From assembly GCA_016934535.1 (NCBI GenBank), contig JAFGSQ010000019.1, positions 6,873 through 70,872 of the forward strand: a stretch of 64,000 nt of DNA. Reading direction: 5' to 3'. Under the pieces are notes generated by a model. It had not been told where the DNA came from and ran no database searches. It worked only from the letters and a program-made list of their open reading frames with translations. Each line of letters opens with the position of its first letter. The first letter of the stretch is position 1. A program made the translations under genes and the position numbers. Source of the stretch: a candidate division WOR-3 bacterium (lineage in GTDB: Bacteria; SDB-A). Positions 1 to 64,000 of the stretch are shown here, in pieces.

Positions 1-42
1 TTTTTTCCTCTTTATCGTGCTCCACTTGGAATGCCCGGACAT
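1..42 (-). CDS. yebC: YebC/PmpR family regulator, N-terminus only
   Basis: Only the first 14 codons are inside the window; the gene continues past position 1. They read MSGHSKWSTIKRKK, the near-invariant opening of the YebC/PmpR/TACO1 family (usually M-A-G-H-S-K-W-x-x-I-K). A strong ribosome binding site, AAGGAGGTGA, lies just upstream and overlaps the end of pyrE, whose stop is two bases before this ATG. Family members bind DNA as regulators or act as ribosome-associated translation factors; this fragment cannot say which. It is the last visible gene of the pyr run. Confidence 0.85.
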   Translation of the reverse strand, partial: MSGHSKWSTIKRKK

Positions 43-44
43 CG

Positions 45-647
45 TCACCTCCTTAAAATCTCTTCTCCGGTTTTTGGATTTAGAAGCGGAACATTGGCCG
101 CACACTGGGGACATTCTTCGGGCGCGTAATCTTCGCCCTGGGCGCTGTGAAGAGCTAATATCGGGGATTCGGAAGTTTTGTTTTTTCTCCTGTCAATCAT
201 TACTGCGTTGAGAACAATTATTCCGCCGGCATTTATTACCGCTTTCTCAGCCGCCTGGATCGATTTTCCAGTCGTCAGGACATCGTCAACTATTACAGTT
301 CTCGCTCCCTGAGGTATTTTCATGCCCCTCAGAAGGCAGAATTCATCACCATTCTTCTCAAGATACACACAGCCCAAACGGAGTGTTTTTGCAACTTCGA
401 ATGCGAGTATCATTCCTCCCGTCGCGGGACCGCAAACAATGTCAATGTCTCCTGAATGTTCTTTTATTATCATCTCGGCGATCCTTCTGCACAGGATCGA
501 GGTCATCTCTGGTTTTTCGAGAATCCTGAATTTTTCAAAATAAAATGAAGAATGCCTTCCCGAAGTCAGAACGAAGTGACCCTTTTTAACAACACCGAGA
601 TCGCGCAGAATCTCTTCGGTGCTCTTTTCAATGTTCTCTTTGATCAA
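45..647 (-). CDS. pyrE: Orotate phosphoribosyltransferase
   Basis: This enzyme joins orotate to PRPP to make OMP, the fifth step of UMP synthesis. The 200-residue product has the PRPP-binding signature TVIVDDVLTTGKS near residues 120-132 and an N-terminal segment KKGHFVLTSGRHSSFYF typical of PyrE. A longer open frame runs upstream inside pyrF, but the start chosen is the TTG at 647: AGGAG lies 8 bases before it and it overlaps the pyrF stop as TTGA. A cysteine pair near the C-terminus (PEECPQCA) is also seen in other long PyrE forms. It follows pyrF and precedes yebC. Function is secure; the TTG start is inferred. Confidence 0.93.
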   Translation of the reverse strand: MIKENIEKSTEEILRDLGVVKKGHFVLTSGRHSSFYFEKFRILEKPEMTSILCRRIAEMIIKEHSGDIDIVCGPATGGMILAFEVAKTLRLGCVYLEKNGDEFCLLRGMKIPQGARTVIVDDVLTTGKSIQAAEKAVINAGGIIVLNAVMIDRRKNKTSESPILALHSAQGEDYAPEECPQCAANVPLLNPKTGEEILRR

Positions 648-1324
648 TTCAAAATCTCCTTTATGCTTTCTACGAACGCGCGCGGATCGGGCGACTTGAT
701 TACGGGTCTTCCCATGACAATGCCGTTCACTTTGGCAAGTTTTGCTTCTTTTGGCCCGTAGGCTCTGCGCTGATCGTCGGAAGTTTCCGTCAATCTTATT
801 CCGGGAGTTATTATAAGAAAATCTTCGCCGTGGCGTTCCCGCAAAAAGGCAGCTTCTCCCACCGAACAAACAACGCCGTCCGCGCCGGATTCCCGGGCGG
901 CATCAGAAAGCTTCAAAGCGTGCTCTTTAATATTCCCTGTTCCGGAAAAGCACTCTTTGAAAGATTTATCGTCAATACTCGTCAAAATTGTAATAGCGAG
1001 AAGCTTTGTCTTCGATCCCGAAATCGCTTCAGAAGCGACCCTGATCATCTCTCTGCCGCCGGAAGAATGAGCCGTCAGATATTTTACTCCAAAAGCCGCG
1101 GCTGCCTCCGCCGCTTTTCCGACGGTGTTCGGTATGTCGTGAAGTTTTAAGTCGAGAAAAACTTTCTTTTTCTGCGAAATAAATTTTTTGACCGCATCGG
1201 GACCTTCACGGCTGAAAAGCTGAAGCCCGACTTTGTAAACATCGACGGAATCGTCCAAAACTCCGACCCATTTTTCAGCTTCTTGTAAACTGTCAAAATC
1301 CAGCGGAAATATGAATTCGATCAT
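644..1324 (-). CDS. pyrF: Orotidine 5'-phosphate decarboxylase
   Basis: The product decarboxylates OMP to UMP, the last step of the pathway. The 226-residue protein carries the diagnostic active-site block FLDLKLHDIPNTV (residues about 55-67, with the Lys-Asp pair of the catalytic tetrad), an early substrate Lys in DVYKVGLQLF, and the phosphate-binding end GIRLTETSDDQRR. The length fits the class I bacterial enzyme. The ATG overlaps the rlpA stop by four bases (ATGA), and its own stop overlaps the pyrE start, so pyrF and pyrE are probably translationally coupled. Confidence 0.95.
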   Translation of the reverse strand: MIEFIFPLDFDSLQEAEKWVGVLDDSVDVYKVGLQLFSREGPDAVKKFISQKKKVFLDLKLHDIPNTVGKAAEAAAAFGVKYLTAHSSGGREMIRVASEAISGSKTKLLAITILTSIDDKSFKECFSGTGNIKEHALKLSDAARESGADGVVCSVGEAAFLRERHGEDFLIITPGIRLTETSDDQRRAYGPKEAKLAKVNGIVMGRPVIKSPDPRAFVESIKEILN

Positions 1325-1782
1325 CTAAGAATCTCAATTTTGACTCTGCCTTTGGAAAGCAGGTCGATTCTCCTAGCTGACTCGTAACTGAGATCGATTA
1401 TTATACTCTCGTCCACAGGTCCTCTGTCGTTGATTCTGACGACGACGCTCTTTGAATTTTCCAAGTTGGTCACTCTCACCAAAGTTCCGAAAGGAAGGGT
1501 TCTGTGGGCGGCCGTTAAAGCGTACATGTTGAAAGTTTCGCCGCTCGCCGTCCTTTTACCGTGAAAAGCTTCTCCGTAGTAAGTCGCGTATCCGGTCGTC
1601 GAATTGTCTGTGTCCGTTCTGTCATTTTGACCGGAAGACGTGTCCCTGTCGTCTGTTTCAACATGCTGATTTAATCCGTTTTCCCTGTTTATATGCGTTG
1701 TCGACGAATTGAACATGGCGGTCGCGCATCCGGCCGCCGCAAGCACTGAGGCAACGAGTGTGAAAATTATGATTTTATTCAT
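1321..1782 (-). CDS. rlpA: RlpA-like double-psi beta-barrel lipoprotein
   Basis: A 153-residue lipoprotein: the signal peptide MNKIIIFTLVASVLAAAGC ends in a lipobox, followed by a low-complexity Ser/Thr/Asp linker and a C-terminal RlpA barrel (about residues 63-153) with GYATYYGEAFHGKRTASGE and INDRGP. The paired acidic and His residues of RlpA-type lytic transglycosylases appear present (E of YYGEAF, H of AAHRTLPFG, D of NDRGP), so peptidoglycan cleavage is plausible. There is no C-terminal SPOR domain. It sits oddly between pyrD and pyrF, overlapping pyrD by 8 bases and pyrF by 4, so it is co-transcribed with pyrimidine genes. Confidence 0.85.
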   Translation of the reverse strand: MNKIIIFTLVASVLAAAGCATAMFNSSTTHINRENGLNQHVETDDRDTSSGQNDRTDTDNSTTGYATYYGEAFHGKRTASGETFNMYALTAAHRTLPFGTLVRVTNLENSKSVVVRINDRGPVDESIIIDLSYESARRIDLLSKGRVKIEILR

Positions 1783-2683
1783 GTTCCAATTTTATATCAT
1801 TTAACGATTTTAATCCATGTCTTGAACAGTATTTTTTCAATCCATTAAAAATTTTTTTAGGAGAATCAGGATCTGAAAACAAAACTGTTCCAAGGGATAT
1901 GGCGTCGACTCCGGCGAGAAAAAACTCGACCGCGTCATTGTAATCCGTGATGCCTCCGCCGCCTATTATCGGAAGTGAAGTTGATTGCCTCAGACAATAA
2001 ACGGCATAGAGCGCGAGCGGTTTTATGGCAGGTCCGCTAAGTCCGCCGGTTTTGTTGCCTATGGCAAAAGTTCTTTTTTCAGTGTCGAATAGCATTGCGG
2101 GAAAAGTATTTACAAAAGACAACGCGTCAATGCCGGTGTCTTCAGCCGTCCTGGCTATCTGAGTGTACGCGTCGCCCTGGGGAGTGAGTTTGAGTATGAG
2201 AGGTTTTTCAGTGGCTTTTCTCACTGAGTCAATCAACTGTTTCGCGGACTCTTTGTCTTTTCCGAAAGAAATGCCGCCTTTTTTAACGTTCGGACAGCTG
2301 ATATTTATCTCAAAAGCCGCAACTGTTTCGCTTTCGTTCAGTTTCTCAACGACTTCGACATAATCTTCAGTTTCTTCGCCGGCGACGTTGACTACTATTT
2401 TGACAGGAAAATCCTTGAGTCCGGGAAGAATTTCATTTCTGAAAATTTCCAGGCCCGGGTTGGCAAGACCTATTGAGTTGACAAGTCCGGAATGACATAC
2501 TGCAAGCCTCGGAGGGGGATTTCCCTCTCTCGGTTCTGGGGTCACTGCTTTCGTGATTACGGCTCCGACGAATGAAAAATCAGTCAAACCTTCCAGTTCA
2601 GGTCCGTTGCCTGCCGTGCCTGAAGCCAAAAATACAGGTGGACTGAATTTTACTCCCCTCAGCAACAGGGCCGATTCTTTCAA
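1775..2683 (-). CDS. pyrD: Dihydroorotate dehydrogenase, class 1B catalytic subunit
   Basis: This FMN enzyme oxidises dihydroorotate to orotate. The 302-residue protein shows GVKFSPPVFLASGTAG near the N-terminus, NSIGLANPG, the active-site NISCPN (catalytic Cys as in class 1 enzymes), KLTPQGD, and the FMN phosphate site IIGGGGITDYNDAVEF. Its partner pyrK lies immediately upstream with a 4-base overlap, which makes class 1B (NAD-dependent, with electron-transfer subunit) the best reading. Downstream it overlaps rlpA. Assignment is strong from motifs and context. Confidence 0.95.
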   Translation of the reverse strand: MKESALLLRGVKFSPPVFLASGTAGNGPELEGLTDFSFVGAVITKAVTPEPREGNPPPRLAVCHSGLVNSIGLANPGLEIFRNEILPGLKDFPVKIVVNVAGEETEDYVEVVEKLNESETVAAFEINISCPNVKKGGISFGKDKESAKQLIDSVRKATEKPLILKLTPQGDAYTQIARTAEDTGIDALSFVNTFPAMLFDTEKRTFAIGNKTGGLSGPAIKPLALYAVYCLRQSTSLPIIGGGGITDYNDAVEFFLAGVDAISLGTVLFSDPDSPKKIFNGLKKYCSRHGLKSLNDIKLEHE

Positions 2684-3399
2684 TTCAGATCCTCTAGCCT
2701 GAAAACAGGCCCTTCAGCACAGACTTTTTTGCGCTCTTTCAGAAGAGGGGACACACAACCGGCGCATGCTCCTATTCCGCATACCATGTATGCTTCAAGA
2801 CAAAAATAGGAATCTATTTTCTTTTCTCTGCAGATTCCGGCCAGTTTTTCGAGCATGACCGGGGGTCCGCACGCGAAAACAATTTCCTCAGGATTTCTGT
2901 ATTTACTAAAATTATCCGTCACGAGGCCTTTTCCTCCCTGGCTTCCGTCTTCCGTTACAACGAGAGTTTTCCCTGGCGGCAGGTTATAACCTGGAACGGA
3001 CATTGAATTTTTGGCCCCTACAAGATACCTCGCGTTAAAACCACAGCTTTCGAAAACTGCCAGAGGGGCGCATCCAATACCTCCTCCGACAGCCAGGATT
3101 TTCTGTCCGCGATCAGGATTGAAACCGTTGCCCAGGGGTCCAGTCAAGTCGGCGGTTTTCCCCTCCTCAAGACGCGCGAGAGATGCACTGAAGGCTCCTC
3201 TTTCTTCGACGAGAAACTCTATCTGTTCGCCGGAATACCTGTGAACAGAAAACGGATGCCTGAATCCGAAGTTTTCATCGATTTTTATCATAAAAAAATG
3301 CCCGGGAAGGATCTGAGTCAGACCTTGCATTTCGAAAACGAGATGCCAGGTTTTTTCCGACGCTCTATTTTTATTCTTCAGTACCGCTCGTGTCCGCAT
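2680..3399 (-). CDS. pyrK: Dihydroorotate dehydrogenase electron-transfer subunit
   Basis: PyrK carries electrons from the PyrD FMN to NAD+ through FAD and a [2Fe-2S] cluster. The roughly 239-residue protein has a ferredoxin-reductase-like FAD region (FGFRHPFSVHR), an NAD-binding loop KILAVGGGIGCAPL, and a C-terminal cysteine set in CLEAYMVCGIGACAGC plus a later Cys, as in the PyrK cluster domain. The start is uncertain: the ATG at 3399 has weak GGAA upstream; an in-frame TTG at 3414 would add five residues. Both overlap the end of the upstream TPR lipoprotein gene. Confidence 0.92.
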   Translation of the reverse strand: MRTRAVLKNKNRASEKTWHLVFEMQGLTQILPGHFFMIKIDENFGFRHPFSVHRYSGEQIEFLVEERGAFSASLARLEEGKTADLTGPLGNGFNPDRGQKILAVGGGIGCAPLAVFESCGFNARYLVGAKNSMSVPGYNLPPGKTLVVTEDGSQGGKGLVTDNFSKYRNPEEIVFACGPPVMLEKLAGICREKKIDSYFCLEAYMVCGIGACAGCVSPLLKERKKVCAEGPVFRLEDLN

Positions 3400-4762
3400 A
3401 TCCGAGTTTTCCAAAAGCGTATTGAGAATAATCGGTTGACGGAAAAAACTCGATCACAGATCTGTATATCGAATCCGATTTTGAATAATCCCCTTTTTCT
3501 CTCAGGATATTCGCATACATAAGCAGGGCTTTCGGATAATATTCGGATTCAGGATAATTGACAATGATGCCCAAAAATTTCTGTTCGCCTATTTCGGAAT
3601 TGTTGAGTTCGAAGTTGTAAAGCTCTGCGAGAAAAAATTCTATTTTGTCTTTTCCTTCGCCCGTCATTGTCTCCGCCTGAGCTTCGTAAACGAAAATCCT
3701 TTCGAGTGAAAGAGCTCTTCTCATCGAGAGTGAAGCCGTCAGATCATCAGGATTCGAAAGCCTCGCCTGATCATAAAGCTCCTTGGCTTTTGCAAGATCG
3801 AAAAGGTCTTCTTCGTATATTTCCGCCGAAAGGTACAACGCCTTGGCGGCTTCTCTTGTCCTGGCGTATGTTTTTACAATTTCGTCGTACATAGAAATTG
3901 CCTGCTGATATTCGCCTTTTTCTCTAAGGCATTGCGCAATTTCAATCGCAACTTCAGCGTCGTTCGAACCTGTCGTCATGCGCGATCTGAGAGATTGGAG
4001 AACTTCTATCGCTTCGTCGGTTCTGTCGAGGTGTCTCAGCGCCTGGGCGAATCTCAAATTTGTCCTGTAGTAAAGAGGAAAATTCTTTTCGTCAAGAACT
4101 TCGTGTATCTGCTGTTGCAAAAGAAACAACTGGGTCCAGTCCTCATTTTTAAAATATATTTCCGATTCTTCAAGAAGAACGGGCAGGTAAAAAGAGCTTC
4201 TTGGATATTTATCCTTGAACTCAGAAATCTTCGAAACTGCTATAGAATGTTCTCCCGACAAAACGTAAACTTTTATCTCGTTGTAAAGCGCTTCGGGCAT
4301 AACATGCCTGTCTCCGGTCATGTATGCCTTGATAAAATAACTGAGCGCGTTTTCGTACTCGCCTTTCAGCGTGTAAGCCACACCAGTCTTCAGAAGCGCC
4401 ATCGCGTGAAAAGAACTGCCGGGATAGAATTGCACGATTTCCTGGAATTTCCTTATGGCCATCTGATACTCGCCTTTGAGCAGAAATGCATTTCCCATCA
4501 TGTAAAGCGCGTCATCAACGAACGGACTTGAGGAATTGTACTTCACTATTTTTCCGCATCTTATTATCGCCGAATCGAGTTCAATGATACCCACAAGGAG
4601 GGTGTCTCTGCCTGACAAAGCGGCGCTTTGTCTAAGTCTCAGCGCCGCACCGTAGTATTTCTTCGCGTTGTAGTACGTGTTGAAATAAGCCCTGTAGCCG
4701 CAGGAAAAAAAGACGGCTGAAAAAACAAGAACAGCTGACAGTTTTATTATTCTTTCCTTAAT
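3371..4762 (-). CDS. TPR lipoprotein with apparent ATT start
   Basis: The protein consists of repeated TPR-like helical hairpins (motifs such as GNAFLLKGEYQMAIRKFQEI and LLMYANILREKGDYSKSDSI) of the outer-membrane BamD/YbgF-type, with no catalytic motif. The first standard in-frame start is a TTG at 4618, but the open frame continues upstream to 4762 and encodes a clean lipoprotein signal: IKERIIKLSAVLVFSAVFFSC, with Cys at residue 21. No ATG, GTG or TTG occurs in that extension. The ATT at 4762 has AAGGGG about 7 bases upstream, so I take it as the start (463 residues), with CTG at 4744 as an alternative. It overlaps the preceding TPR gene by 16 bases. Function unknown. Confidence 0.72.
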   Translation of the reverse strand: MKERIIKLSAVLVFSAVFFSCGYRAYFNTYYNAKKYYGAALRLRQSAALSGRDTLLVGIIELDSAIIRCGKIVKYNSSSPFVDDALYMMGNAFLLKGEYQMAIRKFQEIVQFYPGSSFHAMALLKTGVAYTLKGEYENALSYFIKAYMTGDRHVMPEALYNEIKVYVLSGEHSIAVSKISEFKDKYPRSSFYLPVLLEESEIYFKNEDWTQLFLLQQQIHEVLDEKNFPLYYRTNLRFAQALRHLDRTDEAIEVLQSLRSRMTTGSNDAEVAIEIAQCLREKGEYQQAISMYDEIVKTYARTREAAKALYLSAEIYEEDLFDLAKAKELYDQARLSNPDDLTASLSMRRALSLERIFVYEAQAETMTGEGKDKIEFFLAELYNFELNNSEIGEQKFLGIIVNYPESEYYPKALLMYANILREKGDYSKSDSIYRSVIEFFPSTDYSQYAFGKLGYADTSGTEE

Positions 4763-5781
4763 TCCATTCCCCTTATGAAATCAAGTTTCGCGTTGTCCCT
4801 TTCTCCGAGCTTTTCTTCGCAAATAGCCCTGTTCGTGTATGCGTCGGGGCTATACGGGTCTATCGCTATGGCTTGAGTGAAAATATTTTTCGCCTGAGTG
4901 TAGAGTCCGCTTTCCATAAGCATAACACCGTAATTGAAATACAGAAGAAATGAAGTACTGTCCAAAACCGTCGCTTCAGAAAAGCATTTCAGCGCATTTT
5001 CCTTGTCGCCGGTCATCATTTCAAGCATCGCGCGGTTGTATAATGCCGAGGCTTTTATCTCGGAGGAGGTGTCTTCGAGCGCAAAATCCAAACAGGATCC
5101 AATTTCAGCTTTGTTTATCAGGACCGTTTCCTCGTCAAGAGACATCAGCATTGAAGTTCCTAACATGTAATACTCGGCCGGTTTTAAAGACGAGTAATTT
5201 TTCAAAAAAGCCGTCACTTCAGCGTATTCACCCGATCTGAAAAGAGCGATACAATAGTTTTGTCTCGCCTCTTCGTAAAGGTTGTCCGCTTCGAGAGACT
5301 TCTCCAGGTAAACGACCGCCTGGACATTGTTATCCTCTTCCAGCATGGAAAAGCCGGCTAAATTGTAATAATAAGACGCCTCGCCGGATACAGACGCCGC
5401 AGCGACAAAACATCTCGCGGCGTCTTCGAAAAGATTTTGTCCGAGGTATTGAAAACCGGCTTCGGCGTATATTGCTTCGACTGAAAATCCGGCTTTTTCA
5501 GCATCTCTCCGAGCCTGGGTTTCCCCAAGACCCAGCGCAAAAGAAGTGTCCGCCTCAAAGGCCGCTTCCAGATATTTTCCGCTCGCATGCAGGATCAATG
5601 CGTACCTGTATCTGACAACCGCATCGCCGGGCTTTTTCGACACTTCTTTTTCCATCGTAGTCAGCGCTTCGGAATATTTCCTTTCGCTTACAAGTCCGAG
5701 ACTCTTGTCCCAATATCCCGAAAAGCTCAGACAGCCCGTCAAAAAAATTGAAACGGCGAGAAGATATAAATTCCTTTTCAT
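4747..5781 (-). CDS. TPR-repeat lipoprotein
   Basis: A 344-residue protein with a lipoprotein signal (MKRNLYLLAVSIFLTGC, Cys at 17) followed by roughly seven TPR-like helix pairs, for example LDSTSFLLYFNYGVMLMESG and PDAYTNRAICEEKLGERDNA at the C-terminus. It is the middle of three consecutive TPR lipoproteins after the wzc-like gene, which suggests a periplasmic or outer-membrane-tethered scaffold, possibly for polysaccharide export. That role is inferred from position only. Spacing to the upstream TPR gene is 5 bases. Confidence 0.8.
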   Translation of the reverse strand: MKRNLYLLAVSIFLTGCLSFSGYWDKSLGLVSERKYSEALTTMEKEVSKKPGDAVVRYRYALILHASGKYLEAAFEADTSFALGLGETQARRDAEKAGFSVEAIYAEAGFQYLGQNLFEDAARCFVAAASVSGEASYYYNLAGFSMLEEDNNVQAVVYLEKSLEADNLYEEARQNYCIALFRSGEYAEVTAFLKNYSSLKPAEYYMLGTSMLMSLDEETVLINKAEIGSCLDFALEDTSSEIKASALYNRAMLEMMTGDKENALKCFSEATVLDSTSFLLYFNYGVMLMESGLYTQAKNIFTQAIAIDPYSPDAYTNRAICEEKLGERDNAKLDFIRGMELRKE

Positions 5782-5786
5782 TTATC

Positions 5787-6872
5787 TCAATCGCCTAATT
5801 CCAGAGCCCTTCTGAGATCGTCCTGAGCCTTATCCCTCATATCGAGGTTGTTGTAGCTATCCGCCCTGAGGTTGTAGTATTTTGCTTCTTCTTTGATCTC
5901 TATTGCCAGGGTGATCGCATCGACGGCTTCCTGGTGCCTTCCCAGTTTGTTGTAGCTCAAACCGAGATTGTAGAGAAGTTTATCCTTGTTGGGGTCAGTA
6001 TCTTCAAGTAATTCGACCGCTTCATTGATCACCGGTATTGCATCCTCGTATCTCTCAAGATTGACAAGGCATATCCCCCTGTACAGGGCTATTTCGCTTA
6101 TTCTCGAAGAAGGATCAATTTGAACTGATTTCGCGAAGGCTTTTTCAGCCATGTCCATGTTTGCCGTTCTGCCTTCGATGTCGCCTTCAGAACCGAGTTT
6201 ATTGGCGTTTTGAATGTAAGCAAGCCCCAGGTAGTAATTGAGCGAAGCCGACGTGTCATGAAATACCTGAGCGTTGTTAAAGGTTTGTATCGCGTTTTCG
6301 TAATCGTTAACTTCCGTAAGGTAATAAAGTCCGAGATTTCTCAGAGCCGGGAAATTGTCAGCGTCCAGAGAGAGAGCGTAATCATAGTATTTCATCATTG
6401 AATCGAACTGTTCAGATTCCTTGAAAATCGAACCCAAAATTGCATAAGGAGTCGCCGAATCCGGTTCCATCTCAATACTGTATTTCAAAAAAGAAGCGGC
6501 TTCATCGTATTTCTTTTCTCCGAGTGATTGGACGCCTCCAGCCAGAAACACCTGAAAAAAGTTCCACGCATCGATACCTTCGCCTTTGCCCCTCTTTTCT
6601 ATTTCCTGAATATCAAGTCCTCTGTCCATGGCTTTTTCGAGGTAACGGCATGCTGTTGCATAGTCCTGTTTTTCCACGTAGGCAACACCCGTCCAGTAAT
6701 ACGGTTCCGGATTGTTGGGTTCCATTGAAATTGCCGCTTCACCTTCTCTTATGGCTTCGGGAATTCTTTTTTGCTGAAGATAAACTTTGAGGGCTGTCAA
6801 TCCGCTGCTTTCACACGCAAAAGATCCAATAATTACCGCGGTCATTACCGCGCCCAATAACGCCTTTTTCAT
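5787..6872 (-). CDS. TPR-repeat lipoprotein
   Basis: About 361 residues. The start is the ATG at 6872 with AAAGGAGAAA upstream rather than the longer frame reaching 6959, because translation from 6872 gives a good lipoprotein signal (MKKALLGAVMTAVIIGSFAC, Cys at 20). The rest is TPR array: AISMEPNNPEPYYWTGVAYV, SIEMEPDSATPYAILGSIF, LSLDADNFPALRNLGLYYL and LLYNLGLSYNKLGRHQEAVD. It begins 83 bases after the tyrosine autokinase gene. No enzyme motif is seen; a protein-protein scaffold in the periplasm is the likely role. Confidence 0.82.
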   Translation of the reverse strand: MKKALLGAVMTAVIIGSFACESSGLTALKVYLQQKRIPEAIREGEAAISMEPNNPEPYYWTGVAYVEKQDYATACRYLEKAMDRGLDIQEIEKRGKGEGIDAWNFFQVFLAGGVQSLGEKKYDEAASFLKYSIEMEPDSATPYAILGSIFKESEQFDSMMKYYDYALSLDADNFPALRNLGLYYLTEVNDYENAIQTFNNAQVFHDTSASLNYYLGLAYIQNANKLGSEGDIEGRTANMDMAEKAFAKSVQIDPSSRISEIALYRGICLVNLERYEDAIPVINEAVELLEDTDPNKDKLLYNLGLSYNKLGRHQEAVDAITLAIEIKEEAKYYNLRADSYNNLDMRDKAQDDLRRALELGD

Positions 6873-6955
6873 ATTTTCTCCTTTCATGATTTCCATTTTT
6901 CTGAACGCTGAACACAGCAATATATCATAAGCGCTTTTTCCGTTCCAGTTCAAAG

Positions 6956-9463
6956 TCAAAAAAAGAAGCGCCTGACTTTTTCTTTAAAACTTTTTTCAGT
7001 CCGGGTCTTTTTCTCTCCTTCATGTCCGTAATGGTACTGATAATAATATTTGTAATAATAACCGTAGCCGTATTTTCCCGTTATGTCGACGTTGTTGAAA
7101 ACAGCTCCTTTGACATCAGCTCCGATGTTTCTGAGCGCTTTCAGAGCCGCTTTTGCCGCGTCTTTATCCGTTTTTTCCGAACGGATTACAAGAATTGCTC
7201 CGTTTGTCTTTTTTGACAGTATTACGGCGTCCGTCACCGCAAGGATCGGAGGCGAATCAAAGACAATAAAACCGAAATCCGACAGCTCGTTATTAATTAA
7301 AAAATCCATTTTTTCCGAGGAGATTACCTCGGAAGGATTGGGGGGTATCGTTCCGCATGGTATAAGAAACAGGTTGTCAACTCCGGCGGGTTTAATAATT
7401 TCACCTATCTCTCTCATTCCGAAAAGGTAATCAACCAGACCAGGCGTTCTATCTGCCGAAAAAACGTTGTGCAAAACAGGTTTTCTCATATCTGTGTCAA
7501 TCAGAACCGTTTTTATGTTCTGCTGGGCAAACGCTACGGCAATATTTGCTGCGGTCGTAGATTTTCCCTCTTTCGGCAAAGCGCTCACCACGGTTATCGA
7601 TTTTACTTTCTTGTCAACCGAACTGAAAGTTATGTTGGTTCTGACTGTCCTGTAGGCCTCCGAAACCGGCGATTTCGGCGATACATGAGTGATCAGGCTT
7701 CTCTCAATGGCTTTTTCAGGAGCAAACTGAATTTTCGGACCGGTCTTTTCAACGTCAGCAATGAAAGGAATGATGCCGAGAAGTTTTATCTTCAGAACAT
7801 TTTCGATTTCTTCCGGATCACGGATTGTAGTGTCAAGCTTGTCGAGTGCGAAGGCAATGGCGAATCCCAGAACCGCCCCTATAAAACCCGCAATGATTAC
7901 GTTTTTTTTCTTCTTGGTGCCGATTGGCCTGACAGGGGTCATCGCGCTGTCTATCAGAGATAAGTTGCCAACCTGTGTTGCTTCAGAAATTTTAGCCTCC
8001 TGAAGTTTCTGAAGGAGCATTGTGTACGTCTGTTTTTCCACCTCGACCATCCGGTAAACGCGTTCAAATTCGGCTATTTCACCGGGGAGGCTTTCAAGTT
8101 CAGATTGAATCGAATAAACGGTTTTTTCCAGCGCGGAGTAACGCGCCCTCGACGACGCAAGTTCGACTTCGGTCAGGACGTAATCTTTAACTATAGCCGA
8201 CCATACCGGATCTACAGGACCGGAGCCGTAAGTTTCCATCATGATCTGGGTTTCTGCTGCAATTTGTCTTTTGAGGTACTCTATTACGGAATCGAGATGC
8301 CTTACTGAAGGATGGTTTTCAGTGTATTTTCCGAGAAGTTCCGATTTCTGAATTTCGTAATTGTTTATCTGATCCTGAATTGAACGAAGCGTCGGATTTG
8401 AACTTAATTCGGGGATTGCCTGTGATTCACCGTAAAGGCTAAAAGCCCCGTTCCCTTCAAGCTGTGACCTCAGAGCGCTGATTTTCTGTTCAAGCACCCT
8501 CACTTCAATCATTGTGTTGACTCTCGCCTTTATCAGTTCCGAAAGCTGTTGTTCCACTCTCACTTTTTCTGTCTGCGCCGTAAGCCAGCCGTATTCCTCC
8601 TGAAGTTTTTTAAGATTCTTTTCGGCGTTTTCCAGACTGCTGTTCGTTATCAGCAATTGACCTTCGATGAATTCCCTGACATTCTTTGCCGTTTGTCTTC
8701 CGCTTTGAATGTCGAATTCAACCATGACTCCCGCAAAAGCGTTTGCCATTTTTCTCGCTTCTACAGGATCTGAATGATTGACGGTTACGAGCAGTATGTT
8801 TGTTTCCTCCACATTCGTTATATAAACCAGCCTCCTGAGAACATCCGCCATAACGTTTACGGGCAGTAACCTTACGTGAATTGTTCCGGTGTCGCCTTCG
8901 TCTGTTCTCAAGGTAAAAGAGACTAAATCGAGCCTGATTGTGTCTCCTAAATGAAAGGTTTCTGTCGTGTGAGACCCCGACGAATCGAACATGATTATTT
9001 CGGCGGAGTCATTTTCTTTTACTTTCAGAGAAAAAGAATCAGTTTCAATAATCTCGGCCATCCATAGAACATGTATCCCGACGTCATTTGGCCGTTCAAA
9101 ACCCGTTGTATTATACATGAAGTTTTTATTAAGTTTTCTTACAACTCCTTCGGCGACAGACCTTGAACTGAGAAGCGCTATTCTGTCGTTAATCGGATTT
9201 ATGTGGTAGGAATAACCCTGAAATACGTTTCCCCAAAGACCCAGGTTCTGAGTGGCGACAGACATTTCATAGTCTATCCTCAGCGCCGCTGTGGCGCTGT
9301 ATACGTTTACGGATTTAGTAGTCGAGTAAACGGAAATCAGAAGTGACAACAAAAAGACAACAAATATAAGCCATCTGAAGCGCACGGCTGATTTCACCAA
9401 CGCGTTGTCAAAAAGATTTATCTGCTCTGTAGCATTTTCAGTTATACCGTCAGGTTCCTGCAT
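6956..9463 (-). CDS. Wzc-like polysaccharide co-polymerase / BY-kinase
   Basis: An 835-residue inner-membrane protein joining a Wzz/GumC chain-length domain to a bacterial tyrosine autokinase. Transmembrane helix 1 (WLIFVVFLLSLLISVYS) is near residues 32-50, a long periplasmic coiled coil covers about 240-480, and helix 2 (NVIIAGFIGAVLGFAIAF) follows. The cytoplasmic kinase has Walker A SALPKEGKST (about 622-632), Walker A' VLIDTDMRKP and Walker B FIVFDSPPI. The C-terminus is very tyrosine-rich (GYGYYYKYYYQYHYGH), the autophosphorylation cluster of BY-kinases. The Wza-like exporter gene is directly upstream. No glycosyltransferase genes follow, so the exported polymer is not defined here. Confidence 0.93.
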   Translation of the reverse strand: MQEPDGITENATEQINLFDNALVKSAVRFRWLIFVVFLLSLLISVYSTTKSVNVYSATAALRIDYEMSVATQNLGLWGNVFQGYSYHINPINDRIALLSSRSVAEGVVRKLNKNFMYNTTGFERPNDVGIHVLWMAEIIETDSFSLKVKENDSAEIIMFDSSGSHTTETFHLGDTIRLDLVSFTLRTDEGDTGTIHVRLLPVNVMADVLRRLVYITNVEETNILLVTVNHSDPVEARKMANAFAGVMVEFDIQSGRQTAKNVREFIEGQLLITNSSLENAEKNLKKLQEEYGWLTAQTEKVRVEQQLSELIKARVNTMIEVRVLEQKISALRSQLEGNGAFSLYGESQAIPELSSNPTLRSIQDQINNYEIQKSELLGKYTENHPSVRHLDSVIEYLKRQIAAETQIMMETYGSGPVDPVWSAIVKDYVLTEVELASSRARYSALEKTVYSIQSELESLPGEIAEFERVYRMVEVEKQTYTMLLQKLQEAKISEATQVGNLSLIDSAMTPVRPIGTKKKKNVIIAGFIGAVLGFAIAFALDKLDTTIRDPEEIENVLKIKLLGIIPFIADVEKTGPKIQFAPEKAIERSLITHVSPKSPVSEAYRTVRTNITFSSVDKKVKSITVVSALPKEGKSTTAANIAVAFAQQNIKTVLIDTDMRKPVLHNVFSADRTPGLVDYLFGMREIGEIIKPAGVDNLFLIPCGTIPPNPSEVISSEKMDFLINNELSDFGFIVFDSPPILAVTDAVILSKKTNGAILVIRSEKTDKDAAKAALKALRNIGADVKGAVFNNVDITGKYGYGYYYKYYYQYHYGHEGEKKTRTEKSFKEKVRRFFF

Positions 9464-9470
9464 GCGCTTT

Positions 9471-10052
9471 TTATTGGGAAAGTTTGTAAAGAGTTATCAT
9501 GAAAGTCATCGTCGTCATAATGGTCCCCCATTCGGTCCAGGAAGGCCACCAGACTTTGGGTACGTATATCACGTCACCTGATTTCAGTTCCACGTCCTTT
9601 TCAGTTCCCGACATTGCGAGACATTCTTTGAGATTCAGATGGATTTCATTTCCATCCCTGTACAAAGCTGCTCTTACAAGATCCGCTCTCTGAGCCGGAC
9701 CTCCCGAAAGAGACAGAAGTCTGGAAGCGGTTATAGATCCTTCGACGTCATAAACCCCGGGAGATTTCACTTCTCCCAGAATAGTTATATTCCAGACAGG
9801 TATGACATATACCGTCGGGTCCCTGTATATATCCCTCAGGTAACGGGAAATTTCATTCTGTGCCTGTTCGATCGTCAGTCCTTCGACCATGATCCTGCCT
9901 ACGACAGGAAGGATGATCGTTCCGTCACTCTGAATCGTGTAAAGATTTTCTCTGCTTTCGGCTGATTCGGCGACAAGTATCACTTTTAGCTGGTCGCCTT
10001 TGGCGAAGACCTGAGAGACGGAACATAAAACAATTAAAATGAGGGAATTCAT
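9471..10052 (-). CDS. Polysaccharide export (Wza/GumB-like) protein
   Basis: A 193-residue secreted protein: short signal peptide (cleavage after VFAKG), a polysaccharide-export domain (YTIQSDGTIILPVVGRIMVEGLTIEQAQ), a SLBB-type segment (ITILGEVKSPGVYDVEGSITASRLLSLSGG), and a final hydrophobic helix (WGTIMTTMTFMITLYKLS). It is short for the family and has no lipobox, so the C-terminal helix may be its membrane element, as the helix of Wza spans the outer membrane. It overlaps the upstream membrane-protein gene by four bases and lies 7 bases before the wzc-like gene, its expected partner. Confidence 0.88.
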   Translation of the reverse strand: MNSLILIVLCSVSQVFAKGDQLKVILVAESAESRENLYTIQSDGTIILPVVGRIMVEGLTIEQAQNEISRYLRDIYRDPTVYVIPVWNITILGEVKSPGVYDVEGSITASRLLSLSGGPAQRADLVRAALYRDGNEIHLNLKECLAMSGTEKDVELKSGDVIYVPKVWWPSWTEWGTIMTTMTFMITLYKLSQ

Positions 10053-10366
10053 CTGAGAAACTTGTAATACAGGTATGCGAAGGCGGAAAGAGCGGACACC
10101 GCCGACAGCAGTTTGAACATCAGCGTTTTTTTAAGCTGGATAGTTAAAAAATAAATAACTGAAATTGCAGTTAGAAAAAATCCCGCTTTTACCGACGCTC
10201 TCACAAAAATGAAGAGAGAACGCGGTACGAGATCGACTGAAAACACCGAAATAACGAAAAGGAACGCCATCAGAATGAATGGAAAAAGCACTCTCAATGG
10301 AAATTTACTCAAAAAACCAGTTTCGTCGAAATTTTCATGCACGGTAAATTTTTTTCGCAGATTCAT
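10049..10366 (-). CDS. Small three-helix membrane protein, unknown
   Basis: About 105 residues from the ATG at 10366, chosen over an upstream ATG at 10411 because GAGAG precedes it. Three hydrophobic stretches are visible (VLFPFILMAFLFVISVFSV, AGFFLTAISVIYFLTIQL and LLSAVSALSAFAYLYYKFL), with a charged N-terminus. I do not recognise the family. It is the first gene of the polysaccharide export run and overlaps the exporter gene by ATGA, so an accessory export role is possible but only positional. Confidence 0.65.
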   Translation of the reverse strand: MNLRKKFTVHENFDETGFLSKFPLRVLFPFILMAFLFVISVFSVDLVPRSLFIFVRASVKAGFFLTAISVIYFLTIQLKKTLMFKLLSAVSALSAFAYLYYKFLR

Positions 10367-10405
10367 TTTCTCTCTTGCTTGATAAAGAGTTAAAATTCCG
10401 AAATA

Positions 10406-10433
10406 TTGCATTATTCTGAATCGTAATTATAAT
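10406..10433 (+). promoter_or_regulatory. Candidate sigma70 promoter of the MoxR/Bat operon
   Basis: TTGCAT (10406-10411), a 16-base spacer and TATAAT (10428-10433) lie about 50 bases upstream of the moxR start. A second TATAAT overlaps at 10433-10438. On the opposite strand TATAAT is also present at 10426-10431, but with only a poor -35 match for the export operon. The -10 is consensus; the -35 is weak. Confidence 0.4.
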
Positions 10434-10483
10434 ATAATGGTACATTCTTCGCCATAATAAAATTTCAAAGGAGAAAGACTGTC

Positions 10484-11470
10484 ATGAGTGAAATAAAAGA
10501 AATTACAGAAAAAATCAAACGGAACCGCCAGATCATCGACCAGATAACTATTTCAATAAGGAAAAGAATAGTTGGACAGGACAAGATGATAAACAGGATA
10601 CTGGTTTGCCTTTTGGCTGACGGGCACATATTGATAGAAGGCGTGCCCGGCCTCGCCAAAACTCTTACTGTTTCAACTCTGGCGGAATCAGTCAGAGCCA
10701 TCTTTCACAGAATTCAGTTCACTCCCGATCTTCTGCCTGCGGACATAATTGGCACGCTGGTTTACAATCCAAAAGAAGGCACTTTTTCGACAAAAAGGGG
10801 GCCCGTCTTCGCCCAGATAATACTGGCTGACGAAATCAACAGGGCTCCCGCCAAAGTTCAGAGCGCCCTTCTCGAAGCAATGCAGGAAAGACAGGTGACC
10901 ATAGGCGAGACGACTTTCCCTTTACCAAAGCCTTTTCTTGTACTGGCGACCCAAAATCCTATCGAACAGGAGGGGACTTATCCTCTTCCGGAAGCTCAGG
11001 TCGACAGATTCATGCTCAAAATAAATCTTGACTACCCGACTCCCGAAGAAGAACTGGAAATCCTGGACCGTATGACACAGCCCGACGACATAGTGATAGA
11101 ACCGGTCGTCAATTCAGAGACAATAATAGAACTCATGAATCTCACAAAAAAAGTCTACGTCGAAAAATCAATAAAAGAATACGCCGTCAGGATAGTCGCC
11201 TCTTCGAGATGGCCCTCAAAATACAAGTTAAACGAATTGAACGGCCTGATATCATACGGAGCTTCCCCCAGAGCGTCCATTTACATAATAAAAGCCGCGA
11301 AAGCCCTCGCCCTCATTGAAGGCAGAGGTTACGTCTCCGATTACGACATCAAAGAGATCGCCCGGGACGTTCTCAGGCACAGAATAATAATCACTTACGA
11401 AGCTGAAGCTGAAAAAATTACAACAGACCAGATAATTTCGACCATACTTTCTAAAATTCCCACGCCATGA
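10484..11470 (+). CDS. MoxR-type AAA+ ATPase
   Basis: A 328-residue MoxR-family AAA+ ATPase. Walker A is GVPGLAKT (residues 53-60), Walker B IILADEINR (about 112-120), sensor 1 LATQNPIEQEGTYPLPEAQ, and the family motif QERQVT is present. MoxR proteins act as chaperone-like remodelers that partner with VWA proteins; here a DUF58 protein and two VWA membrane proteins follow in the same operon. AAGGAGAAA precedes the ATG. It overlaps the DUF58 gene by four bases. Confidence 0.95.
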   Translation: MSEIKEITEKIKRNRQIIDQITISIRKRIVGQDKMINRILVCLLADGHILIEGVPGLAKTLTVSTLAESVRAIFHRIQFTPDLLPADIIGTLVYNPKEGTFSTKRGPVFAQIILADEINRAPAKVQSALLEAMQERQVTIGETTFPLPKPFLVLATQNPIEQEGTYPLPEAQVDRFMLKINLDYPTPEEELEILDRMTQPDDIVIEPVVNSETIIELMNLTKKVYVEKSIKEYAVRIVASSRWPSKYKLNELNGLISYGASPRASIYIIKAAKALALIEGRGYVSDYDIKEIARDVLRHRIIITYEAEAEKITTDQIISTILSKIPTP

Positions 11471-12387
11471 ACAAGACGCTCGAAAAAAGAATCGCCGGAA
11501 AAATAAGAAACATCGAGATAAAAACAAAAAAACTCGTCGAATCGGCCATCGGCGGAAAATACACCAGTGCGTTCAGGGGATTGGGGATCGAATTCAACAA
11601 AGTGAGGGAGTACGAACCAGGAGACGACATCACTTCCGTTGACTGGAACGTCACGGCGAGAACAGCTGACGACAGACTGTACGTCAAGGAATTCATCGAA
11701 GAAAGGGAACTGCAGGTCTTTCTTGTCGTCGACACTTCGGCTTCGATGGTCTATTCAAGCCTGAAAACAGGTGAAGATGACCTCGCGCCGCTTAAAATTG
11801 ACATTGCCGCTGAAATAGCGGCCGTCCTCGCGCTCAGCGCCATTAAGAACAACGACAAAGTCGGTCTCATGACTTTCTCGGGCGCCGTTCAGGAATACAT
11901 TCCGCCGAGAAAAGGCAAAAGGCATGTTCTTCACATAATCCGGGACATTCTTTCCAATACAGAAGCCGTGGGACAGACAAAGCTTTCAACGACCCTTGAA
12001 AACCTTTACAGGGTCATAAACACCAAGGCAGTGATTTTCATTATCACCGATTTCATGCTCGGACAAGACGACGATTACGCAAAACCTCTGGCTGTCCTTT
12101 CAAGGAAACACGACTGTATCGTAGTCAGGATCTCGGATCCTTACGAAGAAGAATTTCCTGACGTTGGTCTTGTCAATCTGATAGACCCTGAATCGGGCAA
12201 AGAAATACTTGTGGATTCATCCTCCGGTTCTTTTCGCAGGACATTCAAAGCAAGAATGGAATCCGAAAGAGAATTTCACAGAAAGATATTAAATAAAACG
12301 GCCGTTGACGTCATTGACGTCAAAACCGACGCGGATTACATTCCAATTCTTTATAATTTCTTTAAATTGCGGACAAAAAAGAGATGA
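11467..12387 (+). CDS. DUF58 (VWA-like) protein
   Basis: A 306-residue cytoplasmic protein with the DUF58 core REYEPGDDITSVDWNVTARTADDRLYVKEF (given here as its two halves around residues 48-76) and a VWA-like strand VFLVVDTSASM (about 85-94) whose DxSxS pattern could bind a metal. DUF58 proteins are constant partners of MoxR ATPases. Translation is coupled to moxR upstream and to the next gene downstream (4-base overlaps). No membrane segment is seen. Confidence 0.93.
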   Translation: MNKTLEKRIAGKIRNIEIKTKKLVESAIGGKYTSAFRGLGIEFNKVREYEPGDDITSVDWNVTARTADDRLYVKEFIEERELQVFLVVDTSASMVYSSLKTGEDDLAPLKIDIAAEIAAVLALSAIKNNDKVGLMTFSGAVQEYIPPRKGKRHVLHIIRDILSNTEAVGQTKLSTTLENLYRVINTKAVIFIITDFMLGQDDDYAKPLAVLSRKHDCIVVRISDPYEEEFPDVGLVNLIDPESGKEILVDSSSGSFRRTFKARMESEREFHRKILNKTAVDVIDVKTDADYIPILYNFFKLRTKKR

Positions 12388-13334
12388 ATTTCATCCTGTT
12401 TCAGGTTTGCCTTTTATCGCAGTTTTGCACGTTGAATCCCTCGAAAGACAGCGTTTACCTTGGTGAAATCTTCCAAATTGAGATCTCTTACTCACACCCG
12501 AGAAATTGTTCGGTAACGGTATCGGGAGACAGTGCCGAATGGCACCCTTTCATTATGAACGAAGCGCCCGCCAAATTCCTTCTGACAAACGGAGAAGACA
12601 GCCTTTCCACGGTTTTCACTTTATCAGGCGCCGTATACACCGAAATAGACTCGGTGTCGATTCCCATACCGCCGGCGAGTTTCCATTTACCGGACACTTC
12701 CTGGACAGATTCTCTCAGAACATTGGACATGACAATGCTTTCTAGCCTCACCGGACCAGACGACACGATTTTGTCACCTTTGAGGCCGAGGCTTGACTTC
12801 CCTCCGAAACCTCCGGAACCCCTATACAAAAGACTTTTCAGAATGACACTGCGGTTCTGGTATATCCCTTTGCTGATTATCTCGATTATATTGATTGCCT
12901 CAGCAGCTTATCTGCTTATTAAAAAATCAGCTAAAAAAGGATTCTTTGTTTTGTCTCCAAAAGAAAAAGCCATGGATGAGCTGTCTAAGATATTCAATTC
13001 ATATTTGAAAGAAAAATCTCCGGTTTCAAAAGAGTTTTACGAAGAACTGACTGAAGTTTTCAAAGATTATTCGGAAAATGTTTCTACGCTTAAAACGAAA
13101 AAGATGACTGTCAGGGAAATAAGGGATGTCTTCCTTAAATCATTTTACGTTTCAAAAGATGTTGAAAAATCCCTGTCCTCTTTCAACATGACGTCTGAAT
13201 TGGCAAAATTCTCCAAAAAAACCTTCGATTCCGAAAAAGGACAGGAAGATTACGAAGCCGTAAAAAACTTTGTCTGGGTCTTCCCTCTTTTTAAAAAAGA
13301 CGAGAACGGAAAAAAAGGCGGAAAAAATGTTTAG
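12384..13334 (+). CDS. Bat-operon membrane protein with periplasmic domain
   Basis: A 316-residue protein between the DUF58 gene and batA. The first 18 residues look like a short signal or anchor, followed by a beta-rich domain (about 25-125), a proline-rich stretch (RLDFPPKPPEPLYKR), one transmembrane helix (WYIPLLIISIILIASAAYLLI) and a helical cytoplasmic tail. This order matches the extra BatD-like or DUF4381-type members of such operons, but the similarity is architectural only. It overlaps batA by 8 bases. Confidence 0.65.
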   Translation: MNFILFQVCLLSQFCTLNPSKDSVYLGEIFQIEISYSHPRNCSVTVSGDSAEWHPFIMNEAPAKFLLTNGEDSLSTVFTLSGAVYTEIDSVSIPIPPASFHLPDTSWTDSLRTLDMTMLSSLTGPDDTILSPLRPRLDFPPKPPEPLYKRLFRMTLRFWYIPLLIISIILIASAAYLLIKKSAKKGFFVLSPKEKAMDELSKIFNSYLKEKSPVSKEFYEELTEVFKDYSENVSTLKTKKMTVREIRDVFLKSFYVSKDVEKSLSSFNMTSELAKFSKKTFDSEKGQEDYEAVKNFVWVFPLFKKDENGKKGGKNV

Positions 13335-14286
13335 GTTTTCCCATCCCTGGCTTCTTATATTCATCCCCCTGGTAATCGGTTTAGGCTTCTACCTCCAATT
13401 TTCGAAAAAGCCTTCCGTCATCTATTCGGCTTCATCTTTTTTTGGAGAAAAAACCACTTTTAGGATTTTTGTAAAAAAATCGCTCCTCTGGCTTTACGTA
13501 GCAAGTGCAATCGCGGCTATATTCGGCGCTGCGGAACCTCTGGGAAAACCCATAATAATTAACAGGGAAAAAATCGGAATAGACATAGTGCTGGCTCTCG
13601 ATTTATCGACGAGCATGGAGGCGCCCGATTTTTCACCGACAAGATTCGAAGCCGCCAAAAAAATTGCCATCGATTTCATCAAATCACGGGAAAATGACAG
13701 AATAGGTCTGGCAGTTTTCGCCTACGACGCATATCTTCTCGTCCCGCCCACCCTCAATCATTCATTCCTCGTCAACAGTATTGAAGATCTGTCTCCGGGT
13801 ATAATAACCGACGGGACAGCAATCGGTATGGGCCTGGCACTCGCTGCGAACGGTCTTCGCGATTCGGACAGCCCGAGCAAGGTGATAATACTGATCACCG
13901 ACGGCGCCAACAATGCCGGATACGTGGACCCGGTAACGGCCGCTGAAGCGGCGAAAACACTCGGAATGAAAATATACACAATAGGCATCGGGACAGAAAC
14001 GTCTTTCACTTACAACAGCCCGACTTACGGATATGTTTATGCGTCGACAGCCGATTACGAATTACTTTCAAAAATAGCCTCTTCCGAAAACACCTCCTTC
14101 AGGGCGACGGACAAAGGAGCCCTTAAAAAAGCTTTCACGATGATAGATCAACTTGAAAAAACAAGGGAAAGCGGCGAAATTCTGGCGTTGAGTCCGTCAA
14201 AGGCTCATTTTTGGGTTGCAATGTCCATTATTTTGCTCACAATCCCGTTTATTCTCGACAGGACTTTTTTCAGGAGCATACCTTGA
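13327..14286 (+). CDS. batA: VWA membrane protein BatA
   Basis: A 319-residue inner-membrane protein. The start is the ATG at 13327 (an upstream in-frame GTG/ATG-type extension lies inside the preceding gene and encodes a charged, unlikely N-terminus). Two N-terminal helices flank a short loop, then a VWA domain with an intact MIDAS: DLSTS (residues 92-96), Thr in TDGTAIG, and Asp in LITDGANN. A final helix lies near the C-terminus. In Bat systems, defined in Bacteroides and spirochetes and linked to stress tolerance, BatA and BatB form a membrane complex. The stop overlaps the batB start as TTGA. Confidence 0.9.
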   Translation: MFRFSHPWLLIFIPLVIGLGFYLQFSKKPSVIYSASSFFGEKTTFRIFVKKSLLWLYVASAIAAIFGAAEPLGKPIIINREKIGIDIVLALDLSTSMEAPDFSPTRFEAAKKIAIDFIKSRENDRIGLAVFAYDAYLLVPPTLNHSFLVNSIEDLSPGIITDGTAIGMGLALAANGLRDSDSPSKVIILITDGANNAGYVDPVTAAEAAKTLGMKIYTIGIGTETSFTYNSPTYGYVYASTADYELLSKIASSENTSFRATDKGALKKAFTMIDQLEKTRESGEILALSPSKAHFWVAMSIILLTIPFILDRTFFRSIP

Positions 14287-15296
14287 TATTTACAAGACCC
14301 ATATTCCTCTATTTGATCCCTGCCGTTGTTTTACTTTCTGTCATACTCCAGACCATCAATCTTATCAAAAAGAAAAAGCTGGTCGGCAGACTTCTCGCCA
14401 CCGGTCATAAATCGAGGTTGTCGCTGTCCGATTTGAGAGTGGAAATAGTCAAAGAGTCTCTCATAGCGCTCGCTTTGACTTCTTTTCTTTTCGCCGCCGC
14501 AGGTCCCGCGAATGAATCAGAAATATCGTCTCTGACAAAAAAAGGCATTGATATAATTTTTCTCTGCGATATCAGCCGCAGTATGGAAGCTTCGCAACCG
14601 GTGAAAAAAATTGAAATAGCAAAAAAGATTATGACCGGAATCATAGAAAGGAGAACCGACGACAGGATTTCTCTTGTTTTGTTTTCCGGAAGCGCGACAA
14701 TCGCAAGCCCGTTGACTTTTGACCACAGAAGTCTCAGGAACTCCATTAAACAGCTGTCAACAAGAGCTACTACCAGCACCGGCACTTCATTTTTAGGAGC
14801 TTTCACGGCTGTTGAAAGAGTGATAGAAAAAGAGGCAAGCCGTTCGACAGTTGTCGTTTTACTGTCCGACGGAGAAGATTTCGGACCTGAAATATCGAAT
14901 GAACTTGACTGTCTTTCCGGAAAAGGAATACCTGTTGTTTCCGCGGGAATAGGCAGTGTCAAGGGAGACCCTGTCCCTGAAATTAATTTTGAAGGTGAAA
15001 TTGAGGGATACATAATGCTTTCCTCATACGACACCGCGAAAACTTATCTGGAAGAAGAAAATTTGATGTCGATATCGGACAAGACCGGCGGTGTATATTT
15101 AAGGGCGGAAAATCCGTCGAGAACCGCGGAAGAGATAGCCCGGTTTCTTGAAACCGTTCGAAAACAGGCCATAACTCAAAAACAGGACGCCATGTATGTT
15201 TACCATTATGAAATACCGCTTGCTATAGGCGCGGTTTTGATTGCCCTGTCAGTCACTGTGGAGAAAAAAAGAAGGTCATCAAAATGGTACTTTTGA
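14283..15296 (+). CDS. batB: VWA membrane protein BatB
   Basis: A 337-residue paralogue of BatA with the same layout: two N-terminal helices, a VWA domain with MIDAS DISRS (about 96-100), Thr in STGTSFLGAF and Asp in LLSDGEDFG, and a C-terminal helix (IPLAIGAVLIALSVTV). The TTG at 14283 is chosen as start because CAGGAG stands 7 bases upstream and the signal-anchor begins right after it. It overlaps batA and the BatC-like gene. Confidence 0.9.
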   Translation: MIFTRPIFLYLIPAVVLLSVILQTINLIKKKKLVGRLLATGHKSRLSLSDLRVEIVKESLIALALTSFLFAAAGPANESEISSLTKKGIDIIFLCDISRSMEASQPVKKIEIAKKIMTGIIERRTDDRISLVLFSGSATIASPLTFDHRSLRNSIKQLSTRATTSTGTSFLGAFTAVERVIEKEASRSTVVVLLSDGEDFGPEISNELDCLSGKGIPVVSAGIGSVKGDPVPEINFEGEIEGYIMLSSYDTAKTYLEEENLMSISDKTGGVYLRAENPSRTAEEIARFLETVRKQAITQKQDAMYVYHYEIPLAIGAVLIALSVTVEKKRRSSKWYF

Positions 15297-16144
15297 TTTC
15301 ATTGTTTTTAACATTTTCGATTCCTCCCGACAAAGCATACGAAGGAGCACTGTCACAAGACGCTGGAAATTTCAGCAAAGCCATTGAACTTTACAGTAAA
15401 GCACTCGAAGAATCTCCTGGAAATTTTACAATTATCTACAATCTCGCTTGCGCTTATTACGACAACGGTGAACCTGAAAAAGCCGCTCTATTTTTCGATT
15501 CGATCCTGTCTCCGGATTCTGTTTTCGCCGATATGAAACCCGACATTTTATACAACGCGGGAACATCATATCTCAGATCCGCGCAATCCGGAACAGACTC
15601 CAGTTCGTCTTTTTTGGATTTATCAATAGAAAGGCTCATACAATCTCTCGTTTTAAACCCTTTCGATAACGAATGCCGGCGTAATCTTGAAATTGCCCTA
15701 AAAATGAAAAATGATCAGCAACAACAGAATCAGGATCAGCAAGATCAGCAGGACCAACAGGACCAGCAGGACCAGCAGGATCAGCAGGATCAACAAGACC
15801 AGCAGGACCAGCAAGACCAACAAGACCAGCAGGATCAGCAGGATCAGCAGGATCAACAAGACCAACAGGATCAGCAGGATCAACAGGACCAACAAGATCA
15901 GCAGGATCAACAAGACCAGCAGGATCAGCAGGATCAGCAGGATCAACAAGACCAGCAGGATCAGCAGGATCAGCAAGACCAACAGGATCAGCAGGATCAA
16001 CAGGACCAACAACAGCAGGACGATTTACCTCCCATGTCCAGTGAACAAGCTGAAAGGATTCTCGACGCGGCTCTGAACTCGCCCGGTCAAGATTCGATTC
16101 TCCCTCAAAGTAACGGTAAGTCGAATCCCAGCGGCCAATGGTGA
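15284..16144 (+). CDS. batC: BatC-like TPR protein with Asp-Gln-Gln repeat
   Basis: A 286-residue protein. A hydrophobic N-terminus (MVLLISLFLTFSI) precedes two to three TPR units (about residues 15-145; AIELYSKALEESPGNFTIIY and AACAYYDNGEPEKAALFF-like pairs). Residues 151-243 are 31 consecutive Asp-Gln-Gln triplets, followed by a short tail with a helix (MSSEQAERILDAALNSPG) typical of BatC C-termini. The position between batB and batD fits BatC. The very long low-complexity linker is exceptional; its charge is strongly acidic. Confidence 0.8.
   Translation: MVLLISLFLTFSIPPDKAYEGALSQDAGNFSKAIELYSKALEESPGNFTIIYNLACAYYDNGEPEKAALFFDSILSPDSVFADMKPDILYNAGTSYLRSAQSGTDSSSSFLDLSIERLIQSLVLNPFDNECRRNLEIALKMKNDQQQQNQDQQDQQDQQDQQDQQDQQDQQDQQDQQDQQDQQDQQDQQDQQDQQDQQDQQDQQDQQDQQDQQDQQDQQDQQDQQDQQDQQDQQDQQDQQDQQQQDDLPPMSSEQAERILDAALNSPGQDSILPQSNGKSNPSGQW
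15734..16012 (+). repeat. 31 tandem 9-bp units encoding Asp-Gln-Gln
   Basis: Thirty-one uninterrupted copies of a 9-base unit of form GAY-CAR-CAR. Copies differ from one another only at third codon positions (GAT/GAC, CAG/CAA), so every unit reads Asp-Gln-Gln. The array is inside the batC-like gene and keeps its frame throughout. Confidence 0.97.
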
Positions 16145-16148
16145 TATT

Positions 16149-17834
16149 ATGATGAAAAACGCCCTCATGATCATTTTTCTTGTTTTCGCTTCTTGTCTTT
16201 ACGGAGCTGAATTGACTGTCAGGCCGGACAAATTAGAGACGGTTGTCGCCGGATCCTGTATTTTTTCTGTTGAAATAAAGACGTCGGGTTCCGAAATTCT
16301 GACGGATATTCAAATTGACGCAGACAAAACATTTCAGCTGTCAATGCCGTCGATCTCAACGAGCACAATAATTGTCAACGGCCAAAAAAGTTCTTTTCAT
16401 ATTTACGCTTATTCAATCTACCCGATATCCGGCGGTACTTACACAATATCCGTAAAAGCAGTCGTCTATGACGGAAAAACAACAAGAAATATAACAGGAA
16501 CTCTGCCGGTTTTTGTCAAAGGAGACTCGGTTCCTCTTTATTCATACGACAGGACAAGCTCAGGAATACCGGTTTTGACGGCTATAAATCCCGTCAAGAT
16601 GGCAATGACTGTTAGCGATCCTGAACCCTACGTCAACGAACAGCTGGTCGCCGAACTTTCGATTTACTCGAAATTCAAACTTTTAAAATACCCGGACTTC
16701 ATTTATTATCCCTCCTTCAATGGATTCTGGACCGAGACCGGCGACAGTTATTTCACGGCATCTCAAATACATACGGAATTCGGCACAGTTTATAAATACT
16801 CCGTCAAATGGATACTTTTCCCTGTTCAGGCTGGAACGGCAACTATCGGCGGTGCGGGGACCGAAATCGTCATTTCTTCTTACCCGTTGCTGCCGCGAAA
16901 ATTGAATCTGTATTCAGACTCCATAATTCTATTTGTCAAACCATTGCCGAATAATTGTGTGCCTGCTTCATTCAAGGGAAGCGTCGGTAATTATTTAATT
17001 TCCATGGAAGCTCCGCGGTATATTGACTCTACCGCTGAAATATGCGTCGTCGTTTCAGGAACCGGCAACATAAAAGGTATCGAAGAAATTGAGATCCCTG
17101 AAATAAATGGTGCGGACATATACTTCGCGTCTTCTGAAATCGAAATAGAATCACGGGAACCGCATCTAACGGGCAGAAAAATATACAGATGGACAATAAT
17201 ACCCTACTCTGACGAAGAGATAATCATTCCACCTCTGCAATTTTCCTATTTTGATCCTGATCTTTCCAGTTACGTCACGAGTCAAACACCTGTTTGCACT
17301 CTTGGGATCACAGGATGCGCGTCTTCATCACCTGTTCCGTCTCTGACAGACACCTTGCCCCTGAATTCTGAAATAAGCGTATTGAAATTCCCTGGCCTGC
17401 CTGACAAGGTCTTGTTTGCCGCCTTCGTTTTTTCTGCTTCAGTTTTCACTCTGGGTACCGCGCGATACCTCGCAAAAAACAGCAAAGTTTTTACAAGAAA
17501 AAGAAATCGCTCGAACAGATATAAAACATACTTGAAAAATGCCATCAAATACGCCCACGCAGAAGATTACGACAAGTCTTTTGACTTTCTTAAAAAAAGT
17601 CTTCAGTCGTTCTTTTCTGAAAAAGAATCGGAAAAAATGAGTTTGAAGGAAATTTCGGAAGCCGTTTTCGAACTGACCGGCGACAGATCCTACGAAGAAA
17701 TCTTTGCCAGGCTCGAAGAGATTGATTTCACTGAAAAGACGGCCGTAAAAAGCATAATCTACGACATCAAAGCAGTGGAGAGGCTTTATAAAAGAATCGA
17801 GAAAGCCGGAATTACAATCAGTCGACGGTTATAG
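16149..17834 (+). CDS. batD: BatD-family protein
   Basis: A 561-residue protein with a signal peptide (MMKNALMIIFLVFASCLYG), several periplasmic beta-sandwich domains of the BatD type (strands such as GTYTISVKAVVYDGK and ISMEAPRYIDSTAEICVVVSGTGN), one transmembrane helix (about 420-440, VLFAAFVFSASVFTLGTARYL) and a cytoplasmic helical tail. BatD lengths of 500-600 residues are usual. Either of two adjacent ATG codons could be the start. The 3' end overlaps the convergent comF gene by 17 bases, with no terminator between them. Confidence 0.88.
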   Translation: MMKNALMIIFLVFASCLYGAELTVRPDKLETVVAGSCIFSVEIKTSGSEILTDIQIDADKTFQLSMPSISTSTIIVNGQKSSFHIYAYSIYPISGGTYTISVKAVVYDGKTTRNITGTLPVFVKGDSVPLYSYDRTSSGIPVLTAINPVKMAMTVSDPEPYVNEQLVAELSIYSKFKLLKYPDFIYYPSFNGFWTETGDSYFTASQIHTEFGTVYKYSVKWILFPVQAGTATIGGAGTEIVISSYPLLPRKLNLYSDSIILFVKPLPNNCVPASFKGSVGNYLISMEAPRYIDSTAEICVVVSGTGNIKGIEEIEIPEINGADIYFASSEIEIESREPHLTGRKIYRWTIIPYSDEEIIIPPLQFSYFDPDLSSYVTSQTPVCTLGITGCASSSPVPSLTDTLPLNSEISVLKFPGLPDKVLFAAFVFSASVFTLGTARYLAKNSKVFTRKRNRSNRYKTYLKNAIKYAHAEDYDKSFDFLKKSLQSFFSEKESEKMSLKEISEAVFELTGDRSYEEIFARLEEIDFTEKTAVKSIIYDIKAVERLYKRIEKAGITISRRL

Positions 17835-18534
17835 CTGCAACAGCCGCGTATATACTTTTAGCCCCGCTTTTTTTCAAAACCCTGTGAGCTTCTTTTAAAG
17901 TCGCCCCGGTGGTCATGACGTCGTCTATCAATATTACGGTTCTGTCTCTCAAAAACCGGAATTCTTCACCTTCGGACATTTTTCCCTTCATGTTTTCAGC
18001 TCTTTCTTCCCTGTTCAATCCCATTTGATTTTTTTTCTTCCCCTTTAACTTGAGGACTTTGCGTCGGCATTCACCGTCCAGTAGCCGGGCGGCGGATTCC
18101 GCCATCAACCGTGCCTGGTTGAAACCTCTCTGCCTCAAACTCTTTCTCGAAGAAGGTACCGGCACAAAAACAACGGATTCCTCAAAAGCCGGTATTTTTT
18201 TTGACAGCTCCTCTCCCAATCTCTTAGCGAGTCTGGAATACCCGTTGAATTTCATGGCCAATATGCTTTCTTTAAGAGGGCTTCTGTAGGGCCCCAAATA
18301 GAACAAGCCGGCAAAAGGCAGTTTCAGTTTTTCTGCACAGTGCTGGCATTTGCCTTCACCGGGCAAGGGAAGAGAACAAAAAGGGCACTTGTCAAATATT
18401 CCGCACAGCTTCAGGCAATCATCGCAAAGAAAAACTTCTTCGTACCCGAGCATTTTACCGCAGAAGCGGCATTTGGAAGGCAGAAAAAATGAAAATACGG
18501 CAGAAACGAATCTTGCCGTGGAAGGGAATATCAT
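17818..18534 (-). CDS. comF: ComF-family phosphoribosyltransferase-like protein
   Basis: A 238-residue ComF homologue. Four CxxC pairs at residues 22/25, 37/40, 50/53 and 63/66 form the N-terminal zinc ribbons; the C-terminal phosphoribosyltransferase fold has the PRPP loop VILIDDVMTTGATLKEA (about 200-216) and the family motif RQRGFNQA. ComF proteins assist DNA uptake in competent bacteria but are widespread; no other competence gene is present here. It overlaps rodA by four bases and is the last gene of the mutL operon. Confidence 0.9.
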   Translation of the reverse strand: MIFPSTARFVSAVFSFFLPSKCRFCGKMLGYEEVFLCDDCLKLCGIFDKCPFCSLPLPGEGKCQHCAEKLKLPFAGLFYLGPYRSPLKESILAMKFNGYSRLAKRLGEELSKKIPAFEESVVFVPVPSSRKSLRQRGFNQARLMAESAARLLDGECRRKVLKLKGKKKNQMGLNREERAENMKGKMSEGEEFRFLRDRTVILIDDVMTTGATLKEAHRVLKKSGAKSIYAAVAAITVD

Positions 18535-19865
18535 TGTCCCGACGATGTCAGATTGAACAGAACGCCCAGCAAAAAGAACGACATCAACATCGAAGACCCT
18601 CCGTAGCTTATAAAAGGAAGAGGGATACCTACAATTGGCAGAGAACCGAGAGTCATCCCGACGTTCACTGTAATCTGAAAAGCGAAAAGACTGCTTATTC
18701 CTATTATCACCAGATGCTGACTCATTGCTTTGGTTTTGTACGCGAGAGTGATGGTTCTGACCAAAAACAGAAAATACAAGATCAGCAGAAAAACAGATCC
18801 GACGAAACCGCTCTTTTTTGCTATTACAGGAAAAATAAAATCCGTGTGTTGTTCCGGAAGAAAAGACAATTCCCTTTTTTCAAGATGCAGGATACCCTCT
18901 CCCCATATTCTTCCGGATCCTATGGCCATCTTCGATTGAAGTATATGCCATCCGGCTCCGGTTGGGTCTTCGTTGGGATCAATAAATGTCATTATCCTTT
19001 TTCTCTGATACTCTTTCAGAGTTCCATTCCATATGAGAGGAGCCGAAATCATCATGACAATATTCACAGTCAGCACAATGAAGACAACAGACCATTTTAT
19101 CCTGAAAATAACAAAAGTCGCAATCAGAACTGTGTACAAAGCCGCTATCAGCGCGGTATTGAGAACGGAATAGGAGTTTATAACAAGAAGAATAGCCAGA
19201 ATAACGGACACAAACGGCGAAATCAGGTAAACAATCGCCGTCAAACTTACACCGGAAAAGTACAACATTGTAAGAAAAATAAAAATGTAAATCACCGAAG
19301 TCCCAAGGTCCGGTTCCGCCATTACAATCAAAAAAGGCAGGAATGTTATGAGGAATGCTTCAAAAATTATCAGGGGATCGTTTGATTTGCGCCTTGTCGC
19401 TGCGGGAAGTTTGTAAAACTTGTCTTTTTTTGAATGTTTCCATTTCAAAAAATTTCTTTTGACCGCGTCATAAAAACTGTATCTTTCTGAAAGATACCTT
19501 GCCAAAGCAAAAATCAGACCCAGCTTGGCTATGTCCGACGGCTGAGCTTTAAAAAGTCTGAAATCTACCCACCTGTTCGCCTGTCCCGCGCCCAAACCCG
19601 GAATGAGGGGAAAAAGAAGAAAAAGGACAGTCAGAGCGTAGAATATGTATGAATACGACATGACAAAAGACATTTTAAGATTCAACGAAATCAAGAACAT
19701 CACGACAATCGACACGGCTATCCAAATTATCTGTTTGAGTAAAAATGAAGGCCCCGCCCACAAAGTAGCCTGATTCAGAGCGAACAATCCGAACAGTATT
19801 ATCAGGGCTGTTACTGTTATCAGCGCGGCGTCGGGCGCGTTTTTTTCTTTTACTTTATAATCCAT
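18531..19865 (-). CDS. rodA: SEDS peptidoglycan glycosyltransferase RodA
   Basis: A 444-residue polytopic membrane protein of the FtsW/RodA/SpoVE family, with about ten hydrophobic segments and the signatures WVDFRLFKAQPSDIAKLGLI, MAEPDLGTS and the C-terminal GIPLPFISYGGSSML. These mark the rod-shape elongation polymerase. The ATG at 19865 (with GGAAAG upstream) is chosen over an in-frame start at 19922 that lies deeper in miaA. It overlaps miaA by 11 bases. No penicillin-binding partner gene is nearby. FtsW is the alternative, but RodA is favoured by the QPSDIAK block. Confidence 0.88.
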   Translation of the reverse strand: MDYKVKEKNAPDAALITVTALIILFGLFALNQATLWAGPSFLLKQIIWIAVSIVVMFLISLNLKMSFVMSYSYIFYALTVLFLLFPLIPGLGAGQANRWVDFRLFKAQPSDIAKLGLIFALARYLSERYSFYDAVKRNFLKWKHSKKDKFYKLPAATRRKSNDPLIIFEAFLITFLPFLIVMAEPDLGTSVIYIFIFLTMLYFSGVSLTAIVYLISPFVSVILAILLVINSYSVLNTALIAALYTVLIATFVIFRIKWSVVFIVLTVNIVMMISAPLIWNGTLKEYQRKRIMTFIDPNEDPTGAGWHILQSKMAIGSGRIWGEGILHLEKRELSFLPEQHTDFIFPVIAKKSGFVGSVFLLILYFLFLVRTITLAYKTKAMSQHLVIIGISSLFAFQITVNVGMTLGSLPIVGIPLPFISYGGSSMLMSFFLLGVLFNLTSSGQ

Positions 19866-20772
19866 TGTCTTTCCAGTGTTCCATTGCTCTTTCAGCCGAT
19901 TCAGAAACGCTAATATTATCACAATCTATCCAAAACACGTCCTTAATTTTTTTCAGCCACACAATCTGTTTTCTCGCGTACTGCCAGGTGAGGGTAGATA
20001 TCTTTTTGAGAGTTGTCCCAAAATCGGCGACTCCTTCATAATATTCGAGGGCTTCCCTGTAACCTATTGAATTCATCGGCCAGGTTTCGATTCCGTGTCT
20101 ATCCCTCAGAAGAGCGGCTTCTTCAGGCAAGCCTCCTTCAATCATTCTTCGGGCTCTTTTTTCTATTCTTTCCCTGAGTTTTCCGGCCGTCATTGTCAAT
20201 CCGACATACTGAGCACTAAAAGTATTTTCCTTTTTTTTTTCTTTCCAAAGCGTCCTCATCGGTTTGCCTGTCTGATAATAGATTTCGAGCGCTCTAATTA
20301 TTCTAACGGCGTCATTCTTATGTATTGACATAGCAGATTCACGGTCGAACCGACCGAGTTCGGTCCAAAGTTTTTCAAGTCCCTCTTTTTTTATCCTTTC
20401 TTTCAGTTGTTTTCTCAGTTCGACGTCGACAGGCGGAGCGTCAAACAGGCCTTCGAAAAGGGCTCTCAGATAAAGACCGCTTCCGCCTTCGGCAAGGGGA
20501 TTCCCTTTTTTAAAAGTTAAAATTTCAAATGCCCGTCCGGCAAACTCTTTCGCCGAAAAAATTTCGCTGGGCTCGCATACGGCGACCATTTCGTAGGAAA
20601 ATTCTTTTATTTCTTTCTCTCCGGGAGAAGCGCTTCCTATTGTCAGCCCTTTGTATATCTTTCTCGAATCGGCGCTGATTATGTAATCGGCAAAACCCCT
20701 TTTCACAGCAGTCTCGGCGACTTCAGTTTTCCCGACAGCAGTCGGGCCGACAATCACCGGTACGATTTTCAT
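19855..20772 (-). CDS. miaA: tRNA dimethylallyltransferase
   Basis: MiaA transfers a dimethylallyl group to A37 of tRNAs that read U-starting codons. From the ATG at 20772 the protein has 305 residues, Walker A GPTAVGKT at residues 9-16, SADSRKIYKGLTIGSASP, the substrate loop GGSGLYLRALFEGL and the C-terminal block SIGYREALEY with TWQYARKQIVW. A longer frame to 20862 is rejected because translation from 20772 puts the P-loop at the usual position. The start overlaps the mutL stop (ATGA), the classic mutL-miaA linkage. Confidence 0.95.
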   Translation of the reverse strand: MKIVPVIVGPTAVGKTEVAETAVKRGFADYIISADSRKIYKGLTIGSASPGEKEIKEFSYEMVAVCEPSEIFSAKEFAGRAFEILTFKKGNPLAEGGSGLYLRALFEGLFDAPPVDVELRKQLKERIKKEGLEKLWTELGRFDRESAMSIHKNDAVRIIRALEIYYQTGKPMRTLWKEKKKENTFSAQYVGLTMTAGKLRERIEKRARRMIEGGLPEEAALLRDRHGIETWPMNSIGYREALEYYEGVADFGTTLKKISTLTWQYARKQIVWLKKIKDVFWIDCDNISVSESAERAMEHWKDNGL

Positions 20773-22463
20773 TTTGTCCTTCCGAATCTTTTTTCCAATT
20801 CCCTCGTAGTTATTCGTACAATAGTCGGCCTTCCGTGCGGACAAACGTGCGGACAACGGCAAAGAAACAATTTCCCGATCAGGCTCTCTATTTCAGACGG
20901 CTGAAGCCTGTCTCCAGCACGAATGGAAGCCTTGCAAGCTATCGCCCGGGCTGTCTTTTCTGCGGTGTCGTTTTTCCCGTTCTGAGAAAGTATGTCCTTT
21001 ACAAGAGAAGAAATTTCCCGGGGTGAATTGTTTTCTATACCGGACGGGACTCCTTCCACTGAAACAGCATGACTTAACAGTTTGACGCGGAATCCGGCTG
21101 AATACAGCATGTCCCCTTTTGTTTTTTCGAACTTGTCCCAGAGTTCATCGTTTAAATTCACTATTACGGGGAACAAAAGATTCTGAACTGTCAGATCTTT
21201 GTTGAAAAGGATTTCCTCGTACAGAATTCTCTCGGCGGCGGCGTGCTGATCTATCAGCATTATGCCTCCTTTAGTCTCTGCAATTATGTACGTGTCATGT
21301 ATCTGGAAAAAAGCCGCGCCTGAGATTGCTATTTTTTCCGGATTATAAAATACTGTTTCCGGTTCCTTAAGAATTTCGAAAATCTCACTTTCGCCGGTAT
21401 TTATTATGGCTGTTTCCTGAGTTTTTTCACTTGCAGGAGAGTCGTAGGAATCATTGAACGCTGTTTTTGACGATTTATAAATCCGGGCGGGAGATATAGC
21501 GTTTGAAACTGCTCTTTTTATTTCTCTGAAAACAAATCCCGGATCACTGAATTTCACATTCTCTTTTGAAGGATGGACGTTGACATCAACAAGGGAAGGA
21601 TCTATTTCAACGAAAACTGCAAACAAAGGAAGTCTGTCAAAAACCAGAGGTCCGTACCCGATCCTCACAGCGGCGCTGAGGCTTTTGTCTGTCACCGCCC
21701 TTTTGTTGACGAATAACGGACTGAACGGCTTTTTCGAAGCGATCGAGGGTTCTCCGAGAATTCCGTGAACCCTGAGATCGGGCAGTGCATGTTCAAACGG
21801 GACGAAATGATCGCGCAGGTCGCCTGAAAAGAAAGCGCAGTATCTTTCGATGATGTCGTCCTCAGGGGAAACGGATAAAGGCTTTTTCCCTTCGTCGTTC
21901 CACAAAAAACTGACACCGGGATTGGAAAGACAGAGGCAGGCAAACGCTTTTTTCGCCCGAAGAGCTTCTCCTGAAGCCGTTTTAAGAAATTTCCTTCTGG
22001 CCGGGACGTTAAAAAAAATGTCCTGAACTTTGACAGACGTCCCCTTCCGGAATACAGAAGGAAATGTCTCCGTTATTTTTCCTCCTTCGGCGGTCAGGGT
22101 GAAGCCTGACAAACCTTGTACGGAACTGGTCAGTTCGAACCTTGAGACCGAGCAAATTGAAGCGAGAGCTTCACCCCTGAAGCCGTACGATTCGAGCTCG
22201 AAAAGGCAATCAAAACTGTCTATCTTGCTCGTCGCATATCTGGTCACGGCGAGTTCCATGTCTTCGGGAAGTATTCCGTCTCCGTCGTCTTTTACCAGTA
22301 TCTTTCCTAATCCGCCGTTTTCGAGAAAAACTTCAATTTTTAAAGCGCCTGAGTCTATGGAATTTTCCACGAGTTCTTTGACGACCGAATGAACTCCGCC
22401 AAGAACTTCTCCGGCGGCTATCTTCGAGACGAGATAACCGTCGAGTTTCTTTATATTTCCCAT
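20769..22463 (-). CDS. mutL: DNA mismatch repair protein MutL
   Basis: A 564-residue MutL. The GHKL ATPase domain has KIAAGEV, ELVENSIDSGA, DDGDGI and GFRGEALASI in the first 110 residues. The C-terminal domain has the endonuclease metal motif LIDQHAAAERILYE and the later CPHGRPT site, so this is the nicking type of MutL found in organisms without MutH. No mutS is in the window. It is 6 bases after a small TPR gene and couples to miaA downstream. Confidence 0.95.
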   Translation of the reverse strand: MGNIKKLDGYLVSKIAAGEVLGGVHSVVKELVENSIDSGALKIEVFLENGGLGKILVKDDGDGILPEDMELAVTRYATSKIDSFDCLFELESYGFRGEALASICSVSRFELTSSVQGLSGFTLTAEGGKITETFPSVFRKGTSVKVQDIFFNVPARRKFLKTASGEALRAKKAFACLCLSNPGVSFLWNDEGKKPLSVSPEDDIIERYCAFFSGDLRDHFVPFEHALPDLRVHGILGEPSIASKKPFSPLFVNKRAVTDKSLSAAVRIGYGPLVFDRLPLFAVFVEIDPSLVDVNVHPSKENVKFSDPGFVFREIKRAVSNAISPARIYKSSKTAFNDSYDSPASEKTQETAIINTGESEIFEILKEPETVFYNPEKIAISGAAFFQIHDTYIIAETKGGIMLIDQHAAAERILYEEILFNKDLTVQNLLFPVIVNLNDELWDKFEKTKGDMLYSAGFRVKLLSHAVSVEGVPSGIENNSPREISSLVKDILSQNGKNDTAEKTARAIACKASIRAGDRLQPSEIESLIGKLFLCRCPHVCPHGRPTIVRITTRELEKRFGRTK

Positions 22464-22469
22464 TTCAGA

Positions 22470-22931
22470 TCAAATCGCTTCTACGTCTCCGATTTGTTCT
22501 CTTACATGTTTTTTGTATTCTTCATCCTGTGATATTTCAAGGATCTTGTTGAGAAGAGCGAGAGCGTCGTCTTTCTGATTTCTTTCCGCGTAAAGGGTTG
22601 CCAGATTCCTCATGGCATGAATATTCCTCGGATCCAGTTCAACAGCCGTCTGATAGGCGATTTCCGCTCTTTCAAACCAAATCTCGCTGTCAGTACTTTC
22701 TTCCCAGAGTTCTTCGAAGGTCAGGTCCTTGAGATATACCATTCCGTAAAGGACTCCGAGGTTGTAATGAGCTTCCGACGAACCGTTTTCCCCGGCTCTT
22801 TTGAAAAGTTCTTCCGCTTCCTTGTACCTGTTCTCTTCTGTTAAAAGCAGACCCAGGTTTATCATTGCGTCAGTATCTCCGGGATTCTTTCCCAATCTTT
22901 CTTCGAGTCCTCTTATCTCTTCAGACGGCAT
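22470..22931 (-). CDS. Small TPR protein
   Basis: A 153-residue soluble protein made almost wholly of TPR units (INLGLLLTEENRYKEAEELF, AHYNLGVLYG, AMRNLATLYAERNQKDDAL). No signal peptide or enzyme motif. It is the first gene of the mutL-miaA-rodA-comF operon, with GGAGAAA before its ATG and a good promoter about 60 bases upstream. Function unknown. Confidence 0.75.
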   Translation of the reverse strand: MPSEEIRGLEERLGKNPGDTDAMINLGLLLTEENRYKEAEELFKRAGENGSSEAHYNLGVLYGMVYLKDLTFEELWEESTDSEIWFERAEIAYQTAVELDPRNIHAMRNLATLYAERNQKDDALALLNKILEISQDEEYKKHVREQIGDVEAI

Positions 22932-22987
22932 TTTTTCTCCTTTTTTTTATGTCTAAAACCGCTTGTCCTTTCAAATTAATATTCTAT

Positions 22988-23016
22988 ATTATATGGGCTG
23001 ACGGAATTTTGCTCAA
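22988..23016 (-). promoter_or_regulatory. Promoter of the TPR-mutL operon
   Basis: On the minus strand TTGAGC (23011-23016), a 17-base spacer and a consensus TATAAT (22988-22993) lie about 57 bases before the TPR start. This promoter interleaves with the plus-strand promoter of the PHP gene. Confidence 0.55.
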
Positions 23017-23026
23017 GATGTATAAT
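22998..23026 (+). promoter_or_regulatory. Promoter of the PHP-radical SAM pair
   Basis: CTGACG (22998-23003), a 17-base spacer and consensus TATAAT (23021-23026) lie about 53 bases before the PHP start. Most of this promoter overlaps the divergent promoter of the mutL operon. Confidence 0.5.
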
Positions 23027-23078
23027 TTCAATCTCTAAAAAAGCGGCTCTTTGGAACTATTCGAAACAAAGGATTTTG

Positions 23079-23735
23079 ATGAACGCAAAAATAAAGGTTG
23101 AAACTCACCTTCACACGGAAGTTTCAAAAGACGGAAAAATAAGATTGAAGGACATTGTCCGCGCGATAGAATCCGGTATAATAGATAAAGTTATCGTAAC
23201 GGACCACGACGAGACTTCAAACGCGCTGTTTTTCGCCGGAAAATTCCCTGAGAACATCTTCCCCGGCGAAGAGGTCATGACACTGTCGGGTGAACTCCTT
23301 CTCTTATTCGTCAAAGAAAAAATACCCGGAGGACTTAGCCTGTCAAAGACACTGGAAATTGCTAAAGAACAGGGATGCTTCATAACTATACCTCATCCTT
23401 TTGACAGGTTCAGGAACTCGAGAATAAAAGACGCCATAGAAGAGGCCTCTCAGGCGGCGGACGCTATAGAAATATTCAATTCAAGATGTCTGCTGGCCTC
23501 CGACAATGAAAAAGCCCGGATTTACGCCCTCGGAAAAGGTTTTTTTTTCACCGCGGGCAGTGATGCTCACGTCCCCTCGGAGATTGGCACGAGCGGCCTT
23601 TTGATGCCTGACTTCAAGGACTCAGTTTCATTCAGGGAATCCCTGAAACGTGCGGAAGTTTTCGGCAAACTCAGCCCTTTTTTGGTGCACGCGCTTTCCA
23701 CATGCGAAAAATGGCGAAAAAAAACCCGTTCCTGA
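23079..23735 (+). CDS. PHP-domain metal-dependent phosphoesterase
   Basis: A 218-residue PHP protein with the four family motifs carrying metal ligands: HLHTEVSKDG (residues about 10-19), TDHDE (about 44-48), IPHPFDRF, and GSDAHVPSEIG near the C-terminus. PHP proteins of this size hydrolyse phosphate esters such as nucleoside bisphosphates or histidinol phosphate; the substrate is not evident. The ATG at 23079 has AAAGGA upstream. It overlaps the radical SAM gene by 34 bases. Confidence 0.85.
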   Translation: MNAKIKVETHLHTEVSKDGKIRLKDIVRAIESGIIDKVIVTDHDETSNALFFAGKFPENIFPGEEVMTLSGELLLLFVKEKIPGGLSLSKTLEIAKEQGCFITIPHPFDRFRNSRIKDAIEEASQAADAIEIFNSRCLLASDNEKARIYALGKGFFFTAGSDAHVPSEIGTSGLLMPDFKDSVSFRESLKRAEVFGKLSPFLVHALSTCEKWRKKTRS

Positions 23736-24964
23736 AATCCGCAGTCAACGTCGGTATGATATGTCCTGGCGGGAACGCCGCGACTTTTTCCTCTCTCAGC
23801 CTTCACTACATGAAACAGGAACTGGCCGAAGAACCGGGCGTTTTCGCCGATTTCCTGTCAGAAGAAAAGGGCGTGCTAAAAGGTTTCGAAAGCGGTTTTG
23901 ATCTAGGTAAATTTGACGTTTTAGCCGTCACTGCCAGCTGGCCGGGAGATTTTTTCAGCCTCAGGAAAATCCTCGACGCGACTCCTCCTGAAAAACGCAG
24001 ATTCAGGATACTGTGCGGCGGGCCAGGCGTATTGACGGCGCCTCATTCGTTTCTCGGAATATGCGACGCAGTATTTTTCGGCGATGCGGACTATATTTTT
24101 ACAGACATCGTCGGAGACTTTTTGGCTGAAAAAACCGAAATGCCGTGGCTTATATTCGCCGGAGAAAAAAGAGCGCCGAAAATAAGGTTCAGCAAAATTG
24201 GAACAGGCAAAATGACACTGCCGGGAAATTCTTCAAGTTTCGGCGAGACCGGACTCGTCGAAATTTCCAGAGGGTGTCCATTTTCTTGCAGGTTCTGCTG
24301 GCTCAGCGGCGTGAGGAAAAATTTTCAACCCAGAGACACAGGAGAGATTCTCCGCGACGTGGAGAGTTTCCCTAAAGGAAAAATAGGCCTCGTCAGCGCG
24401 GCGTTTTTGAGCCACCCCGATATAACAAAAATCATTTCTGTTTGTCCTTCCGTCTCTCCACCCTCGTGCAGAGTAGATCTTGTCACTCCCGAAATATTAT
24501 CGCTCCTCGCTGAAAAAAATGTCAGAGCGCTAACACTCGCACCCGAGACCTGTTCGGAAAAGCTTTCAATTCAAATCGGCAAACCTTTCGACAAGAGAAA
24601 ATTCTTTGAAACGGTCAAATTCGCCGGATTGAAAGGAATAAGGAAAATAAAGCTTTACATGATGACTGGTCTTCCCGGAGCGTCCCAGGACGACGCAAAA
24701 GAGACAGTTGAAACTCTTTTTGAACTGGCGGCTCTGACTAAAATCAGAATTGAAGCTTCCTTCAGCCAATTCATACCGATGCCTTTTTCTGAATTCAATT
24801 CTATGCCCCTCGCCGAGGGGCAATGTTATTCAGACGAGATCAATACACTAAAAGACGGGCTTAAAAAATGCAGAATTGCTACGAGGTTTTCATCTGACAA
24901 AACACAGAAAAAAATTTTCGATCTTATAATAAACAGTCAAAAGTATGTGACATGGTCAAATTAG
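23702..24964 (+). CDS. Radical SAM protein with B12-binding-like N-terminus
   Basis: A 420-residue protein. The iron-sulfur CxxxCxxC motif CPFSCRFC sits at residues 192-199, followed by an LAPETCSEKL block and LYMMTGLPGASQDD typical of radical SAM proteins of the B12-binding class. The first 150 residues resemble a degenerate Rossmann cobalamin-binding domain (LCGGPGV, FFGDADYIF), but no DxHxxG motif is visible, so B12 binding is doubtful. The reaction is unknown. The start codon could be 23702 or 23711; neither has a clear ribosome site, as expected for an overlap with the PHP gene. Confidence 0.82.
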   Translation: MRKMAKKNPFLKSAVNVGMICPGGNAATFSSLSLHYMKQELAEEPGVFADFLSEEKGVLKGFESGFDLGKFDVLAVTASWPGDFFSLRKILDATPPEKRRFRILCGGPGVLTAPHSFLGICDAVFFGDADYIFTDIVGDFLAEKTEMPWLIFAGEKRAPKIRFSKIGTGKMTLPGNSSSFGETGLVEISRGCPFSCRFCWLSGVRKNFQPRDTGEILRDVESFPKGKIGLVSAAFLSHPDITKIISVCPSVSPPSCRVDLVTPEILSLLAEKNVRALTLAPETCSEKLSIQIGKPFDKRKFFETVKFAGLKGIRKIKLYMMTGLPGASQDDAKETVETLFELAALTKIRIEASFSQFIPMPFSEFNSMPLAEGQCYSDEINTLKDGLKKCRIATRFSSDKTQKKIFDLIINSQKYVTWSN

Positions 24965-25008
24965 ATATTGATCTTTTCAATTTATTCGCATGGATAAGTT
25001 ATATCGTG

Positions 25009-25037
25009 TTGATTTATGACAGCTTTAATATTATAAT
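25009..25037 (+). promoter_or_regulatory. Promoter of the secreted-protein gene
   Basis: TTGATT (25009-25014), a 17-base spacer and TATAAT (25032-25037) precede the coding sequence by about 50 bases. With the terminator at 26698 this marks a single-gene transcription unit. Confidence 0.6.
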
Positions 25038-25088
25038 CTATTATTAACCTTGTGCAATGTTGTACAACAAATAACAGGAGGTGCTATG

Positions 25089-26681
25089 ATGAGAATGTTT
25101 TTAGTGCTGTCTCTGGCACTGCTGACGCTCGCCTCGGCTGCTTTTACCGAGAATTTTTCCAGAGCCGGGAATCCCGACCCTGAAATACTTCCCTCTATAA
25201 CCGGAACCATGTTCAGACAGGGCTCCAGGGCCGGCGACGTACTTTTCGTCGAGGCTTGCGGTCAGCCAGGTTTCGGCCCGGCTACAAAACCCGACCCGAG
25301 ATGGACGATGTATCTCGACTCGACTCTCGGTCCCGGCAACTACGACTGGTACGGACCGATAAACGACACCGGCGACGGCCCGACGGTCGACACGATGCTT
25401 ATGTACGATCTGGTCATCTGGAACACTTACGATTGGTGGTGGACAAGTCCGACTTATCCGTCTACGACCTCTCTCAACAACATGGCGTTGTACATGGATC
25501 AGGGCGGAAAGGTCTGGTTCATAGGCCAGGACGCGCACTGGAGCACGGGCACAGGTATGAACGCCTGGCTGCTTTCATATTTTGAAGTCCAGAGCGTCAC
25601 AGACGATGTCATAAACGGCGTCTCTCCAATAACCTGCACCGGCGAAAATTTCCTCACCGGATTCAGCTACTCGAACGCTTCCGATTTTGCTTCGAACGAT
25701 TTTTACTCCGACGGCCTGACTATGACCGCCAACGGACAAACCGTTACAGCGTCTTCCGGCTATCACATCAACTCCCTGGCCAACGACTCTAATGCAGCAT
25801 ACTGGACTAACGACCTGAGAACAATATCTCCAAACTCCACACCGATAGCCATAGTAGATACAATGCTGGATTACCTTTTGGGCACCGGCACAGGTCCCGA
25901 CTACTGTGACACCATCACTTACTGGAACTGGGGAGACATTGAAAACGGAATAAACTACGGAGATCCGCCGGAATGGATGGCGATGGCGATCAAACTGACC
26001 CAGACAGAACTCTCTCCCTACACCGGAAGATACATCCGCAATGTGTGGTTCCAGCTCAGAACGGGCACCAACCCTGCCGCTGACGCCAGGGTAATCGTCT
26101 TGGGCGATACTGCTGTGGGCGACACACTCGCAGTAGTTCCTTTCACGGTTACCGGAGATTCCGGATGGTATTACATATCTCTCGGAGATGATTCCGTTCT
26201 TATCAACCCGACTGACACTCTCTGGATAATGGTCGGATTCACTTATGCTTCCGGAAATTATCCCTTCCCCTGCAACGCCGGATCTCTTATAGCTCAGAAG
26301 AGCGATTGGGCCTGGACAAACTCCGGAGGATGGGAATATCTCAGCGCTTACGGTCTCAACTACGGTTGGTGCATAGTCGCGACGACGTGCGCCGCCAACT
26401 CCGTCGAAGAAGAGATAATCGGTTCGCCGATATATCCTTTTGACGTCAGAGCAGTGACACCCATAGGAAGAAAGACTGCGATAAGCTTCTCGAGTCCTTT
26501 CATGGTCGGCGTCAATGTCAACGTATTTGACGTCACCGGAAGAATCGTCGAGAACCTCTTCTCGGGATCAATTCAGGGACAGAGGACTTTTGAGTTCACT
26601 TCAGACGTTCCGGGGACCTATTTCTATCAGGTCAACGCTTCGGGTGTAAACTACACGGGTAAACTGACGATCATAGACTGA
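25089..26681 (+). CDS. Secreted protein with C-terminal sorting-like domain
   Basis: About 530 residues, exported by a Sec signal (MRMFLVLSLALLTLASAA). The N-terminal half has a Rossmann-like segment (MLMYDLVIWNTYDWW then MDQGGKVWFIGQDAHW) resembling one in the M1 peptidase at 37533. The middle (about 280-440) is beta-rich. The last 80 residues (ISFSSPFMVGVNVNVFDVTG to YTGKLTIID) form a FlgD-like/type IX-style C-terminal sorting domain. AGGAGG precedes two ATGs; 25089 has better spacing than 25086. I see no catalytic motif; an exported surface or extracellular protein is the safe reading. Confidence 0.75.
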   Translation: MRMFLVLSLALLTLASAAFTENFSRAGNPDPEILPSITGTMFRQGSRAGDVLFVEACGQPGFGPATKPDPRWTMYLDSTLGPGNYDWYGPINDTGDGPTVDTMLMYDLVIWNTYDWWWTSPTYPSTTSLNNMALYMDQGGKVWFIGQDAHWSTGTGMNAWLLSYFEVQSVTDDVINGVSPITCTGENFLTGFSYSNASDFASNDFYSDGLTMTANGQTVTASSGYHINSLANDSNAAYWTNDLRTISPNSTPIAIVDTMLDYLLGTGTGPDYCDTITYWNWGDIENGINYGDPPEWMAMAIKLTQTELSPYTGRYIRNVWFQLRTGTNPAADARVIVLGDTAVGDTLAVVPFTVTGDSGWYYISLGDDSVLINPTDTLWIMVGFTYASGNYPFPCNAGSLIAQKSDWAWTNSGGWEYLSAYGLNYGWCIVATTCAANSVEEEIIGSPIYPFDVRAVTPIGRKTAISFSSPFMVGVNVNVFDVTGRIVENLFSGSIQGQRTFEFTSDVPGTYFYQVNASGVNYTGKLTIID

Positions 26682-26697
26682 GGATCTTTTCCTTATA

Positions 26698-26729
26698 AAG
26701 AGGGGGGCCCTGCTCCCCTCTTTTTTTTA
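26698..26729 (+). terminator. Intrinsic terminator
   Basis: An 8-bp perfect stem (AAGAGGGG at 26698-26705 with CCCCTCTT at 26715-26722) and nine-base loop run into a stretch of T. It lies 16 bases after the stop of the secreted-protein gene. Confidence 0.85.
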
Positions 26730-26785
26730 TTCACTTTGCGGTAGAAGTTATTTTTTTCATACTAGTTTTTAAGATAAAGAAATTT

Positions 26786-26917
26786 CTACCACGAAGTATA
26801 AAATTTTGGGACAAATTTTATATGACACTGTTTTATTTCTTCCTGCTTCGTGTAGGAGGATTGCTTGCAATCCTCTTTTCGTGCAGGTGGGAAGCGATGC
26901 TTCCCACCCTTCGTGGT
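26786..26917. repeat. Hairpin block A
   Basis: Order: CTACCACGAAG; stem TATAAAATTT/AAATTTTATA (26797-26822, 10 bp, loop 6); CTTCGTG (26846-26852); stem GAGGATTG/CAATCCTC (26856-26875, loop 4); a degenerate TTTTCGTG; stem GGTGGGAAGC/GCTTCCCACC (26886-26908, 10 bp, loop 3); CTTCGTGGT (26909-26917). The three stems are perfect. Confidence 0.9.
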
Positions 26918-26966
26918 TGATATCTCTTGTTCTTTCTCTTTATATTAAATACAAAATACAATTTTT

Positions 26967-27185
26967 ACCACGAAGCAGAGGCATGTTAAATTACATTCAG
27001 CATGCCTCTTACACGAAGGTCTGCTTATTTGCACAGAGCAAATAAGCAGCCTACACGAAGTATAAAATTTGTGAAACAAATTTTATATGAAAAAGTTCTT
27101 TGGATTAATTTTCTTCACCTTCGTGAAGATGGATTGTTTACAATCCATCCTTCGTGAAGCCGCTAATATTCGCGGCCTTCGTGGT
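26967..27185. repeat. Hairpin block B
   Basis: Order: ACCACGAAG; stem AGAGGCATG/CATGCCTCT (26977-27009, loop 15); ACACGAAG; stem CTGCTTATTTG/CAAATAAGCAG (27021-27049, 11 bp, loop 7); ACACGAAG; stem TATAAAATTTG/CAAATTTTATA (27061-27087, 11 bp, loop 5); CTTCGTGAAG; stem ATGGATTG/CAATCCAT (27129-27148, loop 4); CTTCGTGAAG; stem GCCGC/GCGGC (27159-27176); CTTCGTGGT (27177-27185). Five perfect stems. From the TATAAAATTT stem rightward it is homologous to block A. Confidence 0.9.
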
Positions 27186-27241
27186 GGATATCTCTTTTTG
27201 TTTTTATTTCTAAGTTTAATTAAAGAAATAAGAGAATTTCT

Positions 27242-27362
27242 ACCACGAAGCAGAGACATGTTAAATTACATTCAGCATGCCTCTTACACGAAGGTCTGCT
27301 TATTTGCACAGAGCAAATAAGCAGACTACACGAAATATAAAATTTGTGAAACAAATTTTATA
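27242..27362. repeat. Hairpin block C, partial copy of block B
   Basis: These 121 bases repeat 26967-27087 of block B with three substitutions, all to A, at 27256, 27325 and 27335. The first breaks one base pair of the AGAG-CATG stem (now AGAGACATG against CATGCCTCT); the last turns CACGAAG into CACGAAA. The copies are 275 bases apart. The right half of the block is replaced by the decayed unit ending at 27419. Confidence 0.92.
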
Positions 27363-27497
27363 AATAAACCTCTTTCTGCTTTCTTTCCTTTGTGTTCCAA
27401 TTTTTGTTTGCAAAAATTGTATCCGCGGTTATATTCTTTTTCTTAAACTTCATAATGAAATCCCAAGTTGTGATTTCAGCCGACGAAAGTTTTATGT

Positions 27498-27503
27498 TAT
27501 AAT
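27498..27503 (+). promoter_or_regulatory. Possible -10 element for the zinc-ribbon operon
   Basis: A consensus TATAAT stands 24 bases before the ATG of the first zinc-ribbon gene, just after the hairpin array. No convincing -35 hexamer is seen at 16-18 bases upstream, so the assignment is tentative. Confidence 0.3.
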
Positions 27504-27526
27504 AGTTTTTTTTGAAAAGGCGGAAA

Positions 27527-28114
27527 ATGGTATCTGTTTGCCCGCAATGCGGAGGAAAGGTAACACAGCGGATTTCCCCCCAGGTGGTCCTTTGCCCTTA
27601 CTGCGGCAGTTCAGTCGAAGTTGAGGCGCTCTCATCTGAAGTCTGGACTCTGAACCCCGTGATAGAGAAAAAGGCGGCGTGGAATCTTGCCTCGTCCTGC
27701 ATCGGTGAAATAAGTTTCATCAAAGGATATCTAGTGCCTTTTTCCTCTCCTCCGATAAGCGTTCCGCTCAACGAAAAAGCGCCGCGGGGTCTCAAATTGA
27801 GCTTCGGCGACAGAATTTTCAAGGACAGACTGGACGGATTCGAGACCTTGTCTTCAAAGAACAAACCTTACGCCTACATACCTTTCTGGCAAGCAAAAAA
27901 AGACGGAGCCTGCGTATGGATTTCGGCATCCGACGGTTCTAGGACAGTGATAAAAGATGAAAAAAAACCGTCCAAAACTTTCCTGCTTGAAACAGTAGCG
28001 CTGGCATTATCGATAGCGGCGGGAACCGTCTGGAAATTGAGTTTCGCGCTTTCCGTACTCGCATTTTCCGCGATTTTCACGTTAAGTCTTTTTATAAGAC
28101 CGGGAAAAAAATGA
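27527..28114 (+). CDS. Zinc-ribbon membrane protein, unknown (1 of 3)
   Basis: A 195-residue protein. An N-terminal zinc ribbon (CPQCGG at residues 6-11 with CPYCGS about 19 residues later) is followed by a soluble region with the motif YAYIPFWQAKKDG, and two C-terminal transmembrane helices (LETVALALSIAAGTVW and LSVLAFSAIFTLSLFI). The start is the ATG at 27527; a TTG at 27512 is less likely. Zinc ribbon plus an aromatic-Pro-Phe-Trp motif resembles TFIIB-type zinc-ribbon proteins such as YdjG, but that is only a similarity of pattern. It overlaps the next gene by ATGA. Confidence 0.6.
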   Translation: MVSVCPQCGGKVTQRISPQVVLCPYCGSSVEVEALSSEVWTLNPVIEKKAAWNLASSCIGEISFIKGYLVPFSSPPISVPLNEKAPRGLKLSFGDRIFKDRLDGFETLSSKNKPYAYIPFWQAKKDGACVWISASDGSRTVIKDEKKPSKTFLLETVALALSIAAGTVWKLSFALSVLAFSAIFTLSLFIRPGKK

Positions 28115-29055
28115 ACGTATCAATATCATGCCCGTCATGCGCTTCGCCGGTTTCATACGCGTCAGGCAACAAAGTCTGCAGGTGCCTGTCATGCGGAACG
28201 GTGCTGAAAATATTACTGACTGGCGGGATATTCAGTTACAGGAAGGAAATTCAGGAATCAATCCTGGAAAAAGCCGTGAAAACTTCTCTCGACGACTTCT
28301 GCCAGAACAATGATTACAGAATCATAGACAGAGATGTTATATTCCTGCCGATTTGGTGTGCAGAAGGAAGAGTTACCGGCTGGGTTTCCGGAAAAGTGAA
28401 CAAAAAAAGGACACCTTATTCAGTGGAGGACGGAAAAGGAAAAAAAAGGGTTTTGTTCAGGACCGAGGGAGGAGAAGTACTCAGGAGGATAATTGACGTC
28501 CCTTTGACCTTTTTCGACGTAGACAACTCATTTTTCAGGGAATATTTTCCATCAGTCGATTTATTCTCCGGCGCCCGAGAAGACAACCTTCTTCTTTTCG
28601 ATGAAGATAAAATGAAAGATTCCGGAAAAATATATTTTCCGGAAAAGGAAATTGAAGAAGCGAAAGCGGTTTTTGTAAAAAAAATGAAAGAAACCGCACT
28701 TTCGCATTGGGACGCGAAAAAATTCGACTTTTTCAGATCAGTTTCTGAAGTTTTGAATTTCAACCTGACCCTGATATTCTATCCTGTCCTGTTAGTCAGG
28801 TTCGTTCTTTCAAAAAGAGAAGGATTTGTAATAATCGACTGTACGACCGGAAAAACAGCGGGCAGGAAAATGACAGTGCTCAAATCCGGAGAAGAGAATT
28901 TCCTTGCCAAAAAAGGGCTTTTTTGCCTTGCCTCCTCTGTTGTGGGCTACGTCTCGGGGATACTGATATCTAGAGGCGGTTTTTTTGCCGGCGTGGGGAT
29001 TTTTCTCGCTCTCCTAGGCGCTGTTTTCCTGTTCAGGAAGAATTATGGCGATTAG
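28111..29055 (+). CDS. Zinc-ribbon membrane protein, unknown (2 of 3)
   Basis: A 314-residue protein with the same layout as its upstream neighbour: zinc ribbon (CPSCAS near residue 7, CLSCGT near 25), a long soluble part with the motif VIFLPIWCAEGRVTGW, and two C-terminal helices (GLFCLASSVVGYVSGILIS and GIFLALLGAVFLF). The middle is rich in Lys, Glu and Phe and has no catalytic signature that I can name. It is coupled by four bases to the gene before it and overlaps the gene after it by 11. Confidence 0.6.
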   Translation: MNVSISCPSCASPVSYASGNKVCRCLSCGTVLKILLTGGIFSYRKEIQESILEKAVKTSLDDFCQNNDYRIIDRDVIFLPIWCAEGRVTGWVSGKVNKKRTPYSVEDGKGKKRVLFRTEGGEVLRRIIDVPLTFFDVDNSFFREYFPSVDLFSGAREDNLLLFDEDKMKDSGKIYFPEKEIEEAKAVFVKKMKETALSHWDAKKFDFFRSVSEVLNFNLTLIFYPVLLVRFVLSKREGFVIIDCTTGKTAGRKMTVLKSGEENFLAKKGLFCLASSVVGYVSGILISRGGFFAGVGIFLALLGAVFLFRKNYGD

Positions 29056-29755
29056 AATCGTTCCGCTCGTATGCGGTATATGCGGCAACAGCCTTAAAGC
29101 GAAAGATTCAGACCAGGTGTTTTTGTGCTCTCACTGCGTCAAGGCATTTGAACCGCAGGAAACGACTGACAATGTTTTTAATGTATTGTCGTCTTCTTCT
29201 GAAGACTCCAGCGTTTTTCTTCCCTATTTCCTTATCAGGGGCACCGTGACAGAAAATGAAATTGAAATCATAGACCTTGACGATCTCGCCGAACTGAGCG
29301 CCTCTGATTATTTCGGGACACTTAATCCTTTTCATGACAACGAAAAGACAAAAGAAGAAATTGTCATCAGCGCCGGCAAAAAAATGATAGAGGCAAAGAT
29401 CCTCAAAAAACCATACTCATTATCAGTAGCCGTACCGGCTTTTAAGTCCAAAAACGCGATTCAATACGGTATGGAATACGGCAAAATTTTTCCCGCTGAA
29501 CCAAGGTTTGAAAAAAAATACGCCGAACCGTCCCTTTCCCTGCAAATGTCTTCAGGCGGCGCGGTTTTAACGGCAAAAAACCTTATTCTGAACGCGAGAG
29601 CTAAGGAAAACTCCTACATTCTCAGCATTGACTTCGACTGGAGAATTGATATTATAAGCGTCGTGATACTCGGTTTCAAAGAAACCGGCGGTGTTTTGGA
29701 AAACGAAGAAACCGGCCTGAAGATTCCGAAGACAGCCCTGAAAGAGGACAAATGA
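29045..29755 (+). CDS. Zinc-ribbon protein, unknown (3 of 3)
   Basis: A 236-residue protein: zinc ribbon (CGICGN near residue 10, CSHCVK near 28), then VFLPYFLIRG, which lines up with the Pro-aromatic motif of the two upstream proteins, and a beta-rich remainder. There is no clear membrane helix, so it may be the soluble member of a complex formed with the two membrane proteins. It overlaps the uridine-kinase-like gene by four bases. Function unknown. Confidence 0.58.
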   Translation: MAIRIVPLVCGICGNSLKAKDSDQVFLCSHCVKAFEPQETTDNVFNVLSSSSEDSSVFLPYFLIRGTVTENEIEIIDLDDLAELSASDYFGTLNPFHDNEKTKEEIVISAGKKMIEAKILKKPYSLSVAVPAFKSKNAIQYGMEYGKIFPAEPRFEKKYAEPSLSLQMSSGGAVLTAKNLILNARAKENSYILSIDFDWRIDIISVVILGFKETGGVLENEETGLKIPKTALKEDK

Positions 29756-31383
29756 CAGAAAAAACAAAATTTTCAATAAAACGGGGACAAATCCCTTTTG
29801 AAGTGTTCAAATCTTCCGGCCTCAATCTTGAAAACGTCATAGCCTGCCGCCTGAACGGTTTTCCCGCGGACCTGCTTCTGCAGGTAAAGGATTCATTCAA
29901 TGTCACTCCTATAACCGCTTCCGATACTGATTGGCTGAGGATATACAGAAACTCGATGACCTTTCTCCTTTTCAGGGCGGTCAGCGAGATATTCAGAAAC
30001 ACTCGTGTGGTAGTCAACCATTCCATTTCTTCGGGATATTATTACGAAATTGTGTCGTCAGTTCTCCCGAGGGCCGACGAAATTACGGCCATCGAATCGA
30101 GAATGAAAAAAATCGCCGAAAACGACGAAGAAATCCAGCGGGAAGTAATTTCAAAAGAAAAAGCCGTCAAACTTTTTGAGAATAAAGGCAGAAAAGACAC
30201 GGCCGGCCTTTTAAAAAATTACGACCGTGACGAAATCGTCCTGTACAAATCCGGCCCCGTTTTTGATTTTTATAATTCTCCTCTCGCTCCCAAAACCGGC
30301 ATTCTCAAACATTTCGCTGTAAAATCATATCCGCCTGGAATCGTCGTTCAGTTTCCGTCTGCCAATAACCCGTCAAAGCTCGGTCCGTGGAAAGAACAGA
30401 AAAAGCTGTTTAAAATATATCACGAACAGAGGAGATGGAATCAGATACTCGATATAATCAATGTCAGAGACCTGAATCAGGCTATTGCCCGAGGAAAGGG
30501 AGGAGAAATTATCCGGGTCGCTGAAGCCCTGCACGAAAAGAAGCTTTCCGCTATAGCCGACGAAGTTTCCCACGACCGCCAGAAAAGGGTCATTTTGATT
30601 TCCGGACCGAGCTCGTCAGGAAAGACGACTTTTTCGCGCAGACTGACAATAGCCTTGCAGGTAAACGGACTCCGGTCGGTGACTCTCTCGCTTGACAACT
30701 ACTTCGTCGACAGAGAACAGACTCCCCTCGACGAAAAAGGGAATCCCGATTATGAGTCTCCTAAAACAATTCAGACCGATTTATTCCGTGAACAGCTCCT
30801 GAGCCTCCTAAACGGCAAAAAGGTCCGGGTTCCCAAATTCGATTTCACGACGGGAAAGAAAAAAGTCAATTCGGTCGAGACGTCCATAGAACCGGGTCAC
30901 CCGATAATAATCGAGGGCATCCACGCCCTGAACGAAGATCTGACTGATATGCTCGAACCCGAAGTGAAACTGAAACTTTACGCAAGTCCGTTGACGCAGG
31001 TCAACATGGACGATCACAACAGAGTAACTACGTCCGACTGCCGTATACTGAGAAGGATTGTCAGGGACAGCCAGTTCAGAGGCTACAGCCCCACGGACAC
31101 AATTAACAGATGGCAGAGCATCTCCCGCGGCGAAGGAAGATGGATCTACCCTTATCAGGAAACCGCCGACATCATGTTCAACACTTCTCTCATATACGAG
31201 ATACCGGCCTTAAAAAGAAAAGCCGTCGAAATGTTAAAAACAGTAAAAGAATCTGAACCGGCGTACATGGAAGCAGTCAGGCTTCTATCAATTCTCGAAT
31301 TTTACTCCGAGATGGAAACAGATGAAATACCATTCACTTCCGTCCTCAGGGAGTTCATTGGCGGAAGCGTTTTTAAATACTGA
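29752..31383 (+). CDS. Uridine kinase-like protein with TGS/ThrRS-like N-terminus
   Basis: A 543-residue nucleoside kinase. The C-terminal half has a P-loop ISGPSSSGKTTFSRRL (about 283-298), LSLDNYF, the lid and base region DYESPKTIQTD and IIIEGIHALN, all typical of Udk/phosphoribulokinase enzymes. The N-terminal half resembles the TGS and second-additional domains of threonyl-tRNA synthetase: VVVNHSISSGYYYE recalls the editing-domain entry. This fused form is known in several bacterial phyla; the role of the ThrRS-like part is not established. The gene shares its final base region with acpS (1-base overlap). Confidence 0.85.
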   Translation: MTEKTKFSIKRGQIPFEVFKSSGLNLENVIACRLNGFPADLLLQVKDSFNVTPITASDTDWLRIYRNSMTFLLFRAVSEIFRNTRVVVNHSISSGYYYEIVSSVLPRADEITAIESRMKKIAENDEEIQREVISKEKAVKLFENKGRKDTAGLLKNYDRDEIVLYKSGPVFDFYNSPLAPKTGILKHFAVKSYPPGIVVQFPSANNPSKLGPWKEQKKLFKIYHEQRRWNQILDIINVRDLNQAIARGKGGEIIRVAEALHEKKLSAIADEVSHDRQKRVILISGPSSSGKTTFSRRLTIALQVNGLRSVTLSLDNYFVDREQTPLDEKGNPDYESPKTIQTDLFREQLLSLLNGKKVRVPKFDFTTGKKKVNSVETSIEPGHPIIIEGIHALNEDLTDMLEPEVKLKLYASPLTQVNMDDHNRVTTSDCRILRRIVRDSQFRGYSPTDTINRWQSISRGEGRWIYPYQETADIMFNTSLIYEIPALKRKAVEMLKTVKESEPAYMEAVRLLSILEFYSEMETDEIPFTSVLREFIGGSVFKY

Positions 31384-31751
31384 TGATTCAGGGAATTGGC
31401 ATAGACATAGTCGAAAAGAGAAGAATAGCGTCCGCTTTGAGCAAATTCGGCGTCAGATTCGCTGAAAAGATATTGTCTGAATCCGAACTTGCCGAATTTA
31501 CGTCGAGAGAATATGATATCGAATGGCTTGCGGGAAGGTTTTCCGCCAAAGAAGCGGCTTCCAAAGCTATCGGCACCGGAATGAGAGACGGGATATGGTT
31601 CAAGGATTTTTGTGTTGCCTCTTCGGATGGAAAACCAGCAATAATATTGAATGGCAATGCTAAAAAACGCGCAGGCGACGGATTTTTTCATCTTTCAATA
31701 AGTCACGAAAGAGAATACGCAGTTTCAGTAGTAATATTCGAGAAAGGATAA
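31383..31751 (+). CDS. acpS: Holo-[acyl-carrier-protein] synthase
   Basis: AcpS transfers 4'-phosphopantetheine from CoA to ACP, required for the acyl chains used in lipid A. The 122-residue protein has GIGIDIVEKRRI (metal-binding Asp), the catalytic WLAGRFSAKEAASKAIGTG, and LSISHEREYAVSVVI. Length is standard. It begins on the last base of the kinase gene. Confidence 0.94.
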   Translation: MIQGIGIDIVEKRRIASALSKFGVRFAEKILSESELAEFTSREYDIEWLAGRFSAKEAASKAIGTGMRDGIWFKDFCVASSDGKPAIILNGNAKKRAGDGFFHLSISHEREYAVSVVIFEKG

Positions 31752-31757
31752 AAGTGA

Positions 31758-32729
31758 ATGAACGACATAAGAACGGGAGTAATCGGCGTCGGCCACCTCG
31801 GAAGACACCACGCGAGAATCTACAAACAGCTTGGCTGCCTGGAAGGAGTTTACGACCTTAACCAGGACAGAATGAATGAAGTTGCCGCCGAATTTTCCTG
31901 CAAACCTTACCCTGACATGAACGAACTTATAAAAAAAGTAGACGCGGTCTCTCTCGCGACGACAGCTTCAACCCATCACACAATAGGCATGAAAGTGCTT
32001 GACAACAAAAAACATCTTCTCGTAGAAAAACCTGTAACAGTCCTGACCTCTCACGCCGAAGAAATGATTAGATCCGCTTCAAAAGGAGGCGTTGTACTTC
32101 AGGTCGGGCATTCTGAACGATTCAATCCGGCTTTTCTTTACGTCAAAGACAAAATACGGGATCCCTTTTTCATTGAGAGTCATCGAATCGGTTTCCCCTC
32201 GGAACGTGGCCTCGACGTAGCCGTCGTTTTCGACTTGATGATCCACGATATAGACATCGCGCTTCAATACATAAAAAGTCCCATAAAGGAGATATCCGCA
32301 ATCGGCGGACCGATTTTCTCAAGAGAAATCGACATTGCAAACGCGCGTGTCGAATTTGAAAACGGAGCCATAGCAAATCTGATGGTCAGTCGGGCGGCTC
32401 AGAAATCAAAAAGAAAAATCAGATTTTTCCAGATGGACGCTTACATATCACTCGATTTTCAGGAAAGAATCGTCGAGATTTACAAGCGGACTCTGGAGAA
32501 CGGAAAATACAGCATTTCCGTGGATAAATCCGAGCAGAAAGAAGGAGAGCCTCTCATGCTCGAGATCAGTTCTTTCATAAACTCCGTAAAAGAGGGTAAA
32601 AAGCCTGAAGTCAGCGGTGAAGACGGCATGAGGTCGCTTGAAGTCGCCTGGAAAATTATTGAAAAGATAAAAACGAGATATTCAAGCATGATAGGTTTTT
32701 ATGCGCAAGATACTCATAGTAACCGGTGA
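31758..32729 (+). CDS. Gfo/Idh/MocA-family oxidoreductase
   Basis: A 323-residue NAD(P)-dependent sugar oxidoreductase. The N-terminal Rossmann fold has GVIGVGHLGRHHARIYKQL; the EKP motif is LLVEKPVT; the C-terminal domain has the conserved HDIDIAL. The substrate is unknown. It lies directly before lpxB (29-base overlap) inside a lipid A operon. GnnA, which oxidises UDP-GlcNAc for amide-linked lipid A variants, belongs to this superfamily, but no GnnB-like aminotransferase gene is present in the window. Confidence 0.88.
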   Translation: MNDIRTGVIGVGHLGRHHARIYKQLGCLEGVYDLNQDRMNEVAAEFSCKPYPDMNELIKKVDAVSLATTASTHHTIGMKVLDNKKHLLVEKPVTVLTSHAEEMIRSASKGGVVLQVGHSERFNPAFLYVKDKIRDPFFIESHRIGFPSERGLDVAVVFDLMIHDIDIALQYIKSPIKEISAIGGPIFSREIDIANARVEFENGAIANLMVSRAAQKSKRKIRFFQMDAYISLDFQERIVEIYKRTLENGKYSISVDKSEQKEGEPLMLEISSFINSVKEGKKPEVSGEDGMRSLEVAWKIIEKIKTRYSSMIGFYAQDTHSNR

Positions 32730-33813
32730 ACTTTCCGGAGACATTCACGCCTCCGAATTCATAAGGGAATCACTGGCCTTTGACAGCGATATCGAATTTT
32801 TTGCTATCGGCGGAAGCAACATGGAAAAAGCCGGCGCCGCTATAATAATGCCTTATGACTCCCTGACGGCCATGGGTTTCGTCTCTCCGGTTCTGAACAT
32901 ATTTCACTACAGGCGAATACTCGACAAAATACACAAATGGATGAAGACCGAAAAACCGGATGCCGTCGTACTCGTCGATTTTCCCGGTTTCAACCTTCAG
33001 GTCGCGATGTTCGCTCATTATCTTAACATTCCGGTTGTCTACTATATTCTGCCTCAGGTGTGGGCGTGGGGAACATGGCGAATCAGACAAATTAAAAAAT
33101 ATGTAGACCTTGCCCTGGTCATACTCCCATTCGTACCGAAGTTTTTTTCCCAGTACGGTGTAAGATCCGTATACGTGGGGCATCCGGTCCTCGACACTGT
33201 TGTTAAACGCGGGAACTACCCTGAAACCGCAGACGAAAAAAATACCGCTACTGTAGGTCTTTTCCCCGGTTCGAGAAAGTCGGAAATCAGAAGGCATATC
33301 CTGGTAATGTTAAAAGTAGCGGAATTAATAAGAATCCGGCATCCAGAAGTCAATTTCCTCGTCGCCTGCGACCCGAAAAACGCAGACACGGCATACTTGC
33401 CAGGTTACATAAACTTCGTGCCAGACGATCCATACGGCGTCATGAAAAGATCCAGTATCCTCATAGCCGCTTCAGGTACAGTGACACTTGAGGGAGCCTT
33501 TTTTGAAAAACCCATGATCGTCATATACAAAACCGAGGCTCCGACCTATTTTCTAGCAAGGCTTCTCGCAAAAGTACCTTACATCAGCCTCGTAAATATA
33601 ACGGGAGGGGAAAAAATATTACCTGAGTTCATTCAGAAAAACGCCGACCCGGAAAAAATAGCTCAAAGCGCCGAAAGCCTTCTGTACGATAATGCTGTGA
33701 GAGAAAAGATGATAAACAAAATTAAAACCGTCAAGAAAAAACTCGGCTCTCCAGGAGCGTCAAAAAGAGCGGCCGAATATTTTTTGAGATTCATAAATGA
33801 AAATAAAAGATAA
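32701..33813 (+). CDS. lpxB: Lipid-A-disaccharide synthase
   Basis: LpxB condenses lipid X with UDP-diacylglucosamine to make the lipid A disaccharide. The 370-residue GT19 protein starts with KILIVTGELSGDIHAS, then FAIGGSNMEKAGA, VLVDFPGFNLQVA, YYILPQVWAWGTWRIRQIKK and VGHPVLD, followed by LFPGSRKSEIRRH. All are hallmarks of LpxB. It overlaps the oxidoreductase gene before it and the acyltransferase gene after it. Confidence 0.96.
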   Translation: MRKILIVTGELSGDIHASEFIRESLAFDSDIEFFAIGGSNMEKAGAAIIMPYDSLTAMGFVSPVLNIFHYRRILDKIHKWMKTEKPDAVVLVDFPGFNLQVAMFAHYLNIPVVYYILPQVWAWGTWRIRQIKKYVDLALVILPFVPKFFSQYGVRSVYVGHPVLDTVVKRGNYPETADEKNTATVGLFPGSRKSEIRRHILVMLKVAELIRIRHPEVNFLVACDPKNADTAYLPGYINFVPDDPYGVMKRSSILIAASGTVTLEGAFFEKPMIVIYKTEAPTYFLARLLAKVPYISLVNITGGEKILPEFIQKNADPEKIAQSAESLLYDNAVREKMINKIKTVKKKLGSPGASKRAAEYFLRFINENKR

Positions 33814-34453
33814 ACTTTTTCTCGGCCCCGGCGTGTACATTGGTTATCTGTTCATACTTTTGTGGGGCAAAACTCTTTCCATTGTCAAAAGGAACATCGA
33901 AGAAACACTGTCCGATAAAAGCAATTACCCGGCCGTCTATCTTCTTTGGCACAGAGACCTTCTGGTCCCGGCTTTTTTCTTCAGAAACAAAGGGTATAAA
34001 GTACTCATCGGAAAGCACAGGGACGCAGAATATATTTCGAGGATATCGCTGAAACTCGGTTACAGAACACTGAGGGGTTCTGCAACCAGGGGATCCGCTT
34101 CGGCGATGAGAAACATCGTCAAATCTCTCAAAAAAAATGAAATCGTCGTTATCACTCCTGACGGCCCGACTGGTCCGCCTCAGGAAATAAAAGAAGGCTC
34201 CCTCCTGGCCGCCGTCAAAATAGGGGCTCCCGTGATACCTGTTGTACTTTCGTACAAAAAATTTTACTCTTTCAAATCGTGGGACAAGTTCCGTCTCGCA
34301 ATTCCATTTTCAAAAGTGTGCATTCTGTTCGGCAAGCCTGTTTTAATGAAGGATTGCGGGTCCAGGGACAACGTCCGCAGAATAAAACCGATCCTCGAAA
34401 AAAAAATAATCGGACTCGAAAAAGTTGCAGAGAAGGCGTTGTGCTCAGCGTAA
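33797..34453 (+). CDS. DUF374 lysophospholipid acyltransferase-like protein
   Basis: A 218-residue protein of the DUF374 group: LLWHRDLLVPAF (His and Asp of an acyltransferase-like motif), TLRGSATRGSASAMRN, and VITPDGPTGPPQEIKEG. In some bacteria DUF374 proteins acylate lipid A or are tied to LPS loci. Its place between lpxB and waaA suggests a late or early lipid A acyl transfer, which is inference. The end overlaps waaA by 13 bases. Confidence 0.82.
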   Translation: MKIKDKLFLGPGVYIGYLFILLWGKTLSIVKRNIEETLSDKSNYPAVYLLWHRDLLVPAFFFRNKGYKVLIGKHRDAEYISRISLKLGYRTLRGSATRGSASAMRNIVKSLKKNEIVVITPDGPTGPPQEIKEGSLLAAVKIGAPVIPVVLSYKKFYSFKSWDKFRLAIPFSKVCILFGKPVLMKDCGSRDNVRRIKPILEKKIIGLEKVAEKALCSA

Positions 34454-35688
34454 TCGCGTACAATATCTTTCTTGCTATATTTTTCCCCTTTCTGGCTCTT
34501 GTCATTTTTGCGAAAATACTGCAAACACGCAGAGAATGGATGAACAGATGGGGATTTTTGCCAAAATTCAAGAAAAGATACGTAATCTGGATCCACGGTT
34601 CATCTGTCGGAGAAATAAATTCTCTCAAATCAATTTGCGCGGACCTGAGTGTCAAACACCCCCGCTTCAGGTTTCTGGTGACCTCCTACACAAGGACAGG
34701 TGTCATTCGCGCAGAAAATATAATGAACAAAAAGAACATCAAAACGGCTTTTTTCCCTTTCGATTTTCCTTTGAGCGTAATCAACGCGGTCAACAGAGTA
34801 AAACCTTCATGTGTCCTTTTCACGGAAACAGAAATATGGCCGAATTTTCTTTTTTACTGCAGGCTTAGAAAGATACCGGTATTCCTTTTGAGCGCAAGAA
34901 TATCCGACAGGACTTATCCCCGATACAAATCCTTCCGGAGATTTTTGAAAAGGGTCCTTTCCTCCTACACATTCGTTTTCGCCCAGGACGAATTAAACGC
35001 CCGGCGCTTTATAGAAATCGGCGTGCCCAAGGACAGAATATCCAGGTCAGGCTCTCTGAAAGCTTCTTATGAAATACAGTCGCCTCCTCCTTTACCAATC
35101 CGGCCCGGAACAATTCTATGGACAGCCGGCCCTTTGAGAAAAGGCGAATTCGAGCAGATTTTAGAGGTTTTCTCTTCCCTGAAAAACAGGTATTCTTCCC
35201 TCGCTCTTCTTTTGGCTCCAAGATATCTCGACATGACACAGGATATTCTGCGGTGTGCCCGATCAAAAAGCCTCGAACCGACTCTTAGGTCTCATTCTGC
35301 GGAGATATTGCCGGGACTGACCATACTTGACAGCCTTGGCGAGCTTTCTCGTTTCTACAAAGAGGCTAAAATAGCTTTTATAGGGGGTTCTTTTGTCAAC
35401 GCGGGAGGTCACAATCCCCTCGAAGCGGCTTTTCAGGGAGTACCCGTGCTGATGGGACCGCATTATCAGAACGTCGAAGACACGATGAACAAACTCGCCG
35501 AGGCAAAAGGAGCCTGGATAGTCGAATCTCAACAGGATCTTGAAAAAGCGCTCGATAAGTTACTCTCCAACGAAGACATGAGACGATCGGCCTCGGAAAA
35601 TATACAAAAAGCCGCACTGTCGCAGCTCGTTTCAAAAAATGAAATATACGAGATGATTGAGAAGAAAACTCCCGGATTCCCATGTTGA
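34441..35688 (+). CDS. waaA: 3-deoxy-D-manno-octulosonic acid transferase
   Basis: WaaA (KdtA) adds Kdo to lipid A precursor at the inner membrane. From the GTG at 34441 (GAAGG just upstream) the protein has 415 residues, opening with a membrane anchor (VIAYNIFLAIFFPFLALVIF), then IHGSSVGEINSL with the catalytic Glu, LFTETEIWPNFLF, LLAPRY and the UDP/CMP-sugar loop FIGGSFVNAGGHNPLEAA. The longer frame from 34279 runs through the acyltransferase gene and is rejected. It overlaps lpxK by 7 bases. Confidence 0.93.
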   Translation: MLSVIAYNIFLAIFFPFLALVIFAKILQTRREWMNRWGFLPKFKKRYVIWIHGSSVGEINSLKSICADLSVKHPRFRFLVTSYTRTGVIRAENIMNKKNIKTAFFPFDFPLSVINAVNRVKPSCVLFTETEIWPNFLFYCRLRKIPVFLLSARISDRTYPRYKSFRRFLKRVLSSYTFVFAQDELNARRFIEIGVPKDRISRSGSLKASYEIQSPPPLPIRPGTILWTAGPLRKGEFEQILEVFSSLKNRYSSLALLLAPRYLDMTQDILRCARSKSLEPTLRSHSAEILPGLTILDSLGELSRFYKEAKIAFIGGSFVNAGGHNPLEAAFQGVPVLMGPHYQNVEDTMNKLAEAKGAWIVESQQDLEKALDKLLSNEDMRRSASENIQKAALSQLVSKNEIYEMIEKKTPGFPC

Positions 35689-36641
35689 AATTCCTTTTAG
35701 TTCCTCTCGTTCCTCTGTATTTCTCACTTTACTGTTTAGACAAAAAAATAAAGACCTCCAAAAAAACAAGATTTTCAGCAAAGACGATAAGCGTCGGAAA
35801 TATCGAAGCAGGAGGCACCGGTAAAACCCAGTTTGTATCTTACATTCTTTCTATTCTGGAAAGAAAGAATGTCCGTGCGGCTGTGCTGGCGAGAGGATAC
35901 GGGGGATCTCACAGAGGTTTCGTGAGCCCAAACACTCCTGAAGCGGGTGACGAAGTAAGAATGATCTCCAGGAAATTCAGCAATTTTCCTGTCGTCGCTT
36001 GCGGCGACAGACAGAGAGGTTATAAAATGCTGATCAAAGAAAATCCGGGAGTCGAAGTCATTATACTCGACGACGGATATCAGCAATACGGAATTGCCAA
36101 GGATCTCGATATCCTTCTTCTCGACTGGGAAAATCCCAAAGCCGGAGGTCTCATTCCCATGGGGAGCCTGAGAGAACCTCTATTGGCTTCAAGAAGGGCA
36201 GACCTTATAATTTTCACAAGAACCAAAGAACCTGTTTTACCGGCAGGTTTGGCAAGATTCCCGGATTCACTCAGTGTTCCATGCCTTTTTTGCGATTTCG
36301 AGACAACAGGAGTTATAAAGAAAGGCGTCTCTCTGTCGCGAAGGGAAAAATATTTTTTTGTAAGTTCCATAGCAAAACCCGAAAGACTGCTCAGACATCT
36401 GAACTCCTCAGGATTCGACATCACAAATTTCATGTTTTTCAGGGACCACCATTCCTTTTCTGACAGAGACGCCGATAAAATCATTTCGAGCACAAAAAAA
36501 AGCGGATGTAAGGAAGTGCTTTGCACAGAAAAAGACGCTGTGAAACTGCCCTTCGAATGCGCAATAATAGAATCTGAAATAAAATGGTTCGGCAATTCGG
36601 GAGACATTTTTATTAAAAAGCTCACGGAGACTGTACTTTGA
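35682..36641 (+). CDS. lpxK: Tetraacyldisaccharide 4'-kinase
   Basis: LpxK phosphorylates the 4' position of the lipid A disaccharide. The 319-residue protein has a short N-terminal membrane anchor (LLVPLVPLYFSLY), the P-loop SVGNIEAGGTGKT (about 33-45), VLARGYGG, and VIILDDGYQQYGIAKDLDILLLD. All match LpxK. The stop overlaps the TTG start of the next gene (TTGA). Confidence 0.95.
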   Translation: MLKFLLVPLVPLYFSLYCLDKKIKTSKKTRFSAKTISVGNIEAGGTGKTQFVSYILSILERKNVRAAVLARGYGGSHRGFVSPNTPEAGDEVRMISRKFSNFPVVACGDRQRGYKMLIKENPGVEVIILDDGYQQYGIAKDLDILLLDWENPKAGGLIPMGSLREPLLASRRADLIIFTRTKEPVLPAGLARFPDSLSVPCLFCDFETTGVIKKGVSLSRREKYFFVSSIAKPERLLRHLNSSGFDITNFMFFRDHHSFSDRDADKIISSTKKSGCKEVLCTEKDAVKLPFECAIIESEIKWFGNSGDIFIKKLTETVL

Positions 36642-37591
36642 AAGCGGGAATCATTGAAGGAGGGGGCGGCGGACTTCGCTTTTTCGTATTCAATGGCTGG
36701 AAAATAGTGGAAAAAGTGTCGCTTCCCGAGGGCAATTATATGAAGATAAAAGAAAATTTACCGGATTATTTAAAAGATCTCCTTACAAAAAGCTCTTCAT
36801 ACGATCCTGTCTCCCCTATCGGCGCCGCCCTTGCAGGTCTTTATACTGATTCTGAAAAAGAGCATTTTAAAACTTCGCTCAAAAAAGCCGGGCACCTGGG
36901 CGAAGCTTACATAACCAACGACGCATTCGCAGCTTATCATGGAGCTTTCAAGGAATTCGGGAATATACTAACACTGTCCGGAACGGGTTCGATAGTTTTT
37001 TCCGTTTCAAAAGAAGGATTTCTTAAAAGACGCGGCGGTTGGGGACATTTGCTGGGAGACGAGGGCAGTGGATTCTGGATAGGCAGGCAGGCTCTCAGGA
37101 AAGTCACCGGATTATACGACAAAAAGATCCAAAGCTCTTCTCTCGTTTCATTTCTCCTGAACAACAGACGGTTCGAAACAATGGATTTTGTCAGGCAGTT
37201 TTTGTCTTCGAGCAATCCGGTCAAAGATATTTCACTTCTCACATACGATCTGAATAATGCCGCGGAAAATGGCCTCGTTGAGGCGGCGGATATTTTCCGG
37301 GAAGCGGCCGATAATATCGCGGAAGAAGTATTGAGCCTGTCCATTGAAACAAAATCACATTTTTATGCCCTGCGCGGCGGAGTGGCGATGAACTGCCCTG
37401 TTTTTTATGATAGAATTACGGAAATACTTGAAAAAAAGGGAATGGAAATGAAAGACGAAAAGTTGACTGCCGTCGGAGGATTATTGGCGATAATCTTCGG
37501 CGACGAAACTTTTCAAGAACTCAGGAGGCATAATGATAAAGAAGTCGTTCTTATTGTTAATCCTTATGATTCCCGCAGTGGCGTTTTGTGA
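36638..37591 (+). CDS. BadF/BcrA-type ATPase or N-acetylhexosamine kinase
   Basis: A 317-residue ASKHA-fold protein: GIIEGGGGGLRFFVF (phosphate 1), ITNDAFAAYHGAF, TLSGTGSIVFSV, and WGHLLGDEGSGFWIGRQAL, a block seen in N-acetylglucosamine/MurNAc kinases of the BadF/BadG/BcrA/BcrD ATPase family. Sugar kinase activity on an amino sugar is the best guess, which would suit cell-wall recycling. The TTG start at 36638 has GGAG 8 bases upstream and is coupled to lpxK. The end overlaps the peptidase gene by 59 bases. Confidence 0.75.
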   Translation: MKAGIIEGGGGGLRFFVFNGWKIVEKVSLPEGNYMKIKENLPDYLKDLLTKSSSYDPVSPIGAALAGLYTDSEKEHFKTSLKKAGHLGEAYITNDAFAAYHGAFKEFGNILTLSGTGSIVFSVSKEGFLKRRGGWGHLLGDEGSGFWIGRQALRKVTGLYDKKIQSSSLVSFLLNNRRFETMDFVRQFLSSSNPVKDISLLTYDLNNAAENGLVEAADIFREAADNIAEEVLSLSIETKSHFYALRGGVAMNCPVFYDRITEILEKKGMEMKDEKLTAVGGLLAIIFGDETFQELRRHNDKEVVLIVNPYDSRSGVL

Positions 37592-40316
37592 CGACTCCTG
37601 CTGGATAAACACATACAGGTTCACTGACATAGAGATCATACCGGAATACGATTCCGTTATTGGCATGGCTGTGGAAGATTTTGTTTGTTTGGATGCGTCG
37701 GACACTATAAGATTGGACTGCGTCTCCCCGGTTGCAGACAGCGTAAAAATAGCGACTCAGAACAGGTATTTCTACCAAACTGACAGCCTGCTCGTCATCT
37801 CTTTGGACAGGACATACAATCCTTCAGAAACGCTTGAAATTGCAGTGTACTTCAGAGCGGTGCCGGTCAACATACCCATTCCTTTCGCAACCGGAGGAAT
37901 ATTCATTACTCCCACTCTTATTTATTCGTGTCACGCTCCTTTCGGACTAAAGACGTGGGTGCCGTGTCTGGATAATCACAGACATAAAGCCGCTGTGAGA
38001 CAGTATTACACTGTCCCTGAAAATCTGTACGTCGTCTCTAACGGCGTACTCGACTCAGTGATCCAGCTTTCGGGAAACAGGAAAAAATATTTTTGGAGGG
38101 AGACGGAACACCTGTCACCGTACCTGCAGGGACTGGCCGCTTACGACTATTCGCTGAGCAGTTATTCTGTCGGCGGAGTTCCAGTTCTGCTCGCCGCGTT
38201 CCCTCAGGACTCATCCGCCTTGGCCTATGATTTGAGAAGACTCGACACAATGCTTTTGGCCTACGAAGAAAGATACGGAGATTATCCGTTCGAAAAAATC
38301 GCTTACGCTGAAGTCAACCTGCCGGGAGCCATGGAGAATCAAAACTGCATACTGGCCGGCTCTTCAGTAATAACAGGAACTGGCGCCAATGAAATTCTTT
38401 TCGCTCATGAACTTTCACACATGTGGTGGGGAGATTATGTCACCACGGAAAGCATAAAAGAGGTCTGGTTCAACGAAGGAATGGCGACTTTTTCCGAAGG
38501 AATTTTTGTTGAAAAGATTTCAGGCGTTCAGGCAATGCACAATTACATGCATCAGCGCAGAACCCAATACATCGGATGGGAAGGCACGAACGGAATTTAT
38601 CCGATGTACGACCCGCCGTGGGAGCATTATTATTCGGAATTGACCTACGAACGCCCCGGAACCGTATTTTACGCTCTGAGGTATATGATCGGCGATTCCG
38701 CTTTTTTCGCTTCTTTGCAGAACTTAACAGCAATTTTCGGCTCTTCGACGGTTACATGGCAGGACGTCGATTCAATATTTTCCGACGTATCCTGTGAAGA
38801 TTTGACCTGGTTTTTCGAGCAATGGGTTCTAGGTTCAGGGACTCCATGGATGCGCTGGACAGCTTTAAGTAAAAGTGCCGGAACTGACAGCGTTCTTGTC
38901 AGGGCCTGGACATTTTCAAATTCTTCGACAGACTTCACAATAAAAGCGCCCCTTTTTATCTATCAGGGCAACGACACTGCTTTTTACAAAGTAACGGCCT
39001 CAAGAGACACTTTTGACAATTTTTTCGCATTTGCGCCCGATTCAGTTTGTCTCGATCCCCTAGGAACTCAGTTCACCTCTTCTACGGCCAGAGAAAACCC
39101 TGAAATATCAGCGCTACTGGCACTCGACGAAGCGATTCTGGTTCAATGGTCTCCGTGTTTTTTTGGCGATCTGACTGGCTACAATGTATACGGAGCCCCG
39201 TACGGAACAACCTTTTTTGAAAAGCTGAACCCGGCTCTTCTCACTGACACGACATTCCTGGCTCAAAATTTAACAAACGGCGTAAAATACACTTTCTTTG
39301 TGACGTTCGAGATTCAAGGGGGCTGGGAAAGTTATCCATCGGACACTTCTTCGACAACTCCGGTGCCTTTTCCTTTCGACAGGAGAATTCTTGTTGTAGA
39401 TGAAACCGAGGGCGGAAACGGGACTCAGCCTCATTTACCCACAGACGCTCAGGTGGATTCCGCTTACGCCGCCCTTTTGATTGGCATTAACCATGACGTA
39501 TATCACTGCGACACATCATTGCCCGACTTGACTTTACTCGGACATTACCAGTGTGTAGTATGGCACAGCGACGAATACACATCGACAAGTCTGATAAAAA
39601 ACCAATCACAACTGATAAGGTCATACATCACAGCCGGCGGTAAGATTATCCTGTCAGGCTGGAGAGTGTTCGAATTGTCGCCGCCGGATTTCCTTGCGCT
39701 TTTCGGAGTCACTCAAGCCTCCGTCGTCACTCAAAAGAACTTCGAAGTCTCAGTCGGAAAAAACGGTTTTCCCGACGTTTACGTCAATTCCTCCCTCATG
39801 CCCCCGTCTTGGAACGGAAAAATGGACAGAGCAACTTATTTTGAGACTTTTGGGTCAGATACGTTGGGAGTTTGGGGCAACGGTTATCCCCAGACGGGGA
39901 AAACGACAACCGCGGGAAGTAATGACTCCATCAAGTTTGTCGTCAACGGGTACCCTCTTTATTTTATGGAACATCAAAACGCGAGAGATTTTCTTGTTTC
40001 CTGTTTTACATACCTTGGTCAGGTCGGAATAGACGAAAACTTCTCTGGTCAGGAACCGGCGATTCTTCCCGTCCTGAGACTGTGCCCTGAAGGCGTCGAA
40101 ATTCTTCTTTCTTCAGGTCTCGCCGGCAGTAACTTTGACCTAATGATCTATGACGTCGCGGGAAGGCTTGTTTTCAGGAGAGAATTCGGGTTCTCGGAAA
40201 GAACTGTCTATCACTGGACGGATTCCGAAGGAAAATTACTGCCTCAAGGCAACTATTTCATCAATGTCGAATACAACGGTACAACCGTTTCGGGCAAGTA
40301 TTTTTACATTCAATAA
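37533..40316 (+). CDS. Secreted M1-family aminopeptidase with C-terminal sorting domain
   Basis: A 927-residue exported zinc peptidase. The signal peptide is MIKKSFLLLILMIPAVAFC; GAMENQN (about residue 266) is the M1 exopeptidase motif; HELSHMWWGD with a downstream FNEGMA supplies HExxH and the third Zn ligand Glu. After about residue 520 come a fibronectin-like domain (ILVQWSPCFFGDLTGYNVYG), a Rossmann-like domain (CVVWHSDEY to GGKIILSGW) and a type IX-style C-terminal domain (DLMIYDVAGRLV to SGKYFYIQ). AGGAGG precedes the ATG. It is the last gene of the plus operon, followed by a terminator. Likely role: extracellular protein degradation. Confidence 0.9.
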   Translation: MIKKSFLLLILMIPAVAFCDDSCWINTYRFTDIEIIPEYDSVIGMAVEDFVCLDASDTIRLDCVSPVADSVKIATQNRYFYQTDSLLVISLDRTYNPSETLEIAVYFRAVPVNIPIPFATGGIFITPTLIYSCHAPFGLKTWVPCLDNHRHKAAVRQYYTVPENLYVVSNGVLDSVIQLSGNRKKYFWRETEHLSPYLQGLAAYDYSLSSYSVGGVPVLLAAFPQDSSALAYDLRRLDTMLLAYEERYGDYPFEKIAYAEVNLPGAMENQNCILAGSSVITGTGANEILFAHELSHMWWGDYVTTESIKEVWFNEGMATFSEGIFVEKISGVQAMHNYMHQRRTQYIGWEGTNGIYPMYDPPWEHYYSELTYERPGTVFYALRYMIGDSAFFASLQNLTAIFGSSTVTWQDVDSIFSDVSCEDLTWFFEQWVLGSGTPWMRWTALSKSAGTDSVLVRAWTFSNSSTDFTIKAPLFIYQGNDTAFYKVTASRDTFDNFFAFAPDSVCLDPLGTQFTSSTARENPEISALLALDEAILVQWSPCFFGDLTGYNVYGAPYGTTFFEKLNPALLTDTTFLAQNLTNGVKYTFFVTFEIQGGWESYPSDTSSTTPVPFPFDRRILVVDETEGGNGTQPHLPTDAQVDSAYAALLIGINHDVYHCDTSLPDLTLLGHYQCVVWHSDEYTSTSLIKNQSQLIRSYITAGGKIILSGWRVFELSPPDFLALFGVTQASVVTQKNFEVSVGKNGFPDVYVNSSLMPPSWNGKMDRATYFETFGSDTLGVWGNGYPQTGKTTTAGSNDSIKFVVNGYPLYFMEHQNARDFLVSCFTYLGQVGIDENFSGQEPAILPVLRLCPEGVEILLSSGLAGSNFDLMIYDVAGRLVFRREFGFSERTVYHWTDSEGKLLPQGNYFINVEYNGTTVSGKYFYIQ

Positions 40317-40350
40317 TCATAAATTTTCTCGGGGTAGAAGAATTTTAATA

Positions 40351-40382
40351 AAAAAGGGCGGATTTAAAAATCCGCCCTTTTT
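40351..40382. terminator. Bidirectional intrinsic terminator
   Basis: A perfect 15-bp inverted repeat (40351-40365 with 40368-40382; core GGGCGGATTT/AAATCCGCCC) flanked by A and T runs lies between the convergent peptidase gene and the secreted-protein gene ending at 40406. The A/T arms let it act in both directions. Confidence 0.88.
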
Positions 40383-40405
40383 ACTGACAACTAAACCGGA
40401 TTACT

Positions 40406-41368
40406 TTATTCGGCTACGATTATCTTGCCCGAGAAAACGCTTCCCGAAGCTTCTAATCTGTAAAAATATGTTCCCGTGCTGAGGTTCTGATCAAGAGAAA
40501 CGGTGTGAGTTCCCGCTCCGGCATTGAGGTTTTTGGAACCGATCGTCCTTCCCGTGACGTCCATTACTCTGAATGAAACATCTGACGAGGAAGGAAGAGC
40601 CAATTCAACGGCTACTTTGCCAGAGAAAGCCGACACGAGTCTGCACTGCAATAAGGAAGGAATCTGCACGGGATTTTCTTCAACCGCATTGGGATTTCCG
40701 TAGAGAATGAATCCGGCTTCGGATCCCGCGTAGCCCTGAGCACTGGCAGAAGTCCATTTCGTTATTCCGAGAAGGACAAACGCCTGGTACCATTCCTGGC
40801 CGTTGCCTATGCCGACTGAGCACTGCCAGCCCGTCTGGCCGTTGGCCGCGAAAGAGGTCGAAGGCTGAGCGACAATCCACCATCTGCCGACGGGGATCTG
40901 CATTCCGAGTCCCGTCAGGTTCATGTGAACGCTGTAAGGATTCGCGCCGTATGCCGTGTAATTGGCCGCTTCGACTATGATCGTCTGCGTCGGCGTCATT
41001 TTGGGCATGGGTGTCGCTATTCCGCTGTCTTCGTAAACCAGTACGCGGATGTTGGGAACGAGGGTCCAGCTTGAAAATCCGTTCCAATTGCTCCACCAAG
41101 TCGTCATTGAATCAATATTCCATGCCGAACCTGAATTGTTCTCGACGTCGTCTACAAGTTCAGATTCGAAAGGATAGACTGAATCTATCTGACTGGACAT
41201 ACCCGCTCCTGATATTGAATCTGGAATCTGGGACCACAACGTCGCAAGAGGCAATGCCAGATCCTGATTTGGAGCGGTTGTATTGTTTATCTGACTGTGA
41301 GTTTGCAATCCCGCAAAAAGTCCCGTCGCAATCATCATTGAGCACAGTACCAACATACTTCTCTTCAT
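40406..41368 (-). CDS. Secreted protein with sorting domain, unknown
   Basis: A 320-residue exported protein (signal MKRSMLVLCSMMIATGLFAG). Residues about 43-230 form a beta-rich module beginning LWSQIPDSISGAGMSSQIDS, which recurs at the N-terminus of the kelch protein encoded at 41570-44338. The last 75 residues are a type IX-style domain ending YRLEASGSVFSGKIIVAE. No catalytic motif is seen. AGGAGG lies before the ATG, and a strong promoter is upstream. Confidence 0.72.
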   Translation of the reverse strand: MKRSMLVLCSMMIATGLFAGLQTHSQINNTTAPNQDLALPLATLWSQIPDSISGAGMSSQIDSVYPFESELVDDVENNSGSAWNIDSMTTWWSNWNGFSSWTLVPNIRVLVYEDSGIATPMPKMTPTQTIIVEAANYTAYGANPYSVHMNLTGLGMQIPVGRWWIVAQPSTSFAANGQTGWQCSVGIGNGQEWYQAFVLLGITKWTSASAQGYAGSEAGFILYGNPNAVEENPVQIPSLLQCRLVSAFSGKVAVELALPSSSDVSFRVMDVTGRTIGSKNLNAGAGTHTVSLDQNLSTGTYFYRLEASGSVFSGKIIVAE

Positions 41369-41396
41369 TGAGTCTCCTCCTTGTAAAATTTAATAC

Positions 41397-41425
41397 ATTT
41401 TAATAAATTCCTTATAATTTGTCAA
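41397..41425 (-). promoter_or_regulatory. Promoter of the 320-residue secreted protein
   Basis: On the minus strand a consensus TTGACA (41420-41425), 17-base spacer and TAAAAT (41397-41402) stand about 30 bases before the ATG. One of the best promoter matches in the window. Confidence 0.65.
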
Positions 41426-41503
41426 TTGTTATCGTCTCTGACATTATCCGTTTTCCCAAACCATATGATTCGTTATCTTTTTGCTGAAAACCTTACAAGA
41501 GAA

Positions 41504-41549
41504 GGGACGGGTTTTGAAGCCCGTCCCATGAAGGCGATTGCCCGCCTTC
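41504..41549. repeat. Two tandem hairpins after the large kelch gene
   Basis: GGGACGGG/CCCGTCCC (41504-41511 and 41520-41527) and GAAGGCG/CGCCTTC (41530-41536 and 41543-41549) are adjacent perfect stems, 20 bases beyond the stop of the 41570 gene. No T run follows on the minus strand, so they are not a textbook intrinsic terminator; they may stabilise the 3' end of the message. Confidence 0.7.
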
Positions 41550-41569
41550 GTATTTCGAGGATAATTCGC

Positions 41570-44338
41570 TTATTCGGCTACGATTATCTTGCCAGAGAAA
41601 ACGCTTTCCGAGGCTTCGAGCCTGAAGAAATACGTTCCGGCAGATACTTCGTCGCCGTTAGTGTCCCTGCCCTGCCACACGAGATTGTGCGCACCGGCTC
41701 CGACATTGCTGTAATTATCCAATGTAACTGTTCTTCCCGTCACGTCGTAAACCGTGAACCTGACGTTCGACGACATAGGAAGATTGAACTCTACCCTTAG
41801 CTCGCCTCTGAAGATGTTCGAAGACACGAGTTTAGCCGTGAAGACTTCCGAAATCTCTCCGGGAACTTCTTCTATGTAGTTGAAAGAATTCGTGTGCAAA
41901 CATCCGAATGCGGCAGAATAAGGAGTGTATCCGCCGGCGGCGAATATAAGACCCTCAGCCATGTCCGTGAATGAAGTGTCCACCCAAGCTGCGCATCCGC
42001 CGACGTTCGATCTTCCCGGGCCGAACATGTTGGGCATCTGAACCCAGCCGTCTGAAGTCCTGTATCTCCAGCAGTCATTGACATAGGTTGTACCGTAACC
42101 GCCGTACAGATAAAGTGCGTCGCCGAGATCGGCGTAACCGCATCTGTAACGAATTCCTCCGGGGCAGTCCGTTGCCGCCGACCATGTTATCGTCGTGGGT
42201 GTGACAGGGTCTATCACTCCGAAAAGTGAAGTCGCCACGTAAGCAGCTCCCGAACGTCCGCATGATATAAACAGCGTGTCATTGCCAAGATAAGCTGCTG
42301 CCCCTGACATCCACGTCGCGGGTAATGCTGTTCCGTCGGTGATCGTCAAAGTATTTATATCGAAAACCTGAACGTAATTTACCTCAGTCCAGGATCCATT
42401 GTCTCCTCCGCCCATGATGTATATGAGCTCTCTGCCTTCATCGAGCGCGCACATCGCGTCGTTGACAGGATGGTTCAAAGCGACTGTGTTCGTGTAGAAA
42501 GTGTCTCCGTCGCAGTCGTATATCATTATATGAGTGGGGCTCGACCATGATCCGATGAGATATATCTTATTCTCATACGATATGCATCCGCCGTAATGTT
42601 TCGGATACGGCATCGTGACAGGTCCTGACCATGTCTTCGTCCCGTAGTCGAAAGAATACATTATTGTGTTCTGAGCCGCCGGATTTCCGCCGAAAACGTG
42701 GATAATCGCGTTACCGGTCACTCCATCCCATTCCCAGCCTACGAGCGGTCCGCTGATGGCTACCGCCATGTCAGTCAGAACTTCCCAGAACACCGCAGTG
42801 CAGACAGTCGTTCCGACGGCAGTGTCGTTGGCGGGATTAACGTCGCCTGCAAGAAGCGTCGCCATCGTCATTGTGTATGTCTGACCGTCCTGCATAGCGA
42901 CCTGTCCAAAGTCGAGCGTGTCACGTCCCCCTATAAGCGTCGTCGCGTTGACAGTCGTGTCGAGAACGACGGCGTCAGTAAGGTCTGTCACAACGCAGTG
43001 GACGTCGAACGTCTCATCAAATCCACCGAAGTTTCTGACTACACCGATAATGTCCTGGTTCGAAGGAGCGACTGTCGCTGCTGGTGACAAAAAGTCGACG
43101 CTGGCGACATCATGGAAAGTGACGGGAGGAAGTACGACGGGTCCTATGTTGTCAAAAACGCCGTACCAAGCGTAAGAAGAAGAATCGCTGTAATATATTC
43201 CCATCTGAAGAGTGTCAAAAGTCAGCCATGCCGAAACGTCAGCTGAATCCCATCTCGAGGGGACGTCCACTCCGTTGGGGTAGTAGTAAATAGTGTCCCA
43301 TGCGCCCCAAGAAGTTCCGTTGTGGCCTCTCATGATGAGATAAAGTCTTTCGTTCGCGCTTATAAAATTGAAAGCTATTCCCCATTTGAGCCATCCGCCG
43401 GGGACGTCTGTAAATACAGGAGATACGGCAGTGTCGCGTATATCCACACCAGAACCTGCTGCGTCCGAATCTACCCAAAGAGAAGAATCGCCGTGATCGG
43501 GAGTTACCCAGGTTGTTCCGTTTTCATTCCAGCCCCTGACTGACCAGCCTGCCGGCCATGGATTGCCTGTGTGAGTCCATCCCTGCCAGCCATCTTCGAA
43601 GTCCCAAGTTGTTCCTGAAGAAGCTTCTTCTCCGTAGAGAATGAATCCGGCTTCGGAACCTGCATAGCCCTGGGCACTGGCTGAAGTCCACTTCACTATT
43701 CCGAGAAGAACAAAACACTGATACCATTCCTGGCCGTTGCCTATGCCGACAGATGTCTGCCAGCCGGTCTGGCCGTTGGCCGCAAATGAAGTCGAAGGCT
43801 GTACAACCAGCCACCATCTGCCGGCGGGAATCTGAAATCCGAGACCCGTCATGTCAAGGGTGACCTGATAGGGACCGGAACCATAAGCCGTGTAATTGGC
43901 CGCTTCGACTATGACAGTCTGAGAAGGATTCATCTTCGGCATTGTCAATGTTCCGCTGTCCTCGTATAGCATAACGCGGAAATTGGGAACGAGAGCCCAC
44001 GAAGAAAATCCGTTCCAGTTAGCCCAGTATGTGTGTATCGAATCTATGTTCCATGTTCCATCGCTGTTGTTTTCGACATCGTCAGCCAGCTCCGAAACGA
44101 AAGGATAAACCGAGTCCAACTGACAGGACATGCCTGCGCCCGCGACAGAGTCGGGAATCTGAGACCACAATACGGCTCTGTTGCCTGTAAATTCCATTCT
44201 TGTTCCGTATGTCGAGACACCCGGAGATGACACGGTCATTGTGCGGATGTTTCCGCTGTTGTCCTGATCCGCATTCGACGCGAACAAACACGCCGATGCG
44301 AGCATTGCTGTCAGGGCCAATACTGTTAGCCTTTTCAT
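41570..44338 (-). CDS. Large secreted kelch-repeat protein with sorting domain
   Basis: About 922 residues from the ATG at 44338 (AAAGGAGG upstream; the frame extends to 44431 but the signal MKRLTVLALTAMLASACLFA begins at 44338). In order: the module LWSQIPDSVAGAGM shared with the 320-residue neighbour; a jelly-roll-like part (TWDFEDGWQGWTHTGNPWP); a CARDB-like domain (VAPSNQDIIGVVRNFGGF); kelch-like blades (HVFGGNPAAQN, GGCISYENKIYLIGSWS, LIYIMGGGDNGSW, GYADLGDALYLYGGYG, GLIFAAGGYTPYS); and a C-terminal domain ending in SGKIIVAE. Likely a beta-propeller adhesin or binding protein on the surface. Confidence 0.8.
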   Translation of the reverse strand: MKRLTVLALTAMLASACLFASNADQDNSGNIRTMTVSSPGVSTYGTRMEFTGNRAVLWSQIPDSVAGAGMSCQLDSVYPFVSELADDVENNSDGTWNIDSIHTYWANWNGFSSWALVPNFRVMLYEDSGTLTMPKMNPSQTVIVEAANYTAYGSGPYQVTLDMTGLGFQIPAGRWWLVVQPSTSFAANGQTGWQTSVGIGNGQEWYQCFVLLGIVKWTSASAQGYAGSEAGFILYGEEASSGTTWDFEDGWQGWTHTGNPWPAGWSVRGWNENGTTWVTPDHGDSSLWVDSDAAGSGVDIRDTAVSPVFTDVPGGWLKWGIAFNFISANERLYLIMRGHNGTSWGAWDTIYYYPNGVDVPSRWDSADVSAWLTFDTLQMGIYYSDSSSYAWYGVFDNIGPVVLPPVTFHDVASVDFLSPAATVAPSNQDIIGVVRNFGGFDETFDVHCVVTDLTDAVVLDTTVNATTLIGGRDTLDFGQVAMQDGQTYTMTMATLLAGDVNPANDTAVGTTVCTAVFWEVLTDMAVAISGPLVGWEWDGVTGNAIIHVFGGNPAAQNTIMYSFDYGTKTWSGPVTMPYPKHYGGCISYENKIYLIGSWSSPTHIMIYDCDGDTFYTNTVALNHPVNDAMCALDEGRELIYIMGGGDNGSWTEVNYVQVFDINTLTITDGTALPATWMSGAAAYLGNDTLFISCGRSGAAYVATSLFGVIDPVTPTTITWSAATDCPGGIRYRCGYADLGDALYLYGGYGTTYVNDCWRYRTSDGWVQMPNMFGPGRSNVGGCAAWVDTSFTDMAEGLIFAAGGYTPYSAAFGCLHTNSFNYIEEVPGEISEVFTAKLVSSNIFRGELRVEFNLPMSSNVRFTVYDVTGRTVTLDNYSNVGAGAHNLVWQGRDTNGDEVSAGTYFFRLEASESVFSGKIIVAE

Positions 44339-44421
44339 CAGCAAACCTCCTTTGATTTGGTTAAAAATCGGGCGATCGGACGACCGCCATTGCAAAAAAA
44401 CACTTTTGCCATAGAACCATA

Positions 44422-44450
44422 ATTTAACCATTTATTATTGTTCAAGTCAA
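44422..44450 (-). promoter_or_regulatory. Promoter of the large kelch gene
   Basis: TTGACT (44445-44450), 17 bases and TTAAAT (44422-44427) on the minus strand. The promoter and following bases, up to GGTTCTAT.GCA, closely match those before the second kelch gene at 46562. Confidence 0.6.
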
Positions 44451-44591
44451 ATATTCTTCAATGATTACTTTTCGAACTTTTTTACAATGCCCGTCAAGTA
44501 GTCCACGCCAATAAATGATAAAATTTTGATCTCATAAATTTTCTTCACATTCTCACTAGACGGGTTTCAGCACATCTACGAAAATGAGTAA

Positions 44592-44619
44592 AAAAAGGGC
44601 GGGAAATCCCGCCCTTTTT
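44592..44619. terminator. Bidirectional terminator-type hairpin
   Basis: A 13-bp perfect stem (44592-44604 with 44607-44619; core GGGCGGGA/TCCCGCCC) with A and T arms, 20 bases after the stop of the second kelch gene on the minus strand. Between here and the promoter at 44422 the 140 bases hold nothing else that I recognise. Confidence 0.82.
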
Positions 44620-44639
44620 CATCAATGAGTAGAAAAAAC

Positions 44640-46562
44640 TTACTCAGCTACGATTATCTTGCCAGAGAAAACGCTTTCCGAGGCTTCGAGCCTGAAGAAA
44701 TATGTCCCGGCAGATACTTCGTCGCCGTTTGTGTCTCTGCCTTGCCACACGAGATTATGAGCGCCGGCTCCGACATTGCTGTAATTATCCAGAGTTATTG
44801 TTCTTCCCGTCACGTCGAATACCATGAAGTTGACGTCCGTAGTCGCAGGAAGATTGAATTCAATTCTGAATTCTCCGTTAAATACGGAAGACACGATATT
44901 GGCTTCGAAGACATCGGATATCTCTCCGGGAGTCTCCTCGATGTAGTTGCATGTAATCCCCGTGTGAAGGCATCCGAACGCAGCAGAATATGGAGTGTAT
45001 CCACCAGCAGCAAAAATCAATCCTTCAGCCAGGTCTGTGTATGAAGTGTCAATCCACGCCGCACATCCGCCGACATTCGATCTTCCGGGTCCGAACATGT
45101 CGGGCATCTGCTGCCAGCCGTCTGCAGTACTGTATCTCCAGCAGTCGGACACGTACGTCGAACCGTAACCGCCGAAAAGATAAAGCGCGTCGTCCAAATC
45201 AGCGTAACCGCACCTGTAACGGATTCCTCCGGGACAGTCCGTCCCTGCAGTCCACGTTATCGTCGTGGGCGTGCCGGCATCGATCGTTCCGATGTACGAA
45301 GTCGCTACGTATCCGCCAGATTCGTATCCGGATGAAACAAACAGCGAATTGCCGCCCAAATAAGCCGCAGCACCTGACATCCTCGCTGTCGGGAAAGGAG
45401 TACCGCTTGCAAGTGTCAGGGCGTTTATGTCGAATACCTGAACGTAGTTCGTCATCGTCCATGAACCGTTGCTTCCTCCGCCGATGATGTATATGAGTTC
45501 CCTGTCTTCGTCAAGCGCGCACATGGCATCGTTGACCGGATTTATAAGAGCTATAGTGTTGGTGTAGAAAGTATCTCCGTCGCAGTCGTATATCATTATG
45601 TGCGTCGGACTCGACCACGAACCGATTAGATAGATCTTGTTCTCGTAAGATATGCATCCGCCGTAATGTTTGGGATAAGGCATCGTGACAGGTCCCGACC
45701 AAGTCTTCGTCGCGTAGTCGAACGAGTACAGAAGGTTGTTCTGCGCCGCCGGATTTCCGCCGAACACGTGGATTATCGGATGACCGCTGCCGTCTATTCC
45801 CCAGCCTACGAGCGGTCCGCTCTTGGCTTCGGGTATGTCTGTCAGTACTTCCCAGAAAGTGTCGGGAGGAACTACTCCGGCGATTGTGTCTATTTGCACA
45901 TCGTCGATCGCACAGTCAGCGCCGTCGTTGTGGACGTTGTGGAAACTGATTATGAGGTTGTTACCGGCATAAGCGTCGAGGTTCAAAGTTGCCTGGTACC
46001 ATGTCCAGTTTTCCCACGGCCATACTCCGCCTGAATTGACGACATCCGCCGAGTCTCCTAACGTCCAGAGCTGGGTCCAGTTTGAACCGGCGTCGGTGCT
46101 GACTTCGACAAAAAGATCGCCGTTGTCATTAGGATCCACGAACCAATAGTAGCTGGCGTCCCACCAGAATGAAAGGGTGCAGTTTGTCGCAGATGTCAGG
46201 TTAAGACTCATGGTGTTAAGCCTGACGTCTACCGTGTAGCCCCAGCCGACCAAAGCCGCAGAAGAGCCTGTATGCTGATAGCTTGTGGAAAGATGCCAGT
46301 AACAGGGGGTTGTTCCACCCATTGTTCCGCTCGTAATTGTTGTGTCCCACCCTGTCGGAGGCACTGCTGTTTCAAAGCCTTCGGCCAGCATTACTCCGAA
46401 AGGAGAAAACGCAGAGGAATGAGTGCCGGAACTGAGCGTTGCAGGCATTGTCTTGCTGTCGATAGCAATGCCCTCCTGAATCTGTAACGGTGCGAAATCC
46501 GCTGAAGCGAATATGGCGGCCGACAGCAGAGCAAAAGCACAGAAAAAAAGTACTTTCTTCAC
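44640..46562 (-). CDS. Secreted kelch-repeat protein with sorting domain
   Basis: About 640 residues. The start is the GTG at 46562 (AGGAGG five bases upstream), giving the signal VKKVLFFCAFALLSAAIFASA. A jelly-roll-like N-terminal module (GFETAVPPTGWDT, TSSAALVGWGY, LIISFHNVHNDGADCAIDDV) precedes kelch-like blades nearly identical to those of the 41570 gene (for example GGCISYENKIYLIGSW) and the same C-terminal sorting domain. The blade and tail region matches the neighbour at DNA level over about 1.2 kb, which points to recent duplication or gene conversion. Function: probable surface or extracellular binding. Confidence 0.8.
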   Translation of the reverse strand: MKKVLFFCAFALLSAAIFASADFAPLQIQEGIAIDSKTMPATLSSGTHSSAFSPFGVMLAEGFETAVPPTGWDTTITSGTMGGTTPCYWHLSTSYQHTGSSAALVGWGYTVDVRLNTMSLNLTSATNCTLSFWWDASYYWFVDPNDNGDLFVEVSTDAGSNWTQLWTLGDSADVVNSGGVWPWENWTWYQATLNLDAYAGNNLIISFHNVHNDGADCAIDDVQIDTIAGVVPPDTFWEVLTDIPEAKSGPLVGWGIDGSGHPIIHVFGGNPAAQNNLLYSFDYATKTWSGPVTMPYPKHYGGCISYENKIYLIGSWSSPTHIMIYDCDGDTFYTNTIALINPVNDAMCALDEDRELIYIIGGGSNGSWTMTNYVQVFDINALTLASGTPFPTARMSGAAAYLGGNSLFVSSGYESGGYVATSYIGTIDAGTPTTITWTAGTDCPGGIRYRCGYADLDDALYLFGGYGSTYVSDCWRYSTADGWQQMPDMFGPGRSNVGGCAAWIDTSYTDLAEGLIFAAGGYTPYSAAFGCLHTGITCNYIEETPGEISDVFEANIVSSVFNGEFRIEFNLPATTDVNFMVFDVTGRTITLDNYSNVGAGAHNLVWQGRDTNGDEVSAGTYFFRLEASESVFSGKIIVAE

Positions 46563-46632
46563 ACTAACCTCCTTTAATTGGTTAAAACAGAACAATCACT
46601 ATTACATAAACCGCTTATGCAATAGAACCTTC

Positions 46633-46661
46633 ATTAAACCACTTTTTGTTCACTAAGTCAA
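46633..46661 (-). promoter_or_regulatory. Promoter of the second kelch gene
   Basis: TTGACT (46656-46661), 17-base spacer and TTTAAT (46633-46638) on the minus strand, about 70 bases before the GTG. It matches the promoter of the first kelch gene. No terminator is visible between lpxA and this site, so read-through from the envelope operon is possible. Confidence 0.58.
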
Positions 46662-46686
46662 ACAATTCTGTATAAATAACACTATT

Positions 46687-47478
46687 TTACCTTCTCGCCC
46701 TTCCGGCGAGCCCCATTTTGCTTTCTGACCCAATAAACGAGAGGAGATTTTCTATCTCAGGAATTTTCCTGCACTCCTCTTCTATCTTTTTCACTCTGTC
46801 GTCGAAAAGAGGAATTTTACCCGAGAATAAAAAACCGTAAGCCTTCTTGAGCTCCTCTAATGTCTCTTTCTTGAAATTTGCCCTTCTCAGAGCGACGAGA
46901 TTGAGCCCCAGCATGCCTATGGGTTCTCCCACCGCTTTTCCGTATGGCAGAACGTCTTTGTTTATTCTGTAGCCTCCGCCTACGAAAGAAAATCGTCCTA
47001 TCCTCGTGAACTGGTGAATCGGACAGAGTCCGCTGATGAAAACGTTGTCTTCGACGACTACATGCCCCGAAAGCGCCGATTCGTTTGCTATCGTTATATT
47101 GTCTCCCAAAAGGCAGTCGTGGGCTATGTGGACAAACCCCATAATGAAACATCCGCTGCCTATGACTGTTTTTTTGTATCCGAGATTCGTACCCCGGTGA
47201 ACCGTGACATATTCCCTGAGGACGTTGTTGTTCCCGATAACAGTCAGGCAACCCTCTCCCGGATCCTTGAGGTGTTGGGGATTTCCTCCGATGAGACAGC
47301 CTTTGCCTATCTGGCAGTTACTTCCTATCTTTGTTCCGGGCATTATCTCGGCGCAGGAACCTATGTACGTGTTGTCTCCTATTTCAACACCCTCGTGTAT
47401 TATAGCAAAAGGCGATATATCAGCATCTTTTCCCAGGACTGCTTGTTTCGAGACTATTGCCGTTTCGTGAATTTTCAT
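46687..47478 (-). CDS. lpxA: UDP-N-acetylglucosamine acyltransferase
   Basis: LpxA adds the first 3-hydroxyacyl chain to UDP-GlcNAc. The 263-residue protein is a left-handed beta-helix of hexapeptide repeats ([20 protein letters not shown] and so on) with the catalytic His in [21 protein letters not shown], and a helical tail with [11 protein letters not shown]. It is the last gene of the envelope operon and overlaps fabZ by four bases. Confidence 0.95.
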
Positions 47479-47918
47479 CTGTCCGCCAGTTTAGCTTTTA
47501 AAACACCTTCACAGGCGAGCTCTCCTTCTACTGTGCTTCTGGCCTTCATCACGCATACCCCGTGCCTGTAGCTTTCGAGGTAAAGTTCGTGCCGGAGAGT
47601 ATCACCCGGGACGACGGCTCTCCTGAACTTTACAGCGTCTATTCCGAGAAAAAGAAGTATCTTTCTATCGGGATTTTCCACTTTTCTAAGTAGCAGAAAT
47701 CCGCCGGTCTGAGCCATTGATTCCACTATGAGAACTCCGGGCATGATGGGATTGCCGGGAAAATGACCCTGGAAAAAAGGTTCGTTCATTGTGACGTTCT
47801 TTATTCCGACGACCCTGTCGTCTGAAATCTCAATTATCCTGTCTACGAGCAAGAACGGATACCTGTGAGGTATCAGCCTCATAATTTCCTCAATTTTCAG
47901 CGAGTTCTGATCAGGCAT
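47475..47918 (-). CDS. fabZ: 3-hydroxyacyl-ACP dehydratase FabZ
   Basis: FabZ dehydrates 3-hydroxyacyl-ACP and so competes with LpxA for substrate. The 147-residue hot-dog protein has [40 protein letters not shown] with the catalytic His and Glu, and FRRAVVPGD. The ATG at 47918 has AGGAGGGG upstream; the longer frame to 47972 is rejected. It overlaps lpxC by 8 bases. In many Bacteroidota lpxC and fabZ are fused into one gene; here they are separate. Confidence 0.95.
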
Positions 47919-48762
47919 CTTTCCCCTCCTTTCGGCCGTTATATGATAGAGACAGTTTTTGAACAAAATCAAGATGTAACGAGTGTCCCGGACAAAACGC
48001 GAAAATTCTTCCTCTCAGTTTTTTCGGAAAAAGCATGAGGTCTCCGAGAAAATCGAGGGCTTTGTGCGCACAGAGTTCGTCTTCGACCCTGAAAGAGCAG
48101 CCCTCCAGTAATTTTCCATGTTTTCCGACTACGAGCGCGTTCTCGAGGGATCCCCCGTTGATGAGGCCGCGCTCTCTGAGAGAGTCCAACCAGCTTTCGA
48201 AAGCAAAAGTCCTGGCCCCAGCGATTCTTGTTCCCAAGTCTTTTGAGAAGGCGTCGAATGTGAGATGTTCGCAATTGACTCCCTCTTCGGGGAACGATAT
48301 CAATACTGTTATCACAAGGCTTTCTTCTCGCCAGGGTGCGAAAAGAATCTCGGAAAAACCTTTTTTTACGTAAACAGGCATTTCTTCTTCATATTCGTCT
48401 CTGAAATTTTTCGTGTCTTTTGTTCCGGACCCGTTAATAGCTTCGACAAAGGGAAGAGCGCTTCCATCGAGAAATGGTACCTCTTCACCCACGACTTCAA
48501 TTCTCACATCCGTAATACCGGTAATAAAGAAAGCAGACATGACGTGTTCTATCACCTCTATCTGCGTACTTTTACCTTTCAGCGCCGTACATCTTCTAGA
48601 CGAGTCCGCATTTTGCGGAAGCGCTTTAATTTCCTCACCTCTGGAAAAAAAAACTATCCCTCCGTCATCGGATGGCAAGATTTTCAAACTGCATTTTCCG
48701 CCATTGTGAAGACCGGTCCCAGAGATTTTTATCGTTTCTTTAAGCGTTCTTCTATTAGTCAA
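47911..48762 (-). CDS. lpxC: UDP-3-O-acyl-N-acetylglucosamine deacetylase
   Basis: LpxC performs the committed step of lipid A synthesis. The 283-residue zinc enzyme has [18 protein letters not shown] at the N-terminus, [11 protein letters not shown] (Zn His), [24 protein letters not shown], and [12 protein letters not shown] with the second Zn His and the Asp ligand. The start is a TTG at 48762 with GAGGAAAC upstream, overlapping lpxD by 8 bases. The weak start codon may limit expression of this rate-setting enzyme, which is inference. Confidence 0.95.
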
Positions 48763-49741
48763 GTTTCCTCAATTTTTTAGCCATCTGAGGTAGGAATTTC
48801 AAAGAAGCTATCACTCTCCTTGCCAGGGATATGTCCATGGCAGGTATCCAAAGATATACCGCACCGTCCGGAACGTTTCCGGAAACTCCGCTCTTTGCCA
48901 TTATGACGGCATTTTTCCCGATTTTGGCGTGATCCGCGATACCTACCTGCCCTGCCATCATAGTTCCGGATCCGACTTCGACGCTGCCGCTTATACCTGT
49001 CTGTGATGCTATGAGACAGTTTTCTCCTATGCTGACGTTATGTCCGACCTGTACGAGATTATCAATTTTCGTCCCTTTTCCCACTACTGTTTCGTCGAGC
49101 ATTGCCCTGTCTACTACGGCATTGGCGCCAATTTCCACGTCATCCTCAATGATTACCCTTCCTATCTGAGGTATTTTTATCGCTTTCCCGCTTTCACGAA
49201 GATATCCGAAACCGTCGCTCCCGATGACGGTTCCCGGATGAACGATGACCCTGTTGCCGATAGAACAGTTCCTCAAAACAGTGACGTTAGGATAAATGGT
49301 GCAATCTGAACCGATTTGAGAGGATTCGCCGACATAACAGTTGGCGCTGATGACCGTGTTGTTGCCGATGACGGCATTATCCGAGATGACTACGTTTGGT
49401 CCGACCGATACACTGTCGCCCAAAACAGCGTCTTTTGATATCACGGCCGTCGGATGGATTCCTTTGTCCGTATTGATTACAGCGAAAAACTCTCTCATGA
49501 CCCTGACGAAAGAAAGATAGGGATTCTCGGCCTCAATTCCTTTTTCAAGACCAAGACCCGGCATGCAAATTATCGCCGCCCCTTTTTCCGAGGCTTTGGC
49601 CAATTCATTTTCGTCTTTTTTGTCAAGGAAAGTCAGAGAACCTTTTCCTGCTTTTACGATAGAGGAAAGTATTTGTATCTCAAAATCCGGATCTCCGATT
49701 AACTTGCCGCCTGCTATTGCAGCGGCTGAAGAAAGTTTCAA
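48755..49741 (-). CDS. lpxD: UDP-3-O-acylglucosamine N-acyltransferase
   Basis: LpxD adds the N-linked acyl chain. The 328-residue protein has an N-terminal uridine-binding domain, then hexapeptide repeats (GIHPTAVISKDAVLGDSVSV, HPGTVIGSDGFGY) and the catalytic His in NLVQVGHNVSIGENC. The C-terminal helix is short. It lies 12 bases after the Skp-like gene, in the standard bamA-skp-lpxD order. Confidence 0.95.
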   Translation of the reverse strand: MKLSSAAAIAGGKLIGDPDFEIQILSSIVKAGKGSLTFLDKKDENELAKASEKGAAIICMPGLGLEKGIEAENPYLSFVRVMREFFAVINTDKGIHPTAVISKDAVLGDSVSVGPNVVISDNAVIGNNTVISANCYVGESSQIGSDCTIYPNVTVLRNCSIGNRVIVHPGTVIGSDGFGYLRESGKAIKIPQIGRVIIEDDVEIGANAVVDRAMLDETVVGKGTKIDNLVQVGHNVSIGENCLIASQTGISGSVEVGSGTMMAGQVGIADHAKIGKNAVIMAKSGVSGNVPDGAVYLWIPAMDISLARRVIASLKFLPQMAKKLRKLD

Positions 49742-49753
49742 GTGTTCCCCCTT

Positions 49754-50698
49754 CTACAGCTCTGTCGCAATGTCCGACACAAGGAGCTCTACGGCTCTTT
49801 CGAGGTTCTCTGATTTTTCGAAATTCTGCTCTACGGCGAGTAATTCTCTAAAAAGCTCCGCAGAATAAAGGAAAAGCTTTAAATTGTACTGTTCCCCGGT
49901 TTGAGTTATCTGCCCCCTGACAATGTAATCGGCGCCAAGGAAAGAAGCGAGCGCGGCGAGCTGGGATTCTGTTACTGATTCTATAGAAGTAATCGCGTTC
50001 TGGGTCATCCCCTGGGACACGTCGTCTCCTTTGGACATCTCTACGTTTGCAATGTTCATAAGAGCCGTATTGACCATTGAGGAAGCCGTCAAAGCTATAC
50101 CTGACGCTCTGGCGTCGGCTGTAGTTGCCACGACAGATAAAAACGCAAGTATTGTCTTTTCTGCCTCCGTTGTGTCGACGACGGTAATGTATTCGGCGTT
50201 GAGTCTCGTAAGTATTTCGGATGTAATGTCAAGTCCGGGTTCAGCGTAAAGTATGACTCCCGACGAGACGTCCAAAACAACGGAGAGATTCTTTAATTCC
50301 GAGACTTCTTCTATGGTCCTGTTTATCTGAGCCACTGGAGATTCCGTCAATTCTTCGGTTTTGTTTTTCAACAAACCGTCCTCTCCCCACACAGATTGAA
50401 TAAAAGACTCGTAATCAGTCTTTTTTTGATTTATGAGATCCCTCCTGCGGGCGATCTCTTCCTCGGAGAGTGTCACGGCTTCAGTTTCAAGTTCGGATTG
50501 AAGAGTCAGCCATTCCCTCTTTTTTGTTTCGGCTTCGTTCGTCCAGTTGTTTTCAAGTATCTGAAGCTGGGATCTTAGATCGTTCATCGCCGTATACTCT
50601 CTGAAAATCCTCTCTATGTCCACGTATCCGATTTCTCCGGCCGACAAAGTCCCGTAAAGAAAAAACGCGACAAATAATTTGAAAATTGCTTTTTTCAT
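49754..50698 (-). CDS. Skp/OmpH-like chaperone with extra C-terminal domain
   Basis: A 314-residue periplasmic protein. A Sec signal (MKKAIFKLFVAFFLYGTLSAG) leads to an OmpH/Skp region (GEIGYVDIERIFREY, long charged helices to about 120, then VVLDVSSGVILYAEPGLDIT near 140-160). Skp proteins usually stop there at about 160-180 residues. Here about 140 more follow, with SFLGADYIVRGQITQTGEQYNLKLFLY, which resembles the CsgG/TolB N-terminal-like fold of surface lipoproteins. Between bamA and lpxD, its job is probably to escort outer-membrane proteins. Confidence 0.82.
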   Translation of the reverse strand: MKKAIFKLFVAFFLYGTLSAGEIGYVDIERIFREYTAMNDLRSQLQILENNWTNEAETKKREWLTLQSELETEAVTLSEEEIARRRDLINQKKTDYESFIQSVWGEDGLLKNKTEELTESPVAQINRTIEEVSELKNLSVVLDVSSGVILYAEPGLDITSEILTRLNAEYITVVDTTEAEKTILAFLSVVATTADARASGIALTASSMVNTALMNIANVEMSKGDDVSQGMTQNAITSIESVTESQLAALASFLGADYIVRGQITQTGEQYNLKLFLYSAELFRELLAVEQNFEKSENLERAVELLVSDIATEL

Positions 50699-50713
50699 TC
50701 AAGCGCCCCTTGC

Positions 50714-53077
50714 TCAAAAGTTTGTGCCGAACTGTATATGCGGTTTCCAGTCTCCCGATGAAAAACCGTACGCGTAATCTACGCCGATTATGCCAAGCAT
50801 GGGTATATTCAGCCTGAAACCCACTCCCGCGCTTTTGTAAAAGTCGCCGAAGCTTCTCGAACCGCCGACCGAATACGGGTCCGGCCAGGTATTCCCGGCA
50901 TCTGCAAACAATGATACGTTCGCCATGTCGCCAAGATTGACGGAATACTGAGCGTTCAAAAGGATCGCCGTCGCGCCGCCCTTTACGTCTCCGTCCCTTA
51001 CAGGGCCTATTGTGTATTCGTCATATCCTCTGACGCCCCAATCTCCGATGCCGCCGAGTCTGTATAACTCATACACGGGGACATCGGCGCCTCCCGTCGA
51101 ATAAAAATCCGAAATCACTCCAGTTTTATTTCTGAACATGAGAGAAGTCGACGGCATATTGGATCCCGGCATTTTCGTAGTCACCGGAATAAAATATTTG
51201 AACTCGAACACGTGTTCCCTGAAATTGACATCTCCCTGCATGAAGCCGCCCGTTAGATTGGTGGCAAGTGAAAAATACGACCCGCGGGACGTGTTGAAAT
51301 ATTTGTCCCTTGAATCCCTGACGAAAGTCAGACCGAAACGGCTTATATACTTGAGCCCCTCCTGCGACTTCAGGTAGTCGCTCGCGCTGTCCTGATCGAA
51401 TATGTCAACTTCGACCCGCTCGATTGTGTAGGAATTGTAGATTTTGGAAAAGTTTATCCAGGGCAGTTGTCTCGCAGTGTTTATCTGGAATCCTTCTTTT
51501 CTGTATTTGTAGTTGTCCATTTCGTAAGTCGTCGCGAAAAATCTCACTCCTCCGGCCCAGTTTGTACCGAAAATCCACGGTTCGAAATAACCTATGTCAA
51601 AATTCCACATTTTTGAGTTTATATCGAATTCAAGGTCGAACGATTCACCTTTTCCGAGAAGATTGGGAACGGCGAACTTGGCGTAGGCACCCACTCCGCC
51701 GTAATGTGAATATGTCGCTCCTCCCCTTATTTCCCCGGATTTCTTTTCGAAGACCTCAATTATCAGATCCGCGTAAGCGATACTGTCGTTTGAGCTGTCG
51801 ACAGGCGATATATCGGGTATTATATTGTCGAAAAAACCCAGGTTGAAAATTTTCTGTGAAGTCAGTCTCAATCCCGAGACAGAAAAATAATCTCCGGGCA
51901 ACTGCGTTATCTCTCTTCTTATCAGTCTGTCTCTGGTCCTGTAATTTCCTATAATCTCGACGAGTCTTATCTTCACTCTCGGACCTTCCCTCAGCTGCCA
52001 TTTTATGTCAACAAAACTGTCCCTTCTCGTCTGAACAGGATTGAACTGCACGTAAATGAAGCCGCTGTCGGCGTAAATTTCGCTCATCACCCGCTGGGTT
52101 TTTTCCAATTTTACAATGTCATAAGGCTTCCCTTCGCTGTAGGATATTAATTTGCGAAGAAATTCTTCGTCGAGAAACACCTGCCCTTCGAAAGAAGTCG
52201 AACCGAAAAATTTTTCTTCGCCTTCTGTCAGATAGACGTCAATGGAGACCAGCGTCGATTCTTCGTTGAAAGTGTAGTTGAAACTGTCCACTATTGCGTC
52301 GGGAAATCCTCTGCTTTTCAGCGCTCTTTCTATTGATTCTATGTCGGAGGATTCAAAAATGTTTTGATTGAAACCGCCTTTTCTGAAAAGACCGAATCTG
52401 TAAAAACTCCGGAAACCGCTCCAGCCGTAAAAACCCCATTCTCTGTTCTGAAGTCCGGTTTTTATATTTTCGGCCTCCAATGAATAAAGCCCGTTCAGAT
52501 ATATTGATGCGATCGTGATTTTTCTTCCTTCGGCAATGTCTATAACGACCGATACCCGGTTTTTGGAATCAGGTTCGCTTGCGATCACATCTACGACGGT
52601 CCCTATGTATCCTTCCCTTCCGTAGGAATCCAGAACAAATTTCTTCCAGATCGCGATCTTTCTCGGTGTGACTGTTCTTCCTCTGAAAGGCCCCTCCGCC
52701 CAACCTCTGAGAACAGCTGTGTCTGCAGAACCGTGAGAAAGCCATTTTCTCATGTCTTCCTCGGATATTCTTCCGCACCCTCTTAATATCAGAGAATCGA
52801 GGACGGGATTTTCAGTGACATCGATGATCAGAGTCAGCTGGTCCAAGTCTTCTGTAAAAGTGTCGAGGGACACATCGCTGAATAGATCCGTGGCGTAAAG
52901 ATTTTTGATTATCATCGCAGAGACAAAGGGGGAAAATTCAGCGCCTTCCGCAAGACCGGCCATTTGAATGACCTGATCCTCGCTCGATCTGTCGTTTCCG
53001 GTGATTCTTACAGCCGAAATCGTTTTAGCCCAGACGCAGACGGGCAATAAAAGAGCCAAAAATAATAATTTTTTCAT
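50714..53077 (-). CDS. bamA: Outer-membrane protein assembly factor BamA
   Basis: A 787-residue Omp85 protein. From the ATG at 53077 a Sec signal (MKKLLFLALLLPVCVWA) is followed by about five POTRA domains (ISAVRITGNDRSSEDQVIQM; KIRLVEIIGNYRTRDRLIRRE) and a C-terminal beta-barrel with VRGYDEYTIGP (the conserved loop 6 region) and a terminal Phe (HIQFGTNF). The final aromatic residue and loop motif mark BamA. It sits between clpC and the Skp-like gene, 4 bases from the end of clpC's overlap zone. Ribosome site is weak. Confidence 0.93.
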   Translation of the reverse strand: MKKLLFLALLLPVCVWAKTISAVRITGNDRSSEDQVIQMAGLAEGAEFSPFVSAMIIKNLYATDLFSDVSLDTFTEDLDQLTLIIDVTENPVLDSLILRGCGRISEEDMRKWLSHGSADTAVLRGWAEGPFRGRTVTPRKIAIWKKFVLDSYGREGYIGTVVDVIASEPDSKNRVSVVIDIAEGRKITIASIYLNGLYSLEAENIKTGLQNREWGFYGWSGFRSFYRFGLFRKGGFNQNIFESSDIESIERALKSRGFPDAIVDSFNYTFNEESTLVSIDVYLTEGEEKFFGSTSFEGQVFLDEEFLRKLISYSEGKPYDIVKLEKTQRVMSEIYADSGFIYVQFNPVQTRRDSFVDIKWQLREGPRVKIRLVEIIGNYRTRDRLIRREITQLPGDYFSVSGLRLTSQKIFNLGFFDNIIPDISPVDSSNDSIAYADLIIEVFEKKSGEIRGGATYSHYGGVGAYAKFAVPNLLGKGESFDLEFDINSKMWNFDIGYFEPWIFGTNWAGGVRFFATTYEMDNYKYRKEGFQINTARQLPWINFSKIYNSYTIERVEVDIFDQDSASDYLKSQEGLKYISRFGLTFVRDSRDKYFNTSRGSYFSLATNLTGGFMQGDVNFREHVFEFKYFIPVTTKMPGSNMPSTSLMFRNKTGVISDFYSTGGADVPVYELYRLGGIGDWGVRGYDEYTIGPVRDGDVKGGATAILLNAQYSVNLGDMANVSLFADAGNTWPDPYSVGGSRSFGDFYKSAGVGFRLNIPMLGIIGVDYAYGFSSGDWKPHIQFGTNF

Positions 53078-53121
53078 TTTTGTTTTCGCACCCCTGACAT
53101 GAATTGTTTCTTCCGGGCAGC

Positions 53122-55683
53122 TCACCCGCCGGCGGAACTCTCTCCCGGCATTCCTGCCAAATCTTCGGTTTTTTCAACTGGTATATTGAGCATGCACTTA
53201 ACGTCTTTTACTACAAATCTCAATTCTTTACCGGACCTCTCTATTACAACTACATCGTTGACCTTTACCGAACCCTGCAGAAATTCCTCGACAAGAGGGT
53301 CTTCGACGTATCTCCTGAACGCCCTCCTCAAAGGCCGGGCTCCGAAGGAAGGGTCGTATCCTTCTTCGACGAGAAGTTCTTTGGCGCTTTCAGAAAGCTC
53401 AATTCCGATTTCTTTTTCCTTCACCCTCTCTTTGACCTCTTCGAACACGAGTTCTATTATCTTTTTCATGTCTTCTCTCGTAAGTCTTCTGAATACGACC
53501 ACTTCGTCAATTCTGTTTATGATTTCCGGATTTATTATTCTTTTAAGCTCCGAGAGAATGTTTTCTTTCATTTTATCGTAATCAATATTTTCCGGTGTAG
53601 AACCGAATCCCATCGGTTTCGAACGGGTTATGTCTTTTGTGCCAATGTTCGAAGTCATTATTATCACACTGTGCCTGAAACTTATTTTTCTGCCGAGGCT
53701 GTCGGTGATTTCGCCTTCTTCCAAAAGCTGAAGCAATATGTTCAGGACGTCGATGTGGGCTTTTTCAATCTCATCAAAAAGAACGACCGAATAAGGTTTG
53801 ACGCGGATTTCTTCAATCACGGGATTTTGTTCGCCGTATCCTATGTAACCGGGCGGAGAGCCGATGAGTCTTGACACGGAATACTTTTCCATGTATTCGC
53901 TCATGTCAATCCTTATGAGGTTGCTCTTGCTTCCGAAAAGGATTTCAGCCAGGGATCTCGCCAGTTCCGTTTTACCCACGCCCGTAGGTCCGAGAAAAAG
54001 AAACGATCCAAGAGGTCTTTTTGGGTCTTTTAAACCCATCCTTCCCCTTCTGATCGCTCTGCTGACTGCTTTGATTGCTTCAGTCTGGCTTATGACTTTG
54101 GCCGCAAGCAAATCTTCGAGATTGACGAGTTTGTCGTGTTCTTTTTCCTGAAGCCTCTGAATGGGTACATTCGTCCACATGCTGACCACTTCCCTGACAT
54201 CTTCTTCGGTCACTACCGGAGTGACCTTGTCAGACATCTTGAGCCATTCTTTCTGCTTGGTGTCAATCTCTGCTCTTATTTTGGCTTCCTTGTCCCTGAA
54301 TTCCGCGGCTTTTTCGTATTGCTGATCCGATACGGCTTTTATCTTGACTTCGAGGATATTTTTAAGCCGTATTTCGTCTTCCACAAGATCAGGATACGGG
54401 GGCACGGAGGATAATTTGACTCTGGCTCCGGTTTCATCGATGACGTCTATTGCTTTATCGGGAAGCTGTCTGTCCGTTATGTATCTGTCGGCGAGGATAG
54501 CCGCTGCTTTTAGAGCGCTGTCTTCGTAACTGACACCGTGATGCTCTTCGTATTTTTCCCTGAGACCTTTAAGTATGTTTATTGCTTCTGAAATCCCCGG
54601 GGATTCAACAAGTATCGGTTGAAATCTTCTCTTCAGAGAACCGTCTTTTTCAATGTGTCTGTGATATTCAGCCACGGTCGTGGCTCCAATGCATTTAATT
54701 TCACCTCTCGCCAGAGAAGGTTTCAGAATGTGGGAGGCGTCGAGGGAACCTTCCGCTGAACCCGCCCCAACAATCGTGTGCAGTTCGTCAATAAAAAGAA
54801 CTATGTCATCCCTGTTCTTTATAGTTTCAATTATTGATTTCATCCTGCTTTCGAACTGACCTCTGTATTTCGTTCCGGCTACAACCGAAGCGAGATTGAG
54901 CTGATAAAACTTTTTACCTATGAGAGAAGGAGGAACGTGTCCCTGAACTACTTTTTGCGCGAGACCTTCGACAATGGCTGTTTTTCCGACACCGGCTTCT
55001 CCTATCAGCACCGGATTGTTTTTCCTTCTTCTGGAAAGGACTTGTATGACTCTTTCGATTTCTTTGTCTCTGCCGATTATCGGATCAAGCTTTCCTTCTT
55101 CCGCGAGACTCGTAAGATCTCTGCAGAAATCTTCGAGTGCGAACTTATCTTCTTCCTCGTCGTCGATGTTTTCGCGGGAGCGTCCAATCTTCCTCTTGTC
55201 CTCTTCTTTCACGGAAAAATCACTCTCTTCTATGAGGTTCTGCAGTCCTGCACTGAATTGGACATAAGTAATATCAAGGCTTTTCATCACTTCTCCGGCC
55301 GCAGAATGTATGTTGTCGAGAACGGACAGCACAAGGTGTTCTGTGCCGATGAACATGTGTGAAAGCTCTTCCGCTTTTTTCATGGAACCCTGAATCACGC
55401 TCTCGACCTCTATTGTCGGGACGGGATCTTTGAAATTCGGCGGATATCTCGGAGTCTCTCTGTATAAATCATTTTTGTAGATTCTTGCGGCAATTATCTT
55501 TTTCATCAGTGAAATATCAACGCCGAGTTTTTGAAATATCTTTACTGCAAAGCAGTTCGTCTCTGTCAAAATCGCGTAGAGAATATCCAGTGTCGTGTAA
55601 TAGCCTCTCTTGTGAAGCTTCGAATTCTTCTGCGCAGACATAATTATTTTTCTGTATCTCAATGTAAAATTTTCGCTGTTCAT
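53122..55683 (-). CDS. clpC: ClpC-type AAA+ unfoldase
   Basis: An 853-residue double-ATPase Clp subunit: N-domain (two repeats; [35 protein letters not shown]), D1 with [14 protein letters not shown], a UVR motif in the middle region ([20 protein letters not shown]), D2 with [16 protein letters not shown] and the C-terminal [11 protein letters not shown]. No clpP is in the window. It is coupled by four bases to the upstream mcsB gene, as in Firmicutes, where McsB marks proteins with phosphoarginine for ClpC-ClpP. Confidence 0.94.
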
Positions 55684-56723
55684 GCCTTTCTCGCAGTCAT
55701 TTCGACAAACATCGCCAGACTGAGATCTTCCCCTCCTTCTGTTTGCTCAATTATAGCATCTCTGTGTCCTCTTCTCAAAATAAAGAAGAGATCCGAAACC
55801 GTCTCTTCGGAATACCTTTCTTCCAATCCCAAATCGAATCCGAGCCTGAGGACAGAAGCCGCGTTTGCGTATTCCGAGAATTTCAAAGAGCTGACTTTCT
55901 TCTCTCCGAAAATCTCAAATCCGCTTTTTAAATAGTTTTCAACGGCTTTTTTATTGTACATTACAAAATATTCCCGCGCAAACAATTCATTTTCGGCAAA
56001 ACAGTCAGAGAAATAATCAACTTCGTCCATTGCCTTTGATTCTTTTTCAGATGTTTTCTGATTCGATATCTGACAGAATGAACCGGCTGTTTTCGTCCCT
56101 TCTCCGAAAATGCCTCTCAAAGCCAATCCGCATGCTTTTGCCGCACGGACTATTTTTTTTTCATTTCCCGACAAAAACACGCACGGAGCGTGAAAAAGGT
56201 TAGAGTACCTCATTCCTGTTCCTCTGTTCGTAGGGCAGGCTGTCTCGAAATCGCCTTCAGCCGTTCTGGCAAAAGGAAATGCACTTTCAATTTCACCGCT
56301 AAGTGAAAGAGCTTCTGAAAGACAGGACTGGCCTTTTCCGGGGACTGAAATGATCTGTATTCTGACATCGTCTTCGTCGTTGACGAGGATTGATGTCTTT
56401 TCATCAGGGCTGACAAAAAGACATAGTCCGAAAGACGGGGAGGAATTCAGAAGATGCCTTTCGGCAAGTATCCTGCAGTGAGACTCGCTCGCTTCCCAAA
56501 GATTAATTCTTATGAAGTCTCTTCCGGAAACTGCTTTTTCAACTATTCCGGCTATCTCTTGCGCATCCTTTTTTTTGACGTCAAAATTTCGAGCCAGCCT
56601 GACTCTTGTGCTGAATACGACTTTTCTGTAATCGGCTCTGAACCATGAAGGCGCTTTTTGCCTGATCCTTTCGACGAAACTCAAAGCGTTTTCAGTGTTA
56701 TTTTTTCGAGTCGTAAATGTCAA
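55680..56723 (-). CDS. mcsB: Protein arginine kinase McsB
   Basis: A roughly 347-residue phosphagen-kinase-fold protein with VVFSTRVRLARN, ILVNDEDDVRIQ, the Cys-containing CPTNRGTGMRYS and [10 protein letters not shown]-like C-terminus. These are McsB signatures. In Firmicutes the acidic loop is usually NEEDHLR; here the His is replaced by Asp, while the catalytic Glu is kept. McsB needs McsA there; no mcsA gene is seen. Translation seems to start at the TTG at 56723, right after the lolD stop, but an internal TTG start is also possible since no clear ribosome site is found. Confidence 0.88.
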   Translation of the reverse strand: MTFTTRKNNTENALSFVERIRQKAPSWFRADYRKVVFSTRVRLARNFDVKKKDAQEIAGIVEKAVSGRDFIRINLWEASESHCRILAERHLLNSSPSFGLCLFVSPDEKTSILVNDEDDVRIQIISVPGKGQSCLSEALSLSGEIESAFPFARTAEGDFETACPTNRGTGMRYSNLFHAPCVFLSGNEKKIVRAAKACGLALRGIFGEGTKTAGSFCQISNQKTSEKESKAMDEVDYFSDCFAENELFAREYFVMYNKKAVENYLKSGFEIFGEKKVSSLKFSEYANAASVLRLGFDLGLEERYSEETVSDLFFILRRGHRDAIIEQTEGGEDLSLAMFVEMTARKA

Positions 56724-57398
56724 TTATACCAGAATCCCCTGATTCAATCGCAGAATACGGTCGCACAGAGCGCTTATACCGGGGTTGTGAGTGACGACTA
56801 TGACTCCGCAATTGTTATTCCGCGCAAGCTTCAAAAAGACGGAAAGAACAATCCGGGCCGTTTTGCCGTCGAGATTTCCCGTTGGCTCATCGGCGAGAAT
56901 TACTTTCGGATAGTTGGCCACCGCCCTTGCTATGGCTACCCTCTGTTTTTCGCCCCCCGAAAGCTGGGAAGGGTGATGGGCAATACGCTCGGACAAGCCC
57001 ACGTCATCCAGTATTTCTTTTGCTCTTTCTTTGGACTTGTTTTTTTTCATACCGGCGACTAGCATAGGCAACATTACATTTTCCAGAGCGCTCAGCTCGG
57101 ATATGAGGTTGTGAAACTGAAAGACAAATCCGATTGTGCTGTTTCTCAATTTTGAGAGCTCGTGGTCTCTGTGTTCGCGGATGTTTTTTCCGTTCAGATA
57201 AAGATTTCCGGAGGTCGGTTTTTCAAGAGTTCCGAGTATGTGAAGAAATGTCGTTTTGCCGCTCCCGGACGGACCTTCTATTGCAGCGATCTCTCCGCCT
57301 TCAAGAGTGAAATCAATACCTCCCAGGACTTTTATCGTGTCCGTTCCGCTTTCAAAGTTTTTTACTATGCTCTCGGCTCTTATAATGACTTCATTCAT
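56724..57398 (-). CDS. lolD: LolD-type lipoprotein-releasing ABC ATPase
   Basis: A 224-residue ABC ATPase: Walker A GPSGSGKT (residues 42-49), Q-loop QFHNL, signature LSGGEKQRVAIARA, Walker B VILADEPTGNLD and the H-loop VVTHN. The ATG at 57398 is chosen over a longer frame to 57500 that lies in the permease gene. Its partner permease is immediately upstream. LolCDE releases lipoproteins from the inner membrane; the several lipoproteins in this window need such a step. MacB-type transport is an alternative, but context favours Lol. Confidence 0.9.
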   Translation of the reverse strand: MNEVIIRAESIVKNFESGTDTIKVLGGIDFTLEGGEIAAIEGPSGSGKTTFLHILGTLEKPTSGNLYLNGKNIREHRDHELSKLRNSTIGFVFQFHNLISELSALENVMLPMLVAGMKKNKSKERAKEILDDVGLSERIAHHPSQLSGGEKQRVAIARAVANYPKVILADEPTGNLDGKTARIVLSVFLKLARNNNCGVIVVTHNPGISALCDRILRLNQGILV

Positions 57399-58632
57399 AA
57401 CGCAAAGCCTCCACGGGCAACAGCCTAGAAGCCCTGTAAGCCGGATATATGGCCGAAATAAACGATATTCCAAGAGAACAAAGAGATATGACCACAACAT
57501 CGATAGGGTTTACTGTTATAGGAAGAGAGGATATCACATAAACGTCGGTGTCTATAGGAAACTCGTATCTGCCAAGAGCAAAGCAAATGGCAAGGCCGAC
57601 GAGAATTCCCAGAGCCGTCCCTACAAAACCCATGATGGTCCCCTGAAGGACGAATATTCTCATGACGTCAAAGCGCGTCAGACCTATGGACCTCAATATT
57701 CCTATTTCACGGGTCTTCTGAATCACTATCATTATCAAAGTGGAAACTATGTTGAACGCGGCCACAATTATTATCATAAAAAGGATCAGCGTCATTGCAG
57801 TCTTTTCGAGTTTTAATGCGGCGAAAAGATTCTTGTTCAATACAAGCCAATCCTGAACGGAATAAGAAAAACCGAGTTTGTCCTGCAATCTTTTCGATAT
57901 TCTTCTGACTTCCATCATATCCTTAACTGCAATTTGAAATCCGGTCACTTTTCCTTCAAGTTTGACAATTTTCTGAGCGTCTTCGAGCCTAACAAAAATC
58001 CACGAACTGTTGTATTCGTAAAGGCCCGCGTCTATTACACCGACGACTTCACCCTTGTATATCTTTGGAACAGGTCCCACGGGGGTTATCGTGCTCGAAA
58101 GCACGGAAAAGATTTCAATTACGTCTCCCGTTTCCACCTCGAGATTTTCTGCGAGCATGTTTCCAATAACTACCGGAATGACGTTCTCATTGACGGGATC
58201 CACCAAAAAAGCACCTTCAATTATTTTCTCTTCTATGTCGCTGACTTGTCTTCCTGAAGCCATGTCGTATCCCCTGAGAAGGACACCGTCGATGGCATTC
58301 TTTTTCCTTATCATCACCTTCGAAATGACGAATGGAGAGATACCGGTTATCTCTTTCGTCAGGATATCGTCGGAAGCTATCGCGGCGTTGATTTCTTTAA
58401 GGCTGGTATCGGGAGAGCTGATTCCCTGAGTGACAATTATGTGAGCGTTGACACCGACAATTTTCTTTTTTATGTCTGTGTGGAGACCGTTCATAACCGA
58501 CACGACGGCTATCAGCGTCGCCACCCCGACCATGACCCCTCCTATTGACAAGATCGTTATGAAAAGCTGAAATTTATTGGTTTTCGGCGGTTTCAGATAT
58601 CTTTTAGCGAGCATCGAATGATAGCGCGTCAT
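57391..58632 (-). CDS. lolC: LolC/LolE-family lipoprotein-releasing permease
   Basis: A 413-residue permease with the LolC/E layout: N-terminal helix (FQLFITILSIGGVMVGVATLIAVVSVMNG, about 22-50), a large periplasmic MacB_PCD-type domain, and three C-terminal helices (TLILFMIIIVAAFNIVSTL; GFVGTALGILVGLAICF; VVVISLCSLGISFISAIYPA). Only one permease gene is present, so the complex may be a homodimer. It overlaps lolD by 8 bases and lysS by 4. Confidence 0.9.
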   Translation of the reverse strand: MTRYHSMLAKRYLKPPKTNKFQLFITILSIGGVMVGVATLIAVVSVMNGLHTDIKKKIVGVNAHIIVTQGISSPDTSLKEINAAIASDDILTKEITGISPFVISKVMIRKKNAIDGVLLRGYDMASGRQVSDIEEKIIEGAFLVDPVNENVIPVVIGNMLAENLEVETGDVIEIFSVLSSTITPVGPVPKIYKGEVVGVIDAGLYEYNSSWIFVRLEDAQKIVKLEGKVTGFQIAVKDMMEVRRISKRLQDKLGFSYSVQDWLVLNKNLFAALKLEKTAMTLILFMIIIVAAFNIVSTLIMIVIQKTREIGILRSIGLTRFDVMRIFVLQGTIMGFVGTALGILVGLAICFALGRYEFPIDTDVYVISSLPITVNPIDVVVISLCSLGISFISAIYPAYRASRLLPVEALRYE

Positions 58633-60101
58633 ATTTCCTCATTAGTCTTCTGAACGGGCTTCAGCTGAGGGAAAGTGATTACCTCCCTTATGTTTTCAGA
58701 AGAGGTGAAAAGCATCGCCAATCTGTCTATTCCGAGTCCGAGCCCTCCGGCCGGCGGCATTCCGTAAGACATCGCAAGAAGAAAATCCTCATCGACCGGT
58801 TCGTATTCTTTTTCACCCTGCTTTCTGAGTTCGTTCTGGTATTCGAGCCTCTTTCTCTGCTCAACAGGATCGTTTAGTTCGGAAAAACTGTTCCCGAGTT
58901 CCATGCCGAGTACGATCGGTTCGAATCTTTCGACGAGAAGCGGATTTTTCCTGTGAGTCTTTGCAAGGGGAGATATTTCGAGAGGATGGTCCATGACGAA
59001 CGAAGGTTCAATGAGGTTTGGCTGGACGAGAGCCGAGAAAAGGGCATCGACTATCTTGCCTCTGTGGTTTTTTTTGTCAATCTCGATGTTCTTTCTGCGG
59101 CAGAAGTCCAAGAGCGCTTCTTTGGAGAGGTTTTTCATGTCCTCTCCGGTCGCTTCTTCGAGGGAATCCCAGTAATCCAATCTTTTCCAGGATTTCGAAA
59201 AATCAATTTCTCTCTCTCCTGTTATCAGGACAGGTGTTCCGAACAGTTCGATACAAACCTCGCGGAATATGGCTTCCGTAAGGTCCATCATCGCGAAATA
59301 ATCCACGTATGACCAGTAGATTTCGACCTGAGTGAATTCGGGATTGTGATCCTTGTCCACTCCTTCGTTCCTGAAATCCTTGGCGAACTCGTAAACTCTC
59401 TCAAATCCTCCTATGAGAAGTCTTTTAAGATAAAGCTCGTTGGAAACCCTGAGATAAAAATCAGTTCCCAGAGAATTATATCTTGTCACGAAAGGTTCGG
59501 CGAACGCCCCTCCGTAAACCGGCTGGAGAACAGGAGTTTCCACTTCGAGAAATCCGAGCGAATCGAGTTTTTTTCTTATGGTTTTCACAATTCTGCTTCT
59601 CGCTTTGATTTTTTCCCTCGTTCCGGGAGTCGATATAAAATCGAGGTATCTCTGTCTGTATCTCGTCTCCGGGTCTTTCAGACCGTGAAATTTTTCGGGC
59701 AGGTTCATGAGCGATTTTGATAAAAACAGCCAATTCGAAACCCTCAGAGTTTTTTCTCCTGTTTTGGTTTTCATGAGAGTACCGCCGACTCCTATAAAAT
59801 CTCCGACGTCGGTTTTTTTAAAGCCTTCAAAGCTCTCTTCTCCGAGCGCGTCGAGTTGTAAATAAAGCTGAATAGAGCCGGTGGAGTCGGCGATGTTTGA
59901 GAAAACACTTTTGCCGTGACCTCTTATGGACATCAATCTCCCGGCAATGGAGATTTTCACGCTGTTTTCCGCAATTGCATCGAATTCCTCGAGTAATATT
60001 TTCACGTCGTGGCTTTTTTCGAATGAGTACGGATAAGGATTTATGCCCGACTTGATGAGTTCTTCTCTTTTTGTCTTTCTTATTTCATATTCACTGCTCA
60101 C
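58629..60101 (-). CDS. lysS: Lysyl-tRNA synthetase, class II
   Basis: A 490-residue class II synthetase with an OB-fold anticodon-binding domain (SIAGRLMSIRGHGKSVF), RYRQRYLDFI, motif 2 FRNEGVDKDHNPEFTQVE and motif 3 GLGIDRLAMLFT. It charges tRNA-Lys. It overlaps prfB and lolC by four bases each, so it is translated within the envelope operon. Confidence 0.96.
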   Translation of the reverse strand: MSSEYEIRKTKREELIKSGINPYPYSFEKSHDVKILLEEFDAIAENSVKISIAGRLMSIRGHGKSVFSNIADSTGSIQLYLQLDALGEESFEGFKKTDVGDFIGVGGTLMKTKTGEKTLRVSNWLFLSKSLMNLPEKFHGLKDPETRYRQRYLDFISTPGTREKIKARSRIVKTIRKKLDSLGFLEVETPVLQPVYGGAFAEPFVTRYNSLGTDFYLRVSNELYLKRLLIGGFERVYEFAKDFRNEGVDKDHNPEFTQVEIYWSYVDYFAMMDLTEAIFREVCIELFGTPVLITGEREIDFSKSWKRLDYWDSLEEATGEDMKNLSKEALLDFCRRKNIEIDKKNHRGKIVDALFSALVQPNLIEPSFVMDHPLEISPLAKTHRKNPLLVERFEPIVLGMELGNSFSELNDPVEQRKRLEYQNELRKQGEKEYEPVDEDFLLAMSYGMPPAGGLGLGIDRLAMLFTSSENIREVITFPQLKPVQKTNEEI

Positions 60102-61211
60102 TTTTTTTCTCCTGAAATATTTTTTTCTCCTGAATAAAGCAAATAGCTCCTTATGAAAGCGTCGATCTCGCCTTCCATGACTTTCTGCACGTCCGATGTC
60201 TCGTGTCCCGTTCTGTGATCCTTCACCTGAGTGTAAGGAGTGAAAACATAGCTTCTGATTTGATGACCCCAGGCTATGTCGGTCTTCTGGTTTTCCAGCA
60301 CCGATTTTTTCTTCTGTTCTTCCTCCAGCATTTTCTGATATATCCTGGATTTTAAAATTTTCATCGCGTTTTGTCTGTTGAGTATCTGGCTTCTCTCGCT
60401 TTGGGACTGGACAATTATTCCTGTCGGGACGTGCGTTATCCTGACTGCCGTGCTGACTTTATTTACGTTCTGTCCTCCGGGGCCGGAGCTTCTGAAAAAA
60501 TCGAGTTTTAAGTCTTTCTCGACTATCTCGACTTCAATTTTGTCGTCGACAAGCGGATAAACGAAAACGGAAACGAAAGAAGTGTGTCGTCTGTGGTTCG
60601 CGTCAAAAGGGGATATCCTTACAAGTCTGTGAATTCCCCTCTCGCATTTAATGAATCCGTATGCACTTTCGTGATCTATTTCTATGGTCACGTCTTTTAT
60701 ACCCGCTTCTTCACCTTCTTGAATATCAACTATTTTGTATTTCCACTCATGTCTTTCCAGATATTTGATGTACATTTTCATAAGCAAACCCGCCCAGTCG
60801 CACGACTCTGTGCCTCCGGCTCCAGGATGGACGGTCAGTATGGCTCCGAGCTGGTCTTCTTCGCCGTTCAGCGCGTTTTCCATTTCAATTTCGCTTATCT
60901 CATCTTCCGCCTTCCCGATCTCCAGGGAAATCTCGTCAAGATCTTCATCCGAAACAGATTCGGTGAGTTCCAGGAGAGTTTCGAGATCGACGGTCACTTT
61001 TTCGAACCTGCCGACTACTTTTTCATCAGAGTTCAGTTTTTTCGACAATTCTCTCGCGTTATGAAGATCGTTCCAGACGCCCGGTTCCAGAAGCTTTTTC
61101 TGGACTTCTGTTATGTTCTCCTTCCTCCTGGAGATATCAAAGAAACCTCCCGAGTTCTTCTTTCTTTTTGTTCAGCGAATTTATTGTCTCTTTTATTTCT
61201 TTTCTGGTCAT
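60098..61211 (-). CDS. prfB: Peptide chain release factor 2, with +1 frameshift
   Basis: RF2 ends translation at UGA and UAA. The main frame carries HPGAGGTESCDWAGLL, the stop-codon-reading SPF (ISPFDANHRR) and the catalytic GGQ (SGPGGQNVNK). The frame starting at TTG 61048 lacks an N-terminus; upstream, an ATG at 61211 with AGGAGAAA opens a 24-codon frame that ends at TGA, 61137-61139, after CTT. Shifting +1 there joins it to the main frame and gives about 370 residues, the usual RF2 length. This is the autoregulatory frameshift of prfB. Confidence 0.95.
61137..61151 (-). promoter_or_regulatory. prfB: prfB programmed +1 frameshift site
   Basis: Read on the minus strand: GGGAGG (61146-61151), TTT, then CTT-TGA (61142-61137). 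The internal Shine-Dalgarno-like GGGAGG lies 3 bases before CTT, and the in-frame TGA is read through by slipping one base to GAT. The layout is that of the known RF2 autoregulation site. Confidence 0.93.
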
Positions 61212-61265
61212 TATTTCTCCTGATAGTAAATGGTTTTTTATTTAGGAAGATGTTATTATTACAAA

Positions 61266-61529
61266 ATGAATTTCGCGGCAAAGATACTTGTATTATCCGG
61301 TGTCATACTCGCAGTGACGGGAGTTATACTTCTTGTGTTCAAAAAGACTCCTTTTTGGGGACTCCCCGGCTACTTGAGATTTTCCTACAAATCCTGCGTC
61401 TGTTTTTTCCCGATAACTTCGTGCGTATTGATTTCATTAATTTTATCTTTGTTGTTATTTTTTTTTGCAGAAAATGAAAATATTATGAAAATACTCGACT
61501 TCGAAAGATTTTTCAAGCTCAAATTATAA
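61266..61529 (+). CDS. DUF2905-family small membrane protein
   Basis: An 87-residue protein with two hydrophobic helices (AKILVLSGVILAVTGVILLVF and PITSCVLISLILSLLLFFF) around FWGLPGYLRFSYKSCVCFFPI. The Leu-Pro-Gly block and following Phe-Pro fit DUF2905, a small family of unknown role. The ATG at 61266 is preferred to an upstream start at 61230, which would sit in the divergent prfB control region. Transcribed away from prfB. Confidence 0.75.
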   Translation: MNFAAKILVLSGVILAVTGVILLVFKKTPFWGLPGYLRFSYKSCVCFFPITSCVLISLILSLLLFFFAENENIMKILDFERFFKLKL

Positions 61530-61563
61530 CAAGTAATATGATTTTAATCGATATTTATTTTTT

Positions 61564-62706
61564 ATGAAAATATGTTATCTGACTCATAATTATCCCAGAT
61601 ACGATGGCGATTATTCAGGTCTGCCATTTAAACACATAACCCACGCGCTCGCAGAAAAAGATTATCAGTTTACAATCATCACGCCACATGCTGAAAATCT
61701 TCCGGAATACGAAAAACGCAAAAATGTCGAGATCATCAGATTCAGATATTCTACCAGAGAAAGCATAGCATATACGGGTAAAATGCAGAAATTTTTTAAA
61801 AATCCTCTTTATTGGAACGAGTTTTTTTCGTTTTTTAAAAAGTTTTACTTTAGTTCGAGAAACGCCGGAAATATATTCGACTTACTGCATTGTCATTGGA
61901 TGATCCCGGCCGGCTTGATAGGAAAAATTATTCCTTGCAGAAAGAAATTACTGAGTCTTCACGGATCAGATGTCAGATTCACATCTTATTATAAACTTGA
62001 CAGATTCGCTGAATATCTTTTTTCTGACTACGATTTGATATTACCTGTTTCAAAATTCCTCGAGGAAACTGCCAGGAAATGGGTCGATAAACAAAAGCTT
62101 GTGACCGCACCGTTTATTACAAACATTGATAATTTTATATACAAACCCGCTGATAATTTCATGAAACCTTTACGCTTACTGACAGTATCAAGGCTCTCAA
62201 AACAAAAAAATCTGTCCGTCCCGATCGAAGCCGTGAAAAGACTTGTTGATGAAGGGTATAAACTGACATATACAATAATAGGCGATGGTGAGGAAAAAGA
62301 ATCTCTGTTAAATCAGGTTAAGAATCTTGATTTAACTGCCATCGTTGAATTTAAAGGATTAATAAACCACAGAGAAATTCCGCGATTGATGAAAGATTAT
62401 TCCGTGTGTCTTATCCCCTCTTTCGATGAAGGTTTTGGTATTTCGGTAATTGAAGCTCGGCTTGCGGGCAGACTTGTCATAGGATCAGATTCAGGAAATG
62501 TCAAATATATAATCAAAGACGGAAAAACAGGTATAAAATTCAACCCGTATTCAGCTGAAGATCTTGTCCGGAAAATTAAAACGGTTTTTAATGACCCCAA
62601 AAGAGCAATAAAAATTGCTCAAGATTCAAACACCGAGGCTGTTAAATTATATAAGTTTGAAAATCAAATAAACACATGGAATAATATTTATTCAAAATTC
62701 AAATAG
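61564..62706 (+). CDS. GT4-family glycosyltransferase
   Basis: A 380-residue glycosyltransferase with a GT-B fold. The N-terminal lobe has YLTHNYPRYDGDYSG and LLSLHGSDVRFTS; the C-terminal lobe has TVSRLSKQKNL, IIGDGEEKESL and the nucleotide-sugar site PSFDEGFGISVIEARLAG (Glu-x7-Glu). Acceptor and donor are unknown; LPS or exopolysaccharide assembly is likely. There is no clear ribosome site before the ATG. Its DNA is visibly more AT-rich than the operons to its left. Confidence 0.88.
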   Translation: MKICYLTHNYPRYDGDYSGLPFKHITHALAEKDYQFTIITPHAENLPEYEKRKNVEIIRFRYSTRESIAYTGKMQKFFKNPLYWNEFFSFFKKFYFSSRNAGNIFDLLHCHWMIPAGLIGKIIPCRKKLLSLHGSDVRFTSYYKLDRFAEYLFSDYDLILPVSKFLEETARKWVDKQKLVTAPFITNIDNFIYKPADNFMKPLRLLTVSRLSKQKNLSVPIEAVKRLVDEGYKLTYTIIGDGEEKESLLNQVKNLDLTAIVEFKGLINHREIPRLMKDYSVCLIPSFDEGFGISVIEARLAGRLVIGSDSGNVKYIIKDGKTGIKFNPYSAEDLVRKIKTVFNDPKRAIKIAQDSNTEAVKLYKFENQINTWNNIYSKFK

Positions 62707-63038
62707 TGTATTTATTCATTACACTTTTTGTGTTGTTTGAAAAATAAACATTGTTTCCGTTTACTCTCCTTAAAAAATACATAGAAAAAATTTATCCGGT
62801 TAATCAATTGATTAGTTTTCTCAATATGAATATTTCTGGAAATAAGATTTTTAGCAAATTGCCTAAAAAAATCTGTCGATTCGCAATTTGCATAAGATAT
62901 AAAATTATGTAATTCTGCAATTTACATATTATTAAACGTAAATCAACTGCTTGTGTATGTTTTAATATCGGACATTAATGGCATTGTTGTTGCTTAAATA
63001 ACCTGTTAAGTAAATTAAATGTAATTTAAGGAGGAAAT
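62707..63038. other. AT-rich non-coding stretch with inverted repeats
   Basis: These 332 bases hold no gene. Three structures are visible: a weak ACAC/GTGT hairpin just after the glycosyltransferase stop (62721-62733), a perfect 14-base palindrome TAATCAATTGATTA (62801-62814), and a 9-bp stem GCAAATTGC/GCAATTTGC (62854-62862 and 62883-62891). AAGGAGG before 63039 serves the next gene. I see no convincing promoter or terminator. Confidence 0.6.
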
Positions 63039-64000
63039 ATGAAAAGCAATGCTAAGATCATTTTTTGGACGATTTTGTTTTTGAATTGTCACATTCAAGC
63101 TCAATACGATCCAAAATTGGACTCAATTCCATGGTTTGATACATGTTTTGTTCCGACTTATGACGGATCAAATGAAGCCGTCCATCCAGATGTAATATAT
63201 TTCAAGGACGGTTTCACAATACAGGATTCGACAATACATTTTTTAATGGTCATGACGCCGTATCCAAATTTTTCAAGAGAATTAGAAAATCCAAGCGTTG
63301 TCTACAGCTGTGATGGATATCATTTTTACGAATGGCCGCAAATTCATACAAATCCTTTGGCTTTTCCAAATGGCAGTTACAACAACGACCCGGACATGAT
63401 TTGGGATGCAGAATATGAATCTTTATATATAATTTATCAAGAAACTGAAAGTTCAAAAAAATGGCAGGATATAAAACTTTTAACCAACGATTCAACAATA
63501 TCGAATAACACCCTCCCGAGAACTATATTACACTATCAAGCCGATACTAGTCAGACTTGGAAAGACTCGATATTTACCGTATCTCCAAGTCTTCTTCCGT
63601 ATTCAGACACTCTGTTCATGTTTTATGTCCACTTGATGAATACATCATCAGAAAAAAAAGAAGATGCGGATTGGACTTCAAGCCGAATTGAAATTCTCAA
63701 AAGCACTGAAGGAATACATCAATGGAATAAAGATGATACAATCCATGCCATTTTACATGATAAACCGGCGGGTCTGTTCATCTGGCATATAAATGTTTTT
63801 GACGGGCAGGATGGTTGGTTTTATATGCTTTGCAACGGATACGAAGGTTCTTTTTGGAATAATCATAATTTGTACATTGCAAGAAGCACGAATCTTCTTG
63901 ACTGGTATTTTTTCGATGATCCAATACTTATTGAAAACGACCCGTTTTTCAACAATGATTGCATGGGAGTTTACAGAAGTTCGGGATTAATTAATAAAGA
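63039..64000 (+). CDS. Secreted protein, glycosidase-like propeller, 3'-truncated by window
   Basis: An open frame of at least 320 codons runs off the window end, starting at the ATG at 63039 after AAGGAGGAAAT. A signal peptide (MKSNAKIIFWTILFLNCHIQAQ) precedes a Trp/Asp-rich beta protein with recurring phrases such as NDPDMIWDAEYESLYIIY, SPSLLPYSDTLFMFYV and HNLYIARSTNLLDWYFFDD. This pattern of dated-and-observed strands resembles five-bladed propellers of the GH43/GH32 type. Without the rest, and with no catalytic acid identified, the enzyme call is tentative. It is AT-rich like the glycosyltransferase. Confidence 0.6.
   Translation, partial: MKSNAKIIFWTILFLNCHIQAQYDPKLDSIPWFDTCFVPTYDGSNEAVHPDVIYFKDGFTIQDSTIHFLMVMTPYPNFSRELENPSVVYSCDGYHFYEWPQIHTNPLAFPNGSYNNDPDMIWDAEYESLYIIYQETESSKKWQDIKLLTNDSTISNNTLPRTILHYQADTSQTWKDSIFTVSPSLLPYSDTLFMFYVHLMNTSSEKKEDADWTSSRIEILKSTEGIHQWNKDDTIHAILHDKPAGLFIWHINVFDGQDGWFYMLCNGYEGSFWNNHNLYIARSTNLLDWYFFDDPILIENDPFFNNDCMGVYRSSGLINK

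Follow-up and report, generated by a model that had tools for sequence, protein, structure and literature searches.

The question raised by this locus is what kind of element is formed by the array of hairpins at positions 26788–27419 of the window, the stretch of 64,000 nucleotides from a candidate division WOR-3 bacterium that was analyzed. A sequence-only reading had described about twelve stems in 0.63 kb, and this is borne out by the presence of 12 hairpins (C1, D1, and D2 in a first block, A1, B1, C2, D3, and D4 in a second, and A2, B2, C3, and E in a third) together with 11 exact CACGAAG or CTTCGTG words, located by sequence inspection and a repeat finder. The 11 heptamers compare with a mean of 0.04 and a maximum of 1 in 1000 dinucleotide shuffles, and the nine nonoverlapping perfect stems of ≥8 bp with a mean of 0.11 and a maximum of 2 in 300 dinucleotide shuffles, an excess over shuffled sequence whose absence would have refuted the earlier reading; for the full set of 12 hairpins, the comparison is with ≤0.5 stems in shuffles. 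Over the whole window, enrichment of the heptamer is only mild (16 copies versus 8.7 expected), because the array contains 11 of the 16.

The unit of each block is a nine-letter word with CACGAAG as its end, which is direct in the left half and inverted in the right half, as had been noticed previously; consecutive words are separated by a single hairpin. Block 2 (26967–27185, plus strand) is a complete canonical element in which ACCACGAAG is followed by hairpin A (26977–27009), TACACGAAG, hairpin B (27021–27049), TACACGAAG, hairpin C (27061–27087), a spacer, CTTCGTGAA, a D hairpin (27128–27149), CTTCGTGAA, a second D hairpin (27159–27176), and CTTCGTGGT. Block 1 (26788–26917, plus strand) is shorter, consisting of ACCACGAAG, a C hairpin (26797–26822), a T-rich spacer, CTTCGTGTA, a D hairpin (26856–26875), TTTCGTGCA, a D hairpin (26886–26908), and CTTCGTGGT. 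Block 3 (27242–27430, the end being approximate, plus strand) runs from ACCACGAAG through A (27252–27284), TACACGAAG, B (27294–27326), TACACGAAA, C (27336–27362), a spacer, a decayed CTTTGTGTTCC, and a hairpin at 27398–27419 to TATCCGCGGTT. The proposal that each block is bounded by ACCACGAAG and CTTCGTGGT is therefore correct for blocks 1 and 2 but not for block 3, whose right end has decayed to CTTTGTG, the hairpin, and TATCCGCGGTT. The blocks are separated by AT-rich, unstranded linkers, one between blocks 1 and 2 (26918–26966, TGATATC...AATTTTT), both ends of which are conserved block flanks elsewhere, and one between blocks 2 and 3 (27186–27241, GGATATC...AATTTCT). The element is polar: in many copies, AATACAATTTCT-like sequence lies before the A/B/C side and TGATATC-like sequence comes after the D side, and the matched ends of the copies in the same genome read AATTTCT joined to ACCACGAAG and CTTCGTGGT joined to TGATATC. 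Two open reading frames over the array, of 77 and 79 amino acids, cross hairpins and repeat each other and are therefore not genes. An intrinsic terminator-like hairpin with a T run (26697–26727, plus strand) lies outside the array, belongs to the upstream gene, and is conserved in two genomes of the same genus, G001 and G002. It should also be noted that the protein encoded at 25050–26681 of the window has a weak Por_Secre_tail match and a C-terminal end resembling a sorting tail, and that sorting-tail-like C termini occur in proteins beside several arrays (in the window and in L213, L230, and L300).

Single-strand folding predicts a trunk, made by pairing of direct with inverted heptamers, from which the A, B, C, and D hairpins branch. 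This tree with paired heptamers is predicted in four blocks (z about −7 to −16): block 2 (z −13.5 as DNA and −12.6 as RNA, with the heptamers paired as the trunk), block 1 (z −7.5 as DNA), L002 from contig C10 of the genome containing the window (z −15.6), and L223 from contig C12 of G002 (z −11.8), the last two having the layout of block 2. The ACCACGAAG and CTTCGTGGT ends are terminal inverted repeats and are paired with each other in the predicted folds. Trunk pairing of the heptamers would explain their direct orientation on the left and inverted orientation on the right.

The distribution of the array was examined in its own genome (G000; 2.23 Mb, 76 contigs), in G001 and G002, and in G003, a member of the same family; the counts for these genomes are based on searches together with fetched stretches. 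Recurrence of the motif in the genome and its relatives, which the sequence-only reading had offered as a check, was found in G000, G001, and G002. The motif recurs at about 20 places in its own genome, a blastn search with the array giving 25. Many of these lie no more than a few hundred bases from a contig end, where the repeat probably broke the assembly; the assembly consequently conceals some array structure. The pattern of CACGAAG followed after 15–40 nucleotides by ACACGAAG has 12, 10, and 6 matches in G000, G001, and G002, respectively, and none in G003, with 0 in the reversed control; in other genomes this pattern gave few matches, none with such a hairpin between the words. Similarly, WHCACGAAG occurs 137, 112, and 119 times in the three genomes of the genus (control, 63, 46, and 35) versus 17 times in G003 (control, 76). 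A three-word pattern occurs in at least 115 stretches, in many contigs, of a collection of 84,980 species, and among the listed matches that were examined, palindromic modules of the type found in the genus stand between the words in L086 alone, a contig of candidate division WOR-3. Among the genomes examined and the matches listed, the branched repeat is a dispersed intergenic family of one WOR-3 genus, its arrays being short, AT-rich, and noncoding with many intergenic copies. A phage or plasmid origin was rejected, since collections of 72,556 plasmids and 50,697 phages contain no match to the array. Searches of IMG/VR with 16-mers from two block ends gave 23 and 4 matches, nearly all without a second heptamer nearby and at about the level of chance, and a three-heptamer spaced pattern was found in 21 viral contigs, those inspected being either tandem repeats or plain words that lack hairpins of this kind. 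Literature searches with the repeat strings found nothing relevant. CRISPR was rejected because the sequences between words are palindromes shared among several loci; in addition, the orientation flips within a block. The opinion that the array is neither a CRISPR, a simple terminator, nor an insertion sequence is supported, since it occurs in numerous intergenic regions of three species and varies between orthologous sites.

This variability is evident at the locus itself. In G002 (contig C135), both neighboring genes and the upstream terminator are retained with a single decayed block, and alignment of the flanks indicates that about 509 bp (26823–27331, unstranded, with boundaries that float within the repeated C hairpin) are absent, the right half of block 3 being the part common to the G002 site; G001 has a different, shorter array at this position. 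An array of G000 (contig C61, 8200–8490) corresponds to one remnant word in G002. Conversely, about 3 kb of G002 contig C12, between an SRAP-family gene and bioY (both named by eye), is missing in contig C11 of G000 and contig C40 of G001; this stretch consists, in order, of an array, an MNT/HepT gene pair, an array, a Fic gene, and an array. Empty or near-empty sites are thus present at three loci (the window locus, G000 C61, and G002 C12), with flanks too diverged for a target-site duplication or an exact insertion end to be read. Given these differences between orthologous sites, the element is not a constant regulatory component of the adjacent genes.

The hairpins were compared in a set of 67 modules, defined as between-word segments of ≤35 nucleotides from the three genomes, of which 60 pair end to end at ≥75%, compared with a mean of 0.95 for shuffled segments. 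In the 22-nucleotide D class, 96.8% of cells are paired, with 26 double changes; its covariation score of 0.547 compares with 0.174 in shuffles and was reached by 0 of 500. In the 33-nucleotide B class, 92.9% are paired, with 12 double changes and again 0 of 500 shuffles as high; these counts are inflated by related rows, and the signal is destroyed when the partner is slid by 1–3 columns. Across copies, the hairpins therefore hold their register and complementarity while the letters vary on both arms. Two hairpins are chimeric. In GAAAAAATGTAAACAATCCATC (G000 C61), the left half is exactly that of one module and the right half exactly that of another, and in GCTCTCTTGTTTGC joined to AAAAATTG (G002 C42, L225; seen by eye), a B hairpin is joined to a different hairpin at the common apex GTTTGC; in both, the joint is at the hairpin tip. 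An automatic search for half-and-half chimeras returned one clean case. The covariation fits either of two explanations, selection for structure or template switching, which converts imperfect to perfect palindromes, and could instead reflect selection on an RNA. An RNA element was among the suggestions of the earlier reading. A structured regulatory or noncoding RNA family, maintained because selection acts on its fold, would account for the strong compensatory changes in the modules and for the RNA folding score of block 2 (z −12.6). We nevertheless consider this unlikely, since a search of Rfam 15 at the gathering score gave no match to the array (the single match being a tRNA), the number and order of modules differ from block to block, next to the same downstream gene G001 and G002 lack the window array or have a different one, so that it is not conserved with this gene, and the neighbors of the arrays range from housekeeping genes to Fic, leaving no common regulon; template switching can, moreover, perfect palindromes in the absence of selection.

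The suggestion of a REP-like family holds in that the array is a dispersed repeat that varies at orthologous sites, but the specific version in which, as in REPIN/RAYT systems, a domesticated Y1 (HUH) transposase acts in trans to mobilize hairpin doublets is not supported. The enzyme search covered Y1_Tnp and tyrosine recombinases. Each genome, including the array-free G003, encodes exactly one Y1_Tnp protein, of 288–308 residues (among the genes, L232 937–1863, L235 1417–2301, and L234 1441–2307), and single-copy, vertically kept genes of this kind are typical of RAYTs (PMC3116915). However, the loci around these genes (L232–L235) contain no array, the nearest in G000 being 4.7 kb away, and G003 has an intact Y1 gene but no arrays. 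The HUH motif is HFH in G000 and HYH in G003 but SFQ in G001 and SFH in G002, indicating that the protein is probably inactive where arrays are abundant. The arrays resemble REPINs (PMC3116915) in comprising short dispersed palindromes, inverted pairs, and clusters formed by insertion into one another, and in the accompanying single-copy Y1 gene, but differ in that the conserved inverted word is the heptamer between hairpins, the hairpins themselves vary in sequence with no conserved REP-type hairpin or inverted doublet, no array is beside the Y1 gene, and HUH is lost in two hosts. A RAYT-like mechanism therefore appears quite improbable. The Y1 protein, whose HUH motif is disrupted in G001 and G002 among the three genomes of the genus, may therefore be kept for a noncatalytic role, and that of G000 has an additional weak match to the DnaA C-terminal domain. 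Across the Y1_Tnp and tyrosine recombinase searches, no dedicated enzyme or transposase could be tied to the array.

Some arrays occur in pairs that enclose genes. A survey of fetched stretches yielded five gene-bearing intervals between paired arrays, all in the relatives, and all five hold genes of accessory type. Between paired arrays are found MNT with HepT and, separately, Fic (G002 C12); a PDDEXK_3/GxxExxY-type nuclease (G001 C28), which is the only GxxExxY gene of G001, there being none in G000 or G002; a nucleotidyltransferase with weak similarity to AbiEii and a small open reading frame (G002 C126); and BrnA with a broken BrnT-like frame, BrnT being named by eye (G002 C48, L227 2097–2650). 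Genes with an array on one side include Fic (G000 C61), HsdR (G002 C48 and G001 C81), and an AAA_14/DUF4143 ATPase of PADLOC candidate family PDC-S01 (G001 C49); both Fic proteins match PADLOC SoFic. The Fic cassette of G002 C12 has an 84% identical relative at a nonorthologous site in G001 (C75), again between array remnants, and the flanks of the C12 site are 69–72% identical to their orthologs. Numerous further arrays are solitary, with housekeeping genes on either side. The association of paired arrays with accessory genes is suggestive, coming as it does from a handful of intervals.

These observations bear on the proposal of an attC-like cassette array, in which, as in integrons, a tyrosine recombinase would recombine the hairpins as single strands and so collect toxin-antitoxin and defense cassettes. 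The cassette part is independently supported, because paired arrays enclose small accessory genes; the hairpins with conserved words and the recurrence of one Fic cassette at two unrelated sites also fit. The defining IntI-type integrase, on the other hand, was found in none of G000, G001, and G002: G000 and G001 each encode only two tyrosine recombinases, all the size of XerC/XerD (one pair being 81% identical), and in G002 none was detected. Integron attC arrays likewise have imperfect hairpins beside small accessory genes, but here there are several hairpins per site at dispersed loci, cassettes are not gathered behind one integrase, and most arrays are solitary among housekeeping genes. 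An integron-like system consequently has only a slim chance of being correct, although XerC/D may act on the arrays. A broader possibility is that the single-stranded, tree-folding blocks are platforms for cassette-trading recombination without an integron integrase, on which small toxin-antitoxin and anti-phage genes are assembled at numerous sites in the chromosome, a simpler form being represented by the plain CACGAAG arrays found in other phyla; this we regard as doubtful, if somewhat less so than the other alternatives.

The reading that we prefer, and consider likely, is that the array comprises three tandem copies of a noncoding, nonautonomous modular palindromic repeat, in the style of MITE, BOX, or REPIN elements, which is dispersed intergenically in one WOR-3 genus, folds as a tree with a heptamer trunk, and has its modules swapped by recombination or template switching. 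A block is one long inverted repeat, each arm of which is a series of heptamers with one hairpin module per heptamer gap, and, when extruded as single-stranded DNA or transcribed, is predicted to form a tree with a heptamer trunk and hairpin branches. Arrays would grow, shrink, and exchange modules through recombination, template switching, or replication slippage between copies, which would be joined at heptamers and at the tips of hairpins; cleavage of hairpin tips by SbcCD-type enzymes is an example of a route to recombination or slippage at hairpins. Pairs of arrays would supply homology for the gain and loss of the small toxin-antitoxin or defense-type genes that they enclose. Host recombination and hairpin processing would be the likeliest drivers of present change, and the original spread may have depended on a putative transposase acting in trans.

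The small dispersed repeats (SDR) of Nostoc and the double-hairpin elements or GC clusters of fungal mitochondria are tiny palindromes nested in other repeats, as the modules here apparently are, but have no known sequence in common with the arrays and no heptamer framework. A closer parallel is provided by the BOX elements of Streptococcus pneumoniae (boxA-boxBn-boxC; PMC3049150), which are also modular with a variable number of modules, inverted and mutually pairing ends, strong folding, intergenic locations, and no transposase of their own. The arrays differ from BOX in having many different palindromes in fixed register between copies of one heptamer, unrelated ends, and a WOR-3 host.

The heptamer also exists in a simpler context. 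Plain ACCACGAAGnACACGAAG without hairpins is present in 8 of 386 genomes, with 49 copies in G333 and 10 in G232, and is mostly intergenic in the inspected loci; G333 is an unrelated 6.2-Mb genome in which the repeat is intergenic in most of L241, L248, L253, L256, L259, L261, L263, L265, and L267. One G001 array retains a plain ACCACGAAGGACACGAAG step beside its hairpin modules, which suggests that the hairpin form is probably an outgrowth of the plain repeat. The best reading is that of a new modular family of nonautonomous palindromic repeats built on the widespread plain ACCACGAAGnACACGAAG repeat. Intergenic heptamer repeats such as TAACTGA have been described for Beggiatoaceae (PMC4679880); these and the plain ACCACGAAGnACACGAAG repeats of other phyla are, like the arrays, intergenic strings of a single heptamer scattered over distant phyla, but TAACTGA is a different word and the plain forms have no hairpins between heptamers. 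A chromosomal binding array, also raised in the sequence-only reading, for which a nucleoid or segregation protein that recognizes CACGAAG would be responsible, would suit both the conservation of the heptamer at fixed positions and the plain heptamer arrays of other phyla; it does not account for the existence of hairpins, for heptamers that pair from one side of a block to the other, or for the differences among species, and is the least probable of the readings considered.

A second word family in the same genomes, C(A/G)CGAAT, has its own hairpins between words, CCGATTTTTCAT...ATGAAAAATC and CAATTTTTGTTTGCAAAAATTG (L230 1–180, L284 1350–1560, L286 1–200, and L287 1150–1310), so that the layout of hairpins between words is not confined to CACGAAG. 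In the Chloroflexi MAG REEB485, strings of CACGAAG are numerous, alternate with GGGCGGGAGACGGGCTCA-like tracts, and frequently lie at contig ends (L098, L099, L112, L116, L119, L132, L151, and L154). The association of plain arrays with 23S_rRNA_IVP (four-helix) is unsupported here, there being weak matches only, one in G001 and one in G003.

The family offers a concrete link from the CCACGAAG-type heptamer repeats, which are unnamed and widespread in many phyla, to an elaborate folded descendant. It clearly illustrates conservation of the short word between hairpins together with freedom of the hairpins to vary, provided that both arms vary together. Two questions thereby become testable: whether structural selection maintains the perfect palindromes of bacterial repeats or template switching produces them, and whether toxin-antitoxin and anti-phage genes collect at dispersed palindromic repeats.
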